Shown here one piece after another: positions 1-64,000 of a DNA stretch of 64,000 nt; position 1 is the first letter of the stretch, and the number at the start of each line of letters is the position of its first letter. The stretch comes from Bartonella grahamii subsp. shimonis (GTDB lineage: Bacteria; Pseudomonadota; Alphaproteobacteria; Rhizobiales; Rhizobiaceae): NCBI RefSeq assembly GCF_036327415.1, contig NZ_CP123961.1:1116001-1180000 (forward strand). The letters are read 5' to 3'. The notes below the pieces were generated by a model. That model was not told the origin of the DNA and did no database searches. It saw nothing but the letters and a program-made list of their open reading frames with translations. The translations under genes were made by a program, and so were the position numbers.

Positions 1-531
1 GGTTTGAATCGAATCGATAATCACCATATCAAGGTTTTTATGTTCGCTTAAGGTTGCCAGAATATCTTCAACATTGGTTTCAGCAGCAAGTTTCATTTCT
101 GTATTGTCAGCTTCAAGCCTTTGTGCGCGCAGACAAATTTGCGCAATAGCCTCTTCACCTGAAATATAGATGACATTATATCCTTTGCGTGATAAAGCAG
201 CAGCTGTTTGTGTCAGCAATGTTGATTTACCAATACCTGGATCACCACCAACAAGGAGTGCTGATCCACGGACAAAGCCCCCACCGGTAACACGATCAAG
301 TTCAGCAATACCAGAATGAATACGTGGAGCATCTTCGATATTTCCAGAAAGAGATGTGAGTGTGACGATGCGTCCTTTACGAGCATTTTGCTTAGGACCA
401 CTTCCTATGCCGCCATTTATATTTTCTTCAACAAGAGAGTTCCATTCTCCACAGGCGCTACATTTCCCTGCCCAACGAGAATGGACGCTTCCACAATTTT
501 GACAGATAAATTGAATACGTTTCCGTACCAT
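1..531 (-). CDS. radA: DNA repair protein RadA, N-terminal part (gene runs off the window start)
   Basis: RadA is a RecA-like, DnaB-type ATPase that helps branch migration during recombinational repair. Reading down from the ATG at 529-531, the first 177 codons are open to the window edge. The N-terminus has the C4 zinc finger (CQNC about residue 9, CSAC about residue 26, followed by GEWN), and further on the Walker A motif GGDPGIGKST and a Walker B-like MVIIDSIQT. The C-terminal Lon-like domain lies outside the window. The start is 6 bases after the dnaB stop, so the two are probably co-transcribed, as in other Rhizobiales. Confidence 0.95.
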   Translation of the reverse strand, partial: MVRKRIQFICQNCGSVHSRWAGKCSACGEWNSLVEENINGGIGSGPKQNARKGRIVTLTSLSGNIEDAPRIHSGIAELDRVTGGGFVRGSALLVGGDPGIGKSTLLTQTAAALSRKGYNVIYISGEEAIAQICLRAQRLEADNTEMKLAAETNVEDILATLSEHKNLDMVIIDSIQT

Positions 532-537
532 GGTGAT

Positions 538-2028
538 TTAACCAATTTGTTCTGGAAGATAATTGCTATCTGCCAGATCGCTAAAGCGTGTGAAATCAGA
601 TTGAAAGGCAAGTGGCACGATTCCTGTCGGCCCATGGCGTTGTTTCGCAACAATAACATCAGCTTTTCCCATAATTTTATCCATTTCATCTTGCCATTTT
701 TGATGTTCCAAAGTACCTAATTTGGGTTCTTCATTTTTGAAATAATATTCTTCACGATAGACAAACAGAACGATGTCGGCATCTTGCTCAATTGAACCAG
801 ATTCACGTAAATCGGAGAGTTGTGGACGTTTATCTGTTCTATTTTCTACTTGACGTGAAAGTTGAGAGAGAGCGATAATAGGAATGTTCAATTCTTTCGC
901 TAATGCTTTTAATCCTGTGGTAATTTCTGTGATCTCTTGAACACGATTTTCTGATGAACGCTTTGAACTGCTTGTCATGAGTTGGATATAGTCAATAAAC
1001 AAGATATCTAAACCATGTTGTCGTTTGAGACGCCGCGCACGAGCAGCTAATTGCGTAATTGATATTCCCCCAGTTTGATCAATATAAAGTGGTGCCTTTT
1101 GTAGTTGGTTCACCGCACGAATAATTTTTGAAAATTGTTCATCTGAAATATTACCACGCCGAATATCAGAAGAAGAGACTTCTGTTTGTTCAGAAATAAT
1201 ACGTGTTGCAAGCTGTTCTGAGGACATTTCAAGTGAGAAGAAACCTACAATGCCGCCTTCATTTTCTTGGATATTGGCATTACGATTATAAGCATTAGCA
1301 ATATTAAAGGCAATATTGGTAGCCAGTGAGGTTTTACCCATACCAGGGCGTCCCGCAAGGATAATTAAGTCAGATGCTTGTAATCCTCCCATTTTTTCAT
1401 CAAGTGTTTTAATATGAGTGGCTATCCCTGATAATTGTGAAGAGCGCTTTTTCGCAGCACTTGCCATATCGATAGCTTTTTTGATAGCCTCATTAAAATT
1501 TTCAAATCCACCTCCATATTTCCCTTTTTCTGCTAGCTCAAATAACTGATTTTCAACAGTTTCAATTTGTTGGGTAGGCGTGAGCTCTACAGGAGCATCA
1601 AAGGCTGTATTGACAACTTGAGTTCCAAGGTTAATTAAAGATCGGCGGATAAAAAGATCGTAAATGACGCGTCCATAATCTTCAGCGTTAATAATAGTGA
1701 CTGCCTCTGTGGCTAAACGAACAACATATTGGTATACAGTCATATCTCCAATTTTGTCTTCCATTTGGATATAGGGCTTGATTGTAACTGGATCTACACG
1801 CTTTCCTGTTTTAATAAGGTGAGATAAAATATGATAAATTTTTTGATGCAATGGTTCAAAAAAATGTTCTGGTTTTAAAAAATCTGAAACGCGGTCAAGA
1901 GAATCATTGTTGATAAAGATGGCACCAAGCAATGCCTGTTCAGCTTCAATATTATACGGAAGTTGCCGAAAAGAAGGAGAATCTTCTTTTTTTGAAGAGC
2001 TGACATTAACAACGTTAGTTTCTTCCAT
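538..2028 (-). CDS. dnaB: Replicative DNA helicase DnaB
   Basis: DnaB is the hexameric 5'-3' helicase that unwinds the replication fork and recruits primase. The 496-residue product has the N-terminal helical domain (roughly residues 20-125, with the conserved YNIEAEQALLGA start) and the C-terminal RecA-like ATPase domain. Walker A is GRPGMGKTS near residue 225, Walker B ends in LFIDYIQLM, and SQLSRQVENR and the SGSIEQDADIV segment follow. The length is normal and there is no intein insertion. It sits between rplI (590-base gap) and radA (6-base gap). The long upstream gap suggests its own promoter. Confidence 0.97.
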   Translation of the reverse strand: MEETNVVNVSSSKKEDSPSFRQLPYNIEAEQALLGAIFINNDSLDRVSDFLKPEHFFEPLHQKIYHILSHLIKTGKRVDPVTIKPYIQMEDKIGDMTVYQYVVRLATEAVTIINAEDYGRVIYDLFIRRSLINLGTQVVNTAFDAPVELTPTQQIETVENQLFELAEKGKYGGGFENFNEAIKKAIDMASAAKKRSSQLSGIATHIKTLDEKMGGLQASDLIILAGRPGMGKTSLATNIAFNIANAYNRNANIQENEGGIVGFFSLEMSSEQLATRIISEQTEVSSSDIRRGNISDEQFSKIIRAVNQLQKAPLYIDQTGGISITQLAARARRLKRQHGLDILFIDYIQLMTSSSKRSSENRVQEITEITTGLKALAKELNIPIIALSQLSRQVENRTDKRPQLSDLRESGSIEQDADIVLFVYREEYYFKNEEPKLGTLEHQKWQDEMDKIMGKADVIVAKQRHGPTGIVPLAFQSDFTRFSDLADSNYLPEQIG

Positions 2029-2621
2029 AATATTTTTCCACTAAAATTCCAAGTCTAGCTACTTTAGGCGATAAATTGAAAATCGTATAATTAAAAGAAT
2101 AGAGCTATAAATCTTCATTTTCAGTTAAAATTATATAGTTTTTCAAAACTCTCTTTTCGTTGCTCATTTATCATTTGTGTATTATTTATATAACGTCTAT
2201 CTATTTTATGTTATAATATGTGGTTTTAAAGTGGAAGTTTTGGTACTCTAAATTTAAGTATTTTGAAGTTATGTGACCTTAAAATTCCAATATCTGTATA
2301 AATAGAATTACTTTTTTATAACTGAAATTATTTCAGATAATGTGAGGATATAACCAACTTACCGCTCATATAAACCTTGCCCTTAAGGGTAGAACTTTAA
2401 ATTATTTTTGCTTTATGTGTTGAAAAACAAAAGACATTTCCTCTTAGTGATATTATCATTCTCAGCATGTAATGTCTTTAAATAATATATTTCTAATTCT
2501 TTCATAAAATTAGGTTCTTTACGCATGATAGCCATAAAATACTCAATTTTAAAGTGTGAGTATTTTATGAGCAATATTTAAAATGGAATAAAAAATATAA
2601 AACAGAAAGCAAAAATAGCAA
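2029..2621. other. Gene-free gap between rplI and dnaB
   Basis: This 593-base AT-rich stretch has stops in all frames and no recognisable gene. It separates rplI from dnaB, both on the minus strand. The only clear structure is the perfect inverted repeat at 2534-2568. A promoter for dnaB probably lies in the part near 2030-2200, but no convincing -35/-10 pair could be singled out. Confidence 0.6.
2534..2568 (-). terminator. 12-bp perfect inverted repeat after rplI, possible terminator
   Basis: ATAAAATACTCA at 2534-2545 is the reverse complement of 2557-2568, with an 11-base loop. It lies 54 bases downstream of the rplI stop. The stem is AT-rich and is not followed by a clear T-run on the minus strand, so it is only a candidate terminator; an operator is an alternative. 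Confidence 0.4.
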
Positions 2622-3218
2622 TTAAGATTCTTGATGAGAACTGTTTATATCGTTTTCATTAATTTCTTCTGCCAATAATTTTTCCTGACTTTCTTCTAAT
2701 AATTCTTCTTGAATATTATATATTTCCTTAGCCGAAGTGAGAGTTTCACCTTCTGCTTGGCGTTGTGCTTCACTGGTAGAACGCGCAACATTAATAATCA
2801 CAGAAATTTGAACCTCAGGATGTAAGCTAAGAGTGATAGTGTGAAGACCGATCATTTTTATTGGATGGTTAAGTTCGATTTGATTTCTCCCAATAGAAAA
2901 GCCTTCATCTGTTATGATTTCAGCAATATCACGTGTTGACACAGAACCATAAAGTTGTCCTGTTTCACCAGCAGAACGAACAACAATGAATGATTGACCA
3001 TCAAGTTTTTCAGCAATTTTTTGTGCTTCGCTTTTGCGTTCAAGATTACGCGCTTCAAGTTGTGCACGTTGTATCTCAAAATGTTTTTTATTAGCTTCAT
3101 TTGCGCGTAAAGCTTTACCTTGAGGCAAGAGAAAATTACGTGCATAACCATCTTTAACTGAGACAATATCACCCATCTGACCCAGACGAGGAATGCGCTC
3201 AAGTAGAATAATATCCAT
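2622..3218 (-). CDS. rplI: 50S ribosomal protein L9
   Basis: L9 binds 23S rRNA at the base of the L1 stalk. The 198-residue protein begins [17 protein letters not shown], followed by the family signature [13 protein letters not shown] near residue 25. A central helix connects to the C-terminal RNA-binding domain, which ends near residue 150. The last 45 or so residues are an acidic, Glu-rich tail absent from E. coli L9 (about 149 residues), as is usual in rhizobial L9. It lies 25 bases after the DUF2232 gene in the rpsF-rpsR-DUF2232-rplI order. The start ATG is preceded by GAAAGG. Confidence 0.97.
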
Positions 3219-3243
3219 AGTTTTTCCTTTCGAACAAATAAAT

Positions 3244-4224
3244 TTAGGAGAGTTTTTTGCGTGATTGAAAGTTGTATTGAATAGCAGCCCAAATTCCCAT
3301 CAAAAGCATCATGAAAAAAATAGGTGGAGCAAAAACAACTGTTAAAATAGCAATATAAACAAGAGAAAGTATAATAATCCGACCGTTTACCCCTTTTGTA
3401 ATATTGTGAAGATATGCTAGACCGCTAATTAATATGATGACAGTGTATGCAGTACTAAAGACACAGGTACTCAAGTTAAGAGAAGCGCTTAACTCAACCA
3501 TTGATGCTATGCAAACAATAATGAAAATAACAATTCCAGAAATTGGAAGGCGGAGAGTTTGACTCCAATCATCACGGGGTCTTTTCAGCCATTTCATGTG
3601 TTGTGCTGCTATCATGGAAAAGTAAAGGTTACCAATAAGAAAAACCAAGCTATAAATAGTTAAAGAAAAAGCAGTAAAAGTTGCTGTATGCGTTATTAAA
3701 AGCTCACTAAAAGCGCGTATATCGGCTTCTTTTATTGACTGCGCTTGTTGCAGAGTTTGTGCTATGGTTTCGGTGATTTTTTTTGCAATAATGGGTGTGG
3801 AAGGACGGGTTTGAACATAGAGCCCAATGAAAGTTGCTATAAGAGCGATAAAATTAGTTAAATGAAAAATAACCGATGATAATGGATACCATATCAGTTC
3901 ATTTTCTTTTTGCGCTGGTCGTGCAAGCCCAAGAAGCCAAGAAGCATAGACAGCAGGAAGGAAAAATAAGAACATAAAGCCAAGAGCAATATAGGTATTA
4001 GTGGTTACGATAAGAACAACAGTGGCACTTATGAGGGCGATGAGACTGGCTAATGTTCCTTGACCGAACGCAATAATAAAAATTGGCAATGAAAGAAAGC
4101 AACCAAGAAGAAGAGAAAAAAAGGGCACGATATTTGCAACACTGATGATTGCCATTCCTATCACAACAGCAAATAATCCTGCCAAAATACCGGTTAATAT
4201 CTCATAGGTACGATTTTTTTTCAT
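3244..4224 (-). CDS. DUF2232-type multi-pass membrane protein
   Basis: This 326-residue protein is strongly hydrophobic, with about eight predicted membrane segments (for example residues 10-60, 65-100, 120-140, 185-210, 225-320). It fits the DUF2232 membrane protein that lies between rpsR and rplI in many Rhizobiales; its function is unknown. It has no signal peptidase site and no catalytic motif that I can see. The start is the ATG at 4224, just before the basic stretch [10 protein letters not shown]. It is separated from rpsR by about 150 bases and probably read from the same ribosomal operon. Confidence 0.8.
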
Positions 4225-4375
4225 TTATTGCTGTCCTGCTTTCTGCAGTTAGAGGTGTGTCAACGCCCCAACTTTGATATTTAATAGCTTAACATAGGAT
4301 ACAACAAGCTATTTTTTAAAAACATCTAAGAAAAGCAACTGGAGAAACTCTCCAGTTGCATAGTGTATTAATCTT

Positions 4376-4624
4376 TTACTTTATAACGTACGGAAGTAAG
4401 CCTAAAAAGCGAGCACGTTTGATAGCGCTAGCTAATTCACGCTGTTTTTTCTGACTAACAGCAGTAATCCGTGAAGGAACAATTTTTCCACGTTCGGAAA
4501 TATAACGCTGTAACAACTTGATGTCTTTATAATCAATTTTTGGAGCATTGGTCCCTGAAAAAGGACATGTTTTACGACGACGATGAAAGGGGCGACGCGC
4601 AGAGTTTTGATTACTATCGGTCAT
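4376..4624 (-). CDS. rpsR: 30S ribosomal protein S18
   Basis: S18 pairs with S6 on the platform of the 30S subunit. The 82-residue product has the basic N-terminus [13 protein letters not shown] and the family motif [19 protein letters not shown], then [10 protein letters not shown] near the end. Its ATG overlaps the rpsF stop by four bases (ATGA at 4621-4624), so translation of the two is probably coupled, which suits the 1:1 S6:S18 complex. Confidence 0.97.
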
Positions 4625-5031
4625 CCTTCTACTCCTTCTATAGCATTTTCACGTTGACGACGTGGAAAACGAGGACGCTCTTCATCGTGTCCAATGTGAC
4701 TATTGCGATCAAGGTGTGAGAGCATAGCAGATTTTTCTTTTTCGTGTTTTTCTACGCGAATGGTCATATAACGCAAAATATCCTCATTGATGCGCATCTG
4801 ACGCTCTACTTCAGCAATTGCTGAAGCTGGTGCATCAATATTAACCAAGGCATAATAAGCTTTACGGTTTTTACGAATACGGTAAGCAAGAGGACGAAGT
4901 CCCCAATTTTCTATACGCCCAACTTTTCCACCATGTGCTTCAATGACACCTTTGTAGAGACTCAAAAGTTCATCAACTTGCTGCGGTGTAATGTCTTGTC
5001 GGGCAAGGAACATATGTTCATAAAGAGCCAT
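4621..5031 (-). CDS. rpsF: 30S ribosomal protein S6
   Basis: S6 is a platform protein of the 30S subunit and partner of S18. The start chosen is the ATG at 5029-5031 ([13 protein letters not shown]), with the Shine-Dalgarno GAAAGG just upstream; a longer TTG-initiated reading from 5049 adds only six residues and lacks a ribosome-binding site. That gives 136 residues: a ferredoxin-like core to about residue 100 and a charged tail rich in Arg, Glu and His. It is the first gene of the minus-strand ribosomal block and diverges from the PAP2/fab genes. Confidence 0.96.
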
Positions 5032-5260
5032 TGTTTTGCCTTTCTTCAATTAAATCTTACCGGTTTTAGCGCAAAGCCTCTGCGACTTGTCTTTTTTGGA
5101 AACCCAAAGAAGAAAGGACGCGTTTACGATTCGAGACATCTCAGAGCGGAGACACGGGAGGCCGGAAACATTGTATTTCCTACTGACATTTTACAGCCCT
5201 CCGTTCAACCTCCAGCTAAAGTGCCGGCAACAAATATTTCATATCTACAGGTTATCTTTT
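5032..5260 (-). promoter_or_regulatory. Leader of the rpsF operon, possibly structured
   Basis: The stretch upstream of rpsF is noticeably richer in G and C than the gaps around it. Read on the minus strand it holds a small hairpin, CGCA/TGCG around a GAGGCTT loop (about 5069-5083), a CCGG close to the gene start, and GCCGGC/GCCGG blocks at 5161-5165 and 5222-5227. In other bacteria the S6:S18 complex represses its own mRNA through a CCG-bearing leader structure; whether this leader does so is inference. Confidence 0.35.
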
Positions 5261-5360
5261 AAAATAGCAAGTTTATGCACATAAAAAAATTGATTTATTA
5301 AATCTTGATATATTTCCCTCTTCTATAAAAAGATAGTACTGTAATATAAAGGAGAGAAAA

Positions 5361-5948
5361 ATGGACTTTTTAAACCAGATTGATGTTACACTCTTTGAAA
5401 TGTTTGTCGGCAATCATCAAGCTTGGTCGATTGTAGTTTTATTTAGTATTTTTTGTGCAAAGTTTTTAATTTATATTATTCCTCTCCATCTTTGTGCGTT
5501 GTGGTTTTGCGGTGGGGAGAGGGAACGATGTGTCGTGCTAAGCATTTGCATGAGTATTTGTGCGGCTCTTTTTATAGGTTATCTCATTTCTCTTTTTTAT
5601 TTTCATCCGCGCCCATTCGTTGTAGGGTTGACGACACCGCTTATTCAACATCGTGCAACAGCTTCTTTTCCTAGTAATCATGCCTTGACCATTGCATCTT
5701 ATGCAGCTAACTTTTACCTTTACCAATACAAAGTTGCTTTTAAATTTGCCACGGTGTTTTTGTGCTTGATCTCCTGGGCGCGCATCTTTGTGGGTGTACA
5801 TTATCCCTTTGATATTTTAGCAGGTGCAATTTTAGGAAGTCTCATAAGTTTGGGTGTTATTCAGTTTATAGCACCTTATTTTCCTAAGTTTTTATATCAA
5901 ATTCCGCCCTTAAAATATAATTTTAAGAGTGGCATTCGTTTTAAATAA
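5361..5948 (+). CDS. PAP2-family phosphatase (BcrC/undecaprenyl-diphosphatase-like)
   Basis: The 195-residue membrane protein belongs to the PAP2 acid phosphatase superfamily, whose membrane members remove phosphate from lipid phosphates such as undecaprenyl pyrophosphate. The motifs are visible: FHPRPF (motif 1, with the upstream Lys not obvious), FPSNHALT (motif 2, PSNH in place of PSGH, with the catalytic His), and ARIFVGVHYPFD (motif 3, with Arg, His and Asp). Four to six membrane segments surround them. The start follows AAGGAGAG by seven bases. The substrate is not certain. It is divergent from rpsF and lies upstream of fabD. Confidence 0.85.
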   Translation: MDFLNQIDVTLFEMFVGNHQAWSIVVLFSIFCAKFLIYIIPLHLCALWFCGGERERCVVLSICMSICAALFIGYLISLFYFHPRPFVVGLTTPLIQHRATASFPSNHALTIASYAANFYLYQYKVAFKFATVFLCLISWARIFVGVHYPFDILAGAILGSLISLGVIQFIAPYFPKFLYQIPPLKYNFKSGIRFK

Positions 5949-6025
5949 AAGGCTTTATCTTGATTTGTGCAGATGAATAAGGTCAAAAGAAAATAATTTA
6001 ATGATACAATTTTAGGAGTTGATAA

Positions 6026-6970
6026 ATGGGTGCAGCTTTTATTTTTCCAGGGCAGGGAAGTCAACTTGTTGGTATGGGGAAGGCGCTTGCAGAGCAATTT
6101 ATTGCCGCACGGATGGTTTTCGAGGAAGTTGATGATGCTTTGGGTGAGAAATTATCAAAGATCATTTTTGAAGGACCAGCAGATGTTTTAACGTTAACAG
6201 CAAATGCACAACCGGCATTAATGGCTGTATCCATGGCTGTTATTCGTGTGATGAAACAATTAGGGCTTCGTATAGAAGAAAAGGTAAGGTTTGTTGCTGG
6301 TCATTCTCTAGGTGAATATTCGGCTCTTTGTGCTGCTGGTACATTTACTCTCACAGATACGGCAAGACTTTTGCGTATTCGTGGCAATGCTATGCAGGCT
6401 GCTGTTGCGGTTGGTGAAGGTTCTATGGCAGCACTGATTGGTTTGGAAGAGCACATTGTGGAAGAAATTTGTGAAACTGTTTCTGGAGAAGGACTATGTC
6501 AGATTGCTAATGATAATGGTGGTGGGCAAATTGTTATTTCAGGTAAAGCAAAAGCAGTTGAGACAGCGGTAGAGATTGCATCAACAAAAGGTGCAAAACG
6601 TGCACTTCTTCTTCCAGTTTCTGCACCTTTTCATTCACCTTTAATGCAACCTGCTGCTGCTGCCATGAAGAAAGCACTTTTGACTGTTAACAAAATGCCC
6701 CCTATTGTTCCTTTGATTGCCAATGTTTCTGTTGCACCTGAGAGTAATCCAGAGCGTATTGCTACTCTTCTTATCCAACAAGTGACTGGAAGGGTGCGAT
6801 GGCGTGAAACAATAGAATGGATCGCTGCTAATGGGGTTGATACGCTTTTTGAAGTTGGTTCTGGAAAAGTATTAACAGGTTTAACGCGTCGTATTAACAA
6901 AGATATAAAGGGGGTAACAATTGGAACGGTTGATGAAATAGAATCAGCGCTAGGCATGCTTGGCGTTTAA
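6026..6970 (+). CDS. fabD: Malonyl-CoA:ACP transacylase
   Basis: FabD moves the malonyl group from CoA to acyl carrier protein, supplying the elongation unit for fatty-acid synthesis. The 314-residue protein begins GAAFIFPGQGSQ, carries the nucleophile motif GHSLGEYSAL (Ser94), and has the catalytic His in APFHSPLM near residue 203. Length is typical. The start has AGGAG upstream. fabG follows 20 bases later, so they form one operon. Confidence 0.97.
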   Translation: MGAAFIFPGQGSQLVGMGKALAEQFIAARMVFEEVDDALGEKLSKIIFEGPADVLTLTANAQPALMAVSMAVIRVMKQLGLRIEEKVRFVAGHSLGEYSALCAAGTFTLTDTARLLRIRGNAMQAAVAVGEGSMAALIGLEEHIVEEICETVSGEGLCQIANDNGGGQIVISGKAKAVETAVEIASTKGAKRALLLPVSAPFHSPLMQPAAAAMKKALLTVNKMPPIVPLIANVSVAPESNPERIATLLIQQVTGRVRWRETIEWIAANGVDTLFEVGSGKVLTGLTRRINKDIKGVTIGTVDEIESALGMLGV

Positions 6971-6990
6971 TCTATAAGGAGTTAAAAAAA

Positions 6991-7728
6991 ATGTTTAGAT
7001 TAACAGGACGTAAAGCTTTTGTAACGGGGGCTTCGGGAGGAATTGGTGAGGCAATTGCACGCTGCTTTCATGCACAAGGAGCGATTGTTGGACTTCATGG
7101 AACACGTGAAGAAAAGCTTAGAGAAGTGGCGGCAGAATTAGGACAGAATGTTTTTGTATTTCCCGCTAATCTTTCTGAACGCCAATCGATTAAACAATTG
7201 GCTGAAGTTGCAGAAAGAGAAATGGATGGCGTCGATATTTTGGTTAACAATGCGGGAATCACTAGGGATGGTCTTTTTGTGCGTATGAAAGATAAAGACT
7301 GGGATGATGTTTTAGAAGTTAACCTAACAGCTGCTTCTCTTTTGACGCGTGAATTAATACATTCTATGATGCGCCGCCGTTATGGAAGGATTATTAACAT
7401 TACATCTGTTGTTGGTGTTGTGGGAAATCCGGGACAAACGAATTATTGTGCTGCAAAAGCAGGCTTGATAGGTTTTTCTAAAGCATTGGCACAAGAAATT
7501 GCTTCGCGAAACATCACTGTCAATTGTATTGCTCCAGGATTTATTAAATCTGCAATGACAGACAAGCTTAATGAAAAGCAAAAAGAGGCCATTATGGCTG
7601 CGATTCCAATGAAGCGTATGGGGAGTGGGCAAGAAATAGCCGCTGCTGCTGTTTATTTAGCGAGCGATGAAGCAGCCTATACGACAGGTCAAACACTCCA
7701 TATCAATGGTGGAATGGCAATGATTTGA
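6991..7728 (+). CDS. fabG: 3-oxoacyl-ACP reductase
   Basis: FabG is the NADPH-dependent reductase that converts 3-ketoacyl-ACP to 3-hydroxyacyl-ACP. The 245-residue short-chain dehydrogenase has the cofactor motif TGASGGIGEA near residue 12, NNAGITRDG near residue 86, catalytic Ser in NITSVVG, and the YxxxK pair in NYCAAKAG. The C-terminus ending INGGMAMI is typical. AAGGAG precedes the ATG. It is co-transcribed with fabD; a 261-base gap follows before acpP. Confidence 0.97.
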   Translation: MFRLTGRKAFVTGASGGIGEAIARCFHAQGAIVGLHGTREEKLREVAAELGQNVFVFPANLSERQSIKQLAEVAEREMDGVDILVNNAGITRDGLFVRMKDKDWDDVLEVNLTAASLLTRELIHSMMRRRYGRIINITSVVGVVGNPGQTNYCAAKAGLIGFSKALAQEIASRNITVNCIAPGFIKSAMTDKLNEKQKEAIMAAIPMKRMGSGQEIAAAAVYLASDEAAYTTGQTLHINGGMAMI

Positions 7729-7989
7729 GTATTTATTTTATTCCACATTGATTTATGAGTTGTATTATTTTAGATAGTAAAGATTGAAATAGAAAGATGC
7801 ATCTATTTCTTTAACATGGCCGTTGATCAATTGATGTCGGAATGTCAAATTGGTTCATTTTGTAGGGGATATCCACAGGATGTTTTAAATCATTGCTAAA
7901 ATCTTTTAAAGTAATGCATCTATTGCTTGATTAGATGAGCCGATATAGTTAACCAAATTATAGGAAAATATAAATTCGAGGATTTCAAC

Positions 7990-8226
7990 ATGAGTGATAC
8001 AGTAGAGCGCGTTAAGAAAATTATTGTGGAACATCTTGGGGTTAATGCTGATAAAGTTGTAGAAAATGCAAGCTTTATCGATGATCTAGGGGCTGATAGT
8101 CTTGATACAGTTGAACTCGTTATGGCTTTTGAAGAAGAGTTTGGGGTAGAAATTCCAGATGAAGCTGCTGAGACGATTTTCACAGTTGGTGATGCAGTCA
8201 AGTTCATTGATAAAGCTTCTGCATGA
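7990..8226 (+). CDS. acpP: Acyl carrier protein
   Basis: The 78-residue acidic protein carries the growing acyl chain on a phosphopantetheine arm. The attachment site is Ser37 in the DSLD motif ([11 protein letters not shown]), and VEIPDEAAE follows. The start has GAGGA seven bases upstream. A 261-base gap before it suggests a separate promoter, in keeping with the high expression normally seen for acpP. fabF follows after a hairpin-rich gap of 101 bases. Confidence 0.98.
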
Positions 8227-8235
8227 TTACTAAAG

Positions 8236-8260
8236 GGCAAAGGCATAAATTGCTTTTGCC
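8236..8260 (+). terminator. Hairpin between acpP and fabF
   Basis: GGCAAAGGCA at 8236-8245 pairs with TGCTTTTGCC at 8251-8260 (one G-U pair) around a five-base loop. A second, weaker hairpin (AGCTCT/AGAGCT) follows near 8271-8293. There is no clean T-run, so it may attenuate or protect the acpP transcript rather than fully terminate it. Confidence 0.45.
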
Positions 8261-8327
8261 TATATTCTTTGGAGCTCTTTTGGAAAGAGAGCTTTGAGAG
8301 GTGGAGTTTAGTTCAAGGTTAGAAGTT

Positions 8328-9590
8328 ATGAGACGTGTTGTTGTTACTGGTTTAGGATTGGTATCTCCATTAGCTGGTAATATTGAATATAGTTGGAAAC
8401 GACTTCTTGAAGGAAGTAGTGGTGTCCGACGTGTCACTGAATTTGATGTGTCAGATTTGCCATGCCAGATTGCTGCGCGTATTCCCTTAGGGGATGGAAC
8501 AGAGGGGACCTATAATGCTGATTTGTATATGGAACCTAAAGAGCAACGTAAGGTTGATGCATTTATTATATATGCAATGGCTGCTGCTAACCAAGCGCTT
8601 GCAGATGCTGAATGGTTTCCTAAGAGTGATGAAGATCAGATTTGTACAGGTGTATTAATTGGTTCGGGGATTGGGGGAGTTGAGGGTATTGTTGAAGCTG
8701 GTTATACGCTTCGTGATAAGGGCCCACGTCGTGTTTCTCCTTTTTTTATTCCGGGTCGTTTAATTAATCTTGCTTCTGGTTATGTATCTATCCAATATGG
8801 TTTACGGGGGCCTAATCATTCTGTTGTAACGGCTTGTTCGACAGGGGCGCATGCGATTGGTGATGCGGCACGTTTGATTATGTTTGGTGATGCAGATGTT
8901 ATGGTGGCAGGAGGGGCCGAATCTCCGATAAATCGGATATCTCTTGCAGGTTTTGCAGCTTGTAGAGCTCTTTCTACTTGTCGCAATGATGATCCTGAAC
9001 GGGCGTCACGTCCTTATGATACTGATCGTGATGGTTTTGTGATGGGGGAAGGAGCGGCAGTTGTTGTTTTAGAAGAGCTGGAACATGCTAAAAAACGAGG
9101 AGCACGTATTTATGCAGAGATGATTGGCTATGGTTTATCCGGTGATGCTTACCATATTACAGCACCTTCAGAAAGTGGTGAAGGGGCTCAGCGTAGTATG
9201 ATGTCCGCTCTTAAGCGTGCACAAGTCAATGTGAGTGAACTTGATTATATTAATGCGCATGGTACATCAACGATGGCTGATTCCATAGAGTTAGCAGCTG
9301 TTGAGCGTGTTTTAGGAAATTATGCACCACAAGTCTCTATGTCATCAACGAAATCATCTATCGGACATTTACTTGGTGCTGCCGGTGCTGCTGAGGCTAT
9401 TTTTTGTATTCTAGCTATACGGGATAATATAGCACCAGCGACACTTAATCTTGACAATCCATCGATTGAAACGAAAATTGACCTTGTACCGCACAAACCA
9501 CGCGAACGAAAGATTGATACGATACTTTCCAATTCTTTTGGATTTGGTGGAACAAATGCATCGTTGGTGATGCGACGTTTTAGGGGATAA
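8328..9590 (+). CDS. fabF: Beta-ketoacyl-ACP synthase II
   Basis: FabF condenses malonyl-ACP with the growing acyl-ACP. I chose the ATG at 8328 (MRRVVVTGLGLVSPL), which has AAGG nine bases upstream and matches the family's usual N-terminus; a GTG at 8301 would add nine residues. The 420-residue thiolase-fold protein has the nucleophilic Cys in VVTACSTGAHAIG and the two His residues in INAHGTSTMADSIE and KSSIGHLLGAAGA, plus the C-terminal SNSFGFGGTNASLV. mltG follows. Confidence 0.97.
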   Translation: MRRVVVTGLGLVSPLAGNIEYSWKRLLEGSSGVRRVTEFDVSDLPCQIAARIPLGDGTEGTYNADLYMEPKEQRKVDAFIIYAMAAANQALADAEWFPKSDEDQICTGVLIGSGIGGVEGIVEAGYTLRDKGPRRVSPFFIPGRLINLASGYVSIQYGLRGPNHSVVTACSTGAHAIGDAARLIMFGDADVMVAGGAESPINRISLAGFAACRALSTCRNDDPERASRPYDTDRDGFVMGEGAAVVVLEELEHAKKRGARIYAEMIGYGLSGDAYHITAPSESGEGAQRSMMSALKRAQVNVSELDYINAHGTSTMADSIELAAVERVLGNYAPQVSMSSTKSSIGHLLGAAGAAEAIFCILAIRDNIAPATLNLDNPSIETKIDLVPHKPRERKIDTILSNSFGFGGTNASLVMRRFRG

Positions 9591-9687
9591 TAAATATTTT
9601 TATTTAATTTCTGCTGTTGAGTTTTCTACTTTATTATAAAGGTGAATGAGAAATTATAATATTATCCTTAATCGCTATTGAGGGGTT

Positions 9688-9750
9688 ATGTCCGATGTGA
9701 AAAATGGAAAATCATTAAAGGACGTAAGTGATTCCTCTTCGAATCATTGA
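9688..9750 (+). pseudogene. In-frame 20-codon upstream ORF ended by TGA, possible lost N-terminus of mltG
   Basis: An ATG at 9688 preceded by GAGGGG opens a 20-residue reading frame (MSDVKNGKSLKD...) that stops at the TGA at 9748-9750. It is in the same frame as the mltG ATG at 9766, with 15 sense bases between. Rhizobial MltG proteins often begin MSD and carry a polar N-terminal extension before the membrane anchor, so this looks like the original start cut off by one nonsense mutation. A chance upstream ORF cannot be excluded. Confidence 0.45.
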
Positions 9751-9765
9751 GCAGATAATTGTGAC

Positions 9766-10797
9766 ATGTTAACACATAACAAACGAAAGAAATCATCTAT
9801 CGTCCGTAATCCGTTGGTTATTCTCGGTCATTTTTTTCTCATGCTGATTATAATTATTCTTTTCGGCATAAGTATTCCTCTTTATATTGGAAAAAGTATT
9901 TTTGAAGAAAAGGGAGGAATTGAGGAAGAACAAGTTATTCTTATCCATCCTGGCACAGGAATTCGTGAAATTGCTTCATTGCTAGAAAAACGTGGTTTCA
10001 TTCGATCATCAGATATTTTTGTTTATGGGGTTGGTTATCACCAAAAAACAACGCATCTGAAGGCTGGTGAATATTTAATTCCAGCCCATGCTTCAATGCA
10101 GGATATTATGGATATTCTTGTGAAAGGAAAATCCATTGAGTATACTTTTACAGTACCGGAAGGTTTAACGGTTCAGCAAATTTTTGATCGATTAGCGGCG
10201 AATGAAATTTTGATTGGGGACCTTCCAGAAATTTTGCCTCCAGAGGGCTGTTTAATGACGGATACAGTTCATTTTATTCGGGGGACAACGCGTAAAGAGA
10301 TTGTAAACAGATTGCGTGAAGGACAAACAAAATTAATTCATGCTATATGGGCTACGCGTTCACCTGATCTACCCATTAAATCAATTGATGAATTTGTTAT
10401 ATTAGCCTCAATTGTTGAGAAAGAAACAGGAATTGCAGCAGAAAGACCAATGGTTGCTGCGGTATTTTATAACCGCCTTACAAAGCATATGCGTCTTCAA
10501 TCGGATCCAACAGTAATTTATGGTCTCTTTGGAGGAAAAGGAAAACCGTCCGGTCGTGCAATTTATCGTTCAGATCTTGAGAAGAAAACACCATATAATA
10601 CTTATAAAATTAATGGTTTGCCTCCAACAGCTATTGCAAATCCAGGTCGAGCTTCATTGAAAGCGGTGGCACATCCACCAAGCAGTGATGCACTTTATTT
10701 TGTTGCTGATGGTTCAGGAGGGCATGTTTTCTCTCGAACTTTAGAGGAACATAATATGAATGTTCGCAAGTGGCGAGAATTAAAAGCAAGACATTGA
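9766..10797 (+). CDS. mltG: Endolytic murein transglycosylase MltG (YceG-like)
   Basis: MltG cleaves nascent peptidoglycan strands inside the chain and acts at the inner membrane. The 343-residue product has a basic start, a membrane anchor at about residues 22-44 (NPLVILGHFFLMLIIIILFG), a LysM-like region (HPGTGIREIASLLEKRG), and the YceG catalytic domain with the conserved Glu in ASIVEKETG, LQSDPTVIYG and the C-terminal YFVADGSGGHVFS. The ATG used has no strong ribosome-binding site; the better one belongs to an upstream in-frame ATG at 9688 blocked by a TGA. Confidence 0.9.
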   Translation: MLTHNKRKKSSIVRNPLVILGHFFLMLIIIILFGISIPLYIGKSIFEEKGGIEEEQVILIHPGTGIREIASLLEKRGFIRSSDIFVYGVGYHQKTTHLKAGEYLIPAHASMQDIMDILVKGKSIEYTFTVPEGLTVQQIFDRLAANEILIGDLPEILPPEGCLMTDTVHFIRGTTRKEIVNRLREGQTKLIHAIWATRSPDLPIKSIDEFVILASIVEKETGIAAERPMVAAVFYNRLTKHMRLQSDPTVIYGLFGGKGKPSGRAIYRSDLEKKTPYNTYKINGLPPTAIANPGRASLKAVAHPPSSDALYFVADGSGGHVFSRTLEEHNMNVRKWRELKARH

Positions 10798-10933
10798 ATT
10801 TATAATGGTAACACATCTTTGCATCGTAAATGAGAATCCAAAATATAGTAAAATTTTTCTATTTAAACTTTTTATGAGAATGATAAAAAATCATTTTCTT
10901 GTCTGTTAAAAGTGGGATTAGCGTATGGGTAAA

Positions 10934-11050
10934 AATCTTTAAGAAAGTAGTGAATACACTGCTAATAACTTATCTCAAAAAAGAGCAGAATAACATTGAG
11001 AACTGCTAAGAAAACACATTGATTAGGGGAAAGGTTGAGATAATGTATAA
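10934..11050 (+). pseudogene. Probable remnant of the 3' end of yicC
   Basis: In other Rhizobiales yicC lies between mltG and gmk; here there is no such ORF. One frame of this stretch nevertheless reads like a stop-riddled YicC C-terminus: AN-N-LSQK at 10961-10981 resembles the family's EANTLCSK, and after two stops ELLRKHID-stop-GKG-stop-DNV-stop (11000-11050) resembles ELK-IDQ-REQ-QNVE, with TAG where CAG (Gln) and TAA where GAA (Glu) would stand. The match is by eye and the first two thirds of the gene are not recognisable. Confidence 0.4.
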
Positions 11051-11094
11051 TTCAAATTTTGGAGAAACATTTATGAACAAAGTAGAGTGATGTA

Positions 11095-11769
11095 ATGACA
11101 GTCTTTGAAAGTAAATTGAGTGCTATAAAAATTCAACGCCGCGGTTTTTTATTTATTCTCTCTTCACCTTCAGGTGCTGGTAAATCAACAATTTCTCGAT
11201 TACTTCTAAAAGATGGACAATTAGAGCTTTCCGTAAGTATGACCACAAGGAGAAGACGTCCTAGTGAAGTGGATGGACTACATTATCACTTTATTTCAAA
11301 GGAAGAGTTTGAATATAAGCGTGATAGAGATGAATTTATTGAATGGGCAGAAGTTCATGGAAATTATTATGGCACTTTACGTGAAACTGTTGAAAACGCA
11401 TTGAGTACTGGCCGTGACATGTTATTTGATATTGATTATCAAGGTACCGAGCAGCTGCAAAAAAAGATGCTAGGAGACACTGTATCTGTTTTTATCCTTC
11501 CACCATCAATGAAAGAGCTTGTTTCGCGTTTACATCGTCGAGCAGAAGATAGTCAAGATATCATCAATTTACGATTGGAAAATGCCCGAACAGAGTTAAA
11601 GCATTGGCGTTCTTATGATTATGTTGTGATTAACGAAGATTTAGATCAGTCTTTATCTTTTATTAAATCAATTTATTTAGCTGAAACCGCAAAACGCGAG
11701 CGCTGTTCTTATCTTGGCTCTTTTGTTGATGGGCTTATTGCTGAAAAGATCGATAAATGTCTTGATTAA
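11095..11769 (+). CDS. gmk: Guanylate kinase
   Basis: Gmk phosphorylates GMP to GDP with ATP. The 224-residue protein has the P-loop [10 protein letters not shown] near residue 22, the GMP-binding segments [16 protein letters not shown] and HYHF, and [11 protein letters not shown]. The length and N-terminal extension are normal for the family in alphaproteobacteria. The ATG has only a weak GAGTGA upstream. It converges with rsmA, whose stop is 27 bases away. Confidence 0.95.
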
Positions 11770-11788
11770 AAAAGATTGCATAACAAAA

Positions 11789-11806
11789 AGTGCATTTTAG
11801 AGCACT
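11789..11806 (-). terminator. Hairpin at the 3' end of the lpt-surA-pdxA-rsmA operon
   Basis: AGTGC at 11789-11793 pairs with GCACT at 11802-11806. On the minus strand the stem is followed directly by TTTTTG, as in an intrinsic terminator, and it overlaps the rsmA stop codon. The stem is only five base pairs, so it is weak. Confidence 0.4.
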
Positions 11807-12627
11807 AGATGTGCTAAAGTTATAAATTCAGAAACCGAGAGCGTTTCAGCACGGCGCGTTCCATCAATTCCAGCTTTTTCTAACAATACTTCACCTCCAA
11901 GTGTTTTGAGATTTTGACGAAGCATTTTTCGTCTTTGTCCAAAGGCAGTTTTTGTGACGAGGCTTAGTTTTTGTGCAGAGCAGGCAAGAGGTTGTGTTCG
12001 CGGAACAATATGAACAACGGAAGAAGTTACTTTAGGTATTGGTATGAAGGCTTGAGGGGGCACATCAAAAGCAATTTTAGCAGTAGTACGCCAGCCAGTT
12101 AAGACACTAAGACGTCCATAATGAGTAGATTGAGGTTTAGCTGTAATCCGTTTGGCAACTTCACGTTGAAACATCAATGTCATTGATTCATAAAAAGGGG
12201 GCCATGGTTCAGTCAAAAGCCAATTTAATAAGAGTTGTGTTCCAATATTATAGGGAAGATTTGCAATAATACGAGGTTTTTCTGGGCTTGTTTCAAAGAG
12301 TTTTGAGAAGTCTTGCTTCAGTGCATCATTACAAATAATTTTTAATTTTTTAGGATAGTGTTTTTCTATTTCTAAGAGAGCTGGCATGCAGCGCTCATCG
12401 CGTTCTATTGCCGTTACAATGGCGCCCTTTGCTAGCAAGGCACGTGTGAGACCTCCAGGACCAGGACCAATTTCAAGAACAGGTTTTCCTTCTATATTAC
12501 CTGCGTGATGAGCAATTTTAGATGTTAAATTAAGGTCAAAAAGAAAATTTTGCCCCAAAGATTTATGCGCTTGTAATCCATATATATCAATGACCTCGCG
12601 TAGAGGAGGGAGATTATCTATTGGCAT
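11797..12627 (-). CDS. rsmA: 16S rRNA adenine dimethyltransferase (KsgA/RsmA)
   Basis: RsmA dimethylates two adjacent adenines near the 3' end of 16S rRNA late in 30S assembly. The 276-residue protein has [10 protein letters not shown] near residue 22, the SAM-binding motif [16 protein letters not shown], and the catalytic [12 protein letters not shown]. Its start lies 10 bases inside pdxA, so translation is probably coupled. The surA-pdxA-rsmA order is the classical arrangement. Confidence 0.97.
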
Positions 12628-13631
12628 GGTATGAAACTATTTTGGGCAAGTTGATTTGCAAGTTTAAGAGCAGCAATAAAGCTTTCGGGAGAGGCTATCC
12701 CTTTATCAGCAATGTCAAAAGCAGTTCCGTGATCTGGAGAGGTGCGAATAAAAGGGAGACCTAATGTGACATTAACAGTGCTATCAAAGTCTAATGTTTT
12801 AGCAGGGATAAGGGCTTGATCATGATACATACAAATGGCAACGTCATATGCCTTCCTTGCGCATTCATGGAACATTGTGTCGGCAGGAAGCGGGCCTGCA
12901 ATATTGAGTCCTTTCTTTTTAAGATATTCAATAGCAGGAGTGATAACTTCAATATCTTCTTTTCCCATTGCACCTCCTTCTCCAGCATGAGGATTGAGAC
13001 CAGCAACAGCTAGTCGGGGTGACGTTATTTTAAACCGTGTTTTTAAGTCACATTCAGTAATAAGTACCGTTTGAATAATTAATTCACGGGTAAGCTGTGA
13101 AGGGACAGCTTTAAATGGAATATGAACAGTTGTTGGTACTGTTTTTAATCGAGGTCCTGCTAACATCATAACTGGATGATAACATTTATGAAAAGCTTTA
13201 TGGGCTAAATCGGCTAAAAATTCTGTATGACCTGGAAATTGAAAACCAGCATCATAAAGATTCTTTTTTGCAATAGGACAAGTGATAAGTGCACATGCGT
13301 GACCACTTTGAATCAATTGAACACTGCGTTTAATTGATTCAATGATTCCTGCGGCATTATTCGATGAAGGGACACCTAATTGATTACTTTGTTTATTTTT
13401 TAATGGTATGATAGGAAGAGCATTTTGAAAGTTTTTAGCGGGATTATTGATTAAAACAGATTCCACCTCAACATTAATCTGTAAAAAATGAGCGCGCGAA
13501 CAAATAACATCTGGGTCAGCAAGAAGCACAAAAGGCGGAATTTGGCGCGTAACACGCAAATTCCACGCTTTTAGTACTATTTCAGGGCCAATTCCGGCAG
13601 GATCGCCACCGCTAACAATAAGAGCAGCCAT
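12618..13631 (-). CDS. pdxA: 4-hydroxythreonine-4-phosphate dehydrogenase
   Basis: PdxA oxidises 4-phospho-hydroxythreonine in the DXP-dependent pathway of pyridoxal phosphate synthesis. The 337-residue protein starts with [16 protein letters not shown] and has metal-binding His residues in [10 protein letters not shown], in [10 protein letters not shown] and in MYHDQALIP. Length is typical. Its first base coincides with the last base of the surA-like gene and it overlaps rsmA by 10 bases, so this is a tight operon. Confidence 0.96.
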
Positions 13632-14605
13632 TATGAATTTTGAATGCGTGCCACTCGCCGCAGTTCTCCTAAATATTTGTTGCTTAATTCTTCAAGTCTT
13701 TGCGGGCTTCTTTTTTTACTATCTTGAAGAGAAAATATCAATCGAGCGACATAATCATCAGAAACTCTTTTTATTTTGCAGACAGCAATTGCTTCGATCC
13801 CATCAGATGTTTCTTGTAATTTTGTCATTTTTCCAGCAGGCGTTGCAAGAATAGCTTGTTCCCATGCATTGGGAAGTTGGGGCTCTAGAAACTTTCCTAA
13901 ATGGCGGATCGTAACGTCTAAAATACCTCTTGCTTGATTGTGAGCTTTTGCGCAGCCACGGAAATGCGCACGGAAGTTGTTTGCTTCTCTTTGACGTCTT
14001 TCAAAAATTTCTGAACGACGATGTGCTGGAATGACAAAAACAATACGCTGTAATGTATATTCATTGGTTGAAGGTTTAACACCACCATTTTTTAATATTC
14101 TTCGTACAGCTTCTTGTTCGCTAATCATACCCGTTTCAGCTTGATAGCGTGCGCTAACAAGACGCCCCCATCCGATTTGTCCACGGATGTAATCTTTAAA
14201 GTGTTGCACAGTAATCTCAGTTTGGATCAGGATCTGGTTGAGTTGATCAATCGTCATATTATTTTGTGTTGCAAAATTCTCAAACGCTCTATCAACTTCA
14301 TCATTGCTTACTTCAATATTACGACGTTTTATTTCAATATTTTTCAGCTTTTCATCGATAAGCTCTTTTTTAGCCTGTGCCACCAAATTGCCCTGCTTTT
14401 GTTGCAGTCTGAGAAAAGCAATGCGCCTTTGTATATCATAATTTGTAATGGGGGTGCCATTAACTGTAACAACAATAGAAGTCTGCGCAAAGACTGTCGA
14501 AATCAAATTTTCATTTATTAGCAGGCTGCTTACGCTCAAAGACGCAATATAAAATAAAGCAAGAACACGCTTTTTCAATTTATTCATGTAAATAGGCTTT
14601 CGCAT
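13631..14605 (-). CDS. surA: Periplasmic SurA-like chaperone / peptidyl-prolyl isomerase
   Basis: SurA-type proteins escort outer-membrane proteins through the periplasm. The 324-residue product has a signal peptide (cleavage probably after VFAQ, about residue 41), a SurA N-terminal chaperone domain (VNGTPITNYDIQRRIAFL to about residue 170), and a region where the parvulin domain should be that is poorly conserved (LQRIVFVIPAHR to about 290). Isomerase activity is therefore doubtful. An alternative start is the ATG at 14587. Its place between lptD and pdxA supports the call. Confidence 0.85.
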   Translation of the reverse strand: MRKPIYMNKLKKRVLALFYIASLSVSSLLINENLISTVFAQTSIVVTVNGTPITNYDIQRRIAFLRLQQKQGNLVAQAKKELIDEKLKNIEIKRRNIEVSNDEVDRAFENFATQNNMTIDQLNQILIQTEITVQHFKDYIRGQIGWGRLVSARYQAETGMISEQEAVRRILKNGGVKPSTNEYTLQRIVFVIPAHRRSEIFERRQREANNFRAHFRGCAKAHNQARGILDVTIRHLGKFLEPQLPNAWEQAILATPAGKMTKLQETSDGIEAIAVCKIKRVSDDYVARLIFSLQDSKKRSPQRLEELSNKYLGELRRVARIQNS

Positions 14606-14698
14606 TGTTTATTAATTCTCATCAATAACTTAAAATATACGCTTTCTTTCATAAAAACAATGATAAGTTAAATCACTTATACATTCTCTTTATAAATT

Positions 14699-17059
14699 TT
14701 AATCTATCTTTTTTCCGATATCTGCAATTGTACGCAATGAAAGAGAGAAATTAAAATTTTGCAAAGGTGTTTTCCTCCCTGGATTTTTTACTTGTTGATA
14801 ACCGAATGTTAGTCCGAAACATTCATCTGTATAATTCAAGCTAATTCCTCGCTTTATAAATGTACCAGATACGAGATCATAACCGGCGTTGCTATTAATG
14901 GACCAATAATCTGCCAGTTTAAGTCCAGTTTGAAAAGAAATTTCTTGACGCTCTTGAGGATATTCATAATCTGGTTGTTCTGCGATATATGCATATTGTA
15001 TAGATGCCCAAAGTTTTTCCCATTTTTGTGATGCTTCGATTTCACTACGGCGGATTTTGCCTGTTTTTTTGTCAAAGCGTCCGCGCGTTTCTAAGGAAAA
15101 ACCACTTTTATGGGTCGCACCAAACATTGCAACATAGTCTGAACGTTTTGCCTCTAAGCTAGAGTGAATACCTACATTGACAAAGTCCTTTTCTGCAAAA
15201 GAATTCTTTCCTGCCAAATGAAAGGATTGTCCAATGAGACCATAAAGAGACCAATTGTCATTAAAGCTTCCAGAATATCTTAGACCTATATTGGCTCTTG
15301 TGCCACCTTCTACACGATCATAACCAGAAAATTTGTCCCGTTGAAAGAGAGTGGTTGCATCAAAGACAAAGCTTTGAGCATCTTCATTAGGAATTTGTCC
15401 AATATATTGTTCATTATTGCGTATAAAAATTTGTGCGGTTGGTTCTATAATATGTGTAGAATGATCAGCTGTAATGAGAAAGGGATAGCGTAGTTCCAAC
15501 CCTGCTGTTGCCATGCCACGAATTGTTGAACCATGAATTGCGGATAAGGCATTATTTTCTATAGAAGCTGTATGATTTTCGCTTACATTGGTTGTAATAA
15601 TATCAGCCCGTAGAGAGAGAAGGGGGGTTAAGATGAGGCCGTTGTGCGTATTGAAGCGCTTTTTCCACTGAAGCTCGTTTGTTAAACGCAAACTATTTCC
15701 AGCCATACCAGAAAGTCTTATTATGTTGAGAGGGTTTTCATTTTGGTCGGTAGAACTGAAGTCAGCATGACGACGATAAATTGATTGCATATTACTATGG
15801 AAGGTAAGCTCTCCATTATAAATGGGTTCATCTGGGGTGAAAAAATAATCGATGCGTGGTAGGACCCACGCTTGCCGAGAGTGACGTTCATAATGAGGAT
15901 CATTCAATACTGAATTTTGAACTTTAAAATGATAAAAGCGCATATCAAAATAATTTTTTCTTGCAAGACCACTCAGATAGATCTGAGAAAGTTGTGTAGG
16001 ATTGCTATAATTTTCAAGTTTATAGGCACGACTAAAATGCCGATCGGATTGTGCAAGAATATCCCATCCATAAGTCCAGTGTGAATTAATATGAAAGTCC
16101 CCCTTTGTTGCCAGCATATAACGGTTTTTATACTGTGCATCAATTGTGTCATTATCAAATCTATGCGGTTTCATTTGATATATATGAGCAAAACGAATGT
16201 TATAACGTCCCATTTTAAAACGTTGACGCCATTCCCCTTCGGTTAAAAGCCCTTGTTGGGTATAAACCGTAGAAGAAAGGGTAAAATCATAATGGGGGGC
16301 GAGATTCCAAAAATAAGAGTTCTTTATCCCCATACCGAGATAATCAGTATAAAAAAAATGAGGAGTAAGCAGACCGCTAGCACGCCTGACAGTTGGATCA
16401 TAGATCTCAAAATTTGGAAATTTTATAATCGGTACACCAAGAACTTCAAAACTGCTATTTTCAAACCGAATTTTTTTGATGCTATTATTCCATATGATCT
16501 TTCTTGCTTTGATTTTCCATAGAACGTCTCTATCTGGTTTATAAGAGCAAGGTTCACAGGCTGTATAGGTTGCATTTTCAAAGATTGTTATGTGATTGTT
16601 TTGGCGTGTAGCATTTTGGGCTGAAAAGTGAACATTGTTAGCTGTATCAATACGTAAGGCGTTTACAAAACCTTCGCCAAGATCTTTGGTCATATCAATT
16701 TGGTTGGAATAAATTTTATTACCATCCTTTTGAGTAATTTCAACGTTACCTTGTGCTATAAGCCGCCCTGTTTTTTGATTGTAAATAACTTTTTGAGCAA
16801 AAACTTTATTGCCATCATATTCGATTTGGACATTACCTTGTGCAGAAACAGTGTTTTCATCACGATTGTAGATGAGTTCATCCGCAGAGAGCAAAAGAGG
16901 GCGTTCCGGATTTTGAATGTAACTTTGAGAAGGAGACATAAGGCTTTGAGCGTGCGCACAATAAGACAAAGCCCCCCCTAAAATAACTCCCATAACACTT
17001 TTAAAAGCGAGAGCACTTAATTTTGTTAAAATAATTTTTTTAAGTGTTAATGCTTTCAC
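14699..17059 (-). CDS. lptD: LPS-assembly protein LptD
   Basis: LptD is the outer-membrane barrel that, with LptE, inserts LPS into the outer leaflet. The 786-residue protein starts with GTG at 17057-17059, directly after the lptG stop. It has a signal peptide ending in AHAQ near residue 38, an OstA/LptA-like jellyroll (LLLSADELIYNRDENTVSAQ to about residue 170), and then the large barrel. Cysteine pairs at YTACEPCSY and in TDECFGL could form the disulfides needed for maturation. It is followed by the surA-like gene after 93 bases. Confidence 0.95.
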   Translation of the reverse strand: MKALTLKKIILTKLSALAFKSVMGVILGGALSYCAHAQSLMSPSQSYIQNPERPLLLSADELIYNRDENTVSAQGNVQIEYDGNKVFAQKVIYNQKTGRLIAQGNVEITQKDGNKIYSNQIDMTKDLGEGFVNALRIDTANNVHFSAQNATRQNNHITIFENATYTACEPCSYKPDRDVLWKIKARKIIWNNSIKKIRFENSSFEVLGVPIIKFPNFEIYDPTVRRASGLLTPHFFYTDYLGMGIKNSYFWNLAPHYDFTLSSTVYTQQGLLTEGEWRQRFKMGRYNIRFAHIYQMKPHRFDNDTIDAQYKNRYMLATKGDFHINSHWTYGWDILAQSDRHFSRAYKLENYSNPTQLSQIYLSGLARKNYFDMRFYHFKVQNSVLNDPHYERHSRQAWVLPRIDYFFTPDEPIYNGELTFHSNMQSIYRRHADFSSTDQNENPLNIIRLSGMAGNSLRLTNELQWKKRFNTHNGLILTPLLSLRADIITTNVSENHTASIENNALSAIHGSTIRGMATAGLELRYPFLITADHSTHIIEPTAQIFIRNNEQYIGQIPNEDAQSFVFDATTLFQRDKFSGYDRVEGGTRANIGLRYSGSFNDNWSLYGLIGQSFHLAGKNSFAEKDFVNVGIHSSLEAKRSDYVAMFGATHKSGFSLETRGRFDKKTGKIRRSEIEASQKWEKLWASIQYAYIAEQPDYEYPQERQEISFQTGLKLADYWSINSNAGYDLVSGTFIKRGISLNYTDECFGLTFGYQQVKNPGRKTPLQNFNFSLSLRTIADIGKKID

Positions 17060-18151
17060 TTAGCCATCCTCTTTATGAAGTAAAAAAGAGATTCCTAAGA
17101 ATAACGCAATAACAACGGGTGTCCAAGCTGCAATAATTGGTGGAATATATCCAGCATTACCAAAAGCTTGAACGAGTACGGAAATAACATAAAGCATAAA
17201 CCCAGCTATTATGCCACCAAGAATCAACGTTCTAGATTGCCCAAAACGTGTAAAATTTAAAGATACAGTTGCTGCAATGAGGGTCATTGCCACAAGCAAT
17301 GCCGGTAATGCAATCAAAGATTGGAAATACATATCAAAATTATTAGCAGAATAGCCAAATGAACGTGCAATCATAATTTTTTTTGGCAATTGGTAAAACG
17401 GAATAGTCGCGGGATTCGCTAAACGTTCCGTTAAAAATTCAGGTTTTAGATTGGTTTTTATTTGTAACATGGTAAATTTTTCAGGAGGATGCCCTATTTT
17501 ATAGATTGTTCCGTTTGTTAATAGCCAAGATCCATTAGTCAAGGTTGCTCTTGGGGCGTTAATCCAATTTTTGACGGTTGCGTTGTCCTTGTATTGTACA
17601 AAGGTTGCATCGAGAAGAGAAAGTTCTTGGTCGGTGATAAATTTAGCACCAATGGTTGTTCTGCCTAAATTTGTACGTTGTGTTAACCAGTGGATATTTG
17701 TATTATGAAGAGGTGTTAGTACATTATTATTGCGCCATTCAGTCATCTTTTTTTCTGCTTGAGAAAATCCCCATGCAGCAAGTGGGTTAATGAGAAGAAT
17801 TGAAAATAATCCCAAAAGAAAAGCTCCCAAACAAGCTGGCATAAGAAATTGCCATGCAGAAACACCGATTGAACGAGTCACCACAAGTTCAAGTTTTTTG
17901 TTGAGCGAGATAAGCGTTGCCATTGCAGAAAAGAGTGCAATGAAAGGGATAAGTTGTTGCATGATAAAAGGGATGCGTAAAACAGAGAGGAAAAATGCAT
18001 CTTTTGCTGTATAATGCGGAAGGGAGGGTAGCCTACCGGAATTCTCTGTGAAATCGATTAAAAGAGCAAGAACAAAAATACTTCCCCAGAAATAACAAGT
18101 TATTTTAAGATAACGTATAAAAAAATATCGTCCAAGTGTCCACCCAATCAT
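17060..18151 (-). CDS. lptG: LPS export permease LptG
   Basis: LptG and LptF are the membrane subunits of the LptB2FG ABC transporter that pulls LPS from the inner membrane. The 363-residue protein has two sets of three membrane helices around a periplasmic jellyroll: segments near residues 10-35, 55-80, 100-125, then 275-360. The N-terminus TLGRYFFIRYLK is typical. Its ATG overlaps the lptF stop by four bases and its TAA is followed without gap by the lptD GTG. Confidence 0.94.
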   Translation of the reverse strand: MIGWTLGRYFFIRYLKITCYFWGSIFVLALLIDFTENSGRLPSLPHYTAKDAFFLSVLRIPFIMQQLIPFIALFSAMATLISLNKKLELVVTRSIGVSAWQFLMPACLGAFLLGLFSILLINPLAAWGFSQAEKKMTEWRNNNVLTPLHNTNIHWLTQRTNLGRTTIGAKFITDQELSLLDATFVQYKDNATVKNWINAPRATLTNGSWLLTNGTIYKIGHPPEKFTMLQIKTNLKPEFLTERLANPATIPFYQLPKKIMIARSFGYSANNFDMYFQSLIALPALLVAMTLIAATVSLNFTRFGQSRTLILGGIIAGFMLYVISVLVQAFGNAGYIPPIIAAWTPVVIALFLGISFLLHKEDG

Positions 18152-19338
18152 GATATTTCATCCGAGGAATCGTGAGATTTTCGATGTTCAAATTTGTTCA
18201 TTACTTTTTGAAAAGCGATTTGAATAATCTCATTAATTTTTGTGGGGAGTCCGATTTTATGATTCGTTAAAAGCATAAAAAAGACAAATGCACTTGTCCC
18301 TATAGGCATAATATAAAAGAGAGGAACATATGCAAGATCATTCTTTGCTTTTTCTGCGAAAAAATATCCTATCCAATACACCAGAAAAGAAAGGGCAATT
18401 GCCGAGAAAATTGCGGAATGACGAGCTTGTCGATGGGAGCATACATCCCCTGCCGCTGCTAATGCAATAAGTGAAAAAACAATAGGGTAGAGCCACTGTG
18501 TTAATCTGCGGTGAAACTCAGCTTTATATTGGAGTGGTTTTCGTTGATAGTAGGGATCTTTTGGGTCAGGGTTTTGTAAATAAGAAAGGGACCGATCTTT
18601 TGGATAAAGAGTAGGCGTTTTATCACTGGGGATAAACTCCCCTAGGCTAAAAGTATATGAGCTAAATTGAACGATTGAAACACTGTTATTTTGATGGTTG
18701 ACTCTTTCTATTTCACCGTTATTGAGAACCAGAAAACTGCCGTTTTTATTGCTCACAATGGATGCGTCTGTTGCATAATAAAAAAGATCAGTCTTAGGAT
18801 CACGCTGGTCGGCAATGAAAAGGCGTTCAAGTGTTCCATTTGGATTTCGTTCGCCAATTTCTATGTAAAGGTTATTGGCGAGTTTTTGGAAGCTTCCTTC
18901 ACTAATGAATAGATTAATAAGATCAAAATGAGCGCTTGCTAGCATTTGTCGCATATGAAGACGCGCTTGAGGAACAACAAAATTAGCTATAGAAAAGGAG
19001 ATACAGGATGCAACAATAGCAAGAAGAAGAATAGGTTTCCAAACAGTACTTTTAGGAAAACCAGAGGCATTAATGACAGCAAGTTCTGAATCTTGATTCA
19101 TTTCTGAAAGGATGGTTGTAACTGCGATCACTAATGCAAATGGAATGACAAGAAAAATAACAGAAGGAACCAATGAGAGTGAAAATTGTAAGACTGTGAG
19201 GAGTGTTTGTTTACTTGTTGTGAGAAAGTTTATCCGTGCAAGAATTTGTACTGTCCAACTAACGCCCACTGCTGCAATCATGACAGAACTAAACAAAACA
19301 AGGACACGTTTCAGGATGTAGAACTCAATGATACGCAT
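18148..19338 (-). CDS. lptF: LPS export permease LptF
   Basis: LptF is the partner of LptG in the LPS-extracting ABC transporter. The 396-residue protein starts MRIIEFYILKRVLVLF and shows the same layout of three helices, a periplasmic domain (about residues 125-270) and three helices. The 'QDSELAVINASGFP' segment matches the coupling region that contacts the LptB ATPase. A charged tail of about 40 residues follows the last helix. It is the first gene of the minus-strand lpt operon, so the promoter should lie in 19339-19600. Confidence 0.94.
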   Translation of the reverse strand: MRIIEFYILKRVLVLFSSVMIAAVGVSWTVQILARINFLTTSKQTLLTVLQFSLSLVPSVIFLVIPFALVIAVTTILSEMNQDSELAVINASGFPKSTVWKPILLLAIVASCISFSIANFVVPQARLHMRQMLASAHFDLINLFISEGSFQKLANNLYIEIGERNPNGTLERLFIADQRDPKTDLFYYATDASIVSNKNGSFLVLNNGEIERVNHQNNSVSIVQFSSYTFSLGEFIPSDKTPTLYPKDRSLSYLQNPDPKDPYYQRKPLQYKAEFHRRLTQWLYPIVFSLIALAAAGDVCSHRQARHSAIFSAIALSFLVYWIGYFFAEKAKNDLAYVPLFYIMPIGTSAFVFFMLLTNHKIGLPTKINEIIQIAFQKVMNKFEHRKSHDSSDEIS

Positions 19339-19736
19339 AAATTGGGAAAAATCCTCAGTCTTTGAATTTGATGCAAATATTTTTACTGCTTTCGGTTAAA
19401 ATGTAATAAAGTGTAAAAAATACCCTTCCATAAATTGGATATTTTTACCAAATAAATAATATAAAATTGCTTATGAGGTCCTCTTTAAATTTTCCGCATA
19501 TTATATTTCATTTTCAACTATAGTCTACAAAGAAATCTAGAAAATAAATTAAAAAACTTTTTTATTAACGTTGAAAATAAAAATTTTTGTCTTTTAAAGA
19601 CACGTGCAAAAAGATAATGCATTTCAATCAAAAAAGAGGGGTTATATCTTGAACCGTTTCCTTTTATATTGGGGGTATGGAAGTTTCTCTAAAAAAGATG
19701 TTAGCTTTTTATAAAGAGTGGTGAGGGCTTAAGAGG
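19339..19736. other. Gap between lptF and holC
   Basis: This 398-base AT-rich stretch lies between divergent genes and should hold the promoters of both the lpt operon and holC. No intact gene is present. The part next to holC appears to contain the decayed end of pepA. I could not single out reliable promoter boxes. Confidence 0.6.
19612..19726 (+). pseudogene. Probable remnant of the 3' end of pepA (leucyl aminopeptidase)
   Basis: In many Rhizobiales pepA lies between lptF and holC. Here only traces are seen. One frame (from about 19651) reads NRFLLYWGYGS, like the INxSWGSGYG that precedes the PepA C-terminus; after a frame change, 19677-19724 reads MEVSLKKMLAFYKEW and a stop, like the family's final GVRLLDRLVADYYE. 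The similarity is by eye and short; the metal-binding core is gone. Confidence 0.35.
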
Positions 19737-20183
19737 TTGGATATTTTATTCTATCATTTGACGCAGTCAACGCTGAAAGACATTTTGCCAACGCTTGTAG
19801 AGCGTGCATTGGCTCGTTTTGGTAAGGTAACAATACAATGTGTAAGTGAAGAACAACGCGATTCTATGGATATGCATTTATGGGTTTATGCGGATGAATC
19901 ATTTATTGGACATGGAACTGAGTGTGATCAATATTCAAACTTTCAGCCTGTATTTCTGACGACAGGACAAGAAAATCCGAATGATTCAAAGATTCGTTTT
20001 CTCATAGAGGGAGCCGTGTGTTCGAATATTGATACTTATCAACGGCTTGTTGTGATATTTGATGGTAGAAATGATGAGCAGTTGAGTCTTGTTCGTGCAC
20101 AGTGGAAAAAATATAAAATGGAAAATCATAATTTAACGTATTGGCAACAGACTGAAGATCGTTGTTGGGAAAAACAGGTTTAA
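19737..20183 (+). CDS. holC: DNA polymerase III subunit chi
   Basis: HolC links the clamp-loader complex to single-strand DNA-binding protein. The 148-residue protein begins MDILFYHLTQSTLKDILPTL and continues with LWVYADESFIGHGT, both typical of alphaproteobacterial HolC. The start is a TTG at 19737, with GTGAGGG about ten bases upstream. The stop overlaps the next small gene by one base (TAATG). Confidence 0.88.
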   Translation: MDILFYHLTQSTLKDILPTLVERALARFGKVTIQCVSEEQRDSMDMHLWVYADESFIGHGTECDQYSNFQPVFLTTGQENPNDSKIRFLIEGAVCSNIDTYQRLVVIFDGRNDEQLSLVRAQWKKYKMENHNLTYWQQTEDRCWEKQV

Positions 20184-20320
20184 TGCGTCTCATTTCTGTT
20201 GTTCTGATTTTTATAGGATTGGTAGGAATAGTAAATCCAGCGCTTTTTATTGCAAAAGGATCAGGCGGAGGGCGTTGGGTTTTTATTGTGATTTTTCTTT
20301 TAGGCAAATTAAAGATATGA
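20183..20320 (+). CDS. Small 45-residue membrane protein coupled to holC
   Basis: The ATG uses the last A of the holC stop (TAATG), which suggests translational coupling. The product has two hydrophobic stretches (residues 3-24 and 32-42) separated by a Gly-rich turn (KGSGGGRW). I do not recognise the family. It is short and missed by a 60-codon cut-off, but its placement and membrane-like composition favour a real gene. Confidence 0.5.
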   Translation: MRLISVVLIFIGLVGIVNPALFIAKGSGGGRWVFIVIFLLGKLKI

Positions 20321-20347
20321 CCGACGATTAAAAAATGAAACGGCATC

Positions 20348-20611
20348 ATGATAATTGATCGAATTTTACTTATTTTATGGGCTGTGATATTGGCTTTTTT
20401 TTGCGTTTCGTGGTTGGGAACAACACATATCCTATCAAGAATGTTTACTGTTGCTTATATGAGCAATATTGCAGATTTTTTATTTTTCTTTTTGAGTGCC
20501 TTGTTTGCGGGAATATTGTGGTGGAAAATACCGCAACCCATGTCTTTAAAAATGAAACTGGCAGCATTTTTGCTGCCAGTACTTATTTTATTTTTCTTTA
20601 TTATATTTTAG
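20348..20611 (+). CDS. Hypothetical 87-residue membrane protein
   Basis: The product is hydrophobic along its length with about three membrane segments (residues 5-28, 40-60, 70-87) and very few charges. No family is recognised. It follows the 45-residue protein after 27 bases in the holC group. A perfect 10-bp hairpin lies inside its last 20 codons. Its stop codon overlaps that of the converging transporter gene (20608-20611). Confidence 0.55.
   Translation: MIIDRILLILWAVILAFFCVSWLGTTHILSRMFTVAYMSNIADFLFFFLSALFAGILWWKIPQPMSLKMKLAAFLLPVLILFFFIIF
20557..20580 (+). terminator. Perfect hairpin inside the end of a coding region
   Basis: ACTGGCAGCA at 20557-20566 is the exact reverse complement of TGCTGCCAGT at 20571-20580, with a TTTT loop. 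A T-rich run follows to 20610. It looks like an intrinsic terminator for the holC operon, or a bidirectional one shared with the converging transporter gene, embedded in the last codons of the 87-residue ORF. Confidence 0.5.
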
Positions 20612-21897
20612 TTGGATATTTCCTCATCTGTAAATCCCACGAAGCAAATCAGTGAAATAAAAGAAGCAAGAAGCAAATAATAGCCGATATAAGATGTATC
20701 GAAATGTTGTACCAAATATTCTGCAATATAAGGTGCAAGAGAGGCTCCTACGATACCCGATAAGTTGAAAGTAATAGAAGAACCAGTATATCGAATTTCT
20801 GTTGGGTATGGTGAAGCCAAAACAGCACCAAGAGGACTGTATATCATCCCCATGATAGACAAACCGATAACAGACATTGCAAGGACTCCCATAACTCCAG
20901 AATTTAAGAAATAAGGGATTGCAAAAGAATAGATACCGGTGATGATTGTAATCCAAATCATCAAAGTTCTACGTCTAATACGATCAGCGAGTCTTCCAGT
21001 GATGACAGTAAAAATTCCACAGAAAATAGCACCAACAATTTCGACTTGGAGAGCTTGATAAAATGGCAATTGCAGATGGTTTGTTGAGTAGCTTAACAAA
21101 TATGCAGTGACCAAGTAAAACAAAACAAATGTTGCCATACCAGAAAATATTCCAAGAAATAGGATTCGTGGACATTTTAAAAAGACATCAATGATAGGAA
21201 CTTTGACACGTTCTCTACTTTCAAGAGTTTTTTTGAATTGAACAGTTTCATTGATTGAAAGACGGACCCATAATCCTATAATCATGAAAAAAACTGAAGC
21301 AATAAAAGGAATACGCCATCCCCAAGCTAAAAGTTCATCATGATCAAGGAAGTGTAATAGACCTAAATAAACAGCAATGGATAAAAACAAACCGATTGGA
21401 ACGCCCAATTGGGGGAACATCGCATACCAGCCACGCTTTTCTGGGGGGGCATTTTCTGTTGCAAGCAAAACAGCTCCTCCCCATTCTCCTCCTAATCCCA
21501 TTCCCTGTCCAATACGACACAAGGTTAAGAGGAAAGGGGCAAACCACCCAACGGTTTCATAAGTAGGAAGAAAACCAATAATGACTGTTGAAAGACCCAT
21601 TGTGAGAAGAGAGGCGATAAGTGTTGCTTTTCTCCCAATTTTATCTCCAAAATGTCCAAAAACAATTGATCCAAAGGGGCGCGCAAAAAAGGCCGCTCCA
21701 AAGATCAGGAAAGATTGTAAAATGGCAATCTGATCATTTTGTGTTGGAAAAAACACATGAGGAAATATGAGAGCTGCGGCAGTAGCAAAGACATAGAAAT
21801 CAAAGAATTCAATTGTTGGTCCAATAAGGCTTGCAAACAAAATGCGACGAGGCGAATTTCTGTTGCTTGTACCTTGCATTTCTAAGTTTATAGACAT
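20608..21897 (-). CDS. MFS transporter of the metabolite:H+ symporter (MHS/ProP) type
   Basis: The 429-residue protein has twelve membrane segments. The MHS hallmarks are FDFYVFATAAALIFP near the start, the loop motif GHFGDKIGRKATL, and LRIGQGMGLGGEWGGAVLLA followed by EKRGWYAMFPQLG. Such transporters take up organic acids, betaine or shikimate with protons; the substrate here is not predictable. I chose the ATG at 21897, with AAAGGGA nine bases upstream, over a TTG at 21927. Its stop overlaps that of the converging small ORF. Confidence 0.88.
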   Translation of the reverse strand: MSINLEMQGTSNRNSPRRILFASLIGPTIEFFDFYVFATAAALIFPHVFFPTQNDQIAILQSFLIFGAAFFARPFGSIVFGHFGDKIGRKATLIASLLTMGLSTVIIGFLPTYETVGWFAPFLLTLCRIGQGMGLGGEWGGAVLLATENAPPEKRGWYAMFPQLGVPIGLFLSIAVYLGLLHFLDHDELLAWGWRIPFIASVFFMIIGLWVRLSINETVQFKKTLESRERVKVPIIDVFLKCPRILFLGIFSGMATFVLFYLVTAYLLSYSTNHLQLPFYQALQVEIVGAIFCGIFTVITGRLADRIRRRTLMIWITIITGIYSFAIPYFLNSGVMGVLAMSVIGLSIMGMIYSPLGAVLASPYPTEIRYTGSSITFNLSGIVGASLAPYIAEYLVQHFDTSYIGYYLLLASFISLICFVGFTDEEISN

Positions 21898-22455
21898 GAA
21901 TAGAATGTCCCTTTCACTATATGACAAATCAAATATGAATTAACTGAATATAATTATAAAAATTTCAAATCAGTGTCGAGTCGATATTATGGCGTTTCTT
22001 AAATATATTAGAACAGTGATATAGACTGATGAACATCAATAAGTATTTTTTTTATCAAAATTAAATAAAATAAAGAAACTATTTTAAATCCTGTAAAAGA
22101 TGGAAATATGTGGACATAAAGGCTGCCCTCATTCACATTACTGTCTCATTTAATGTTTAAGCCATTTTTATCTATTGAGGGATCAATCTTATTTATAGAT
22201 CATCTTTGATATCTCAAAAATATTTTTCATAGATGTAATTATAACACTTTTTAAGCGTAACTAAAAGAAATTAAATCTTTTAGTTGTGCATATGTTTTAA
22301 AACACAGGATGTATATTTGATCTGTCAGAGTTTAATTCATCAAATGCTTTGTTATCTTAAAAAACATGAGGTTGCAGCAATTGCATTGTGTTGTTTTGGT
22401 CTATGCACTTTTTTCTAAATGGGGAATTAAAATTTGGAATTATGGAGTGTGAATA
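21898..22455. other. Gap between the transporter and the first autotransporter
   Basis: No gene is seen in this 558-base divergent gap. It must carry the promoter of the first autotransporter. An element GTTGTGCATAT at 22283-22293 recurs, inverted, upstream of the third autotransporter. The last bases, GGAGTGTGAATA before the ATG, are nearly the same as those before the third autotransporter gene. Confidence 0.55.
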
Positions 22456-25400
22456 ATGCAACGCAAATTGAAATTAAGTTTTTGTGCATTAATGACCAGT
22501 GGTTTTTTTGTCAAGATTGCGAGTGCAGATGGAGTAGCGACACCAAAAGAAAAGTTATTAATGCCAGTAAATATTAGTGAAAATCTAGAAGAGACAAGAA
22601 ATTTGTTATCAGAAGTGAGGGGATTAAAAGAAAAGAAGGGGGGATCAAAAAGAATAGAGAATAAACAGACAGTAGAAGGAAATAAGTCTTCAGAAGATGA
22701 AAGGGATAGATTAGAAAACCTATTCTTTGAAGTACTCACAAATTCAATAATAAGTGGTGGCGCTACTGTCTATATTACTAATCGCAACTCTGAAGGTTCT
22801 GAAGTAAATAGCTTTAGCTATGAAGATGCAGGCTATTCCATCAATAATACGGTTCAAGAAGGTGGAAAACTCTATATTGATGCAGCAAGTGTTAGCAGGG
22901 ATACGACAATTGAGAGTGGTGGTATTGAATTCGTTCAAAAGCTGAGCAGTTCAGAATATGCTATTGTTAAAAAAGGTGGAAAACAAATTGTTGAAAGTGG
23001 TGCAAATACTGAAGGGGCTAAAATCTATGGTGGTGAGCAGGTTATTTTTGGTAAGGGGATTCTGGGAGATGGTTTGTTGCGTAAAGATAAAGAAAGTAGT
23101 GCTTATAACACCGAAATTTATGCTGAAGATGAAATGCCAGGAATACAAAGTGTTTATAGTGGAGGGATGGCTGTTGACACAAAGGTTATGAAAGGAGGAG
23201 TCCAGAATCTTGATGGTAAAGAGAATTCTAATAACGGCTTTTCAGAAGATGCTGATACAGCTGATACAGAAGATGAGGATTTTACAATCAATGAGGGGGC
23301 TTTTGCATTGAGTACCGAACTTTTTAAAAATGGTATGCAGAATATCTTTGCAGGAGGGAATGCGAGCGAAGTTACTTTATACGATAGAGCTACTCAGAAG
23401 ATATATGATTCTGGATATGCGGATGATCTAACAATTAATCATCAAGCACAATCATGGGTTTTTGCTGGTGCAATATTAGATAAGGATACAAATGTTAATG
23501 ATTTTGGCAACCTCTATCTTTATGCTGGGAATGGTGAAGCTGTTACGGAAGTGGAAAATCTTAATTTAAATGGAGAAGATGCCAAGCTATACATTATTGC
23601 TTCTGAAGATAACGGCAAAAAAACTCAGGTTAATATCCAGAATTTAAAAGGAAACGGTAGAGTTATTTTTACGTCTTCTGGGTCTCATAAGTATTACTCT
23701 GTGCTTAATATTGATGATCTTTCAGGTTCTTTCCATTTTGATTTTAATGTCAACTTTGCCAAGCGCCGTAGTGATTATCTTGTCATTAAAGAAAATAGCT
23801 CTGGGTATCATACAATAAGTATTACTGATTCTGGGGATGAGGTCACAAATTCTTCTCACAAAAAGCTTAAATTAATTTCTGATCACAGTGGAGATGCTCA
23901 TTTTACTCTGACAAATACTTTTGGTGAAAAAATCAGAGCTATTGATGCCGGAACCTATAAGTACAGTTTGAAACATAGAAACGATAAAGGAACCGGTAAA
24001 ATTTGGTATTTAGATGCGAATTACGCTCTTGATGAGGAAAATACCTCTTTATTTTCTGATTTGAGCTTGCAATCATCTGCTATGGCTTCATTATCGAATG
24101 ATCTCACAGAATTCACAATTGAAAAGGGAATGATTGTTACGATTGCTGATCCTAGCTTTGATAGTAACAGTGAGAAAGTTGATAGCAATGGAGAAACTTC
24201 AATTGGTAATATAGTTAAAGATGGTGGGAAGCTCTCCGTTTATAACGGTGGTTTTAGCTTGTATACGACAATTCAAAGAGGCGGTACTGAGCTTATTAGA
24301 ACACAGGGGCTTTCACAGGATAGTACAGTTAAGAGAGGGGGAAAACAAAAGATTGAAGATGGGGGAAAGGCTGAAGGGGTTACAATTTACGGTGGTGAGC
24401 AATTTGTTTCAGGAAAGTCTGATATCAAAGGTGAGATGGTAAGGAGTAGCGCCTATGACACCGTCGTTTCTGGTAAAAATGGAGTGCGAGGATACCAGAA
24501 TGTGTACGATGATGGAGAGGTTTTTAGCACAAAGATCATGGAAGGAGGGGTACAAAATCTTTATGTGGAAGAAGATCTTGACCATTATAGCAGTTTTGCA
24601 TTTGATACGAAGATCTTTTCTGGTGGAGAACAACACGTTTTAGCGGGAGGAATCGCGATTGGCGTTCTCTTACAAGGGAATGCTTTCCAAGCAATAGATT
24701 TAGGAGGCTATGTAAAAGATTTAACGGTTAAGGATCAAGCACAATCGTGGTTACATTCTGGTGCAACATTAGAAGGAAGCACCATGATTCATGATTCTGG
24801 ACGGATTTATCTTTATGCTGGTGCTGAGCGATCTCGTACTGAAGTAGAAAAAATTGTTTTAAATGGCAAAGATACTACAGTGTACTCTATTTCTTCCAAG
24901 ATGGATGGCGAAAGCTCTTTGATTGAGGATTTAAGCGGGAATGGACGCGTTATTTTTACTTCTACCGTGTTGAATCCACATTACTCTAAACTTGAGGTCG
25001 GTCATCTTTCAGGGAGTTTACATTTTAGACTGAATACCAATTTTGCAGAGCAGCGCGGTGATTATCTCCTTATAAAAAATGGGGAAGGGCATCACACCAT
25101 AAGCGTGATCGATTCTGGTGTTGAAATGACCGATGCTCATCTACAAAATCAGAACTTAGTTTTGGAGCTTGATCTAATTCATGATCAAAGCGGAAATGCG
25201 CATTTTACTCTGACAGATTTTTCTGGTGAAAAGACTAGTACGATTGACGGTGGAGCCTACCTGTATGATCTAAAGACGAAAGGTCATAACGGCGGAAAAA
25301 TGTGGTATTTGGCACTGTTGGAAACAACTTCTACTCCTGTAATCCCCTCACCTCATGCGGAGCCGTCTATAGATAAGATTCCTGAAAAAGAAGAGACATC

Positions 25401-27933
25401 TTCAAAAGATTTTAGTATCTCTGATGTAATTGATTACAGTATTAGTGAGGGAGGAGGCATTTTACAAAGCTTTTTGCTTGGTGATGATCGCGTAATTTAT
25501 ATCTCTGATGATGGAAGTGCTCTTAAGCAATCCATTAACGCTACAGTTGAGGAATCTGGAACACTTTATGTTGAAGCAGGTGGTTTTGTTAAGAATACAA
25601 CAATTGAAAATGGTGGTTCAGAGATTGTAGGGGAACAGGGGATTTCAGAATTTACGATTATTTACGAAGGTGGAAAACAAAGAGTGGAGGGAGGAGGATC
25701 CGCATTGCAGGCTACAATCTACGGTGGTAATCAGCTTATTTGGGGAGATGGTTATGTAAATGGTGGGATTGTTGGGAGCACTGCTTATAATACGACAATT
25801 TATGGTCAAGGTGACACACTGGGACAGCAGAATGTGTATGATGATGGGCTGGCTGTGGGAACACAAGTGATGAGTGGAGGAATACAAACTCTTGCTAAAT
25901 GGTTTCCTGATGATGATAACTTTGCAGAAAAAGCCGGCGGCTTAGCCGTGAATACTGAGGTTTTCGGGGGTGGAGTACAGCGGGTATTAGCAGGGGGAGA
26001 GGCGGATACAGTAATTTTACGCACTGGTGGTGCTCAAGAAATCTATGTGGGTGGAATTGTAAAGAATCTAACGATTGAAGCTAATGCCAATTCATGGGTT
26101 TCTCCTGGTGCGATATTAAGAGGAGAAATAAAGGTTCAGGATTTTGGTGGTCTCCATCTTGATGCTGGAGATGATAGTCAACAAACTATAGTAGAAAACA
26201 TTGCTTTAAATGGAGAAGAAGCTCAATTATACTCCGTTGCTAGTGAGTTTGACGACAAAAGTACACACATTCAGCAGTTAAGCGGTGTAGGAAAAGTCAT
26301 TTTTACCTCTTCTGAAGATGATTTGTATTACTCTCAGCTTTATGTTGATGATCTTTCGGGCAGTCTCCATTTTGGCTTTAATGTCAGTCTTGCAGAAGGA
26401 AAAGGTGATTACCTCTTTATTGAGAATGGGAGGGGTTTTCACACAATAAGTGTCGTAGATTCTGGTATTGAAATTGTTGATCCTTCTTCAACAGAACTTG
26501 ATTTAATTGTTGATCAAAGTGGAGGAGCATTTTTTACTCTACAAAGTTTTTCTAGTGCAAAAATTCAAATTGTTGATGGTGGAACTTATACCTATGGCTT
26601 AAAACACAAAAAGATTGAGAATGAAGAGGGAAAAATTTGGTATTTGACTGCAGTTTACATGGATAGTGTGCCACGTAGAAGCAGAATTCCACGGCATTTA
26701 AGTCAACAGCAACAGGATTCTTCCTTTTCAACTATTACAGCTATAAAAGAACATGCTATTAAATTTCCACGTCGAAGAGAAAAACGCCGAAATTTGAGTC
26801 AAAAGTCTCCAGCTTCAGTATCTCCAACTGTTTCAAACCTTAGAAGTCAAGTTATTGAAGGAGAATATCTAGCAGATCCTCATCCTCTTTCTGATGAAGA
26901 GCAACAGACTGCTATTTCAGAATCTTCTCAATCTTTAGCCGATCAAATTATTTTACGTCCAGTTCATAAAGAACAACCTTCTCCACAATTAAGTGAGACA
27001 CTTTCAGTTTCTCATTTTTTAACCACTCCCTCTACAGATGCGGTATTGTCTATGTCTGTGGCTCCAGCGATGGTTTTTCATAATGAAATGCAAACCGTGC
27101 GTGCGGGAAGAGGAGTTCTAGATAAAAGTAAAAAGAATGCAGCTTTATGGACCTATGCGATCAAATCTAAAGAGAGTATTGCTACAGAGCATATAGATTT
27201 TAAGTTGGATCAGACAGGTATTGTTTTAGGGATCAATAGTTTAAGCGAGTGGGAAAATGGAGAGTTTTATATCGGTGGTTTTGGCATTTATGACCACGCA
27301 CGCATTGTGCATGCACGAGGTGGTACCAGCGGTATCAATACTTATGGCATTGGTGCTTATGTCACTTATTTGGATCATAGTGGATGGTATTTAGACGGTC
27401 TTTTAAAATATAATGATTATCAAAATACTCTAAAGGCAGTTTCAACGAATGGTTTAGCAGTTGAAGGAAGTTATAGGCAATGGGCGGTGGGCACCTCCTT
27501 TGAAGCCGGTTATCGACTTAAGACGTCAAAGAGCAGTTGGCTCCAGCCTTATGGACAATTTACTTGGTTGCAAGTTGAGGGTAAAGAAATCAAGTTATCG
27601 AATGACATGATAGGTGACATACGCCCTTTCACTTCATTACGCAGTGAGGTTGGCTTATCTTTAGGGTATGAATTTGTTTCTCGCATGGATTCTTCATCAT
27701 TTGCGTATATTACAGCAGCATGGTTGCGTGAGTATAAAGACGACAACCATACGTTGATTAATCAAGGGCATTCATTTACCACCGACTTATCTGGGAATGC
27801 AGGTAAGTTAGGAATCGGTTTAAGCAGTTTAGTGAGTGAAAAGTTAAAGTTATATGGTGAGGCCCATTATGTTAAAGGACGTAAAACAAAACAGTCCCTT
27901 CAGGGTATTTTAGGTGTACGCTATAGTTTTTAA
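22456..27933 (+). CDS. Large AIDA-like autotransporter with three passenger modules (Iba-type)
   Basis: This 1,825-residue type V secreted protein has a signal peptide (MQRKLKLSFCALMTSGFF...ASA, cleavage about residue 25), a passenger and a C-terminal barrel (about residues 1545-1825, ending GVRYSF with terminal Phe). The passenger has three homologous modules at about residues 95-520, 545-955 and 985-1400. Each has Gly-rich AIDA-type repeats (TIYGGEQ, GGKQ, NGGSE), a SWVHAGATL-like segment, and ends near KIWYL. A basic linker precedes the barrel. It resembles the inducible Bartonella autotransporters, from memory. Its 3' 1.1 kb is nearly identical to the third gene. Confidence 0.9.
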   Translation: MQRKLKLSFCALMTSGFFVKIASADGVATPKEKLLMPVNISENLEETRNLLSEVRGLKEKKGGSKRIENKQTVEGNKSSEDERDRLENLFFEVLTNSIISGGATVYITNRNSEGSEVNSFSYEDAGYSINNTVQEGGKLYIDAASVSRDTTIESGGIEFVQKLSSSEYAIVKKGGKQIVESGANTEGAKIYGGEQVIFGKGILGDGLLRKDKESSAYNTEIYAEDEMPGIQSVYSGGMAVDTKVMKGGVQNLDGKENSNNGFSEDADTADTEDEDFTINEGAFALSTELFKNGMQNIFAGGNASEVTLYDRATQKIYDSGYADDLTINHQAQSWVFAGAILDKDTNVNDFGNLYLYAGNGEAVTEVENLNLNGEDAKLYIIASEDNGKKTQVNIQNLKGNGRVIFTSSGSHKYYSVLNIDDLSGSFHFDFNVNFAKRRSDYLVIKENSSGYHTISITDSGDEVTNSSHKKLKLISDHSGDAHFTLTNTFGEKIRAIDAGTYKYSLKHRNDKGTGKIWYLDANYALDEENTSLFSDLSLQSSAMASLSNDLTEFTIEKGMIVTIADPSFDSNSEKVDSNGETSIGNIVKDGGKLSVYNGGFSLYTTIQRGGTELIRTQGLSQDSTVKRGGKQKIEDGGKAEGVTIYGGEQFVSGKSDIKGEMVRSSAYDTVVSGKNGVRGYQNVYDDGEVFSTKIMEGGVQNLYVEEDLDHYSSFAFDTKIFSGGEQHVLAGGIAIGVLLQGNAFQAIDLGGYVKDLTVKDQAQSWLHSGATLEGSTMIHDSGRIYLYAGAERSRTEVEKIVLNGKDTTVYSISSKMDGESSLIEDLSGNGRVIFTSTVLNPHYSKLEVGHLSGSLHFRLNTNFAEQRGDYLLIKNGEGHHTISVIDSGVEMTDAHLQNQNLVLELDLIHDQSGNAHFTLTDFSGEKTSTIDGGAYLYDLKTKGHNGGKMWYLALLETTSTPVIPSPHAEPSIDKIPEKEETSSKDFSISDVIDYSISEGGGILQSFLLGDDRVIYISDDGSALKQSINATVEESGTLYVEAGGFVKNTTIENGGSEIVGEQGISEFTIIYEGGKQRVEGGGSALQATIYGGNQLIWGDGYVNGGIVGSTAYNTTIYGQGDTLGQQNVYDDGLAVGTQVMSGGIQTLAKWFPDDDNFAEKAGGLAVNTEVFGGGVQRVLAGGEADTVILRTGGAQEIYVGGIVKNLTIEANANSWVSPGAILRGEIKVQDFGGLHLDAGDDSQQTIVENIALNGEEAQLYSVASEFDDKSTHIQQLSGVGKVIFTSSEDDLYYSQLYVDDLSGSLHFGFNVSLAEGKGDYLFIENGRGFHTISVVDSGIEIVDPSSTELDLIVDQSGGAFFTLQSFSSAKIQIVDGGTYTYGLKHKKIENEEGKIWYLTAVYMDSVPRRSRIPRHLSQQQQDSSFSTITAIKEHAIKFPRRREKRRNLSQKSPASVSPTVSNLRSQVIEGEYLADPHPLSDEEQQTAISESSQSLADQIILRPVHKEQPSPQLSETLSVSHFLTTPSTDAVLSMSVAPAMVFHNEMQTVRAGRGVLDKSKKNAALWTYAIKSKESIATEHIDFKLDQTGIVLGINSLSEWENGEFYIGGFGIYDHARIVHARGGTSGINTYGIGAYVTYLDHSGWYLDGLLKYNDYQNTLKAVSTNGLAVEGSYRQWAVGTSFEAGYRLKTSKSSWLQPYGQFTWLQVEGKEIKLSNDMIGDIRPFTSLRSEVGLSLGYEFVSRMDSSSFAYITAAWLREYKDDNHTLINQGHSFTTDLSGNAGKLGIGLSSLVSEKLKLYGEAHYVKGRKTKQSLQGILGVRYSF

Positions 27934-27950
27934 TTATATGGTTATTTTTT
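26814..27950 (+). repeat. 1,137-bp direct repeat, copy A (3' end of autotransporter 1)
   Basis: Copy A matches copy B (32721-33857) at a constant offset of 5,907 bases with no indels; by eye there are about 13 mismatches, nine of them inside 27198-27240. The repeat covers the linker, the whole barrel, the stop and 17 bases beyond. It starts and ends abruptly, as expected of a duplicated or gene-converted tract. Confidence 0.95.
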
Positions 27951-28017
27951 AGTTATCTTTAAATGTATGATTATTTTTAAAGGTCTTTAATGAAGGGGCA
28001 GAGAACAATTTTTCAGA

Positions 28018-28052
28018 GCATGCAGCTTCGCTTTTCATGATAAGCTGTATGC
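28018..28052 (+). terminator. Stem-loop after autotransporter 1
   Basis: GCATGCAGCTT at 28018-28028 pairs with AAGCTGTATGC at 28042-28052 (one G-U pair) around a 13-base loop. CCTTATATACTTTATT follows. It lies 85 bases after the stop and is a plausible terminator with a weak T-tract. Confidence 0.45.
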
Positions 28053-28295
28053 CCTTATATACTTTATTATGCATTACTTTTTGCTTTGATAAGAAAACTC
28101 TAGGGAAATGCTAAAGAAGCACTATAAAAACGTTCTTATATTCTTGATTAAAAAAGTATTTGAAACACTGTAAAGAACAGTTTTTTATGAGAGAAGGAGG
28201 ATGTTTAAGAAGGATTGTTTGCAATCTAAGGTTGAAAATATATTTTGTAGAGCTAATTACGTTTGGTGTCTATGCAGGCGTGAAAGGGGGAGGAT

Positions 28296-30860
28296 ATGGC
28301 TCTACAATATAAATGGAAACGACATTGTTGGATATTCATGTTGAGCAGTTGTTTTGTACAAGCTGCTGCTGCAAATGAGGGGAGAGCATCACTTTTTTGT
28401 CAATCTTCAAGTTATGAAAATGGCAAAATATTTCAGGATCAATACAATGAAGATATGAAAACAGGAAGATGCATACTTGGAGTATCTAATGATGTTATTA
28501 TGAGGACGCGCAATGAATTAGGCTTTTTAAAAAATCTTAGCAATTTTACTACAGATAATGGCGCTAGAGTGTTTGCGAATCAACAGGAGCTTGACAGCAG
28601 TCGTCGTGACAATGTTGAATATAATGTACAAGAACAAAATACTGCGCTTTTTAAAAAACCTGAACTTATTTTCATTAAAGATGGGGCACTGCTCGAAAAT
28701 TATGTCCTTGATAATGAAGGTAAGGCATACATTTCAAATGATGGCGAGAGTGATAGCCCAGGACGATCCATTAATAACACGGTAAAAAATGGTGCAGAGC
28801 TTTATGTGTATGCAGGAGGTCTCAGTGAGAATAGTAAAATTGAACATGGTGGAACTGAAAATGTTCAGGCTTTAAAGGGAAAACAAGGCTTTTCGAAAAA
28901 TGCTGTTGTTAAAGAAGGCGGACAACAAAGTGTTGGAAATGGAGGAAAAGTAGAGGGAACTAAAATTTATGGTGGTAAGCAACTTGTTTTCGGGGAGGGG
29001 GATGTTGGAGGAGAAGTTAAAGGGAGTAGTGCTTCTCATACAGTCATTTATGGTCAAGATGAAACACTAGGCCAACAAAAAGTATATGATGGTGGAAAAG
29101 TTTGGGATACGAAAGTTATGCGAGGGGGCGTACAAGAGGTTGGAAAAAAATCTCAAAGTGCTAAAAATGGTGGTTTTGCATTTGATACAGAAGTTTTTAG
29201 CGGTGGTAAACAGCGTATCTTAAAAGGCGGTAAGGCTATTGGAGTTACTTTAAATGAGAGCGCTATTCAGGAAATATACGCTGATGGTTCTGTAAAAAAT
29301 TTAACAATGAATGATGAAGCAAAATCATGGGTACATGCTGGAGCGACATTAGAAGGCAAAACACAGGTAAATCATTCTGGGAAGCTTCATCTTTATGCTG
29401 GGAATGAGCAACATCGCACCACAGTAGAAGATATTATTTTAAATGGAAAAGATACAAAACTGTACTCACTCACGGATGAGTTTGATGGAAAAGGTTCTTT
29501 GATACAAAAATTAAGTGGTGAAGGGAGTGTTATTTTTGCGTTTACAGGTTCTGATCCGTATTATTCTCAGCTTCACGTAAATAATCTTTCAGGAAATTTA
29601 CATTTCGCGTTTAATACCACGATTGCCCATAACCGTGGTGATTATCTCTTGGTTGAGAAAGGTGCTGGGAATCATACAATAAGTGTTGCTGATTCTGGAG
29701 TTGAAATCACGGATCCTTTTTCAAATAAGCGTGATTTAATTACAGATCAAAGTGGTGGAGCGCATTTTACGCTGACAGATCTTAAGGGTGATAAAATTAA
29801 TGCCATTGATGGTGGAACTTATATGTATGATTTGAAAGAAAGAAAGGATGAAAATGGAAAAGTTTGGTTTTTATCTGCAGACCGCCTCAGTGGACCAGAA
29901 ACCTCTATTCCAGATCCGGAAAATCCTTTTGTTCCTGGGGGAACATCAACGACACCCTCTACAGATGCAGTGTTAACGTCGTCCGTAGTTCCTGGAGTTA
30001 TTTTTAACAATGAGTTGCAAAGTGTACGGAATGGTAGAAAAATTTGGAACAGAAATAGGAAAGATATCGAACTATGGACTTATGCGATTAAAAGCAGAGA
30101 ACGTATTGCGACAGGCCATACACACTTTAAGCTTGGGCAGACAGGTTTAGTCGTTGGTGCTGATCAATTGAGTGAATTAAGGCATGGAGAGTTGTATGTT
30201 GGTGGTTTTGGTAGTTATGATCAAGCACGTGTTTCTCATGCACGAGGTGGTAACAGCGATCTGAGCTCTTATAGCATTGGAACTTATGCAACTTATTTTG
30301 ATCATCGCGGATGGTATATGGATGGTGTTTTGAAATATAATTATTACCGAGATAATTTGAAAGCCATTTCAACGAATGATTTAGCTATTCAAAGTCATTA
30401 CAATCAGTGGGCAATAGGTGGATCATTTGAGATTGGTTGTTATTTTGTACCGGCACAGAATACTTGGATGCAGCCTTATATCAAGCTAACAGGTTTGCAG
30501 GTTGAAGGTAAAAAAATAAAACTTTCCAATGGAATGATAGGTGATCTAAGCCCATTGATTTCATTCCGCAGTGAAGTTGGATTGACTGCAGGACATGAAT
30601 TCTTTGTGAATTCAGAAACTTCATTAACAGCTTACATTATGGCTGCTTGGTTGCGTGAGAATATAAATAATAATCATGCGACAATTAATAACCAGCATAA
30701 ATTTATCACAGACTTATCGGGTAGTGCGGGTAAATTGGGAATTGGTTTAAACGGCTCGGTCAATGATAAACTAACACTTTATGCGGAAGCACATTATCTA
30801 AAAGGACGTAAGATTAAAAATGCTCTTCAAGGTATTTTAGGATTACGCTATAGTTTCTAA
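28296..30860 (+). CDS. AIDA-like autotransporter with one passenger module (Iba-type)
   Basis: The 854-residue protein has a signal peptide (residues 1-27, ending QAAAA), a unique N-terminal stretch with two cysteines (FCQSSSY and TGRCILG), one passenger module homologous to those of autotransporter 1 (about residues 150-530, with TKIYGGKQLVFG, RILKGGKAIG and KSWVHAGATLEGK), a short linker (PDPENPFVPGGTSTTPS) and a barrel (about residues 575-854, ending GLRYSF). Its barrel is clearly homologous to, but diverged from, the nearly identical pair on either side. The ATG follows the strong site AGGGGGAGG. Confidence 0.9.
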   Translation: MALQYKWKRHCWIFMLSSCFVQAAAANEGRASLFCQSSSYENGKIFQDQYNEDMKTGRCILGVSNDVIMRTRNELGFLKNLSNFTTDNGARVFANQQELDSSRRDNVEYNVQEQNTALFKKPELIFIKDGALLENYVLDNEGKAYISNDGESDSPGRSINNTVKNGAELYVYAGGLSENSKIEHGGTENVQALKGKQGFSKNAVVKEGGQQSVGNGGKVEGTKIYGGKQLVFGEGDVGGEVKGSSASHTVIYGQDETLGQQKVYDGGKVWDTKVMRGGVQEVGKKSQSAKNGGFAFDTEVFSGGKQRILKGGKAIGVTLNESAIQEIYADGSVKNLTMNDEAKSWVHAGATLEGKTQVNHSGKLHLYAGNEQHRTTVEDIILNGKDTKLYSLTDEFDGKGSLIQKLSGEGSVIFAFTGSDPYYSQLHVNNLSGNLHFAFNTTIAHNRGDYLLVEKGAGNHTISVADSGVEITDPFSNKRDLITDQSGGAHFTLTDLKGDKINAIDGGTYMYDLKERKDENGKVWFLSADRLSGPETSIPDPENPFVPGGTSTTPSTDAVLTSSVVPGVIFNNELQSVRNGRKIWNRNRKDIELWTYAIKSRERIATGHTHFKLGQTGLVVGADQLSELRHGELYVGGFGSYDQARVSHARGGNSDLSSYSIGTYATYFDHRGWYMDGVLKYNYYRDNLKAISTNDLAIQSHYNQWAIGGSFEIGCYFVPAQNTWMQPYIKLTGLQVEGKKIKLSNGMIGDLSPLISFRSEVGLTAGHEFFVNSETSLTAYIMAAWLRENINNNHATINNQHKFITDLSGSAGKLGIGLNGSVNDKLTLYAEAHYLKGRKIKNALQGILGLRYSF

Positions 30861-31260
30861 ATATGTGTGTACATGGCTGATTAATTTTACAAATATCATT
30901 GTTTTACAAGCTTAAACAGATAATGCTCGATTTTGTCTTCTCGAGAGTGTAGAGATCTTCTCAAACAGTGAGGCTATCTTTATACTCTCCTTTAAAGGCA
31001 CGAGCATTTTTTCATCGAACTTCAAATATTGAAAACTGTTCATTGAACTCAAGTGAACAGCTTAAATTTTATTCATATTTTCTGCCTTAAGTTAGAACTT
31101 TCTAACGGCTTATATGCACAACTTAAAGTTGTTTATATTAAAAAATACACCTTAAAAGTGTTTTTAAACATAAATAAAACACATTATGATACAATCTAAG
31201 ACGCGTTACCTACGTAGCCGCGGGATATTTTTCTAAATAATTGAGAGTGGAGTGTGGATA
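30861..31260. other. Gap between autotransporters 2 and 3
   Basis: This 400-base stretch holds no gene. It contains the palindrome at 31118-31132, several AAGTGTTTT-like runs, and, next to the start codon, GGAGTGTGGATA, matching the region before autotransporter 1. It should carry the promoter of the third autotransporter. Confidence 0.55.
31118..31132. promoter_or_regulatory. 15-bp palindrome upstream of autotransporter 3
   Basis: ACAACTTAAAGTTGT is a perfect palindrome with 7-base arms around a central A, 128 bases before the start codon. The adjoining bases, read on the other strand, give AGTTGTGCATAT, which also occurs at 22282-22293 upstream of autotransporter 1. It is a candidate operator for a dimeric regulator; the regulator is unknown. 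Confidence 0.35.
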
Positions 31261-33840
31261 ATGCGATATAAATACAAGTTAAGTTTTTCAGTATTGATGA
31301 TCAGTAGTTGTCTTGTACACGTTGCAAGTGCAGTTGAGAGTGGGAATGGAGAGCTAGCAAGAGTAGATAAAGTGGAAAATGGAAAAGAAATACCAAAAGG
31401 TTCAGCACTGATTACAAAGGGTTTTCTCAGTAATAATATTAAAATTGGAGATGGCAGCGTTGAGATTGTTGAAAATGGAGCAACTTCTGTAGGTTCCACT
31501 ATTGAAAAAGGAGGGATGCAAATAGTTACACGTGGAGGAAATGCAATAGATGCTAAAATCCTTGGAGGTAAGCAGTTTGTTCATGAAGAGAAAGGTATTA
31601 ATCTTATAAGCGTGGAGAGAAAAAGTAGTGCATATAATACCACAGTTTCTGGTGGTAAAGGGGCAGTAGGACAGCAGAATGTGTATGATGGAGCGTGGGT
31701 TTGGAATACGAAAGTAGGAAATAACGGAGAACAAAATCTTTACTTGGGAGAAAGAAAAGAGGGAGGAAAATCAATGGCTACAGAGCTCTCTGGGAATGGT
31801 AGACAGCATGTTTTAGCGCATGGAGAATCTTATGATACTACTTTGAAGGGGCAGGCTGTTCAAGTAGTATATCCTCAAGGGTTTGTGGATACTTTAACAA
31901 TTACGGATTCTGCCAAATCGTGGTTCCATGTTGGGATACAAGAAGTCGTTGGAGAAGTAAGGGTCAATAAGAACGGAGAACTTTATTTGTTCGCTGGTGA
32001 TAGGACAAATCATACGACTAAGAAAAAGATTCCTATAGAAGGAAGAGCTGAGGAAACAATATTTGAGGTTGGTGAGCGGAATATAGGAGAAAAGCCTCAG
32101 ATTGACATTGAAGATTTAGGGGGGAAGGATGGGACTGTTATTTTTACTTCTATTCCGTATGATCCACGTCATATTTCACTTCATGTTGAAAGACTTTCAG
32201 GAAGTTTGCATTTTCGATTCAATATTAGTCCCACGGGGGATATGAGTGATTACTTGTCAATTGATTACAGCGCAGGTAATCATAAAATAAGCGTTACAGA
32301 TTCTGGTCGTGAAATTACAGGTCTTTTTTCACAAAAAAATAGTTTGGGTACTGAGATTCCTTTAGTTACCGATAGAAGCCAAGATGGTGGAGCTGATTTT
32401 ACTCTGGAAGATCTTTTGGGCAAGGACATTACAGCTGTCGATGGTGGCACCTATCAGTATGTTTTGCGGAAGAGAGGAAGATGTGCTAGTTCTAGTGGTT
32501 ATTCTGCAATTTGGTATTTAAGTAGAGCCTCTGAAGGTACGGAACGTTCGAGCACTGAGGTACAATGTGTAAACAAGAAAACGAAAGTTCCTCTTGCATT
32601 GTCTGATCAAAGTGCTCCTTCCGGAGGAAAAAATACCAGTCCTCGTAAAACTACTAAAAAAGAGCAACCTAAGCAACGGCCTCCACGTCATTTAAGAGAA
32701 GCACAGAGTGTCTCTAGTGTTTCAGTATCTCCAACTGTTTCAAACCTTAGAAGTCAAGTTATTGAAGGAGAATATCCAGCAGATCCTCATCCTCTTTCTG
32801 ATGAAGAGCAACAGACTGCTATTTCAGAATCTTCTCAATCTTTAGCCGATCAAATGATTTTACGTCCAGTTCATAAAGAACAACCTTCTCCACAATTAAG
32901 TGAGACACTTTCAGTTTCTCATTTTTTAACCACTCCCTCTACAGATGCGGTATTGTCTATGTCTGTGGCTCCAGCGATGGTTTTTCACAATGAAATGCAA
33001 ACCGTGCGTGCGGGAAGAGGAGTTCTAGATAAAAGTAAAAAGAATGCAGCTTTATGGACCTATGCGATCAAATCTAAAGAGAGTATTGCTACAGAGCATA
33101 TAGACTTTAAACTCGATCAGACCGGTATAGTCTTAGGGATCAATGGCTTAAGCGAGTGGGAAAATGGAGAGTTTTATATCGGTGGTTTTGGCATTTATGA
33201 CCACGCACGCATTGTGCATGCACGAGGTGGTACCAGCGGTATCAATACTTATGGCATTGGTGCTTATGTCACTTATTTGGATCATAGTGGATGGTATTTA
33301 GACGGTCTTTTAAAATATAATGATTATCAAAATACTCTAAAGGCAGTTTCAACGAATGGTTTAGCAGTTGAAGGAAGTTATAGGCAATGGGCGGTGGGCA
33401 CCTCCTTTGAAGCCGGTTATCGACTTAAGACGTCAAAGAGCAGTTGGCTCCAGCCTTATGGACAATTTACTTGGTTGCAAGTTGAGGGTAAAGAAATCAA
33501 GTTATCGAATGACATGATAGGTGACATACGCCCTTTCACTTCATTACGCAGTGAGGTTGGCTTATCTTTAGGGTATGAATTTGTTTCTCGCATGGATTCT
33601 TCATCATTTGCGTATATTACAGCAGCATGGTTGCGTGAGTATAAAGACGACAACCATACGTTGATTAATCAAGGGCATTCATTTACCACCGACTTATCTG
33701 GGAATGCAGGTAAGTTAGGAATCGGTTTAAGCAGTTTAGTGAGTGAAAAGTTAAAGTTATATGGTGAGGCCCATTATGTTAAAGGACGTAAAACAAAACA
33801 GTCCCTTCAGGGGATTTTAGGTGTACGCTATAGTTTTTAA
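31261..33840 (+). CDS. AIDA-like autotransporter with one short passenger module (Iba-type)
   Basis: The start is the ATG at 31261 (MRYKYKLSFSVLMISSC...ASA), by analogy with autotransporter 1; a GTG nine bases upstream is less likely. The 859-residue product has a signal peptide (about residues 1-24), one divergent passenger module (to about residue 420, with GGMQIVTRGGN, KILGGKQFV and AIWYL), a Lys/Pro-rich linker (KTTKKEQPKQRPPRHL) and a barrel ending GVRYSF. From the linker on, it is nearly identical in DNA to autotransporter 1, with three amino-acid differences. Its passenger is the most diverged of the set. Confidence 0.9.
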   Translation: MRYKYKLSFSVLMISSCLVHVASAVESGNGELARVDKVENGKEIPKGSALITKGFLSNNIKIGDGSVEIVENGATSVGSTIEKGGMQIVTRGGNAIDAKILGGKQFVHEEKGINLISVERKSSAYNTTVSGGKGAVGQQNVYDGAWVWNTKVGNNGEQNLYLGERKEGGKSMATELSGNGRQHVLAHGESYDTTLKGQAVQVVYPQGFVDTLTITDSAKSWFHVGIQEVVGEVRVNKNGELYLFAGDRTNHTTKKKIPIEGRAEETIFEVGERNIGEKPQIDIEDLGGKDGTVIFTSIPYDPRHISLHVERLSGSLHFRFNISPTGDMSDYLSIDYSAGNHKISVTDSGREITGLFSQKNSLGTEIPLVTDRSQDGGADFTLEDLLGKDITAVDGGTYQYVLRKRGRCASSSGYSAIWYLSRASEGTERSSTEVQCVNKKTKVPLALSDQSAPSGGKNTSPRKTTKKEQPKQRPPRHLREAQSVSSVSVSPTVSNLRSQVIEGEYPADPHPLSDEEQQTAISESSQSLADQMILRPVHKEQPSPQLSETLSVSHFLTTPSTDAVLSMSVAPAMVFHNEMQTVRAGRGVLDKSKKNAALWTYAIKSKESIATEHIDFKLDQTGIVLGINGLSEWENGEFYIGGFGIYDHARIVHARGGTSGINTYGIGAYVTYLDHSGWYLDGLLKYNDYQNTLKAVSTNGLAVEGSYRQWAVGTSFEAGYRLKTSKSSWLQPYGQFTWLQVEGKEIKLSNDMIGDIRPFTSLRSEVGLSLGYEFVSRMDSSSFAYITAAWLREYKDDNHTLINQGHSFTTDLSGNAGKLGIGLSSLVSEKLKLYGEAHYVKGRKTKQSLQGILGVRYSF

Positions 33841-33857
33841 TTATATGGTTATTTTTT
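32721..33857 (+). repeat. 1,137-bp direct repeat, copy B (3' end of autotransporter 3)
   Basis: This is the partner of copy A at 26814-27950, at an offset of 5,907 bases. The coded differences are Leu/Pro in GEYLADP, Ile/Met in ADQIILR and Ser/Gly in GINSLSE. Most silent differences sit in 33105-33147. The upstream 32 bases and the downstream flank are unrelated between copies. Confidence 0.95.
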
Positions 33858-34233
33858 GATTGATCTCGATGTGTGTGGAAGGATTTTCAAACCTAGATCG
33901 AAGTGTCTAGGTTCGTCCTTTTTAAAGAAGAAGGCTTTCAAAAAGGTGTATATTTTGCATGTTTGGCTTTTCTTATGACTTTTTATTGCTTCAATGATAA
34001 AGTTGATGAGAGGCTTTTAAGATTATGTAAGAAGATTCAATATTTAATGAGAGTCGGTAGCACATCTTTATGATGGGATGAGCAGCTACAGGTATTTCTG
34101 TTAAAGTTTTCTTTATAATTCATTCTATATTTTTGAGAATTTGTGTAGATTTCTGTAGAGTCACTTGGCAAAGGGCTTCTTGCTCGCTATAGAAATGGCG
34201 AGAGAATGTTATAAATGAAATAAAGGTGGTTAA
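33841..34233. other. Gap between autotransporter 3 and ndk
   Basis: No gene is seen in these 393 bases. The first part holds the end of repeat copy B and a terminator-like hairpin; the last part should hold the ndk promoter, with AAGGTGG serving as the ndk ribosome-binding site. Confidence 0.55.
33890..33913 (+). terminator. Terminator-like hairpin after autotransporter 3
   Basis: AACCTAGA at 33890-33897 pairs perfectly with TCTAGGTT at 33906-33913 around an eight-base loop, followed by CGTCCTTTTT. It lies 50 bases past the stop codon. Confidence 0.5.
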
Positions 34234-34656
34234 ATGGCTTTAGAGCGTACTTTTTCGATGATTAAACCAGATGCAACCCATCGTAATTTGACTGGTGCAA
34301 TTACTAAAATGCTTGAAGATGCAGGCTTGCGTGTTATTGCGTCTAAACGTGTCTGGATGAGCAAACGTGAGGCTGAAAATTTTTATGATGTTCATAAAGA
34401 ACGCCCTTTTTTTAGTGAATTGGTTGAATTCATGTCTTCTGGTCCAACCGTTGTACAAGTTTTGGAAGGCGAAAATGCAATAGCTAAAAACCGTGAAGTA
34501 ATGGGGGCTACGAATCCTAGTGATGCAGAAGAAGGGACAATTCGTAAGATTCATGCTTTATCGATTGGTGAAAATTCTGTCCATGGATCCGACAGCGCTG
34601 AAACAGCAAAAACAGAAATCGCCTTTTGGTTTTCTGAGGTAGAAATTGTTGGTTAA
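34234..34656 (+). CDS. ndk: Nucleoside diphosphate kinase
   Basis: Ndk transfers the gamma-phosphate between nucleoside di- and triphosphates through a phospho-histidine. The 140-residue protein starts [13 protein letters not shown], has [19 protein letters not shown], and the catalytic His in [12 protein letters not shown]. Length is normal. AAGGTGG precedes the ATG and a strong terminator follows, so it is a single-gene unit. Confidence 0.97.
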
Positions 34657-34672
34657 TAAAGCGTATATAAGA

Positions 34673-34708
34673 AGCAAAAATCCGAAACACTATATTTCGG
34701 TTTTTTGC
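34673..34708 (+). terminator. Intrinsic terminator of ndk
   Basis: The stem AGCAAAAATCCGAAA / TTTCGGTTTTTTGCT closes a short CACTATA loop, with CCGAAA/TTTCGG as its GC-bearing core followed by six T. It starts 16 bases after the ndk stop. The A-run on the left arm would let it act in both directions. Confidence 0.8.
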
Positions 34709-34793
34709 TTACTTTTTTGAAGCATAGGGAGCATTCATTGTGTTTTTAGCTTTTAATATTGCAACTGCTTTTGCGAGAATATAAAATCTATTT

Positions 34794-34860
34794 ACTCTTT
34801 TTTTGAAGAGCTTTTATCTACATGTCCTCTTATTTGTAATGTGCAAAAAAGTGTTTTATT
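34794..34860 (+). repeat. Degenerate dispersed repeat, short copy 1
   Basis: The segment TTTTATCTACA followed by GTGCAAAAAAGTGTTTT resembles the central part of the copies at 39840, 45757 and 47693. Only about 65 bases align here and the similarity is weak. Confidence 0.35.
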
Positions 34861-34959
34861 AATTTATCGTTAATAGATTTAAAATAAGCCGATCTTATAC
34901 TATTCTCATCTCTTATTTAAGTACAAAAAGATAAATTATCATTATAAGTCTCATACTCT

Positions 34960-35541
34960 TCATAGGATAACGTGTTTTAAACCTGCACGAAAATAATCCC
35001 ACCCTGTCCACAATGTAAGGATGGCCGCAATCCACAGCATAGTAATGCCAAACTCTACTGTGTAAGGAAAAATTTTATTACCGGCTGGTCCAGCTAAAAG
35101 AAATACAATAGCGATCATCTGTACAAAAGTTTTCCATTTTGCAAGACGAGAGACAGGAACACTAACTTTTAACTCAGCTAAATATTCACGTAATCCTGAT
35201 ACAAGAATTTCTCTGCAAAGAATGATAATAGCTGCCCATAGTGTCCACCCAGCGATGGTACTGTCTGCGGCAAGCAAGAGCAAACAAGCAGAGACGAGAA
35301 GTTTATCGGCAATTGGATCTAACATGCGACCAATATTGGATGTTTGTTCCCAAATACGAGCAAGGTAACCGTCAAGAAAGTCAGTAATGGATGCAACGAT
35401 AAAAATGGACACAGCAATCCAGCGAGTGATATCACTTGATTGTAGTCGCCCTTCTAAAAAGAAGCATGCAACAACCATTGGGACTGCAACAATTCGTGCA
35501 TAAGTTAAAATATTTGGAAAAGAAAAAGTATGATTTTTCAT
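34960..35541 (-). CDS. pgsA: CDP-diacylglycerol-glycerol-3-phosphate 3-phosphatidyltransferase
   Basis: PgsA makes phosphatidylglycerol phosphate, the first committed step to phosphatidylglycerol and cardiolipin. From the ATG at 35541 (MKNHTFSFPNILTYARI) the protein has 193 residues with four or five membrane segments and the CDP-alcohol transferase signature DFLDGYLAR...GRMLDPIADK. A TTG at 35592 would add 17 residues. It follows uvrC on the same strand, the common rhizobial pairing, but the moaD-moaE genes that often come next are absent. Confidence 0.94.
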   Translation of the reverse strand: MKNHTFSFPNILTYARIVAVPMVVACFFLEGRLQSSDITRWIAVSIFIVASITDFLDGYLARIWEQTSNIGRMLDPIADKLLVSACLLLLAADSTIAGWTLWAAIIILCREILVSGLREYLAELKVSVPVSRLAKWKTFVQMIAIVFLLAGPAGNKIFPYTVEFGITMLWIAAILTLWTGWDYFRAGLKHVIL

Positions 35542-35613
35542 GGAACCATTTTTAATTCTTGTGAAAGAGAATATATTTCCTAAACGTAACAAGGCGAAGG
35601 TTATGAAACAAGT

Positions 35614-37593
35614 CTATTTTTCATGAAAATGGTTATGAATTTTTTGTGCAATTGTCATAGAGATTCCCGTAACTTTTTTTAAATCTTCAAGTGAGGCGCT
35701 AGCAACAGCCTTGGCACTTCCAAAATGATGAAGCAACGCACGCTTTCTTGTCGGACCAATATTTTCGATTTCATCAAGTGGGTTTTTGAATGTTGCTTTT
35801 TTTCGTTTTATCCTATGAGCTCCAATTGCAAAACGGTGTGCCTCATCACGCAGACGTTGCAAAAAATAGAGGGTAGGATCGCGTGGAGGAAGTGTAAAGG
35901 GAGGGATATCTTTTATAAAAAATCGTTCACGTCCCGCATGACGGTCAACACCTTTGGCGATTCCTACAACTGTGAAGAGGTCATTTAATTGTAATTCAGA
36001 AAGTATTGCATGTACACTGTTGATTTGTCCTTCACCACCATCGATTAAGATAAGATCAGGCCAAATGGGAAAAAGACCATCATCTTTTATGTCATGACTT
36101 CTATTTGGCAGACCATGCTCTTTGATAAGGCGTGAAAATCTTCGTTTAATCACTTCTTTCATCATGCCTAAATCATCGCCAGGCGTGATATCTGTTGAAC
36201 GAATGTTGAATTTTCGATATTGATTTTTTACAAATCCCATTTGACCAGCCACAATCATAGCCCCTACAGCATTTGTTCCCATGATATGAGAATTGTCATA
36301 GACTTCTATCCGGCGTGGAGGAAAAGGTAGTTGGAATGTTTTAGCAAGATCTTGAAGCAATTTTGTATGGGAGGCTGTTTCAGAAAGCTTATGTTCAAGT
36401 GCTTCATGAGCATTGAGATAGGCATGATTAACAAGAGTTTTCCGTTCACCTTGTTTGGGTAAAGAGAGAGACACTTTGTGATTTGCTTTGAGACTCAATG
36501 CTTCTGTAAGAAGTGTCTTTTCTTCAATTTCTTCAGATAAAAGGATACTCTTGGGAAGTGGTTTATCATCGTAAAATTGGGCAAGAAAACTTGCTAAAAT
36601 TTCAGTACGGGAAAAAGAAGGGTCTGCTTTAGGAAAATAGGCACGGTTTCCCCAATTTTGCCCCATGCGAAAAAAGAACACTTGAATACAGGTCATTCCT
36701 TCTTTTTGCGCAATTGCAAATACATCCGCTTCTTTTATCGTTTGAGGATTAATACCTTGATGGCTTTGTATGTGAGAAAGGGCTGATAAGCGGTCACGAT
36801 AGGAAGCTGCTTGTTCAAAATCAAGACTTTCTGCGGCTTTATGCATAGCTTGAACCATATCGTTTTTAACAGATTGATTTTTTCCTGAAAGGAACGCTTT
36901 TGTTCCTCTCACCAGTTCTTTATAATCATTGTCACTAATTTCATGGGTACAAGGTGCAGAACATCGCTTAATTTGATAAAGCAAACAGGGGCGTGTACGA
37001 TTTTCAAAAACTGAATCAGTACAGGTGCGTAATAAAAAGGCGCGTTGTAAAACATGAACTGTTTGTGTTACTGCACCAGCAGAAGCAAAAGGACCAAAAT
37101 AGTGAGCTTTTCGTGTTCGAGCACCACGATGTTTGTAAAGTGCCGGCACTCGATGATCATCTGTAATCATAATATAAGGGAAACTTTTATCATCACGTAG
37201 TAATACATTAAAATGTGGATGCAATCTTTTGATGAGATTGGCTTCTAAAAGGAGTGCTTCTGTTTCTGTATGGGTGACGATAAATTCCATATGATATGTT
37301 GCACGAATCATGCGGGTAATACGATTATTGTGTCCTTGTTCACGTGTATAGTTTGAAACACGTTTTTTGAGATTACGGGCTTTGCCAACATAGAGAATAT
37401 CACCATTTTTACCAATCATTCGGTAAATCCCTGGCTTATGCGGAAGGTGTCTAACAAACTCTTGTATGACTTTGATACCTTGTAATTGATTTTTCTCATT
37501 GCTTTGATTGGCATTATTCCACGTAATGTTAGAGAGAAAAGAAAGCTTTTCCCGTTCATTTTGCGGACAATTTGAATTATTTTTCAGGACCAT
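35614..37593 (-). CDS. uvrC: Excinuclease ABC subunit C
   Basis: UvrC makes the dual incisions in nucleotide-excision repair. The 659-residue protein has an N-terminal extension of about 50 residues, the GIY-YIG nuclease domain (KPGIYRM to about residue 130, with [14 protein letters not shown]), a UVR motif for UvrB binding ([17 protein letters not shown] near residue 255), the RNase H-like C-terminal nuclease ([25 protein letters not shown]) and a terminal helix-hairpin-helix pair ([24 protein letters not shown]). Length is normal. Confidence 0.96.
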
Positions 37594-37989
37594 TTCGTTT
37601 ATTAAGAATATGTTTTCTGTTTAATATATGAAATATTCTTTTTTATTAGATAACGATTATTTATGTCTTTATTAATTTTTTTCTATATATATCTTATAGC
37701 ATAAGAGTATGATTTTAGAGAGCCGATTTTTCATAAAAAATATGAGAGTTTTTATTTAAGACAGCTTTATGAATTTGCCCAATTTATTCATTAAAATGAT
37801 TGGAATAGGAAATCTAAGATGATTGAGAAGGATAGACTTTCTAAAAGGGAAAAAATTAATTCACGCTAATCGTTATTACCTTATCATTATGATATGTTGA
37901 TATTATCCCAAAAATCAAAGAATTTTATCATTTAATGCCTTTGTATTTTACAACGTGATATTTGATTTAAGAAAAATATAGAGAAAGGC
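37594..37989. other. Gap between uvrC and rlmJ
   Basis: A 396-base AT-rich stretch with no recognisable gene, RNA or strong repeat. It should carry the uvrC promoter near 37600-37750. Confidence 0.5.
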
Positions 37990-38853
37990 CTAACATAATA
38001 GATGTTCTTTTCGAAGCCACTTATGCGTTATTTGGGCATTTTCATCTTGTCCTAGACGGTTGATAAGAAAGGGGCTGAGTTTTTTCATTTCTTCTTCCAA
38101 AAGGTAGGGAGGGTTAATAATAATCATACCACTTCCATTCATTGTCGGTGGACTTGAACTTTTTCGGATACGCATTTCAAGCTGTAGAATCTTAGGAATT
38201 CCTGTTTGATAAAGCGCGTGAAGAAAACTTTCAATTTCTTTGTCATATTTAACAGGATACCATAAAGCGTAGATCCCTCCAGAAAAGCGACGATAGGCTT
38301 TCGTTAATCCCTCAATAAGGCGGGAAAATTCACCAGTTTTTTCAAAGGGAGGGTCAACAAGGATAAACCCACGTTTTTCTTTTGGTGGTACATGAGCATT
38401 TAAGGAAAGCCAACCATCTAAATGCAAAACTTTTGTCTGATAATCTCCTGCAAAGTTTTTTGCTAAAATATGATAATCTTCATTGTGCAATTCTATTGCG
38501 GTGAGGCGATCTTGTTTCCGTAATAATTGACGAATAAGAACAGGAGATCCAGGATAAAATACAATTTCTCCCCCCTTTTTATTGAGGGCATCAATGATAT
38601 CACTCCATGGACAAAGGAGTGCTCTTAAATCTTCTGGGATAGGGGTTGAAAAAAGTTGTTGGACACCTTCGCGCCATTCTCCTGTTTTATATGCTTCTAA
38701 AGAAGAAAGGTCGTAAATACCGATCCCAGCATGCGTATCTATAACGCGAAAAGCTTTTTCTTTGCGTTTGAGATATTCTATGATGCGAGTGACAATAATG
38801 TGTTTAAAAACATCAGCAAAATTGCCAGCATGATAAATATGCCGATAATTCAT
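37990..38853 (-). CDS. rlmJ: 23S rRNA (adenine2030-N6)-methyltransferase RlmJ
   Basis: RlmJ methylates A2030 of 23S rRNA. From the ATG at 38853 the product (287 residues) starts MNYRHIYHAGNFADVFKH, the diagnostic opening of the family; the longer reading to 38943 adds an unlikely N-terminus. IDTHAGIGIYDL is the SAM-binding region and LVDPPFEKTGEF the catalytic DPPF motif. The gene stands alone between two long gaps. Confidence 0.93.
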   Translation of the reverse strand: MNYRHIYHAGNFADVFKHIIVTRIIEYLKRKEKAFRVIDTHAGIGIYDLSSLEAYKTGEWREGVQQLFSTPIPEDLRALLCPWSDIIDALNKKGGEIVFYPGSPVLIRQLLRKQDRLTAIELHNEDYHILAKNFAGDYQTKVLHLDGWLSLNAHVPPKEKRGFILVDPPFEKTGEFSRLIEGLTKAYRRFSGGIYALWYPVKYDKEIESFLHALYQTGIPKILQLEMRIRKSSSPPTMNGSGMIIINPPYLLEEEMKKLSPFLINRLGQDENAQITHKWLRKEHLLC

Positions 38854-39839
38854 GGAGTAAACTCTATCATATGTATAACTGTACCGGATTATTAGCATAG
38901 AATAATAGAATTGATATCCAAAAAATACTCTTGTAGAAATCAAATAATATCCTCACTCCCAAATTATACACTACAGAAAAAATATTGATGTTATGGGAGC
39001 ATTTATTCACTGAGCTACTTTTATAGTATGAGATTAATCGTTAAGATTTTAAATTTTTTTATATGAAAGTATAGACAGGAAGAGGGCGAACATTTCAATA
39101 GAGATATTTATATTGTAAGAAAAGTTTTTTTATGATCACTCCCTCTTTCAGGAAAACTATAAAAGACAATCAATTAACGAGAGTATTAGTAAAGTTTGTT
39201 GAAAAAATTAAAGTTATCTTTCAAATTCATTCATAAATTTATTTGTTTAAAGATTAAAGGATTTAAAATGCTTGATAAAAACACCGTTACATTTAGCAGT
39301 TTTTTAGCGAGCGTAAAATTATGGATAGAGCAATGTGCTGGTATTATAGTGATAGATTTTTGTAAAAATGTGAATGAATCTCATTGATTGGAGCGGAGCC
39401 CAAGCTTTACATTATATACGCTAAATGGTTAGATTTTTGTGTATGATGCTAAAATAAACTTTTGAATATTGATATGTGCTCTGCAAGCTATCTCAATATA
39501 ATGAGGTTTTTTAACTCAAGTAAATAGGTTTATGTATCTCTAACACTGTATTATCTAGCGGCTTTATGAGATAATTTTATAAAAAAGACTAGAATAAGAA
39601 ATTCTTTTTACATGGATTATGCTTCGATTCCACGCTTTTGATTGAATGTAATTTTCTATTAATGCCCATTCTGTTTTCAATACTGAGACAGGTTAAGCAC
39701 ATAATATTATGAGAACGCATGCCCAGAATCCGGAGACTTGTAATAGTTAGGGCATGCAGCGGTTCAGAGAGCTGGTTATATGGAGGTATTTTACTGAATA
39801 AAGGCGCAAGCTGGTACCATTTTTATTTTTAGCAGTGTT

Positions 39840-39935
39840 GTCATACCTCTTGGCACTTGAGCTGGTTCATAAAGTGCATTTTTACTCTTTCCTCCAAAAG
39901 CTTTTATTTACACGCCTGCTTTGATCGAATGCGAT
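39840..39935 (+). repeat. Degenerate dispersed repeat, copy 2
   Basis: The block CTCTTGGCACTTGAG, then GGTTCATAA, GTGCATTTTTA and CTTTTATTTACA aligns with 47693-47760 and more loosely with 45757-45830. No coding frame runs through it. Confidence 0.5.
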
Positions 39936-40162
39936 GATGGCTCATATTTTGTATTGTATATGGAATAATGGATGATAAAATTCCTACCAATGCGAAGAAT
40001 AAATGTTGTGCGTAAGATGATAGTTTTTGAAGAGACAGATGATGAGTTAAGAAAGTTTTTTAGAGATTTTTCTTTCTGAATTTTTTTAATTGAATAGGTA
40101 AATTTTTTTACAGCATGTTATGATCTTTATCAGTAACGGATAATTTGGAGGAGCTGTTTGTT

Positions 40163-40255
40163 ATGATACGTACAACATTGTTTAAAAGGAAAGACATGAG
40201 CTATAGTATTTACAGGAAGATGAGTAGCCTAAGAGATCAGATGAAGTTCCTTTAG
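40163..40255 (+). CDS. Possible 30-residue small protein
   Basis: ATG at 40163 is preceded by GGAGGAG at a nine-base distance, the best ribosome-binding site in the surrounding 1.6 kb. The product (MIRTTLFKRKDMSYSIYRKM...) is basic, with no membrane segment, and matches nothing I know. It may be a chance ORF or a remnant. Confidence 0.25.
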   Translation: MIRTTLFKRKDMSYSIYRKMSSLRDQMKFL

Positions 40256-40489
40256 AAAAGTTTTTAAGCCTTTTGAATTTTGTATGAAGCGGTTTATCAT
40301 TTTTGAATGGTTTGTGTTATAATACGCTAAAAAGGGATGAGAGAATAAAAAGTTCTGTTGCAATAAAAGTGTGTGATTGCTTTTAAGTTAAGAAGAAAAT
40401 ATACAAGTAAGATATTATATTTGATACCTTCTTCAGAGGAAGCATGAATAAATGAAATCAAATTTAAAAGCATGAAGTTAGAGAGAGTA

Positions 40490-40801
40490 ATGGGTAATAT
40501 TTTTTCACCAACGCATTTAATTATAATTTTATTAATTATCTTTGTGCTTTTCGGTCGTGGTAAAATTTCTGAATTAATGGGCGATGTTGCTAAGGGAATT
40601 AAAGCCTTCAAAAAAAATATGAAGGAAGAAGATGACAGCATTGAGGATAAAGTTGAAATGGCTACTACTTCTCAAATAATTGATGTAGAATCTCAACAAT
40701 CTCAGCCGTTATCAGTAAAACATGTAACAGCGTGCAGAAAGGCTTCTTCTGCTTCTAAAAGAAGCAAAGCATCTGTTGCTAAAAAACAGCGTGTCAAATA
40801 A
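40490..40801 (+). CDS. tatA: Sec-independent translocase subunit TatA
   Basis: TatA polymerises to form the pore for folded proteins with twin-arginine signals. From the ATG at 40490 ([18 protein letters not shown]) it has 103 residues: one N-terminal membrane helix, the [22 protein letters not shown] hinge and amphipathic helix (a canonical TatA pattern), and a charged tail. An ATG at 40472 would add six residues. AGAGAG precedes the start. tatB follows after 55 bases. Confidence 0.94.
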
Positions 40802-40856
40802 CAAAAACGCAATCATCGTTGTGCATTATTTTTTGATGAGGAAGTCGAATTAAGAA

Positions 40857-41291
40857 ATGTTTGGGATTGATGGACCAGAGTTTGTCGTAATCTTACTTGT
40901 TCTCATCATTGTCGTTGGACCGAAAGATTTACCTAAAATATTAAAGACAATAGCAAAGGTAAGAGCTCATATGTGTGCAACAGCAAATGAACTTCGTCAT
41001 CAGTTTGATGATGCAATAAGACAAATCGAGCTCGATGATTTGCAAAAAACATGTTCGAATATTAGCGCTTCAAGCAAGAAGGTAACAGAAACTTTTGATC
41101 CCATTCAAAATGCATTAGAAGATATCCACGATAATTTGGATGTTAAGGCAACACACCATAAATCAGAAAAAGGTAAAGAAATTTTGGAGTGCGATCAAAA
41201 CGTAACCAATAAAGATACGACAATATCTACAGCTTCTCATCATTCTGAAGGCATTTTTATTGTTTATAAAGATAAAGAAGATGTGTCATGA
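40857..41291 (+). CDS. tatB: Sec-independent translocase subunit TatB
   Basis: TatB, with TatC, forms the receptor for twin-arginine signal peptides. The 144-residue product starts MFGIDGPEFVVILLVLI, then the Gly-Pro hinge VVGPKDLPKILKTIAK and a long amphipathic helix. The family's N-terminal Glu is present. The tail is charged and variable. Its stop overlaps the tatC start by four bases (ATGA at 41288-41291). Confidence 0.93.
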   Translation: MFGIDGPEFVVILLVLIIVVGPKDLPKILKTIAKVRAHMCATANELRHQFDDAIRQIELDDLQKTCSNISASSKKVTETFDPIQNALEDIHDNLDVKATHHKSEKGKEILECDQNVTNKDTTISTASHHSEGIFIVYKDKEDVS

Positions 41292-42069
41292 ATGTTAAGA
41301 AAGATGAAGTTGATGCCCATATGGCACCACTTTTAGAACATTTAATTGAACTTCGTCAGCGGATTATTTCTGCTTTGGTTGCATTTATGATCGCTTTTAT
41401 GATGTGTTTTCTTATTAAAGATTATATTTTAATTTTTTACTATGGCCATATCAGTGGGCAATGAAAATAGCAGGGGGTAATCCTGAGGGTATTCGTTTGC
41501 AATCAACGCAAGTATGGGAAACTTTTTTAACGAAGATGAAGCTTTCTGCTTTTGGGGGAATTATTTTATCTTTTCCCTATACGGCTTTTCAGTTTTATAG
41601 TTTTATTGCACCAGGGCTTTATAAAAATGAGCGTATGGCTTTTTTACCATTTCTCATTGGAGGGCCTATTTTATTTTGTATTGGGGGAGCGTTTGTTTAT
41701 AGTCTATTAGCGCCAATAATACTATGGTTTAGTCTTTCTCAACAATTTCTTCCAGATGTTCATTTAAAAATAGAGTTTATAGTGCGTATTTCTGATTATT
41801 TGGGCTTTATGACATCGTTTATCCTAATTTTTGGTTTAATTTTTCAATTACCTCTTGTCATCAGTCTTTTAACAAAAGTTGGATTTTTAACGTCTCATGA
41901 TTTGGCGTCTAAACGAAGATGGGCTATTCTCCTCTCTTTTATCATTGCGGCAATCATAACGCCGTCGGATTTTTTTACGATGTTTGCAGTGGCTTTACCA
42001 ACGATAGCACTTTACGAGATTTCAATTTTAATTGCTTACAGTATAGAAAAGAGAAGAAAATCCGCTTAA
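41288..42069 (+). pseudogene. tatC: TatC, interrupted by a -1 frameshift
   Basis: TatC is the multi-spanning core of the Tat translocase. The first frame starts at the ATG overlapping tatB (MNVKKDEVDAHMAPLLEHLIELRQR, shown here in part: LLEHLIELRQRIISAL) and runs into a stop at 41462. The rest of the protein, from LLWPYQWAMKIAGG through the last helix to 42069, is in another frame. Restoring one T in the run at 41427-41430 would rejoin them as DYIFNFLLWPYQWAMK, giving about 260 residues of normal TatC with six helices. Either a true pseudogene, a slippage-dependent gene or a sequence error. Confidence 0.9.
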
Positions 42070-42130
42070 GAAAAGTGTATAATCTTATGCGATAAGAAAT
42101 GAATAAAAACAATATAAATGAGGAATTTTT

Positions 42131-43408
42131 ATGCTTGATATTAAGTGGATTCGTGACAATCCTGAGAAATTAGATAAAGCACTCATAAGTAGAGGTCTTG
42201 AGCCACAAGCTGAAAGGTTAATACAACTTGATCTTGCGCGTCGGTCGCATATTGCTAAGGTGCAATTGGCGCAGGAACGTCGCAATGTGGTTTCAAAGGA
42301 AATAGGACAGGCTTTAGCGGTATCTGATCAGCAAATGGCTGAAAGCTTTAGAGCTGAAGGTGAAGAGATTAAAGTCTTTCTTTCCTCTGCAACAGCGGAA
42401 GAAAAACAGCTGACGGAGAGTCTTGAGAAAATTCTTTCAGCTCTTCCAAATATTCCATTAGATGATGTTCCAGAAGGTAAAGATGAAAGTGATAATGTCG
42501 TCATTCGACATTTTGGTACACCTCCAACATTTAATTTTACACCAAAGGAACATTTTGATCTTGGTCAAGATCTCAAGCAGATGAATTTTGAACGAGCTAG
42601 TCGTTTGTCTGGAACACGTTTTACAGTACTTTCAGGGGCGTTAGCACGGCTAGAACGAGCATTAGGCCAATTTATGCTTGATGTGCATGTCAATGAGCAT
42701 GGTTATACAGAATTTTCAATACCTCTTCTTGTTCGTGATGAGATTGTTTACGGAGCAGCACAATTGCCAAAATTTGCTGAAGACCTTTTTCGTACAACAG
42801 ATGGTCGATGGCTTATTTCTACAGCAGAAGTGCCATTAACCAATTTGGTCAACGATGAAATTCTTGAAATATCAGATTTACCACTGCGATTTGCTTCTTT
42901 ATCTCCCTGTTTTCGTTCAGAGGCGGGAGCAGCCGGTCGTGATACGCGCGGTATGTTGCGTCAGCATCAATTTTGGAAAGTTGAAATGGTCTCGATTACC
43001 AGTGAAGAGCAGTCTTTAATTGAATTAGAACGTATGACGGAATGTGCAGAAGATATATTAAAACGGCTTTGTTTGCCTTTTCGCACAGTGGTTCTTTCTA
43101 CGGGTGATATGGGGTTTGCAGCACGTAAAACCTATGACATCGAGGTTTGGCTTCCTGGTCAAGAATGTTATCGTGAAATTTCTAGCTGTTCAGTTTGTGG
43201 AGATTTTCAAGGTCGTCGTATGAATGCGCGCTACCGTAAAGAAGGCGATAAAAAATTGCATTTTGTTCATAGCCTTAATGGTTCTGGTACAGCTGTTGGA
43301 CGTTGTCTTATTGCCGTGCTTGAAAATTATCAACAGGCTGATGGATCAATCATTGTTCCAGATGTTTTACAACCTTATATGGGAGGTATGCGTTGTATTA
43401 CTGCTTAA
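42131..43408 (+). CDS. serS: Seryl-tRNA synthetase
   Basis: SerS charges tRNA-Ser. The 425-residue class II synthetase has the N-terminal coiled-coil arm (residues 1-105, starting [18 protein letters not shown]) that grips the tRNA, motif 2 in [20 protein letters not shown], and motif 3 in [25 protein letters not shown] precedes the ATG. It follows tatC by 61 bases, as in related genomes. Confidence 0.97.
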
Positions 43409-43429
43409 TTTTACGAAAGGAAAGACAAT

Positions 43430-43537
43430 ATGCGTTTATTGCCAAGAGGTGATGATATGCAAACGCAAGTTTTTGCCATTTTAAAAGAAGCAGTTTGTCA
43501 GTATGATAAAAGTGCACCTCCATTGGAGATTGAATGA
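43430..43537 (+). CDS. 35-codon ORF in the position of surE
   Basis: An ATG with AAGGAAAG upstream opens a 35-residue frame (MRLLPRGDDMQTQVFAILKE...) just after serS. In related genomes surE, whose protein begins MRILLTNDDG, lies here. The first residues bear a faint resemblance, so this could be an internally deleted surE or an unrelated small gene. It ends five bases before the pcm start chosen here. Confidence 0.35.
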   Translation: MRLLPRGDDMQTQVFAILKEAVCQYDKSAPPLEIE

Positions 43538-43541
43538 TACT

Positions 43542-44201
43542 ATGGGGCAAAAGGGTATTTTACAATTTCGTGAGGAGTTAGCCGCTCTTGTACTGAAAAT
43601 GCGTAGCAAAGGCATTGATGACGTGCGATTTTTTTCGGCATTAGAGAAAATTCCGCGTCAACAGTTTGTTTCTGCCCCTTGGTTTAATAGTGCTTATGAT
43701 AATAAAGTTATTCCCCTTGAGTGTGGTGAATATATGGAACGTTTGGAAGAACAACTCTTAATTCTTTCAGCGCTATCGTTGAAAAAAAGGCATCGAGTCT
43801 TAGAAATTGGGACAGGATCTGGTTTTTGTACTGCTCTTACGGCATGTCTAAGTGACCGTGTGACAACGATTGATCGTTATAAAACGCTTGTTGATTTGGC
43901 ACGCCAAAAATTTCAAACTTTAGGAATTGAAAATATTGTTATACGGCAAATTGATGGAAGCCATAACGTGACAGGTTTGGGATCATTTGATCGCATTCTT
44001 ATTTGGCCATCACGTTTTGATGAGCCCAAGGAATTTTTAGAACTTTTAGCTGAAAATGGAATTCTCATTCAGGCGATAGGACCTGACGAAGGGGTACAAA
44101 CGGTGACGCGCTATACAAAAATTGGTAGCCGATTTGAGTGTTTAGAACTGTTTCAAGTGCGTTACCAACCTTTTATTAAAGGCATTGCAGAGATACTTTA
44201 A
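43542..44201 (+). CDS. pcm: Protein-L-isoaspartate O-methyltransferase
   Basis: Pcm methylates L-isoaspartyl residues in aged proteins, starting their repair. From the ATG at 43542 the product has 219 residues, with the SAM-binding motif RVLEIGTGSGFCTALTACL and the family's start pattern FREELAALVLKMRSKGIDD. Some conserved positions (for example the IPPLLHR-like segment) differ. An in-frame start at 43503 would lengthen it by 13 residues. The ribosome-binding site is weak. Confidence 0.87.
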   Translation: MGQKGILQFREELAALVLKMRSKGIDDVRFFSALEKIPRQQFVSAPWFNSAYDNKVIPLECGEYMERLEEQLLILSALSLKKRHRVLEIGTGSGFCTALTACLSDRVTTIDRYKTLVDLARQKFQTLGIENIVIRQIDGSHNVTGLGSFDRILIWPSRFDEPKEFLELLAENGILIQAIGPDEGVQTVTRYTKIGSRFECLELFQVRYQPFIKGIAEIL

Positions 44202-44344
44202 TTTTTAAAAGTTAAGAAATTGCTGCAAATTGCCCAGGTTAAATTCATTTTGATCTTATGTAAAGATATTTATGAATAAAACATCTCATTTTAACTCTTC
44301 GGTAATTTAAAAAAGCTTTAATGGAGTGAGTTGATTATTGATGA

Positions 44345-45538
44345 GTGAGCAAAACGATGTGTTTAAAAGCTTTGGATAATATTTTCCAGCATAATTTTCA
44401 GAGAATAATTTTTTTAGCAGTGCTAACTATTGTCGCTGGTTGTAGTTCTGGTACACAGCGTTTTTCCAATATTGTCTCTCATCGTACGGTATCATCTCAA
44501 TCAAATATATCGAGCACTATGTCTACAGATCCGCGAATGCTATCGTACGGTAGTGGTATGATACAAAGCACTGAATTACCACCTGTAGAATCAAGCGATG
44601 TTTCGTGGGAAGATGACAATTCTCCCTATAATTCTCCACGGCAAGGTAGGATAGCTTCTTCTGATGGTCGCGTTATGGGGTCCCCTCCACGTAATCTTGG
44701 GACACTTTCTCGTTCACAAATGGATAAATCTCCTATTTTTCGGCGGAACTCTTATATTGTCCAGAGTGGAGATACACTGCTCAGTATTGCACGACAAATA
44801 GGGGTTAGTGTTGAGGCATTAAAATTAGCAAATGGTATAAACAGCGATTCCATTTACATCGGTCAGGTCCTTGTAGTACCAAGCAGGCGTACATTAGCAG
44901 TTTCAAATGCACACAATAATAACGATTGGGCAGTATCAACAACAGAATCACCATTCCAATCTCAAGTGATGTCCTCTATAAAAAACAAGAAGTCCTCTCC
45001 TATATATAAAGCGCCTGTAACAACGCCACCTTCTGCAAAGATGAACAAATCAAGTTCTGAGAAAAATTTTTCTAAACAGATGATGCAATTAAATCATGAG
45101 ACTGGTTTATCAAGTACTGTTACGAATACCGATAATATGACGACTCCGCAAGCCACAGGAATTTCTAAGATGCGTTGGCCAGTACGAGGACGTTTATTAA
45201 GCCAGTTCGGTCAAAAAAAGGGAACAGTAATGAATCGGGGAATAGATATTGCAGTGCCTGAAGGGTCTTCGGTAAAGGCAGCAGAAAATGGTATTGTTAT
45301 TTACGCGGGAGATGGATTAAAAGAGCTTGGTAATGTTGTGATGATTCGACATGAAAATAATATTATCACTATTTATGGATGTAACAGTAAGCTTGTTGTT
45401 AACAAAGGACAAAGGATAAGACGCGGTGATGAGATTGCTAAATCTGGTGTTTCTGGAAATGTTAAAACGCCACGTGTCTATTTTGAGATGCGTAAGAATT
45501 CATTACCTGTTGATCCCCTTAAATATTTAGAAAACTAG
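44345..45538 (+). CDS. LysM/LytM-domain lipoprotein (NlpD-like), degenerate active site
   Basis: The 397-residue protein (GTG at 44345; an ATG at 44357 is possible) has a lipobox TIVAGC, so it should be lipidated at Cys33. A low-complexity Ser-rich stretch leads to a LysM domain (SYIVQSGDTLLSIAR to LVVPS, about residues 137-180) that binds peptidoglycan, then a C-terminal M23/LytM domain (about residues 275-395). The zinc ligands are replaced: NRGIDIA for HxGxD, YGCN for YGHN, VYFEMR for LHFEIR. It is therefore probably an amidase activator like NlpD/EnvC, not an enzyme. Confidence 0.88.
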   Translation: MSKTMCLKALDNIFQHNFQRIIFLAVLTIVAGCSSGTQRFSNIVSHRTVSSQSNISSTMSTDPRMLSYGSGMIQSTELPPVESSDVSWEDDNSPYNSPRQGRIASSDGRVMGSPPRNLGTLSRSQMDKSPIFRRNSYIVQSGDTLLSIARQIGVSVEALKLANGINSDSIYIGQVLVVPSRRTLAVSNAHNNNDWAVSTTESPFQSQVMSSIKNKKSSPIYKAPVTTPPSAKMNKSSSEKNFSKQMMQLNHETGLSSTVTNTDNMTTPQATGISKMRWPVRGRLLSQFGQKKGTVMNRGIDIAVPEGSSVKAAENGIVIYAGDGLKELGNVVMIRHENNIITIYGCNSKLVVNKGQRIRRGDEIAKSGVSGNVKTPRVYFEMRKNSLPVDPLKYLEN

Positions 45539-46182
45539 TTTATTGATGACTTTTAAATTTGAATAATCTTACGATTTATAGAAACTTCATGAAAAACAAT
45601 TGATTTTCTTAAATCCATAACATTGCAGCAAAAAATCATTGGTTTAGGGAGAGCAGTTCGTTGGGGTTGTTAGATGTTACCATCTTTGTGTTTATGAAAG
45701 TGTAAGACGATAGCATCATACTGTTTGTCAGCTTCCAGTGTTCCGACTGCTCTTGCATTTGAGAGAGGTATGAAAAGAGATATTTACGTCTTTCTTAAAA
45801 AGTTTTTATCTACAGGCTCATTTCTGTGTGTGGCGTGCAAGAAAATCGTTTTGATTCATTCAGCGGGTATGAAATGAGAGCGTTTCACTGTATTTAGGTT
45901 TGTCATTCGATATCAAAAACGGTGAATTATCTATATAAATTAAAGTTTTTTCATTAGAAAAATTATTTTGTATCATTTATTGAGTTAGTGAAGAGATTTA
46001 TATTGTAGGATGTATAATAGAGGAAAATAAATCTGTTTCTTAAGGATTTATTGCATTTTTGTAAAACTGAGATTAGATCGTGTAGTCATTGCTTTTTGCG
46101 ATAGATTCTTTAGAATTTTTTCTGAATCGGGATTTTTTTAATAGAGTGGGAAATACCTGAAGTTTAACTATAGGAGATAAAA
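45539..46182. other. Gap between the LysM lipoprotein and yajC
   Basis: This 644-base stretch has no gene. It contains a long copy of the dispersed repeat (about 45757-45930). The yajC promoter should be near its right end, where AGGAG precedes the yajC ATG. Confidence 0.5.
45757..45930 (+). repeat. Degenerate dispersed repeat, copy 3
   Basis: Blocks shared with 47693-47885 in the same order: GCATTTGAGA, TTCTTA, AGTTTTTATCTACA, GTGCAAG-AAATCGTTTTGATT, ATTCA, TGAAATGA-AGC and ATATT/TATTT, ending in GGTGAATTAT versus AATAAATTAT. Identity is moderate with small gaps. Confidence 0.55.
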
Positions 46183-46635
46183 ATGTTTATTACGAACGCT
46201 TATGCTCAAGTTGCAGGCGATGTTTCCGGTGGAGTTTCATTTGTTAGCGCTATCCCGCTCATTTTAATTTTTGCAATTATGTATTTTTTTATCATTCGTC
46301 CACAGCGTGCCCAAATGAAAAAACGCCAAGAAATGCTTAATGCAGTACGTCGTGGTGATACAGTTATAACGGGTGGTGGTATTATCGGCAAGGTTACGAA
46401 GGTTCACGACGAGAGTGGTGAATTAGAGGTTGAAATTGGTGAGAGTATGAATATTCGTGTTATTCGCTCAACATTAGCTGATGTGCGCGTTAAAGGTGAG
46501 CCGATTGCAGAAAAAAAATCAAAACTTAGCGCTAAAGCAAAAACACCACAAAAGTCTAAATCTAAAACGACAACGAAAGAAAACATGAGTATCTCTAAAG
46601 AGAAAAAAGCTATATCAAAGGATAATGCATCTTAA
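46183..46635 (+). CDS. yajC: Preprotein translocase subunit YajC
   Basis: YajC is a small inner-membrane protein that associates with SecDF. The 150-residue product has an N-terminal helix (about residues 18-40), the signature IRPQRAQMKKRQEML, and GDTVITGGGIIGKVTKV, then a Lys/Ser/Thr-rich tail of about 50 residues. AGGAG precedes the start. secD and secF, usually directly downstream, are not in the window. Confidence 0.94.
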   Translation: MFITNAYAQVAGDVSGGVSFVSAIPLILIFAIMYFFIIRPQRAQMKKRQEMLNAVRRGDTVITGGGIIGKVTKVHDESGELEVEIGESMNIRVIRSTLADVRVKGEPIAEKKSKLSAKAKTPQKSKSKTTTKENMSISKEKKAISKDNAS

Positions 46636-47098
46636 GGTGTAATGGCAGTTTATTACATTTTTTAAGCATTTTTATAAAAAGCTTGGCAAAATCAAGACAA
46701 TTTCATTGGAAAAGTGGCTTTTATAGTAGCTACAGAAAATTGGGATTTTTGTTTTCTTGAGATTATTAAAATAGTTGCTTTATTTATAGAGTATTACACA
46801 ATTTTTTCTGTTTTTTAAACAAGATCATCGTTTCTATAAAAAGAAATTTGTGAGTAAATAAGCTGAGAAAACTTTTTAAAAGATAAATTTATTTAAGCAG
46901 GTATAGCGATTTGATCGCGGTTTATTATCAAATTTTCATATATTTATTGTATGAGAAGATTAGGGTTTTATATAAAAATTTTCACTTCAATACTAGGCTA
47001 TGGTTAAAATATCAATGTTTGTATCAGCCTTACTTTAATTTTTATGGTGAGAAGTAGCAAAGACAATTGGATTATTCAAAAATAAAAGGTGCTTGTTC
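46636..47098. other. Gap where secDF would be expected
   Basis: The 463 bases after yajC are AT-rich and open in no frame. In related genomes secDF lies here, before the Mth938-like gene. I see no residual SecD or SecF motif. Confidence 0.5.
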
Positions 47099-47485
47099 AT
47101 GTTCGATGCAATTCAAATTCGTGAAGCACATTTTCCAGGTCGCGCATCTATTGATGCTTATGGAAATGGTGGATTTCGTTTTGCTGATATGTCTCATAGA
47201 GGTTCTATTATTTGTGTACCATCAGGTATTTATGGCATTGACATGGCAGGGCCTATCCCCACTCAAGGGGATATATCTCGTATTTTAGAAGAAGCTTCTG
47301 AAATCGAGGTTTTATTAATAGGTACTGGAATTGAATTATTGCGATTACCTGAAGAGTTACGGATGCTTTTATGGGAAAAACGTATTTCATCAGATACAAT
47401 GAGTACGGGAGCAGCGGTGCGTACATTTAATGTTTTATTGGCTGAAGATCGCGCTGTAGCAGCGTTATTATTTGCGGTAGAATAG
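47099..47485 (+). CDS. Mth938-like (DUF498) domain protein
   Basis: From the ATG at 47099, with AAGGTG upstream, this is a 128-residue protein of the Mth938/NDUFAF3-like family: FPGRASIDAYGNGGFRF, then LLIGTGIELLRLPEELR, and STGAAVRTFNVLLAEDRAVAA. The mitochondrial relative is a complex I assembly factor; the bacterial role is not established. A TTG at 47093 could add two residues. The next gene downstream belongs to another complex-I-assembly-like family. Confidence 0.87.
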   Translation: MFDAIQIREAHFPGRASIDAYGNGGFRFADMSHRGSIICVPSGIYGIDMAGPIPTQGDISRILEEASEIEVLLIGTGIELLRLPEELRMLLWEKRISSDTMSTGAAVRTFNVLLAEDRAVAALLFAVE

Positions 47486-48355
47486 AGTATTGTTTAATAA
47501 AACAAATGCTCTCGCCTAGTGTGAAAGACTTGTGTGATTATTTTTGCAGGCCGTAAAATTCCGTCGTTTAAGGCGGTAAGATAAGGGATATAGAATATAC
47601 ATAACTTAACACATTTAAGTGTTTTTAAATACAACTGCAAGTATTCAAGGTAGAGCTTGCTCGTAGTTCCTAATAAATCACATGAGGGATCAACTCTTGG
47701 CACTTGAGACAGTTCATAAGTGGCATTTTTAATTCTTTCTTATACAGTTTTTACCTACAATCCAGCCCCGCTTGTGACGTGCAAGGGAATAGTTTTGATT
47801 GGATTCAACACGGAATTGGTTTGAAATGAAAGCATTCTGCAATATTTGAGATTCTAATTTAATATATAAAACAATAAATTATGATTATAAATCAATGTAT
47901 TGATAGTAATAGAAACTCACCGAGAGTAATTGGATTTTTTACAAATTGGTATTGGTAGGAATCTTTTTCCTTTAGGAAGGGGAAGAGCTCAATGATTTGA
48001 TGAAGTTTTTGTGATTAGTGCATTTTTTATAAAATAACATTGTTATCTATTCAGTGAAAAAGTGTTTTGCGTTGTTTGTTATTCTAAGTTTTACCATGTA
48101 TGTTACGATTAGTTTTTAGCTTTTTTTTACTGCAAATGAAAACTTTAGGTCTGATAAGATAAGTTGTATCAGAAAAACTATTTATTTAATTTTTTCTTTC
48201 TAAAACGAGAAGTGACTAGAAAAGAAATTTAAATTCATAATACAATTAAGAGACACATTGTTTTCTGAACTGTATTTGCTTATCCCTCATTTTTTAATAT
48301 GAATAAAAAGATATTAATTTAATTGCTAAAAAAGGGATGTTAATAGGTTCATAGA
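47486..48355. other. Gap between the Mth938-like and NDUFAF6-like genes
   Basis: An 870-base AT-rich stretch with no gene. Its left half holds a copy of the dispersed repeat (47693-47885); the right half shows nothing beyond AT-rich runs. Confidence 0.5.
47693..47885 (+). repeat. Degenerate dispersed repeat, copy 4
   Basis: Starts CTCTTGGCACTTGAG like the copy at 39840 and then follows the copy at 45757 (TTCTTAT, AGTTTTTACCTACA, ACGTGCAAG, ATAGTTTTGATT, GAAATGAAAGC). It is the most complete copy and bridges the others. Confidence 0.55.
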
Positions 48356-49216
48356 ATGATAGGCTCTCTTCCTTATTGTCTTGATATTTTACGTACCATA
48401 GATCGTGATCGCTATATATCGGTTTTATTTGCACCTAAAAAAAAGCGCCAAGCATTAGCTGCTCTTTACGCATTTAATGCTGAAGTTTCTCGTATTCGCG
48501 AAAGTGTACATGAGCCCCTCATAGGAGAAATACGGTTACGTTGGTGGTATGATTCTATTGCTCATGGTGAAATGCAAACGAGCGGAAATAGTCCAATTTT
48601 GAGTGATTTATTGAAAGCGATAACTCTTTTTAACTTACCTAAGACAGCTTTTTTACGTTATTGTAATGCACAAATTTTAGATCTTTATCACAATCCAATA
48701 GAAACACTTCATGATCTCGAGCATTATTGTGGTGAGACAGCAAGCATAATTTTACAGCTTTCTTGTCAGATATTAGATCCTGATACTGCACAAGAGTTTA
48801 CAGATATCTATGAACATGGAGGGATTTCTCAAGGATTAAGCGGTGTATTGCGTCTTTTATCATTCATACAACCACGCTATCAATATTATTTACCTACTGA
48901 TATATTAAAGGCTGTAGGAGTGAATAGGGAAGATTTGGAATCTCACCGTCTCAGTGATCAACAAAAGGGTCGTATTGTTGAAGCTATGGTAGCATTATCG
49001 CGCGATCATTATACCCAATTTTACGAGTATTCTTGTGCTTTACCTAGAATTCTTAAGCCAGCTTTTCTTCCATTGGTTATTGTACCGGCTTCTCTTCAAA
49101 AAGCTATACAGCTGGGGTCTGCTCTTTTTCAAGAGAGTGCAACTTTGCCATTGATATATCGCTATTGGTTGATAACAAGGGCAGCAATAAGCGGCAATTT
49201 TCCAAAGATATTGTAA
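48356..49216 (+). CDS. Squalene/phytoene synthase-fold protein, NDUFAF6-like
   Basis: The 286-residue product has the all-helical squalene/phytoene synthase fold: DRDRYISVLFAPKKKRQAL, LYAFNAEVSRIRESV, GEIRLRWWYDSI and YCGETASIILQL. The Asp-rich motifs needed to bind prenyl diphosphates are mostly missing (EVSRIR and no second DxxxD), as in NDUFAF6, a complex I assembly factor. Its neighbour is an NDUFAF3-like protein, which fits. Enzymatic activity is doubtful. Confidence 0.82.
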   Translation: MIGSLPYCLDILRTIDRDRYISVLFAPKKKRQALAALYAFNAEVSRIRESVHEPLIGEIRLRWWYDSIAHGEMQTSGNSPILSDLLKAITLFNLPKTAFLRYCNAQILDLYHNPIETLHDLEHYCGETASIILQLSCQILDPDTAQEFTDIYEHGGISQGLSGVLRLLSFIQPRYQYYLPTDILKAVGVNREDLESHRLSDQQKGRIVEAMVALSRDHYTQFYEYSCALPRILKPAFLPLVIVPASLQKAIQLGSALFQESATLPLIYRYWLITRAAISGNFPKIL

Positions 49217-50116
49217 AAGAATATTACCACGTTGGAATGCGTAACGTATAGACTAGTTTTCTTATATGAAAATAAAAGGCGCTATTGTGATTCCAAACCA
49301 TTTTTTTGTTATAAAAAATGTTGATGTTTTGGTTGTTATGAGTACAAAAGAATAGGAAATTTTATGATCTTGAAAATAAGGTGTATTTCTTTATCAGTAA
49401 TATGTTCTATGCAGTGTATTGGATGGGTGAGATGCAGAGAAAGAAAAATATGAGATAAAGCTCAATACATTGGTTCGTTTGATGAAGAACTTTTAAGTAT
49501 ATTGATTGTATCTCATTTGCAAATGAAATAAAATTTCTATTTTATGAGAGAAGCTATTTTGGAAGTCTATAAGTCTATAAAAAACTCTTATTTTTGAGAA
49601 ATTATAACATCATAATTGATGACTGTTATGATCTATGAATATATTTATAATGATAACTCGTTTTTTCTCATATTGAAGGAGAGTCTTGAATAGAGGAAGA
49701 TTTCTTCATTTTTATAATGAGTTTTAAAAATAGTTTTTTTGTATATTATAAGTTGGGTGTGAAAATGAAATCATTTAAGGAAGAAGCGATACGCTCCTTA
49801 TGAATGAATATTAAGAGTAGCAATACAATGAGCTATAAATGAATGACGATAGGGATGACATTTATAGCTTAATGGATAACAATCTTTACAACCTTTGGAT
49901 GGGTGATATTTTTTAATGCATTGCAAAAACGACTCTACATTCCATTGACTATTTTCTCGCAAATCCATACATGCACTGATTTGCGAGAGAATTAATCATT
50001 ATACAAATGCTGATCCTAAGATATGTAAACAAGAGATCTATCTTACCTCTTCAACTATAGACGAAGAGCTGATAGAAACTTGATCAAATAAGTTCTTTAA
50101 ATTAGGCACAATATTT
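49217..50116. other. 900-base gene-free gap
   Basis: The gap separates converging genes. It holds only the inverted repeat at 49955-49988 and a 29-codon ORF near 49364 with a signal-peptide-like start that I do not accept as a gene. No RNA gene is seen. Confidence 0.5.
49955..49988. repeat. 11-bp perfect inverted repeat
   Basis: TCTCGCAAATC at 49955-49965 is the reverse complement of GATTTGCGAGA at 49978-49988, with a 12-base loop. It lies about 130 bases past the ppiD stop. No T-run follows on either strand, so termination is not assured. Confidence 0.4.
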
Positions 50117-52006
50117 TTATTGGAGAGCGTTAAAGATCTGATTATAATTTGTGCTATTAATTTCCAAAGGATGTTCTTTATTGGCAACTTGTAGCATTTC
50201 TAGCTTGAGATCTTCTCTTATCATCATATCTATATTGGCGCGAACCTCAGTTGAAAGAGTATGAGGAGTGATATCTTTAGGCATGGTTACAGTCTTTATT
50301 TGATAAATGATACGGTTTGTTGACACCGGACCTTTTATGATGCCATAATGGCCTTTAGGAGCAGAAAATAATGCTTTAATCCCTTCAACGCCAAGAGTTT
50401 CAGATGAGTCTTGACGCCGGAGGGGTGGTGTTGTTTGTTTTGTAACACCAAGGGTACGAGCAAGAGCAACAAGACTTTTTCCTTCCGTGAGCTGTTTGAG
50501 AGCATTTTGGGCTTTTTCATCAAGAAGACGTTGGATTTCCTCACGTTTCCATTGAGAAAGAACATCTAGCTTAGCCTCTTCAAGTGTCTTATCGCGGGCA
50601 GGAATAATTTTATCAACCTTATACCAAAGATATCCACCATTTTGAAAAGAGAGAGGATCAAGATCAACTCCTTCGTTTGATTGATAGATGGCATTCAGTA
50701 AAATATCTTTTTGAGGTAAATCCGTGAGTATTGCACCTTCAAGCGTTTTTCCCGTTTTATCGATAGTAATTGTGCGCAAAGATAATTTATATTGGTCAGC
50801 TAGCTCTTTGAGAGAAGCACCCTCAAAACGAGCATTTTCAATGGCTACATAATTTTTACGGATATCATCAGTAGCACGATTTTTGGCAAGTGTTTGGCGA
50901 ATATTTTCTTCTACACTTTCAAAAGAAAGAGAGCCTGAGGGTTCAATATGCGTGACGCGAATGATAACAGGTCCCTGTAAGTCATTTATCACAGCACTGA
51001 CTTGGCCTTGTTGAAGTTCAAAAATTTCAGATGTTAGATGATTAGGAAGTTCATTTTCTGCGAGAGGACCTTTTTTTATATCATTCAGAGTCTTTTTTTC
51101 AGCTTTTACTAGTTCATCAAAACTCAATCCATCAGCTATTTTTTTTGCTGCATTATCGGCTTCTTCGCGCGAGGGGAATCGCAGTTCCTCGAAAGTACGC
51201 TTTTCAGGCGTTACAAAACGTGAAGCATTTTGTGTATAATAGGCTTTCGCCTCATCTGTTGAGATATCTTTAGGTTTTACGAAATCATTAAGCTCCATAG
51301 ATAATAAAGAGACAGTGCGGTATTCTGGAGCACGAAATTGACTTTGATGTGCTTCAAACCATTTTTTTAGTGTTTCGTGATCAGGATCAGCAATTGTTTG
51401 CTTTTCCTTTAGATCAATAACGAGATAATCAGCAATACGCATTTCTCCTTGATAAAGAGCAAGTGCTTTATAAAAGAGATTTGGTGCTTTCATATCAGAG
51501 AGTAAAGCTGAAATAAGTTGGTTACGCTTTTCTTGTTTGGTGTAATAATTAAGAAAAGCACTTTCACTGATACGTAAATTCTGAAGGTAGTTATAAAATA
51601 AATTTTTATCAAAGGTGCCATTGACTTGGAACATCTTATCAGAACCAATCGTATGAGCTATTGTATCTTTTGAAAGACTTATTTTCATTTTACGGGCTTG
51701 TTCATCAAGCAGTACATTTTGTTGTAATTGATTAAACACAAAAGCGGGAATTTGGTATTGCTGCATTTCATTTGCTGTAAACATTCGTCCAAGATGAGCC
51801 ACCTGTGCTAAACGTGCACTTTGATCGGCAAGTGCGAGACGATAATCATCGACAGTTACTGTGGACTTTCCAGAAGTAATAAGATCTCTTTCGCTTTTTG
51901 TGTGTAACTGCGGTATCCCCCATAAAAGAATGAAGCATAAGAGTAAAATAGCAAGGAAAATTCTGAAAATCCAAGAATTTGTAGCACTTCTTATGACGTC
52001 AAGCAT
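50117..52006 (-). CDS. ppiD: Periplasmic folding chaperone PpiD-like (SurA N-terminal and PPIC domains)
   Basis: PpiD-type proteins are anchored in the inner membrane by one N-terminal helix and assist proteins leaving the Sec channel. The 629-residue product has that helix at about residues 15-35 (IFRIFLAILLLCFILLW), a SurA-N-like chaperone region (about 40-220), and a parvulin-like domain (TPEKRTFEELRFPSREEA to about 355), followed by a C-terminal chaperone region. It is divergent from tpiA, from which 155 bases separate it. Isomerase activity is uncertain. Confidence 0.9.
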   Translation of the reverse strand: MLDVIRSATNSWIFRIFLAILLLCFILLWGIPQLHTKSERDLITSGKSTVTVDDYRLALADQSARLAQVAHLGRMFTANEMQQYQIPAFVFNQLQQNVLLDEQARKMKISLSKDTIAHTIGSDKMFQVNGTFDKNLFYNYLQNLRISESAFLNYYTKQEKRNQLISALLSDMKAPNLFYKALALYQGEMRIADYLVIDLKEKQTIADPDHETLKKWFEAHQSQFRAPEYRTVSLLSMELNDFVKPKDISTDEAKAYYTQNASRFVTPEKRTFEELRFPSREEADNAAKKIADGLSFDELVKAEKKTLNDIKKGPLAENELPNHLTSEIFELQQGQVSAVINDLQGPVIIRVTHIEPSGSLSFESVEENIRQTLAKNRATDDIRKNYVAIENARFEGASLKELADQYKLSLRTITIDKTGKTLEGAILTDLPQKDILLNAIYQSNEGVDLDPLSFQNGGYLWYKVDKIIPARDKTLEEAKLDVLSQWKREEIQRLLDEKAQNALKQLTEGKSLVALARTLGVTKQTTPPLRRQDSSETLGVEGIKALFSAPKGHYGIIKGPVSTNRIIYQIKTVTMPKDITPHTLSTEVRANIDMMIREDLKLEMLQVANKEHPLEINSTNYNQIFNALQ

Positions 52007-52161
52007 TGTTCAATCCCATTTTTACCATAAATTATTATCAAAGCAGTAATAGAATTTGCAATAAAGAGACGAAAGATGCAAGCTTTTAAAGATTTGCTTT
52101 CATGTTATAATTTGGTACCTACAGATAAACAATGGATTGTAAGAGTTCTTGAGGTAAAAAT

Positions 52162-52926
52162 ATGTCTCCAAATATTCGGCCTTTTCTTGCTGGGAATTGG
52201 AAAATGAATGGAACGAGTGAATCACTTGGAGAGTTGCGTGCTATTGCTACAGGCGTTAACTCTGATCTCTGTCATCTTTTTGAGGCGCTTATTTGTGTCC
52301 CAGCAACGCTTTTATCACGTGCTTCTGATATGCTGAATGGTGAAAATCTCCTTTTGGGAGGACAAAATTGTCATTTTGATGATCATGGTCCTTATACCGG
52401 AGATATTTCAGCTTTTATGCTTAAAGAAGCAGGAGCAAGTCATGTCATTATTGGGCATTCAGAACGTCGTATAGTATATCAGGAAAATGATGCGATTGTC
52501 TGTGCCAAAGTGCAAGCTGCGTGGCGAGCAGCTCTTGTGGCTCTTGTGTGTATTGGTGAAACATTGGAGGAGCGTAATAATAACAAAGTGCTGGATATTC
52601 TCGCGCAGCAGCTTGAAGAATCTTTACCAGATGGTGCAACAGCAGAGAATACCATTATCGCTTATGAACCTGTTTGGGCGATAGGCACCGGCAATATAGC
52701 GACTCCAGAAGATATTGCAAAAGTACATCATTTTATTCGTGATAAGGTGCGCTTTCGTTTTGGTGATGAGGGCAGTAAGATACGTTTGCTTTATGGTGGA
52801 TCTGTAAAGCCATCCAATGCATTTGAGCTTTTAAGCATTCCTCATGTTAATGGGGCTTTGATAGGTGGAGCAAGCTTAAAAGCGATTGATTTTTTAACTA
52901 TTTGCGATGTTTGTCGTAAACTATAG
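52162..52926 (+). CDS. tpiA: Triosephosphate isomerase
   Basis: TpiA interconverts dihydroxyacetone phosphate and glyceraldehyde 3-phosphate. The 254-residue TIM barrel starts RPFLAGNWKMNGT (Asn and Lys of the active site), has the electrophilic His in VIIGHSERR, and the catalytic Glu in AYEPVWAIGTG with the mobile loop after it. LLYGGSVKPSN binds phosphate. TGAGG precedes the ATG. It starts the tpiA-secG-pyrG-kdsA-eno block. Confidence 0.97.
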   Translation: MSPNIRPFLAGNWKMNGTSESLGELRAIATGVNSDLCHLFEALICVPATLLSRASDMLNGENLLLGGQNCHFDDHGPYTGDISAFMLKEAGASHVIIGHSERRIVYQENDAIVCAKVQAAWRAALVALVCIGETLEERNNNKVLDILAQQLEESLPDGATAENTIIAYEPVWAIGTGNIATPEDIAKVHHFIRDKVRFRFGDEGSKIRLLYGGSVKPSNAFELLSIPHVNGALIGGASLKAIDFLTICDVCRKL

Positions 52927-53008
52927 CAGAGAAATTTGAGTTTTCCCTTGGATTGCGTGTTATTTATGTGTAAATAGCTATTAAAGAGTTATTTGAAGAG
53001 TAGGGTTT

Positions 53009-53461
53009 ATGCAAACAGTACTTATCGTTATTCATTTGTTGATTGTGATTACTTTGGTTGGTATTATATTAATCCAACCTTCAGAAGGTGGTGGGCTAGG
53101 TGTGAGTAATAGCTCAGGGTTGATGAAAACCCGTGGATCTCGAAACCCTTTAACACGTTTGACGGCTATTTTAGCCTGTTGTTTTTTTGTTGTATCTATT
53201 GGACTTACCGTGGTGGGTAATATATCAAATTCTAGTTCTGATATTTTAAAGCGTATACCGGTTAATTCAGAGCAGAATTCTATCAATAAAGGATCAGGAT
53301 CAGTCCCATCATCAGATGGTAAGTCTTCCCCTTCTATTCTTGAACAGCTAGGAGGCACTTCGAATTCCCCGCAAGAACAGAAACAGTCCACAAATCCTGA
53401 AGCAGAAAGTCCAGTTCCACCGGTTCTTGAAAATACAGTTCCGGATAACAGTACAAAATAG
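53009..53461 (+). CDS. secG: Protein-export membrane protein SecG
   Basis: SecG stimulates the SecYEG translocon. The 150-residue protein has two membrane helices (about residues 2-22 and 53-73) and the signature LIQPSEGGGLG, followed by RNPLTRLTAILA. The tail of about 75 residues is rich in Ser, Pro and Asn and likely disordered, as in other alphaproteobacteria. It lies between tpiA and pyrG, the usual location, and is followed by a strong terminator. Confidence 0.94.
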   Translation: MQTVLIVIHLLIVITLVGIILIQPSEGGGLGVSNSSGLMKTRGSRNPLTRLTAILACCFFVVSIGLTVVGNISNSSSDILKRIPVNSEQNSINKGSGSVPSSDGKSSPSILEQLGGTSNSPQEQKQSTNPEAESPVPPVLENTVPDNSTK

Positions 53462-53486
53462 TTTTTTAAGAAAATATAGACTTTTT

Positions 53487-53511
53487 AAAAAGGTGATTTT
53501 TTCACCTTTTT
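53487..53511 (+). terminator. Intrinsic terminator after secG
   Basis: AAAAAGGTGA at 53487-53496 pairs with TCACCTTTTT at 53502-53511 around a five-T loop, followed by further T. It begins 26 bases after the secG stop and separates secG from pyrG. Confidence 0.75.
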
Positions 53512-53589
53512 TATTTTAGAAGAAAAATTGTTTCTTTTTGCATTTTTTTGCTGGAAAAATCATTATAAATTGCTTATCACCATAAGCCC

Positions 53590-55218
53590 ATGGCACGTTA
53601 TGTTTTTATTACTGGTGGTGTGGTTTCTTCCCTTGGAAAAGGCATCGCAGCGGCGGCGTTAGCAGCGTTATTACAGGCTCGCGGCTATCGTGTACGTCTT
53701 CGCAAACTTGATCCTTATTTAAATGTTGATCCAGGTACGATGTCACCTTATCAACACGGTGAAGTATTTGTGACCGATGATGGTGCAGAAACGGATCTTG
53801 ATCTTGGCCATTATGAGCGTTTTACTGGGCGTTCTGCGAATAGCCAAGATAATATTACAACAGGGCGTATTTATCGCAATATCATTGAACGAGAGCGGCG
53901 AGGTGACTATTTAGGGGCAACAGTTCAAGTTATTCCTCATGTTACGGATGAAATTAAGAGATTCATTACGACGGGGAATGAAGAGTTTGATTTTGTTTTA
54001 TGTGAAATAGGTGGAACGGTTGGTGATATTGAAGCTATGCCTTTTCTAGAGGCGATTCGTCAGCTTCGTAATGAACTCTCCCGACAAAATGTTGTTTATG
54101 TCCATCTTACATTAATGCCTTATATTCCTTCGGCAGGTGAATTAAAAACGAAACCAACACAACATTCTGTCAAAGAATTGCAATCAATTGGTATTTCTCC
54201 TGATATTTTGCTTGTGCGTGCAGATCGGCCTATTCCAGAAACAGAGCGGTGCAAATTATCACTTTTTTGCAATGTCCGCTCCAATGCAGTTATCCAAGCA
54301 TTAGATATGCCAACAATTTATGATGTTCCCATGGCATATCATCAGGAAGGGTTAGACTCTGAAGTTCTTTACGCTTTTGGAATCGATTCGGCACCTCCCC
54401 CTCAGATGGGGCATTGGGAAGATATTACGAATCGTATTCACCATCCTGAAGGAGAAGTGACGATTGCTGTTGTAGGAAAATATACAGGCTTAAAGGATGC
54501 TTATAAATCTCTTATCGAAGCTATTGCGCATGGTGGTTTAGCAAATAAAGTAAAAGTTAATATTGAGTGGATTGATTCGCAACTTCTTGAAAAAGAAGAT
54601 TCTGTCTCAGCTTTACAAAAAGCCCATGGAGTTTTAGTGCCAGGTGCTTTTGGAGCACGAGGGGCAGAAGGGAAAATTCGAGCAATTCAATTTGCACGAG
54701 AGCGTAAAGTGCCATTTTTAGGGATTTGCTTTGGCATGCAATTGGCTTGTATAGAAGCTGCGCGCAATATTGCACAGATTAAGGATGCTTCATCAAGTGA
54801 GTTTTGCGAAACAGAAAATCCAATTGTAGGTTTAATGACAGAATGGCTTAAAGGAGACGTTCTTGAAAAACGTACAGGAAATGGTGATCTCGGTGGATCA
54901 ATGCGTCTTGGTGCTTTTGCCGCTGAGTTAAAAGAAGAAAGCCATATTGCTCAAATTTATGGGATGACAAAGATTATTGAACGACATCGTCATCGTTATG
55001 AGGTCAATATTGCTTATAAGGACAAGTTAGAACAGTGTGGTTTAATTTTTTCTGGGATGTCTCCTGATGGTATTTTACCAGAAACGATAGAATATGCAGA
55101 TCATCCATGGTTCATAGGTGTTCAATATCATCCAGAACTAAAATCTCGTCCTTTTGATCCACATCCGCTTTTTTCTTCTTTTATTGAAGCCGCTGTAGAA
55201 CAAAGCCGATTGGTTTAA
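53590..55218 (+). CDS. pyrG: CTP synthase
   Basis: PyrG aminates UTP to CTP with glutamine. The 542-residue protein has the synthetase domain ([15 protein letters not shown]-loop near residue 8, and [15 protein letters not shown]) and a C-terminal class I glutaminase with the nucleophile in [16 protein letters not shown] and the His-Glu pair in [16 protein letters not shown]. The ATG lacks a clear ribosome-binding site, but the N-terminus [10 protein letters not shown] is exactly as in the family. kdsA follows. Confidence 0.97.
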
Positions 55219-55254
55219 TGCATAAATTTGGTTACTTTGCTTTTGAGGGATAAA

Positions 55255-56091
55255 ATGATTAAACCAAATGCCCATGTGAAAGTTGGAAATATTATTTTTT
55301 CAAATGAAATGCCTCTTTTATTAATTGCAGGACCGTGCCAGATGGAAAGTCGGGATCATGCTTTTGAAATGGCTGGTCGTATTAAGACAATTACCGATCA
55401 GCTTGGTATCGGATTTGTTTATAAATCGAGTTATGATAAAGCCAACCGAACCTCTTTGAATGCGGCACGTGGCATTGGTCTTGAAAAAGCAATGGCTGTT
55501 TTTTCTGATTTAAAAAAAGAGTTTGGATGTCCCATATTGACTGATGTACATACAGAAGAGCAATGTACAATTGTTTCTTCTACGGTTGATATTTTACAAA
55601 TACCTGCTTTTTTATGTCGTCAAACAGATCTTTTGGTCGCAGCCGCCAAAACAGGGTGTATTATTAATATTAAAAAAGGTCAGTTTTTGGCTCCGTGGGA
55701 TATGGAGAATGTTTTAAAAAAGGTTATCCACAGTGGTAATCCAAATGTTATGCTTTGTGAACGCGGCACATCATTTGGCTATAACCGACTTATTTCGGAT
55801 ATGCGTTCGTTGCCTATTTTACGTTCATTTGGTGCTCCTGTTATTTTTGATGCAACACATTCCGTTCAAGAACCTGGGGGGCAGGGTGCATCATCTGGTG
55901 GGCAGCGTCAATTTGTTGAAGTTTTAGCACGTGCGGCTGTTGCTGTTGGGGTTGCCGGTATTTTTTTAGAAACACATCAAGATCCGGATCATGCCCCTTC
56001 TGATGGACCTAATATGGTTAAAGTTGATGATTTACAGAGATTACTTGAGACTTTAATGGAATTTGATTATCTGTCAAAGAAGTTAAATTGA
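55255..56091 (+). CDS. kdsA: 3-deoxy-8-phosphooctulonate synthase (KDO-8-P synthase)
   Basis: KdsA condenses arabinose 5-phosphate with phosphoenolpyruvate to KDO 8-phosphate for the LPS core. From the ATG at 55255, with GAGGGA upstream, it has 278 residues: LLIAGPCQMESRDHA near the start, FVYKSSYDKANRTS, and FDATHSVQEPGGQG, ending with the SDGPNMV segment. A TTG at 55228 would extend it by nine residues. It lies 36 bases after pyrG, beside eno, whose product phosphoenolpyruvate it uses. Confidence 0.96.
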   Translation: MIKPNAHVKVGNIIFSNEMPLLLIAGPCQMESRDHAFEMAGRIKTITDQLGIGFVYKSSYDKANRTSLNAARGIGLEKAMAVFSDLKKEFGCPILTDVHTEEQCTIVSSTVDILQIPAFLCRQTDLLVAAAKTGCIINIKKGQFLAPWDMENVLKKVIHSGNPNVMLCERGTSFGYNRLISDMRSLPILRSFGAPVIFDATHSVQEPGGQGASSGGQRQFVEVLARAAVAVGVAGIFLETHQDPDHAPSDGPNMVKVDDLQRLLETLMEFDYLSKKLN

Positions 56092-56138
56092 GAAGAGAAA
56101 GAACATTTGATGAATACAATATTAGGAATGAATCGTAG

Positions 56139-57431
<1,293 letters not shown>

Positions 57432-57545
57432 TCGTTGTGAGTACAAAATATGAAAATATAATATCATTTAGATTATGAAATTGAGATTTCTTATCAAAAG
57501 CGTAGAGCAATCATTTTATAGGCATTTAAATTTATAGGGATTAAG

Positions 57546-57953
57546 ATGAGAGGTGTAATTATTAGTCAAGATCAAGGAACGTATCTCGTTTCAGGTGATG
57601 ATGGTAAGCGTTATCAGTTTGCGACTTGGGATTGGTTGGGAAAGAAACCGGCAAGGATTGGTGATACTGTTGATTTTGTCTGTGAAGGGGGTGTGGTCAG
57701 TTCTGTTTTTCCATTGTTGAGACCAGATACAGAGAACTCAAAGATAATGTTTGCACTCCTTTGTTGGTGTGCAGGTATTTTTGGCGTTCATCGTTTTATG
57801 GTGGGGAGAGTTCGGACGGGTATTTTAATGCTTGTTTTATCTTTATCTCTTGCTGGATTGGTGATTACTGGTATTTGGGCAATTGTTGATTTTATACTCA
57901 TTGTTGCTGGAAAATTTACGGATAAAAATGGGAATCAGATTACAGATTTGTAA
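57546..57953 (+). CDS. TM2-domain membrane protein, intact copy 1
   Basis: The 135-residue product has an N-terminal soluble part of about 60 residues (VIISQDQGTYLVSGDDGKR, then IGDTVDFVCEGGVV) and a C-terminal TM2 domain: two helices (about residues 68-90 and 95-125) with GIFGVHRFMVGRVRTGI between them and a polar DKNGNQITDL end. TM2 proteins are widespread, and their role in bacteria is not established. AGGGA precedes the ATG. This is the only intact member of a three-copy tandem array (others at 58337 and 59146). Confidence 0.85.
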   Translation: MRGVIISQDQGTYLVSGDDGKRYQFATWDWLGKKPARIGDTVDFVCEGGVVSSVFPLLRPDTENSKIMFALLCWCAGIFGVHRFMVGRVRTGILMLVLSLSLAGLVITGIWAIVDFILIVAGKFTDKNGNQITDL

Positions 57954-58112
57954 AATTATTTATAATAAGAGAAAGTAATTTAGTTTGCTTTATTTTGATC
58001 AATATATTAAGCATGCATCATGCAAAGTTATTGTACTCTATTTCTTTAATATGAGATGTTAAGAAAAATATGCACAGTTAAGTAAAAGTATTGAAAAAGA
58101 CTGTGCTATTTT

Positions 58113-58285
58113 ATATGGGTGAAACAACGAGGTAAATCAATTAAGATGTGTTTTGTGTTGCTGCTTATAGCAGCAGAAAACATTAGATTATTGGGGGGCT
58201 CCAAACTATTTTAATTTCATGTTTATCACAGTTCTTGTGCGTTTTTTTTTACGCCGTGAGGTTAATCAACATACTATAAAAAGAA
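58113..58285 (+). pseudogene. Decayed copy of the 5' end of divIC/ftsB, copy 1
   Basis: The stretch aligns with the first 45 or so codons of the intact gene at 59724. The start codon is ATA instead of ATG, and the next codons read WVKQRGKSIKMCFVLLL against WTKQKRRSIKVRFVLPL. Further on only nucleotide similarity remains, up to GAGGTTAATCAACATA near 58275. The 27 bases before the start (GACTGTGCTATTTTATATG) are also shared. Confidence 0.75.
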
Positions 58286-58336
58286 ATAGTCTCTTTATGA
58301 ATAACACATGAGGAGTGGCTTTATAGGTGGTCGAGG

Positions 58337-58763
58337 ATGAAAGGTAAGATTATTGGTCAGGATCAAGGAGATTATTTCGTTTCAGGGGCTGATGGTAAGC
58401 GTTATCAATTTTCGAGTTTCGATTGGTTAGAAAAAAACACCAAAGGTAGGGGATACCATTGATTTTGTATATGAAGATAATGTTGTTAAATCTGTTCTCC
58501 CTCTTTTGAGTGAATCGCAGTCAGAAAAATCAAGATTGGCGATAGCACTTGTTTGTTGGTTTTTTGGATGGTTGGGAATTTATCACTTTATGGCAGGTAA
58601 AGTTGGAACGGGCATTGTAAAGCTTCTTATAAGCCTACTAAGTATACCGTTTCTGGGATTAGGGATATTGTTAATAACTATGCCTTGGTCATTTATTGAT
58701 TTTATAGTTATTTTATCCGGATATTTTAGGGATGACAATGGGGATAAAATTATAGATTGGTAG
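58337..58763 (+). pseudogene. TM2-domain gene, frameshifted copy 2
   Basis: The frame from the ATG at 58337 (VIG-like KIIGQDQGDYFVSGADGKR) matches copy 1 but shifts in a run of seven A near 58431-58437 and stops at 58462. The second part continues in another frame (DFVYEDNVVKSVLPLL) through a complete TM2 domain (GWLGIYHFMAGKVGTGI) to 58763. A TTG or internal start near 58506 could give an 85-residue TM2-only protein. The ribosome-binding site before 58337 is good. Confidence 0.8.
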
Positions 58764-58934
58764 AAATTTTAGAATAATATAAAAAGTAAAGAGTGAGGCA
58801 CTTTCTTTACTTTTAATATTGTCAATATATTAATTTAATAATGTAAATTATTTTAATATATGTCTTTAAATGTGAAATATTAAAGAAAATTATGAATATT
58901 TAAATAAAACTATTGAAAAAGACTGTACTATTTC

Positions 58935-59103
58935 ATATGAAGAAAATAAAAGTACAAATCGAACAGCGTGCTTTGTATTACCACTTATAATCGCGGGAAT
59001 TTTAAGTTGTTGGGGAATTTTAAGCTTTTTAAATTGTCATATATCACGGTGAATACAGATTGTATTCATGCAGTGAGATTTATCTAACATATATCATATT
59101 AGA
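58935..59103 (+). pseudogene. Decayed copy of the 5' end of divIC/ftsB, copy 2
   Basis: Nucleotide similarity to the start of the intact gene at 59724 is clear (CAAATCGAACAGCGTGCTTTG against CAATCAAAGTACGCTTTG, then ATCACGGTGAATACAGATTG against ATCATGGTGAGTATGGATTA), but with small indels, a lost ATG (ATA) and stops in every frame. It is flanked, like copy 1, by TM2 copies. Confidence 0.7.
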
Positions 59104-59145
59104 AGAAAAACTTCTTTATGAATAACAATTTTATAGGTGGTGAAG

Positions 59146-59537
59146 ATGAAAGGTAAGATTAAAGGTAAGATTATTGGTCATGATCAAGGAGATTATTTCA
59201 TTTCAGGGGTTGATGGTAAGCGCTATGATTTTGTGTGTGAAAGGGGATACCATTAAATCTATTTTCCCTATCTTGACTGAAGGTCAGTCACAACAATCAA
59301 AAGTGACGTTAGCGGTCATTTGTTTTTTTAGGTGGACTAGGAATTCATCGTTTTATGGTTGGTAAAATTATAACAGGCATTGTAATGCTTTTTATAAATA
59401 TACTAAGTATAATCACTCTACCATTTACTTTTGGGTTAGGGATTATTTTTATAATTATGCCTTGGATATTGATTGATTTTATAGTCATTTTAACAGGAAA
59501 TTTTAAGGACAAAGATGGGTGTAAAATCACAAGTTAG
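59146..59537 (+). pseudogene. TM2-domain gene, more decayed copy 3
   Basis: The ATG at 59146 opens a 36-codon frame (KIIGHDQGDYFISGVDGKR) that has lost about 20 residues between KRYDF and the later part and ends at 59256. The TM2 part resumes in another frame, is shifted again at a run of seven T (59323-59329), and ends DKDGCKITS at 59537. A 12-base segment near the start (GGTAAGATTAAA) is duplicated. No full-length protein can be made. Confidence 0.8.
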
Positions 59538-59723
59538 TGGGATGTCTAATATTTGTCATATAAAAAGTGAGGCATTCAGCTTACTTTGATTGTATTTCAG
59601 GGGGGATAAATTGGTGATAACAAATTATTTGCGTGTGTAGATTAAGTAATGAGGTGTTAATCAAAATCGTGCATAGTTAGGCAAAATATTAAGAAATTTT
59701 TGCTGTAGAGACTGTACTATTTT

Positions 59724-60035
59724 ATGTGGACAAAGCAGAAACGTCGATCAATCAAAGTACGCTTTGTACTACCTCTTATGACGGTGGGTGTTTTAAGCTA
59801 TTTCAGTTACCATATTTATCATGGTGAGTATGGATTATATTCACGCAGTGAAGTTAATCAACATATTAGCGAATTAGAAAAGGAGCTTCATAAAATAGAA
59901 GCTGAGCGTGAATTCATTGAAAAGCGTATTTCTCTTTTACGCAATGGGCATATCGAAAAGGACATGTTGGATGAGTATGTCCGAAAGAATTTAAACTTTT
60001 CTAAGCCAAATGAATTGACAATTTTAATGCCTTGA
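59724..60035 (+). CDS. Septum formation initiator, FtsB/DivIC family
   Basis: FtsB/DivIC proteins are single-pass division proteins that bridge FtsQ and FtsL at the septum. The 103-residue product has a basic start (MWTKQKRRSIKVRF), one membrane helix (about residues 16-33), a coiled coil (VNQHISELEKELHKIEAER to about residue 75) and the family's C-terminal motif (DEYVRKNLNFSKPNEL). There is no clear ribosome-binding site. It lies between eno and pdhA as in other Rhizobiales, but two decayed copies of its 5' end lie upstream. Confidence 0.9.
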   Translation: MWTKQKRRSIKVRFVLPLMTVGVLSYFSYHIYHGEYGLYSRSEVNQHISELEKELHKIEAEREFIEKRISLLRNGHIEKDMLDEYVRKNLNFSKPNELTILMP

Positions 60036-60170
60036 AATGACAGCAAAGGTAAATGAGAAATTGCTTAATTTAAACAACAAACAGCAATGATATTGTTTAA
60101 GCCGATTGATAAGACTTGTAACTTTTGTTCGTAAAGGTTATTCCTAAATAATCATAAAAGGGAGTTTAAT

Positions 60171-61211
60171 ATGGCAGAACGACTTAAAAAAAATTCTGCG
60201 TCGGTAGCGCACACTGCATTATCAAGCACCACAAAGAAAGCACCAATAGCAGATTTTACAAAAGAGGAAGAAATTGATGCCTATCGTGAAATGCTTTTAA
60301 TACGCCGTTTTGAAGAAAAAGCAGGACAACTTTATGGTATGGGGCTTATTGGGGGATTTTGTCATCTTTATATTGGACAAGAAGCTGTTGTTATAGGAAC
60401 TTTAAAGGCAGCCAAAGAAGGTGATCAGGTTATTACGTCTTACCGTGATCATGGACATATGTTAGCAGTTGGGATGAGCCCACGTGGTGTCATGGCAGAA
60501 TTAACGGGACGTCAAGGGGGCTTTTCCAAAGGGAAAGGTGGTTCGATGCATATGTTCTCTAAAGAAAAGAACTTTTATGGTGGACACGGTATTGTTGGTG
60601 CACAGGTTTCCATTGGCTCAGGTTTGGCATTTTCGAATCAATATCTTGGTAAAGATAATGTGACATTGGTTTATTTTGGTGATGGTGCTGCAAATCAGGG
60701 GCAGGTTTACGAAAGTTTTAATATGGCTTCACTTTGGAAGCTGCCCGTTGTTTATATTATTGAAAACAATCAGTATGCTATGGGAACATCCGTTTCACGT
60801 GCATCTGCAGAAACTGATTTTTCTCGTCGGGGGCTTTCTTTTGAAATTCCAGGTATTGTTGTTAACGGTATGGATGTTCGATCAGTAAAAGGAGCTGCTG
60901 ATGAAGCAATTTCTTGGGCACGCTCGGGTAAAGGGCCGATCATTCTTGATATGCAGACCTATCGCTATCGTGGTCATTCCATGTCTGATCCAGCAAAATA
61001 TCGTTCAAAGGAAGAAGTCCAAAAAATAAAAGAGGAACATGATCCGATTGATCAAGTAAAAAGTCGGATTCTTAAACAAGGTTGGGCCAGCGAAGATAAT
61101 TTAAAGTCTATTGAGAAAGAGGTCCGTGCAATTGTTGCTGATGCAGCAGATTTTGCACAAAGTGATCAAGAGCCAGATGCTTCTGAGCTCTATACTGATA
61201 TTTTAGTTTGA
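60171..61211 (+). CDS. pdhA: Pyruvate dehydrogenase E1 component, alpha subunit
   Basis: PdhA, with PdhB, is the thiamine-diphosphate decarboxylase of the pyruvate dehydrogenase complex. The 346-residue protein has the ThDP-binding motif [13 protein letters not shown]...NN (through [12 protein letters not shown]), the phosphorylation-loop-like [11 protein letters not shown], and [18 protein letters not shown] near the start. AGGGAG precedes the ATG. pdhB follows after 16 bases, so the three pdh genes form an operon, with lpd expected just beyond the window. Confidence 0.97.
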
Positions 61212-61227
61212 CGTGAGGGAAGCAAGT

Positions 61228-62595
61228 ATGTCTATTGATATTTTGATGCCGGCGCTTTCACCAACTATGGAAGAAGGTAAACTGTCTAAATGGCTCAAGA
61301 AAGAAGGTGATAAGGTTAGCTCTGGCGATGTTATTGCTGAAATTGAAACGGATAAGGCTACAATGGAAGTAGAGGCTGTTGATGAAGGAACTCTTGGTAA
61401 AGTTTTTGTGCCTGAAGGTTCTGAAGGCGTAAAGGTTAACACTGTTATTGCGGTTTTGTTAGAAGAAGGTGAGCGTGCTGAGGATATTTCGCAACCTACT
61501 GATACAACAGAAAAACCTAAAGCGTCCTCTTCTTCTCTGCCTTCTTCAGTTCCGCAAATTCCTACTTTTGATACGTCTCCTGATTTTGATATTCCAGTGG
61601 GAACACAAATGGTTACAATGACGGTTCGTGAAGCGCTTAATCAGGCTTTGGCTGAAGAAATGCGGCGTGATGAAAAAGTTTTTCTCATGGGGGAAGAGGT
61701 CGCGCAATATCAAGGTGCCTATAAGGTTAGCCAAGGTTTGTTGGAAGAATTCGGGGAACGGCGCGTTATTGATACCCCAATTACAGAGCACGGCTTTGCT
61801 GGGTTGGCTGTTGGGGCTGCTTTTGGAGGGTTACGTCCCATTGTCGAGTTTATGACCTTTAATTTTGCTATGCAGGCAATGGACCAAATTATTAACTCAG
61901 CAGCAAAAACACGTTATATGTCTGGTGGACAAATGACCGCTCCTATGGTTTTTCGTGGCCCCAATGGCGCGGCTGCCCGTGTTGGCGCTCAACATTCTCA
62001 ATGCTATGCAGCATGGTATGGTCATGTGCCAGGTTTAAAAGTTGTCATGCCTTATAGTGCTTCAGATGCAAAAGGTTTGCTGAAAGCGGCTATTCGTGAT
62101 GATAATCCTGTTATTTTTCTTGAAAATGAGATTTTGTATGGGCATCAATTTGAGGTTCCTCAACTCGATGATTTTGTTTTGCCTATTGGTCGGGCACGGA
62201 TTCATAAGTCTGGACAAGATGTGACGATTGTTGCATGTGGGATTGGAATGCATTACGCTGTTCAAGCGTTGCCAGAAATTGAAAAACTTGGTATTGACGT
62301 TGAAGTGATTGATTTACGAACCATTCGCCCGATGGATCTTCCAACAATTCTTTCTTCCGTTAAAAAAACAGGTCGTTTGGTAACAGTTGAAGAGGGATTT
62401 CCTCAATCATCTGTGGGAACTGAAATAGCAACGCGTGTTATGCAGCAGGCTTTTGACTATCTTGATGCACCAATTGCAACGATTTCTGGCAAAGATGTTC
62501 CGATGCCTTATGCTGCTAATCTTGAGAAGTTGGCTTTGCCTAATACTGCTGAAATTATTGAGGCCGTTAAGGCTGTGACGTACAACAGAGCATAA
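61228..62595 (+). CDS. pdhB: Pyruvate dehydrogenase E1 component, beta subunit, with N-terminal lipoyl domain
   Basis: The 455-residue protein starts at the ATG at 61228 (GAGGGA eight bases upstream; a GTG at 61213 is less likely). It has an N-terminal lipoyl domain (residues 1-80, lipoyl Lys in [14 protein letters not shown]), a Pro/Ser linker, and the transketolase-like E1-beta domain from about residue 135 ([38 protein letters not shown]). A lipoyl domain on E1-beta is known from rhizobia and is unusual elsewhere. It shares the lipoyl motif with pdhC. Confidence 0.96.
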
Positions 62596-62609
62596 CGGAG
62601 GAAAGCACA

Positions 62610-63953
62610 ATGCCCATTAAAATTACAATGCCAGCGCTTTCTCCTACGATGGAAGAGGGGAATTTAACAAAATGGAATATTAAGGAGGGTGATAAGGTTT
62701 CCTCTGGTGATGTTATTGCTGAAATTGAGACGGATAAAGCGACAATGGAAGTCGAAGCCGTTGATGAAGGCACGGTTGCCAAAATTGTTGTTCCTGCTGG
62801 AACACAAGGCGTTAAAGTGAATGCTTTGATTGTTGTTTTAGCAGAAGAAGGTGAAGATCTGGCTGAAGCTGCAAAAGTTGCAGAAGAGATCTCTTCTTGT
62901 ACAAGACAAGAACCAGAGGGCGTAAAACAAATAGATTCTCTGAAGCAGACGGACACAAAGGTTACAAAAATGTCCCATGAATCATCAGCTCAGCAATCAA
63001 TACAGCAAGATAAAAAGAGGACTCGTCTTTTTGCTTCTCCCTTAGCACGGCGATTAGCTTCTCAGGCAGGTCTTGATTTATCTCTTATTTCTGGAAGTGG
63101 TCCGCATGGTCGTATTATCAAGTGTGATGTAGAAAAAGCTGTGAGTGGTGATATTTCTAAAGCTTCTTATTCATCACAGATAGCAGAGGCGTTCGCAGCA
63201 GGAGATTCTGACAAAAAGATATTGAAACTCTTTAAAGAGGATGAATATACTTTCGCACCCCATAATAATATGCGGAAAACGATTGCTACACGTTTGATAG
63301 AATCAAAACAGAGAGTCCCGCATTTCTATGTAACGGTAGATTGTGAACTTGATGCGTTATTAACGCTGCGTACACAACTGAATACTGCTGCACCAATGGT
63401 TAAGATTCAGGAAGAAGCTAAGCCTACTTATAAGCTTTCTGTCAATGATATGGTAATCAAAGCTGTCGCACTTTCTTTGAAAGCGGTTCCTGATGCAAAT
63501 GTCTCTTGGCTTGAAGGTGGAATACTTCATCATAAACATTGTGATGTTGGGGTTGCTGTTTCTATTCCCAATGGATTAATTACGCCGATTATTCGCCATG
63601 CAGAGGAAAAGCCGTTATCGCTTATTTCCAAAGAGATGAAGGATTTTGCAAAGCGTGCCCGTGAGCAAAAGTTAAAAATGGAAGAATATCAGGGAGGAAC
63701 AACCGCTGTATCAAATATGGGGATGTATGGTGTAAAAAGTTTTTCTGCTATCCTTAATCCACCACATGCGACGATTTTTGCGATTGGTGCAGGAGAGCAA
63801 CGTGCCGTTGTTAAAAATGGTGCATTAGCCATCGCGACAGTTATGTCGGTTACACTTTCTGCTGATCATCGTGCTGTCGATGGTGTTTTAGCCGCAGAGC
63901 TTGCGCAGACTTTTAAGAAGATAATTGAAAATCCATTAGCAATGTTGGTTTGA
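62610..63953 (+). CDS. pdhC: Pyruvate dehydrogenase E2 component (dihydrolipoamide acetyltransferase)
   Basis: E2 is the core of the complex, passing the acetyl group from lipoamide to CoA. The 447-residue protein has one lipoyl domain (residues 1-80, lipoyl Lys in [14 protein letters not shown]), a linker, an E3/E1-binding domain (ASPLARRLASQAGLDLSLI, SGPHGRIIKCDV), and the C-terminal catalytic domain ending with the active-site motif SADHRAVDGVLAAE. GGAGGAAA precedes the ATG. The operon continues past the window, probably with lpd. Confidence 0.97.
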   Translation: MPIKITMPALSPTMEEGNLTKWNIKEGDKVSSGDVIAEIETDKATMEVEAVDEGTVAKIVVPAGTQGVKVNALIVVLAEEGEDLAEAAKVAEEISSCTRQEPEGVKQIDSLKQTDTKVTKMSHESSAQQSIQQDKKRTRLFASPLARRLASQAGLDLSLISGSGPHGRIIKCDVEKAVSGDISKASYSSQIAEAFAAGDSDKKILKLFKEDEYTFAPHNNMRKTIATRLIESKQRVPHFYVTVDCELDALLTLRTQLNTAAPMVKIQEEAKPTYKLSVNDMVIKAVALSLKAVPDANVSWLEGGILHHKHCDVGVAVSIPNGLITPIIRHAEEKPLSLISKEMKDFAKRAREQKLKMEEYQGGTTAVSNMGMYGVKSFSAILNPPHATIFAIGAGEQRAVVKNGALAIATVMSVTLSADHRAVDGVLAAELAQTFKKIIENPLAMLV

Positions 63954-64000
63954 ATGACAGTTCTTCACGTAAATTGTGAGAGAGTGTGTTAAGAGAGTGA

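What the first reader, a model, noticed from the sequence alone, without database searches (positions are those of the whole stretch)
41288..42069. tatC split by a single-base frameshift while tatA and tatB are intact
The first 58 codons and the remaining 200 or so are both well conserved but in different frames; one extra T in the run at 41427-41430 would restore the protein. Without TatC the Tat system cannot work, yet tatA and tatB show no decay. The options are a very recent mutation, RNA polymerase slippage on the T/A-rich stretch, or a sequencing error.
Basis: partly seen in the sequence, partly recalled or inferred. Interest (0 to 1): 0.7.

Follow-up and report, generated by a model that had tools for sequence, protein, structure and literature searches.

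The report
Fresh frameshift in Bartonella tatC
One bacterial genome carries a fresh break in a gene for exporting folded proteins; relatives have lost the same gene several times, and in those held the gene for its likely main cargo, a respiratory iron-sulphur protein, is broken or gone too.

Summary
In this Bartonella genome (sister to B. grahamii ATCC 700132 on a SerS tree) tatC is split into a 58-codon piece (41288-41464) and a 202-codon piece (41461-42069) in different frames. Both match TatC, tatA and tatB are open, and there is no second tatC. Of the 70 other Bartonella genomes searched, 59 have an unbroken tatC frame.

The surroundings change the story. The other 11 have rotted or nearly deleted tatC (seven losses on the tree if it cannot be regained). 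In 11 of 11 the Rieske gene of the bc1 complex is broken or absent. Ten more lost Rieske but keep tatC. Only the window genome has broken tatC with an intact Rieske gene, and Rieske is its only Tat signal over the model cut-off. Its clade has a bo3 quinol oxidase but no recognised cytochrome c oxidase subunit I, so losing bc1, and Tat with it, should be tolerable (inference).

Best reading: a very recent, real loss of function. An assembly error remains a serious rival. Slippage and ribosomal frameshifting have no sequence support. The mutation is ordinary; the genus-wide pattern is worth following.

The parts
40472..40801 (+). tatA, open (109 aa)
   Evidence: PF02416 43.1 bits, TIGR01411 69.4 bits
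40857..41291 (+). tatB, open (144 aa), 10 codons longer near its 3' end than in the three nearest relatives
   Evidence: TIGR01410 56.9 bits (cut-off 56.5); no Pfam match
41288..41464 (+). 5' piece of tatC (58 codons); TatC-like at first, then out-of-frame residues and a stop
   Evidence: (PF00902 model positions 1-37)
41419..41464 (+). stretch open in both frames, within which the frame changes; no canonical -1 heptamer, longest run six
41461..42069 (+). 3' piece of tatC (202 codons) in another frame; its ATG overlaps the stop of the 5' piece
   Evidence: PF00902 model positions 44-208, 174.9 bits
42131..43408 (+). serS, intact neighbour, used for the tree

Best explanation
A real and very recent frameshift has inactivated tatC in this Bartonella (shown: the break in the held sequence; inferred: that it is real and inactivating). 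Without TatC the twin-arginine translocase lacks its signal-peptide receptor (established knowledge), so its recognisable client, the Rieske protein PetA, should not be inserted and the bc1 complex should be idle. The cell should survive because electrons can leave the quinone pool through the bo3 quinol oxidase. In related lineages bc1 was lost and the Tat genes rotted, probably in that order. Here the same end is being reached with tatC breaking first, or so recently that petABC has not yet decayed.
For: The only TatC in the genome is split. The 3' piece shows constraint until recently: 8 synonymous and 2 nonsynonymous differences from B. grahamii, pN/pS 0.07, serS 0.17. The assembly looks clean: of 189 G021 ORFs of 150 aa or more with a G000 match at 80% identity or better, 175 are intact, and tatC is the only clear interior single-indel frameshift laid to G000; one further case cannot be polarised. 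Decay recurs: in 11 other genomes tatC is broken or nearly gone, seven losses without regain on a SerS tree. Rieske is broken or absent in 11 of those 11 and in 10 of the 59 with tatC intact. In the 57-genome clade that holds the window, CyoB is over its cut-off in 57, and no second haem-copper oxidase is seen except a broken remnant in G047. Rieske carries TRRDFLFLVT and is the only TAT signal over the cut-off in G000. [quoted passage not shown]
Against: The window genome is the single exception to the pattern: tatC broken while petA, petB and cytochrome c1 are unbroken. That is also what an assembly error in a healthy genome would look like. No second strain with the same break was seen; one search lists mostly full-length TatC but clusters at 90% identity, so it could hide one. 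Tat may matter beyond bc1: in genomes that lost Rieske but keep tatC, eight pairs still show pN/pS 0.08-0.36 on tatC, like the 12 Rieske+ pairs at 0.09-0.53, though these spans include time before the loss.
Confidence: 0.55

Rival explanations
1. The frameshift is a sequencing or assembly error and the strain has a normal tatC.
For: A one-base difference in an A/T-rich stretch; the only genome of 71 with tatC broken but Rieske intact; the rest of tatABC has no stop or frameshift.
Against: The rest of the sampled assembly is clean: 175 of 189 orthologous ORFs intact, no other clear single-indel interior frameshift laid to G000. The longest run in the stretch is six.
Confidence: 0.33
2. The gene still works: RNA polymerase slippage or ribosomal frameshifting makes some full-length TatC.
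For: Conservation of both pieces; T-rich stretch with a run of six.
Against: No canonical -1 heptamer in the 46-base overlap and no run above six. None of the 59 relatives with an unbroken frame needs such a step.
Confidence: 0.05
3. Two-piece TatC: the 202-codon piece is made by reinitiation at the ATG that overlaps the stop, and the pieces assemble.
For: ATG overlaps TGA at 41461-41464; the pieces cover most of the TatC model, 1-37 and 44-208.
Against: The model positions between the pieces are in neither product. The ATG is an internal codon shared by most of the 46 aligned relatives, so the overlap looks like chance.
Confidence: 0.04
4. On the genus pattern, a separate question: coupled loss is only parallel genome reduction; small genomes lose both bc1 and Tat for unrelated reasons.
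For: 9 of the 11 double-loss genomes are 1.4-1.8 Mb. The sign test on independent pairs is not significant (median p 0.5), and starred branches force only four changes for the double-loss group.
Against: G019 and G036 (1.9 and 2.1 Mb) lost both, while their nearest tree neighbours kept both. Apart from G000 no genome of 71 lost tatC alone, while 10 lost only Rieske.
Confidence: 0.3

Closest known systems
TatABC twin-arginine translocase (PF00902, TIGR00945, TIGR01410, TIGR01411)
   Same: tatA, tatB, tatC in that order, next to serS; both tatC pieces match TatC by profile
   Different: tatC is in two frames in this genome, so a standard TatC cannot be made by ordinary translation
tat mutants and Rieske (Shewanella oneidensis, PMC3623810, abstract seen)
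   Different: There laboratory mutants; here a natural break and a genus-wide pattern
Loss of Tat in mitochondria (PMC6251230, passages seen)
   Same: Reductive loss of Tat, discussed together with the Rieske protein
   Different: Some eukaryotes without mitochondrial Tat keep Rieske (human sequence shown; Bcs1 in yeast); in Bartonella Rieske is missing wherever tatC has decayed, apart from the window genome
Tat in alpha-proteobacteria (PMC3305326, passages seen)
   Same: Rieske was the only predicted Tat client category shared by Anaplasmataceae and Brucellaceae
   Different: Its title reports Tat as functionally preserved; the passages that I saw do not treat Bartonella

Membership tests
TatC (PF00902) | profile match over cut-off | tested here: met
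   both pieces pass separately
TatC (PF00902) | one continuous reading frame | tested here: not met
TatC (PF00902) | translocase activity | not testable with these tools
   needs an assay
recent pseudogene | frame broken, relatives unbroken | tested here: met
   (in the held assembly)
recent pseudogene | little relaxation of codon-level constraint | tested here: met
   8 synonymous, 2 nonsynonymous in 202 codons against G021; first 44 codons 5 and 4
recent pseudogene | break confirmed by independent reads | not testable with these tools
   no reads held
programmed -1 frameshift | X XXY YYZ heptamer in the overlap | tested here: not met
   0 of 15 codon positions
transcriptional slippage | long A or T run (about nine or more; recalled) | tested here: not met
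   longest run in the overlap is six
Tat decay with bc1 loss as in other Bartonella | Rieske gene broken or absent | tested here: not met
   petA and petB open in G000; cytochrome c1 unbroken

The most novel reading that the evidence does not exclude
The break is real and fixed, yet the strain keeps a working bc1 complex: Rieske is inserted either by a TatC made in two pieces or without Tat at all. That would be a bacterium caught between Tat-dependent and Tat-free Rieske insertion.
Probability: 0.06. Interest if true: 0.75.

Novelty: new member of a known kind. Interest (0 to 1): 0.4.

Why it matters
A lone frameshift is ordinary. Its context is more useful. Bartonella gives seven losses of tatC besides the window (no regain), each in a genome without an intact Rieske gene, plus ten genomes at an intermediate stage with Rieske gone and tatC intact. 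This makes a testable case of ordered gene loss: once the client goes, the transporter follows. It also suggests that Rieske is the chief Tat client in this clade, and that its bc1 complex lacks a recognised cytochrome c oxidase. The searches listed no paper on Tat loss in Bartonella, judged by titles and starts of abstracts (searches listed 20 of 22 and 15 of 17).

Tried and rejected
Second tatC: none. Structured RNA at the locus: no Rfam match over gathering score in 38900-42200. Programmed frameshift and slippage motifs: none. General assembly noise: not seen in three sampled regions. The first scans, with ORFs of 80 aa or more, gave 45 of 47 and 83 of 89 at full length. Of the 14 of 189 non-intact ORFs: one is tatC; two are a HlyD/ABC pair broken by several indels at G000 987-990 kb; one has a stop at residue 199 of 403; four have a stop within the first 32 or last 10 residues, and one at residue 21 of 369 (YceG); one is a 494-aa ORF of G021 where G000 has two abutting ORFs (direction unresolved); one is cut by the window edge; two are very long ORFs with partial matches and one sits at the coverage limit. 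The reverse scan gave 177 of 189 intact. The independent-pairs sign test gave no significance; the Fisher test (p=1.4e-6) ignores kinship. The cbb3 model found nothing over its cut-off in 71 genomes, and cytochrome bd is in 10, all on the B. apis/B. tamiae side of the tree. One search was invalid (a four-residue query by my mistake) and was replaced. No structure prediction was run because it would not separate the explanations.

Full report
What is there. The window is bases 1,116,001-1,180,000 of a one-contig genome of 2,186,791 bases, G000. tatA (40472-40801) and tatB (40857-41291) are open. tatC is in two pieces, 41288-41464 and 41461-42069, in different frames. Each matches TatC on its own: PF00902 model positions 1-37 and 44-208. 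No other TatC is in the genome.

Where and how old. In 59 of 71 Bartonella genomes the frame over the gene is at least 262 codons without a stop. Against B. grahamii the 202-codon piece has 8 synonymous and 2 nonsynonymous changes (pN/pS 0.07; serS 0.17) and the first 44 codons have 5 and 4 (0.20); tatA has 0.23 and tatB 0.56. Constraint on the 3' piece therefore lasted until recently.

Error or real. I compared three stretches of G000 (64, 140 and 160 kb) with contigs of G021. Of 189 G021 ORFs of at least 150 aa with a match of 80% identity or more, 175 are intact in G000. tatC is the only clear single-indel frameshift inside a gene that can be laid to G000; one 494-aa ORF cannot be polarised. 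A HlyD/ABC pair near 987-990 kb is broken by several indels, as in real decay. The sampled assembly is thus not noisy, but one error cannot be excluded without reads.

Recoding. Both frames are open only over 41419-41464. No canonical -1 heptamer occurs there and no run exceeds six. Reinitiation at the overlapping ATG is possible on paper, but the TatC model positions between the two pieces would be in neither product.

Recurrent decay. In 11 other genomes tatC is broken or nearly gone: G006 (B. australis), G007 and G008 (B. bacilliformis group), G012 (B. bovis), G019 (B. fuyuanensis), G029 (B. melophagi), G036 (near B. refiksaydamii), G038 and G040 (B. schoenbuchensis group), G046 (sp. F02) and G047 (sp. 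A05). In ten of the eleven, UvrC and SerS-Pcm-NlpD stand around remnants of tatC; remnants of tatA or tatB are seen in seven of these ten. In G047 a glycosyl hydrolase family 3 gene (nagZ-like) stands before serS, with only a 65-residue tatC remnant between them. On a SerS tree these are seven losses without regain, besides the window. With regain allowed the tree needs six changes, and starred branches force four for the double-loss group.

Link to bc1. Rieske (TIGR01416) is unbroken in 50 of 71 genomes and broken or absent in 21. Crossed with tatC: both intact 49; Rieske intact and tatC broken 1 (the window genome); Rieske lost and tatC intact 10; both lost 11. Cytochrome c1 mostly follows Rieske; exceptions are G042, whose c1 is unbroken, and G062, a fragmented draft with no c1 match. 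Fisher p is 1.4e-6, but kinship is not corrected and the pairwise sign test on the tree is not significant. Two neighbour pairs (G036 with G064, G019 with G035) differ in both genes. Genomes that lost only Rieske are G001, G002, G023, G024, G033 and a clade of five; none but the window lost only tatC. This suggests that bc1 goes first and Tat follows (inference).

Why bc1 can go. I call the 57 genomes on the window's side of the tree the main clade; the other 14 are the B. apis/B. tamiae side (named in part). In the main clade CyoB of the bo3 quinol oxidase is over the cut-off in 57 of 57. A further haem-copper oxidase match (270-328 bits, under the cut-off of TIGR02891) is in 14 of 14 genomes on the other side and, in the main clade, only as a broken remnant in G047. 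cbb3 is over the cut-off in 0 of 71 and cytochrome bd is in 10, all on the B. apis/B. tamiae side. The bc1 complex of the main clade thus has no recognised cytochrome c oxidase partner; other acceptors such as peroxidases were not tested.

Clients. With the TAT signal model (TIGR01409), Rieske is the only hit over the cut-off in G000 and in the other Rieske+ genomes of the main clade; 35 of 36 show it, and G018 has no hit. Among the 21 genomes without an intact Rieske only two hits occur: the broken petA of G042 and a 16-codon frame in G019. Yet tatC of Rieske-less, tatC+ pairs still looks constrained (pN/pS 0.08-0.36 in eight pairs, against 0.09-0.53 in 12 Rieske+ pairs), and TatA and TatB are open in all ten such genomes. 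Further clients that this model misses are therefore likely, or the losses are recent. petA and petB are open in G000 and cytochrome c1 is unbroken there.

Judgement. A recent real loss of tatC is the likeliest reading (0.55), an error next (0.33). The window genome breaks the genus pattern, which cuts both ways. A tolerable loss of bc1 makes it plausible; the intact petABC makes an error plausible.

Literature. The searches listed no paper on Tat loss in Bartonella, by titles and starts of abstracts. PMC3623810 (abstract), PMC6251230, PMC3305326, PMC4013037 and PMC5322542 (passages) were seen. PMC4013037 mentions convergent loss of a respiratory system within Bartonella, in context the bd quinol oxidase. 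PMC5322542 states that B. tamiae is the only Bartonellaceae with a bd oxidase; one search finds it in nine further genomes.

Noticed in passing
window 39610-39777: Remnant (38% identity over 60 residues) of a nagZ-like gene in the 1.5 kb spacer before tatA. The gene is complete before tat in the B. doshiae, B. clarridgeiae, B. rochalimae and B. bovis loci, in pieces in four others, and not found in seven of the 15 loci tested.
   Followed up: partly
window 9688-10794: YceG-like gene (PF02618) has an in-frame stop where B. grahamii codes residue 21; a later ATG leaves the domain whole.
   Followed up: partly
G000:C1 about 987,200-990,200 (L163): HlyD-like and ABC-transporter genes broken by several indels in the window genome but open in G021.
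   Followed up: partly
71 Bartonella genomes: The main clade keeps an intact Rieske gene in 36 of 57 genomes although no cytochrome c oxidase subunit I is recognised in any of them.
   Followed up: partly
   Followed up: no
L035 (Bartonella sp. AU18XJBT): Its tatB has a stop opposite residue 124 of the window's 144-residue TatB, while its tatC matches over all 260 residues.
   Followed up: partly
window 41237-41267: tatB has ten extra codons near its 3' end compared with B. grahamii and two further near relatives.
   Followed up: no
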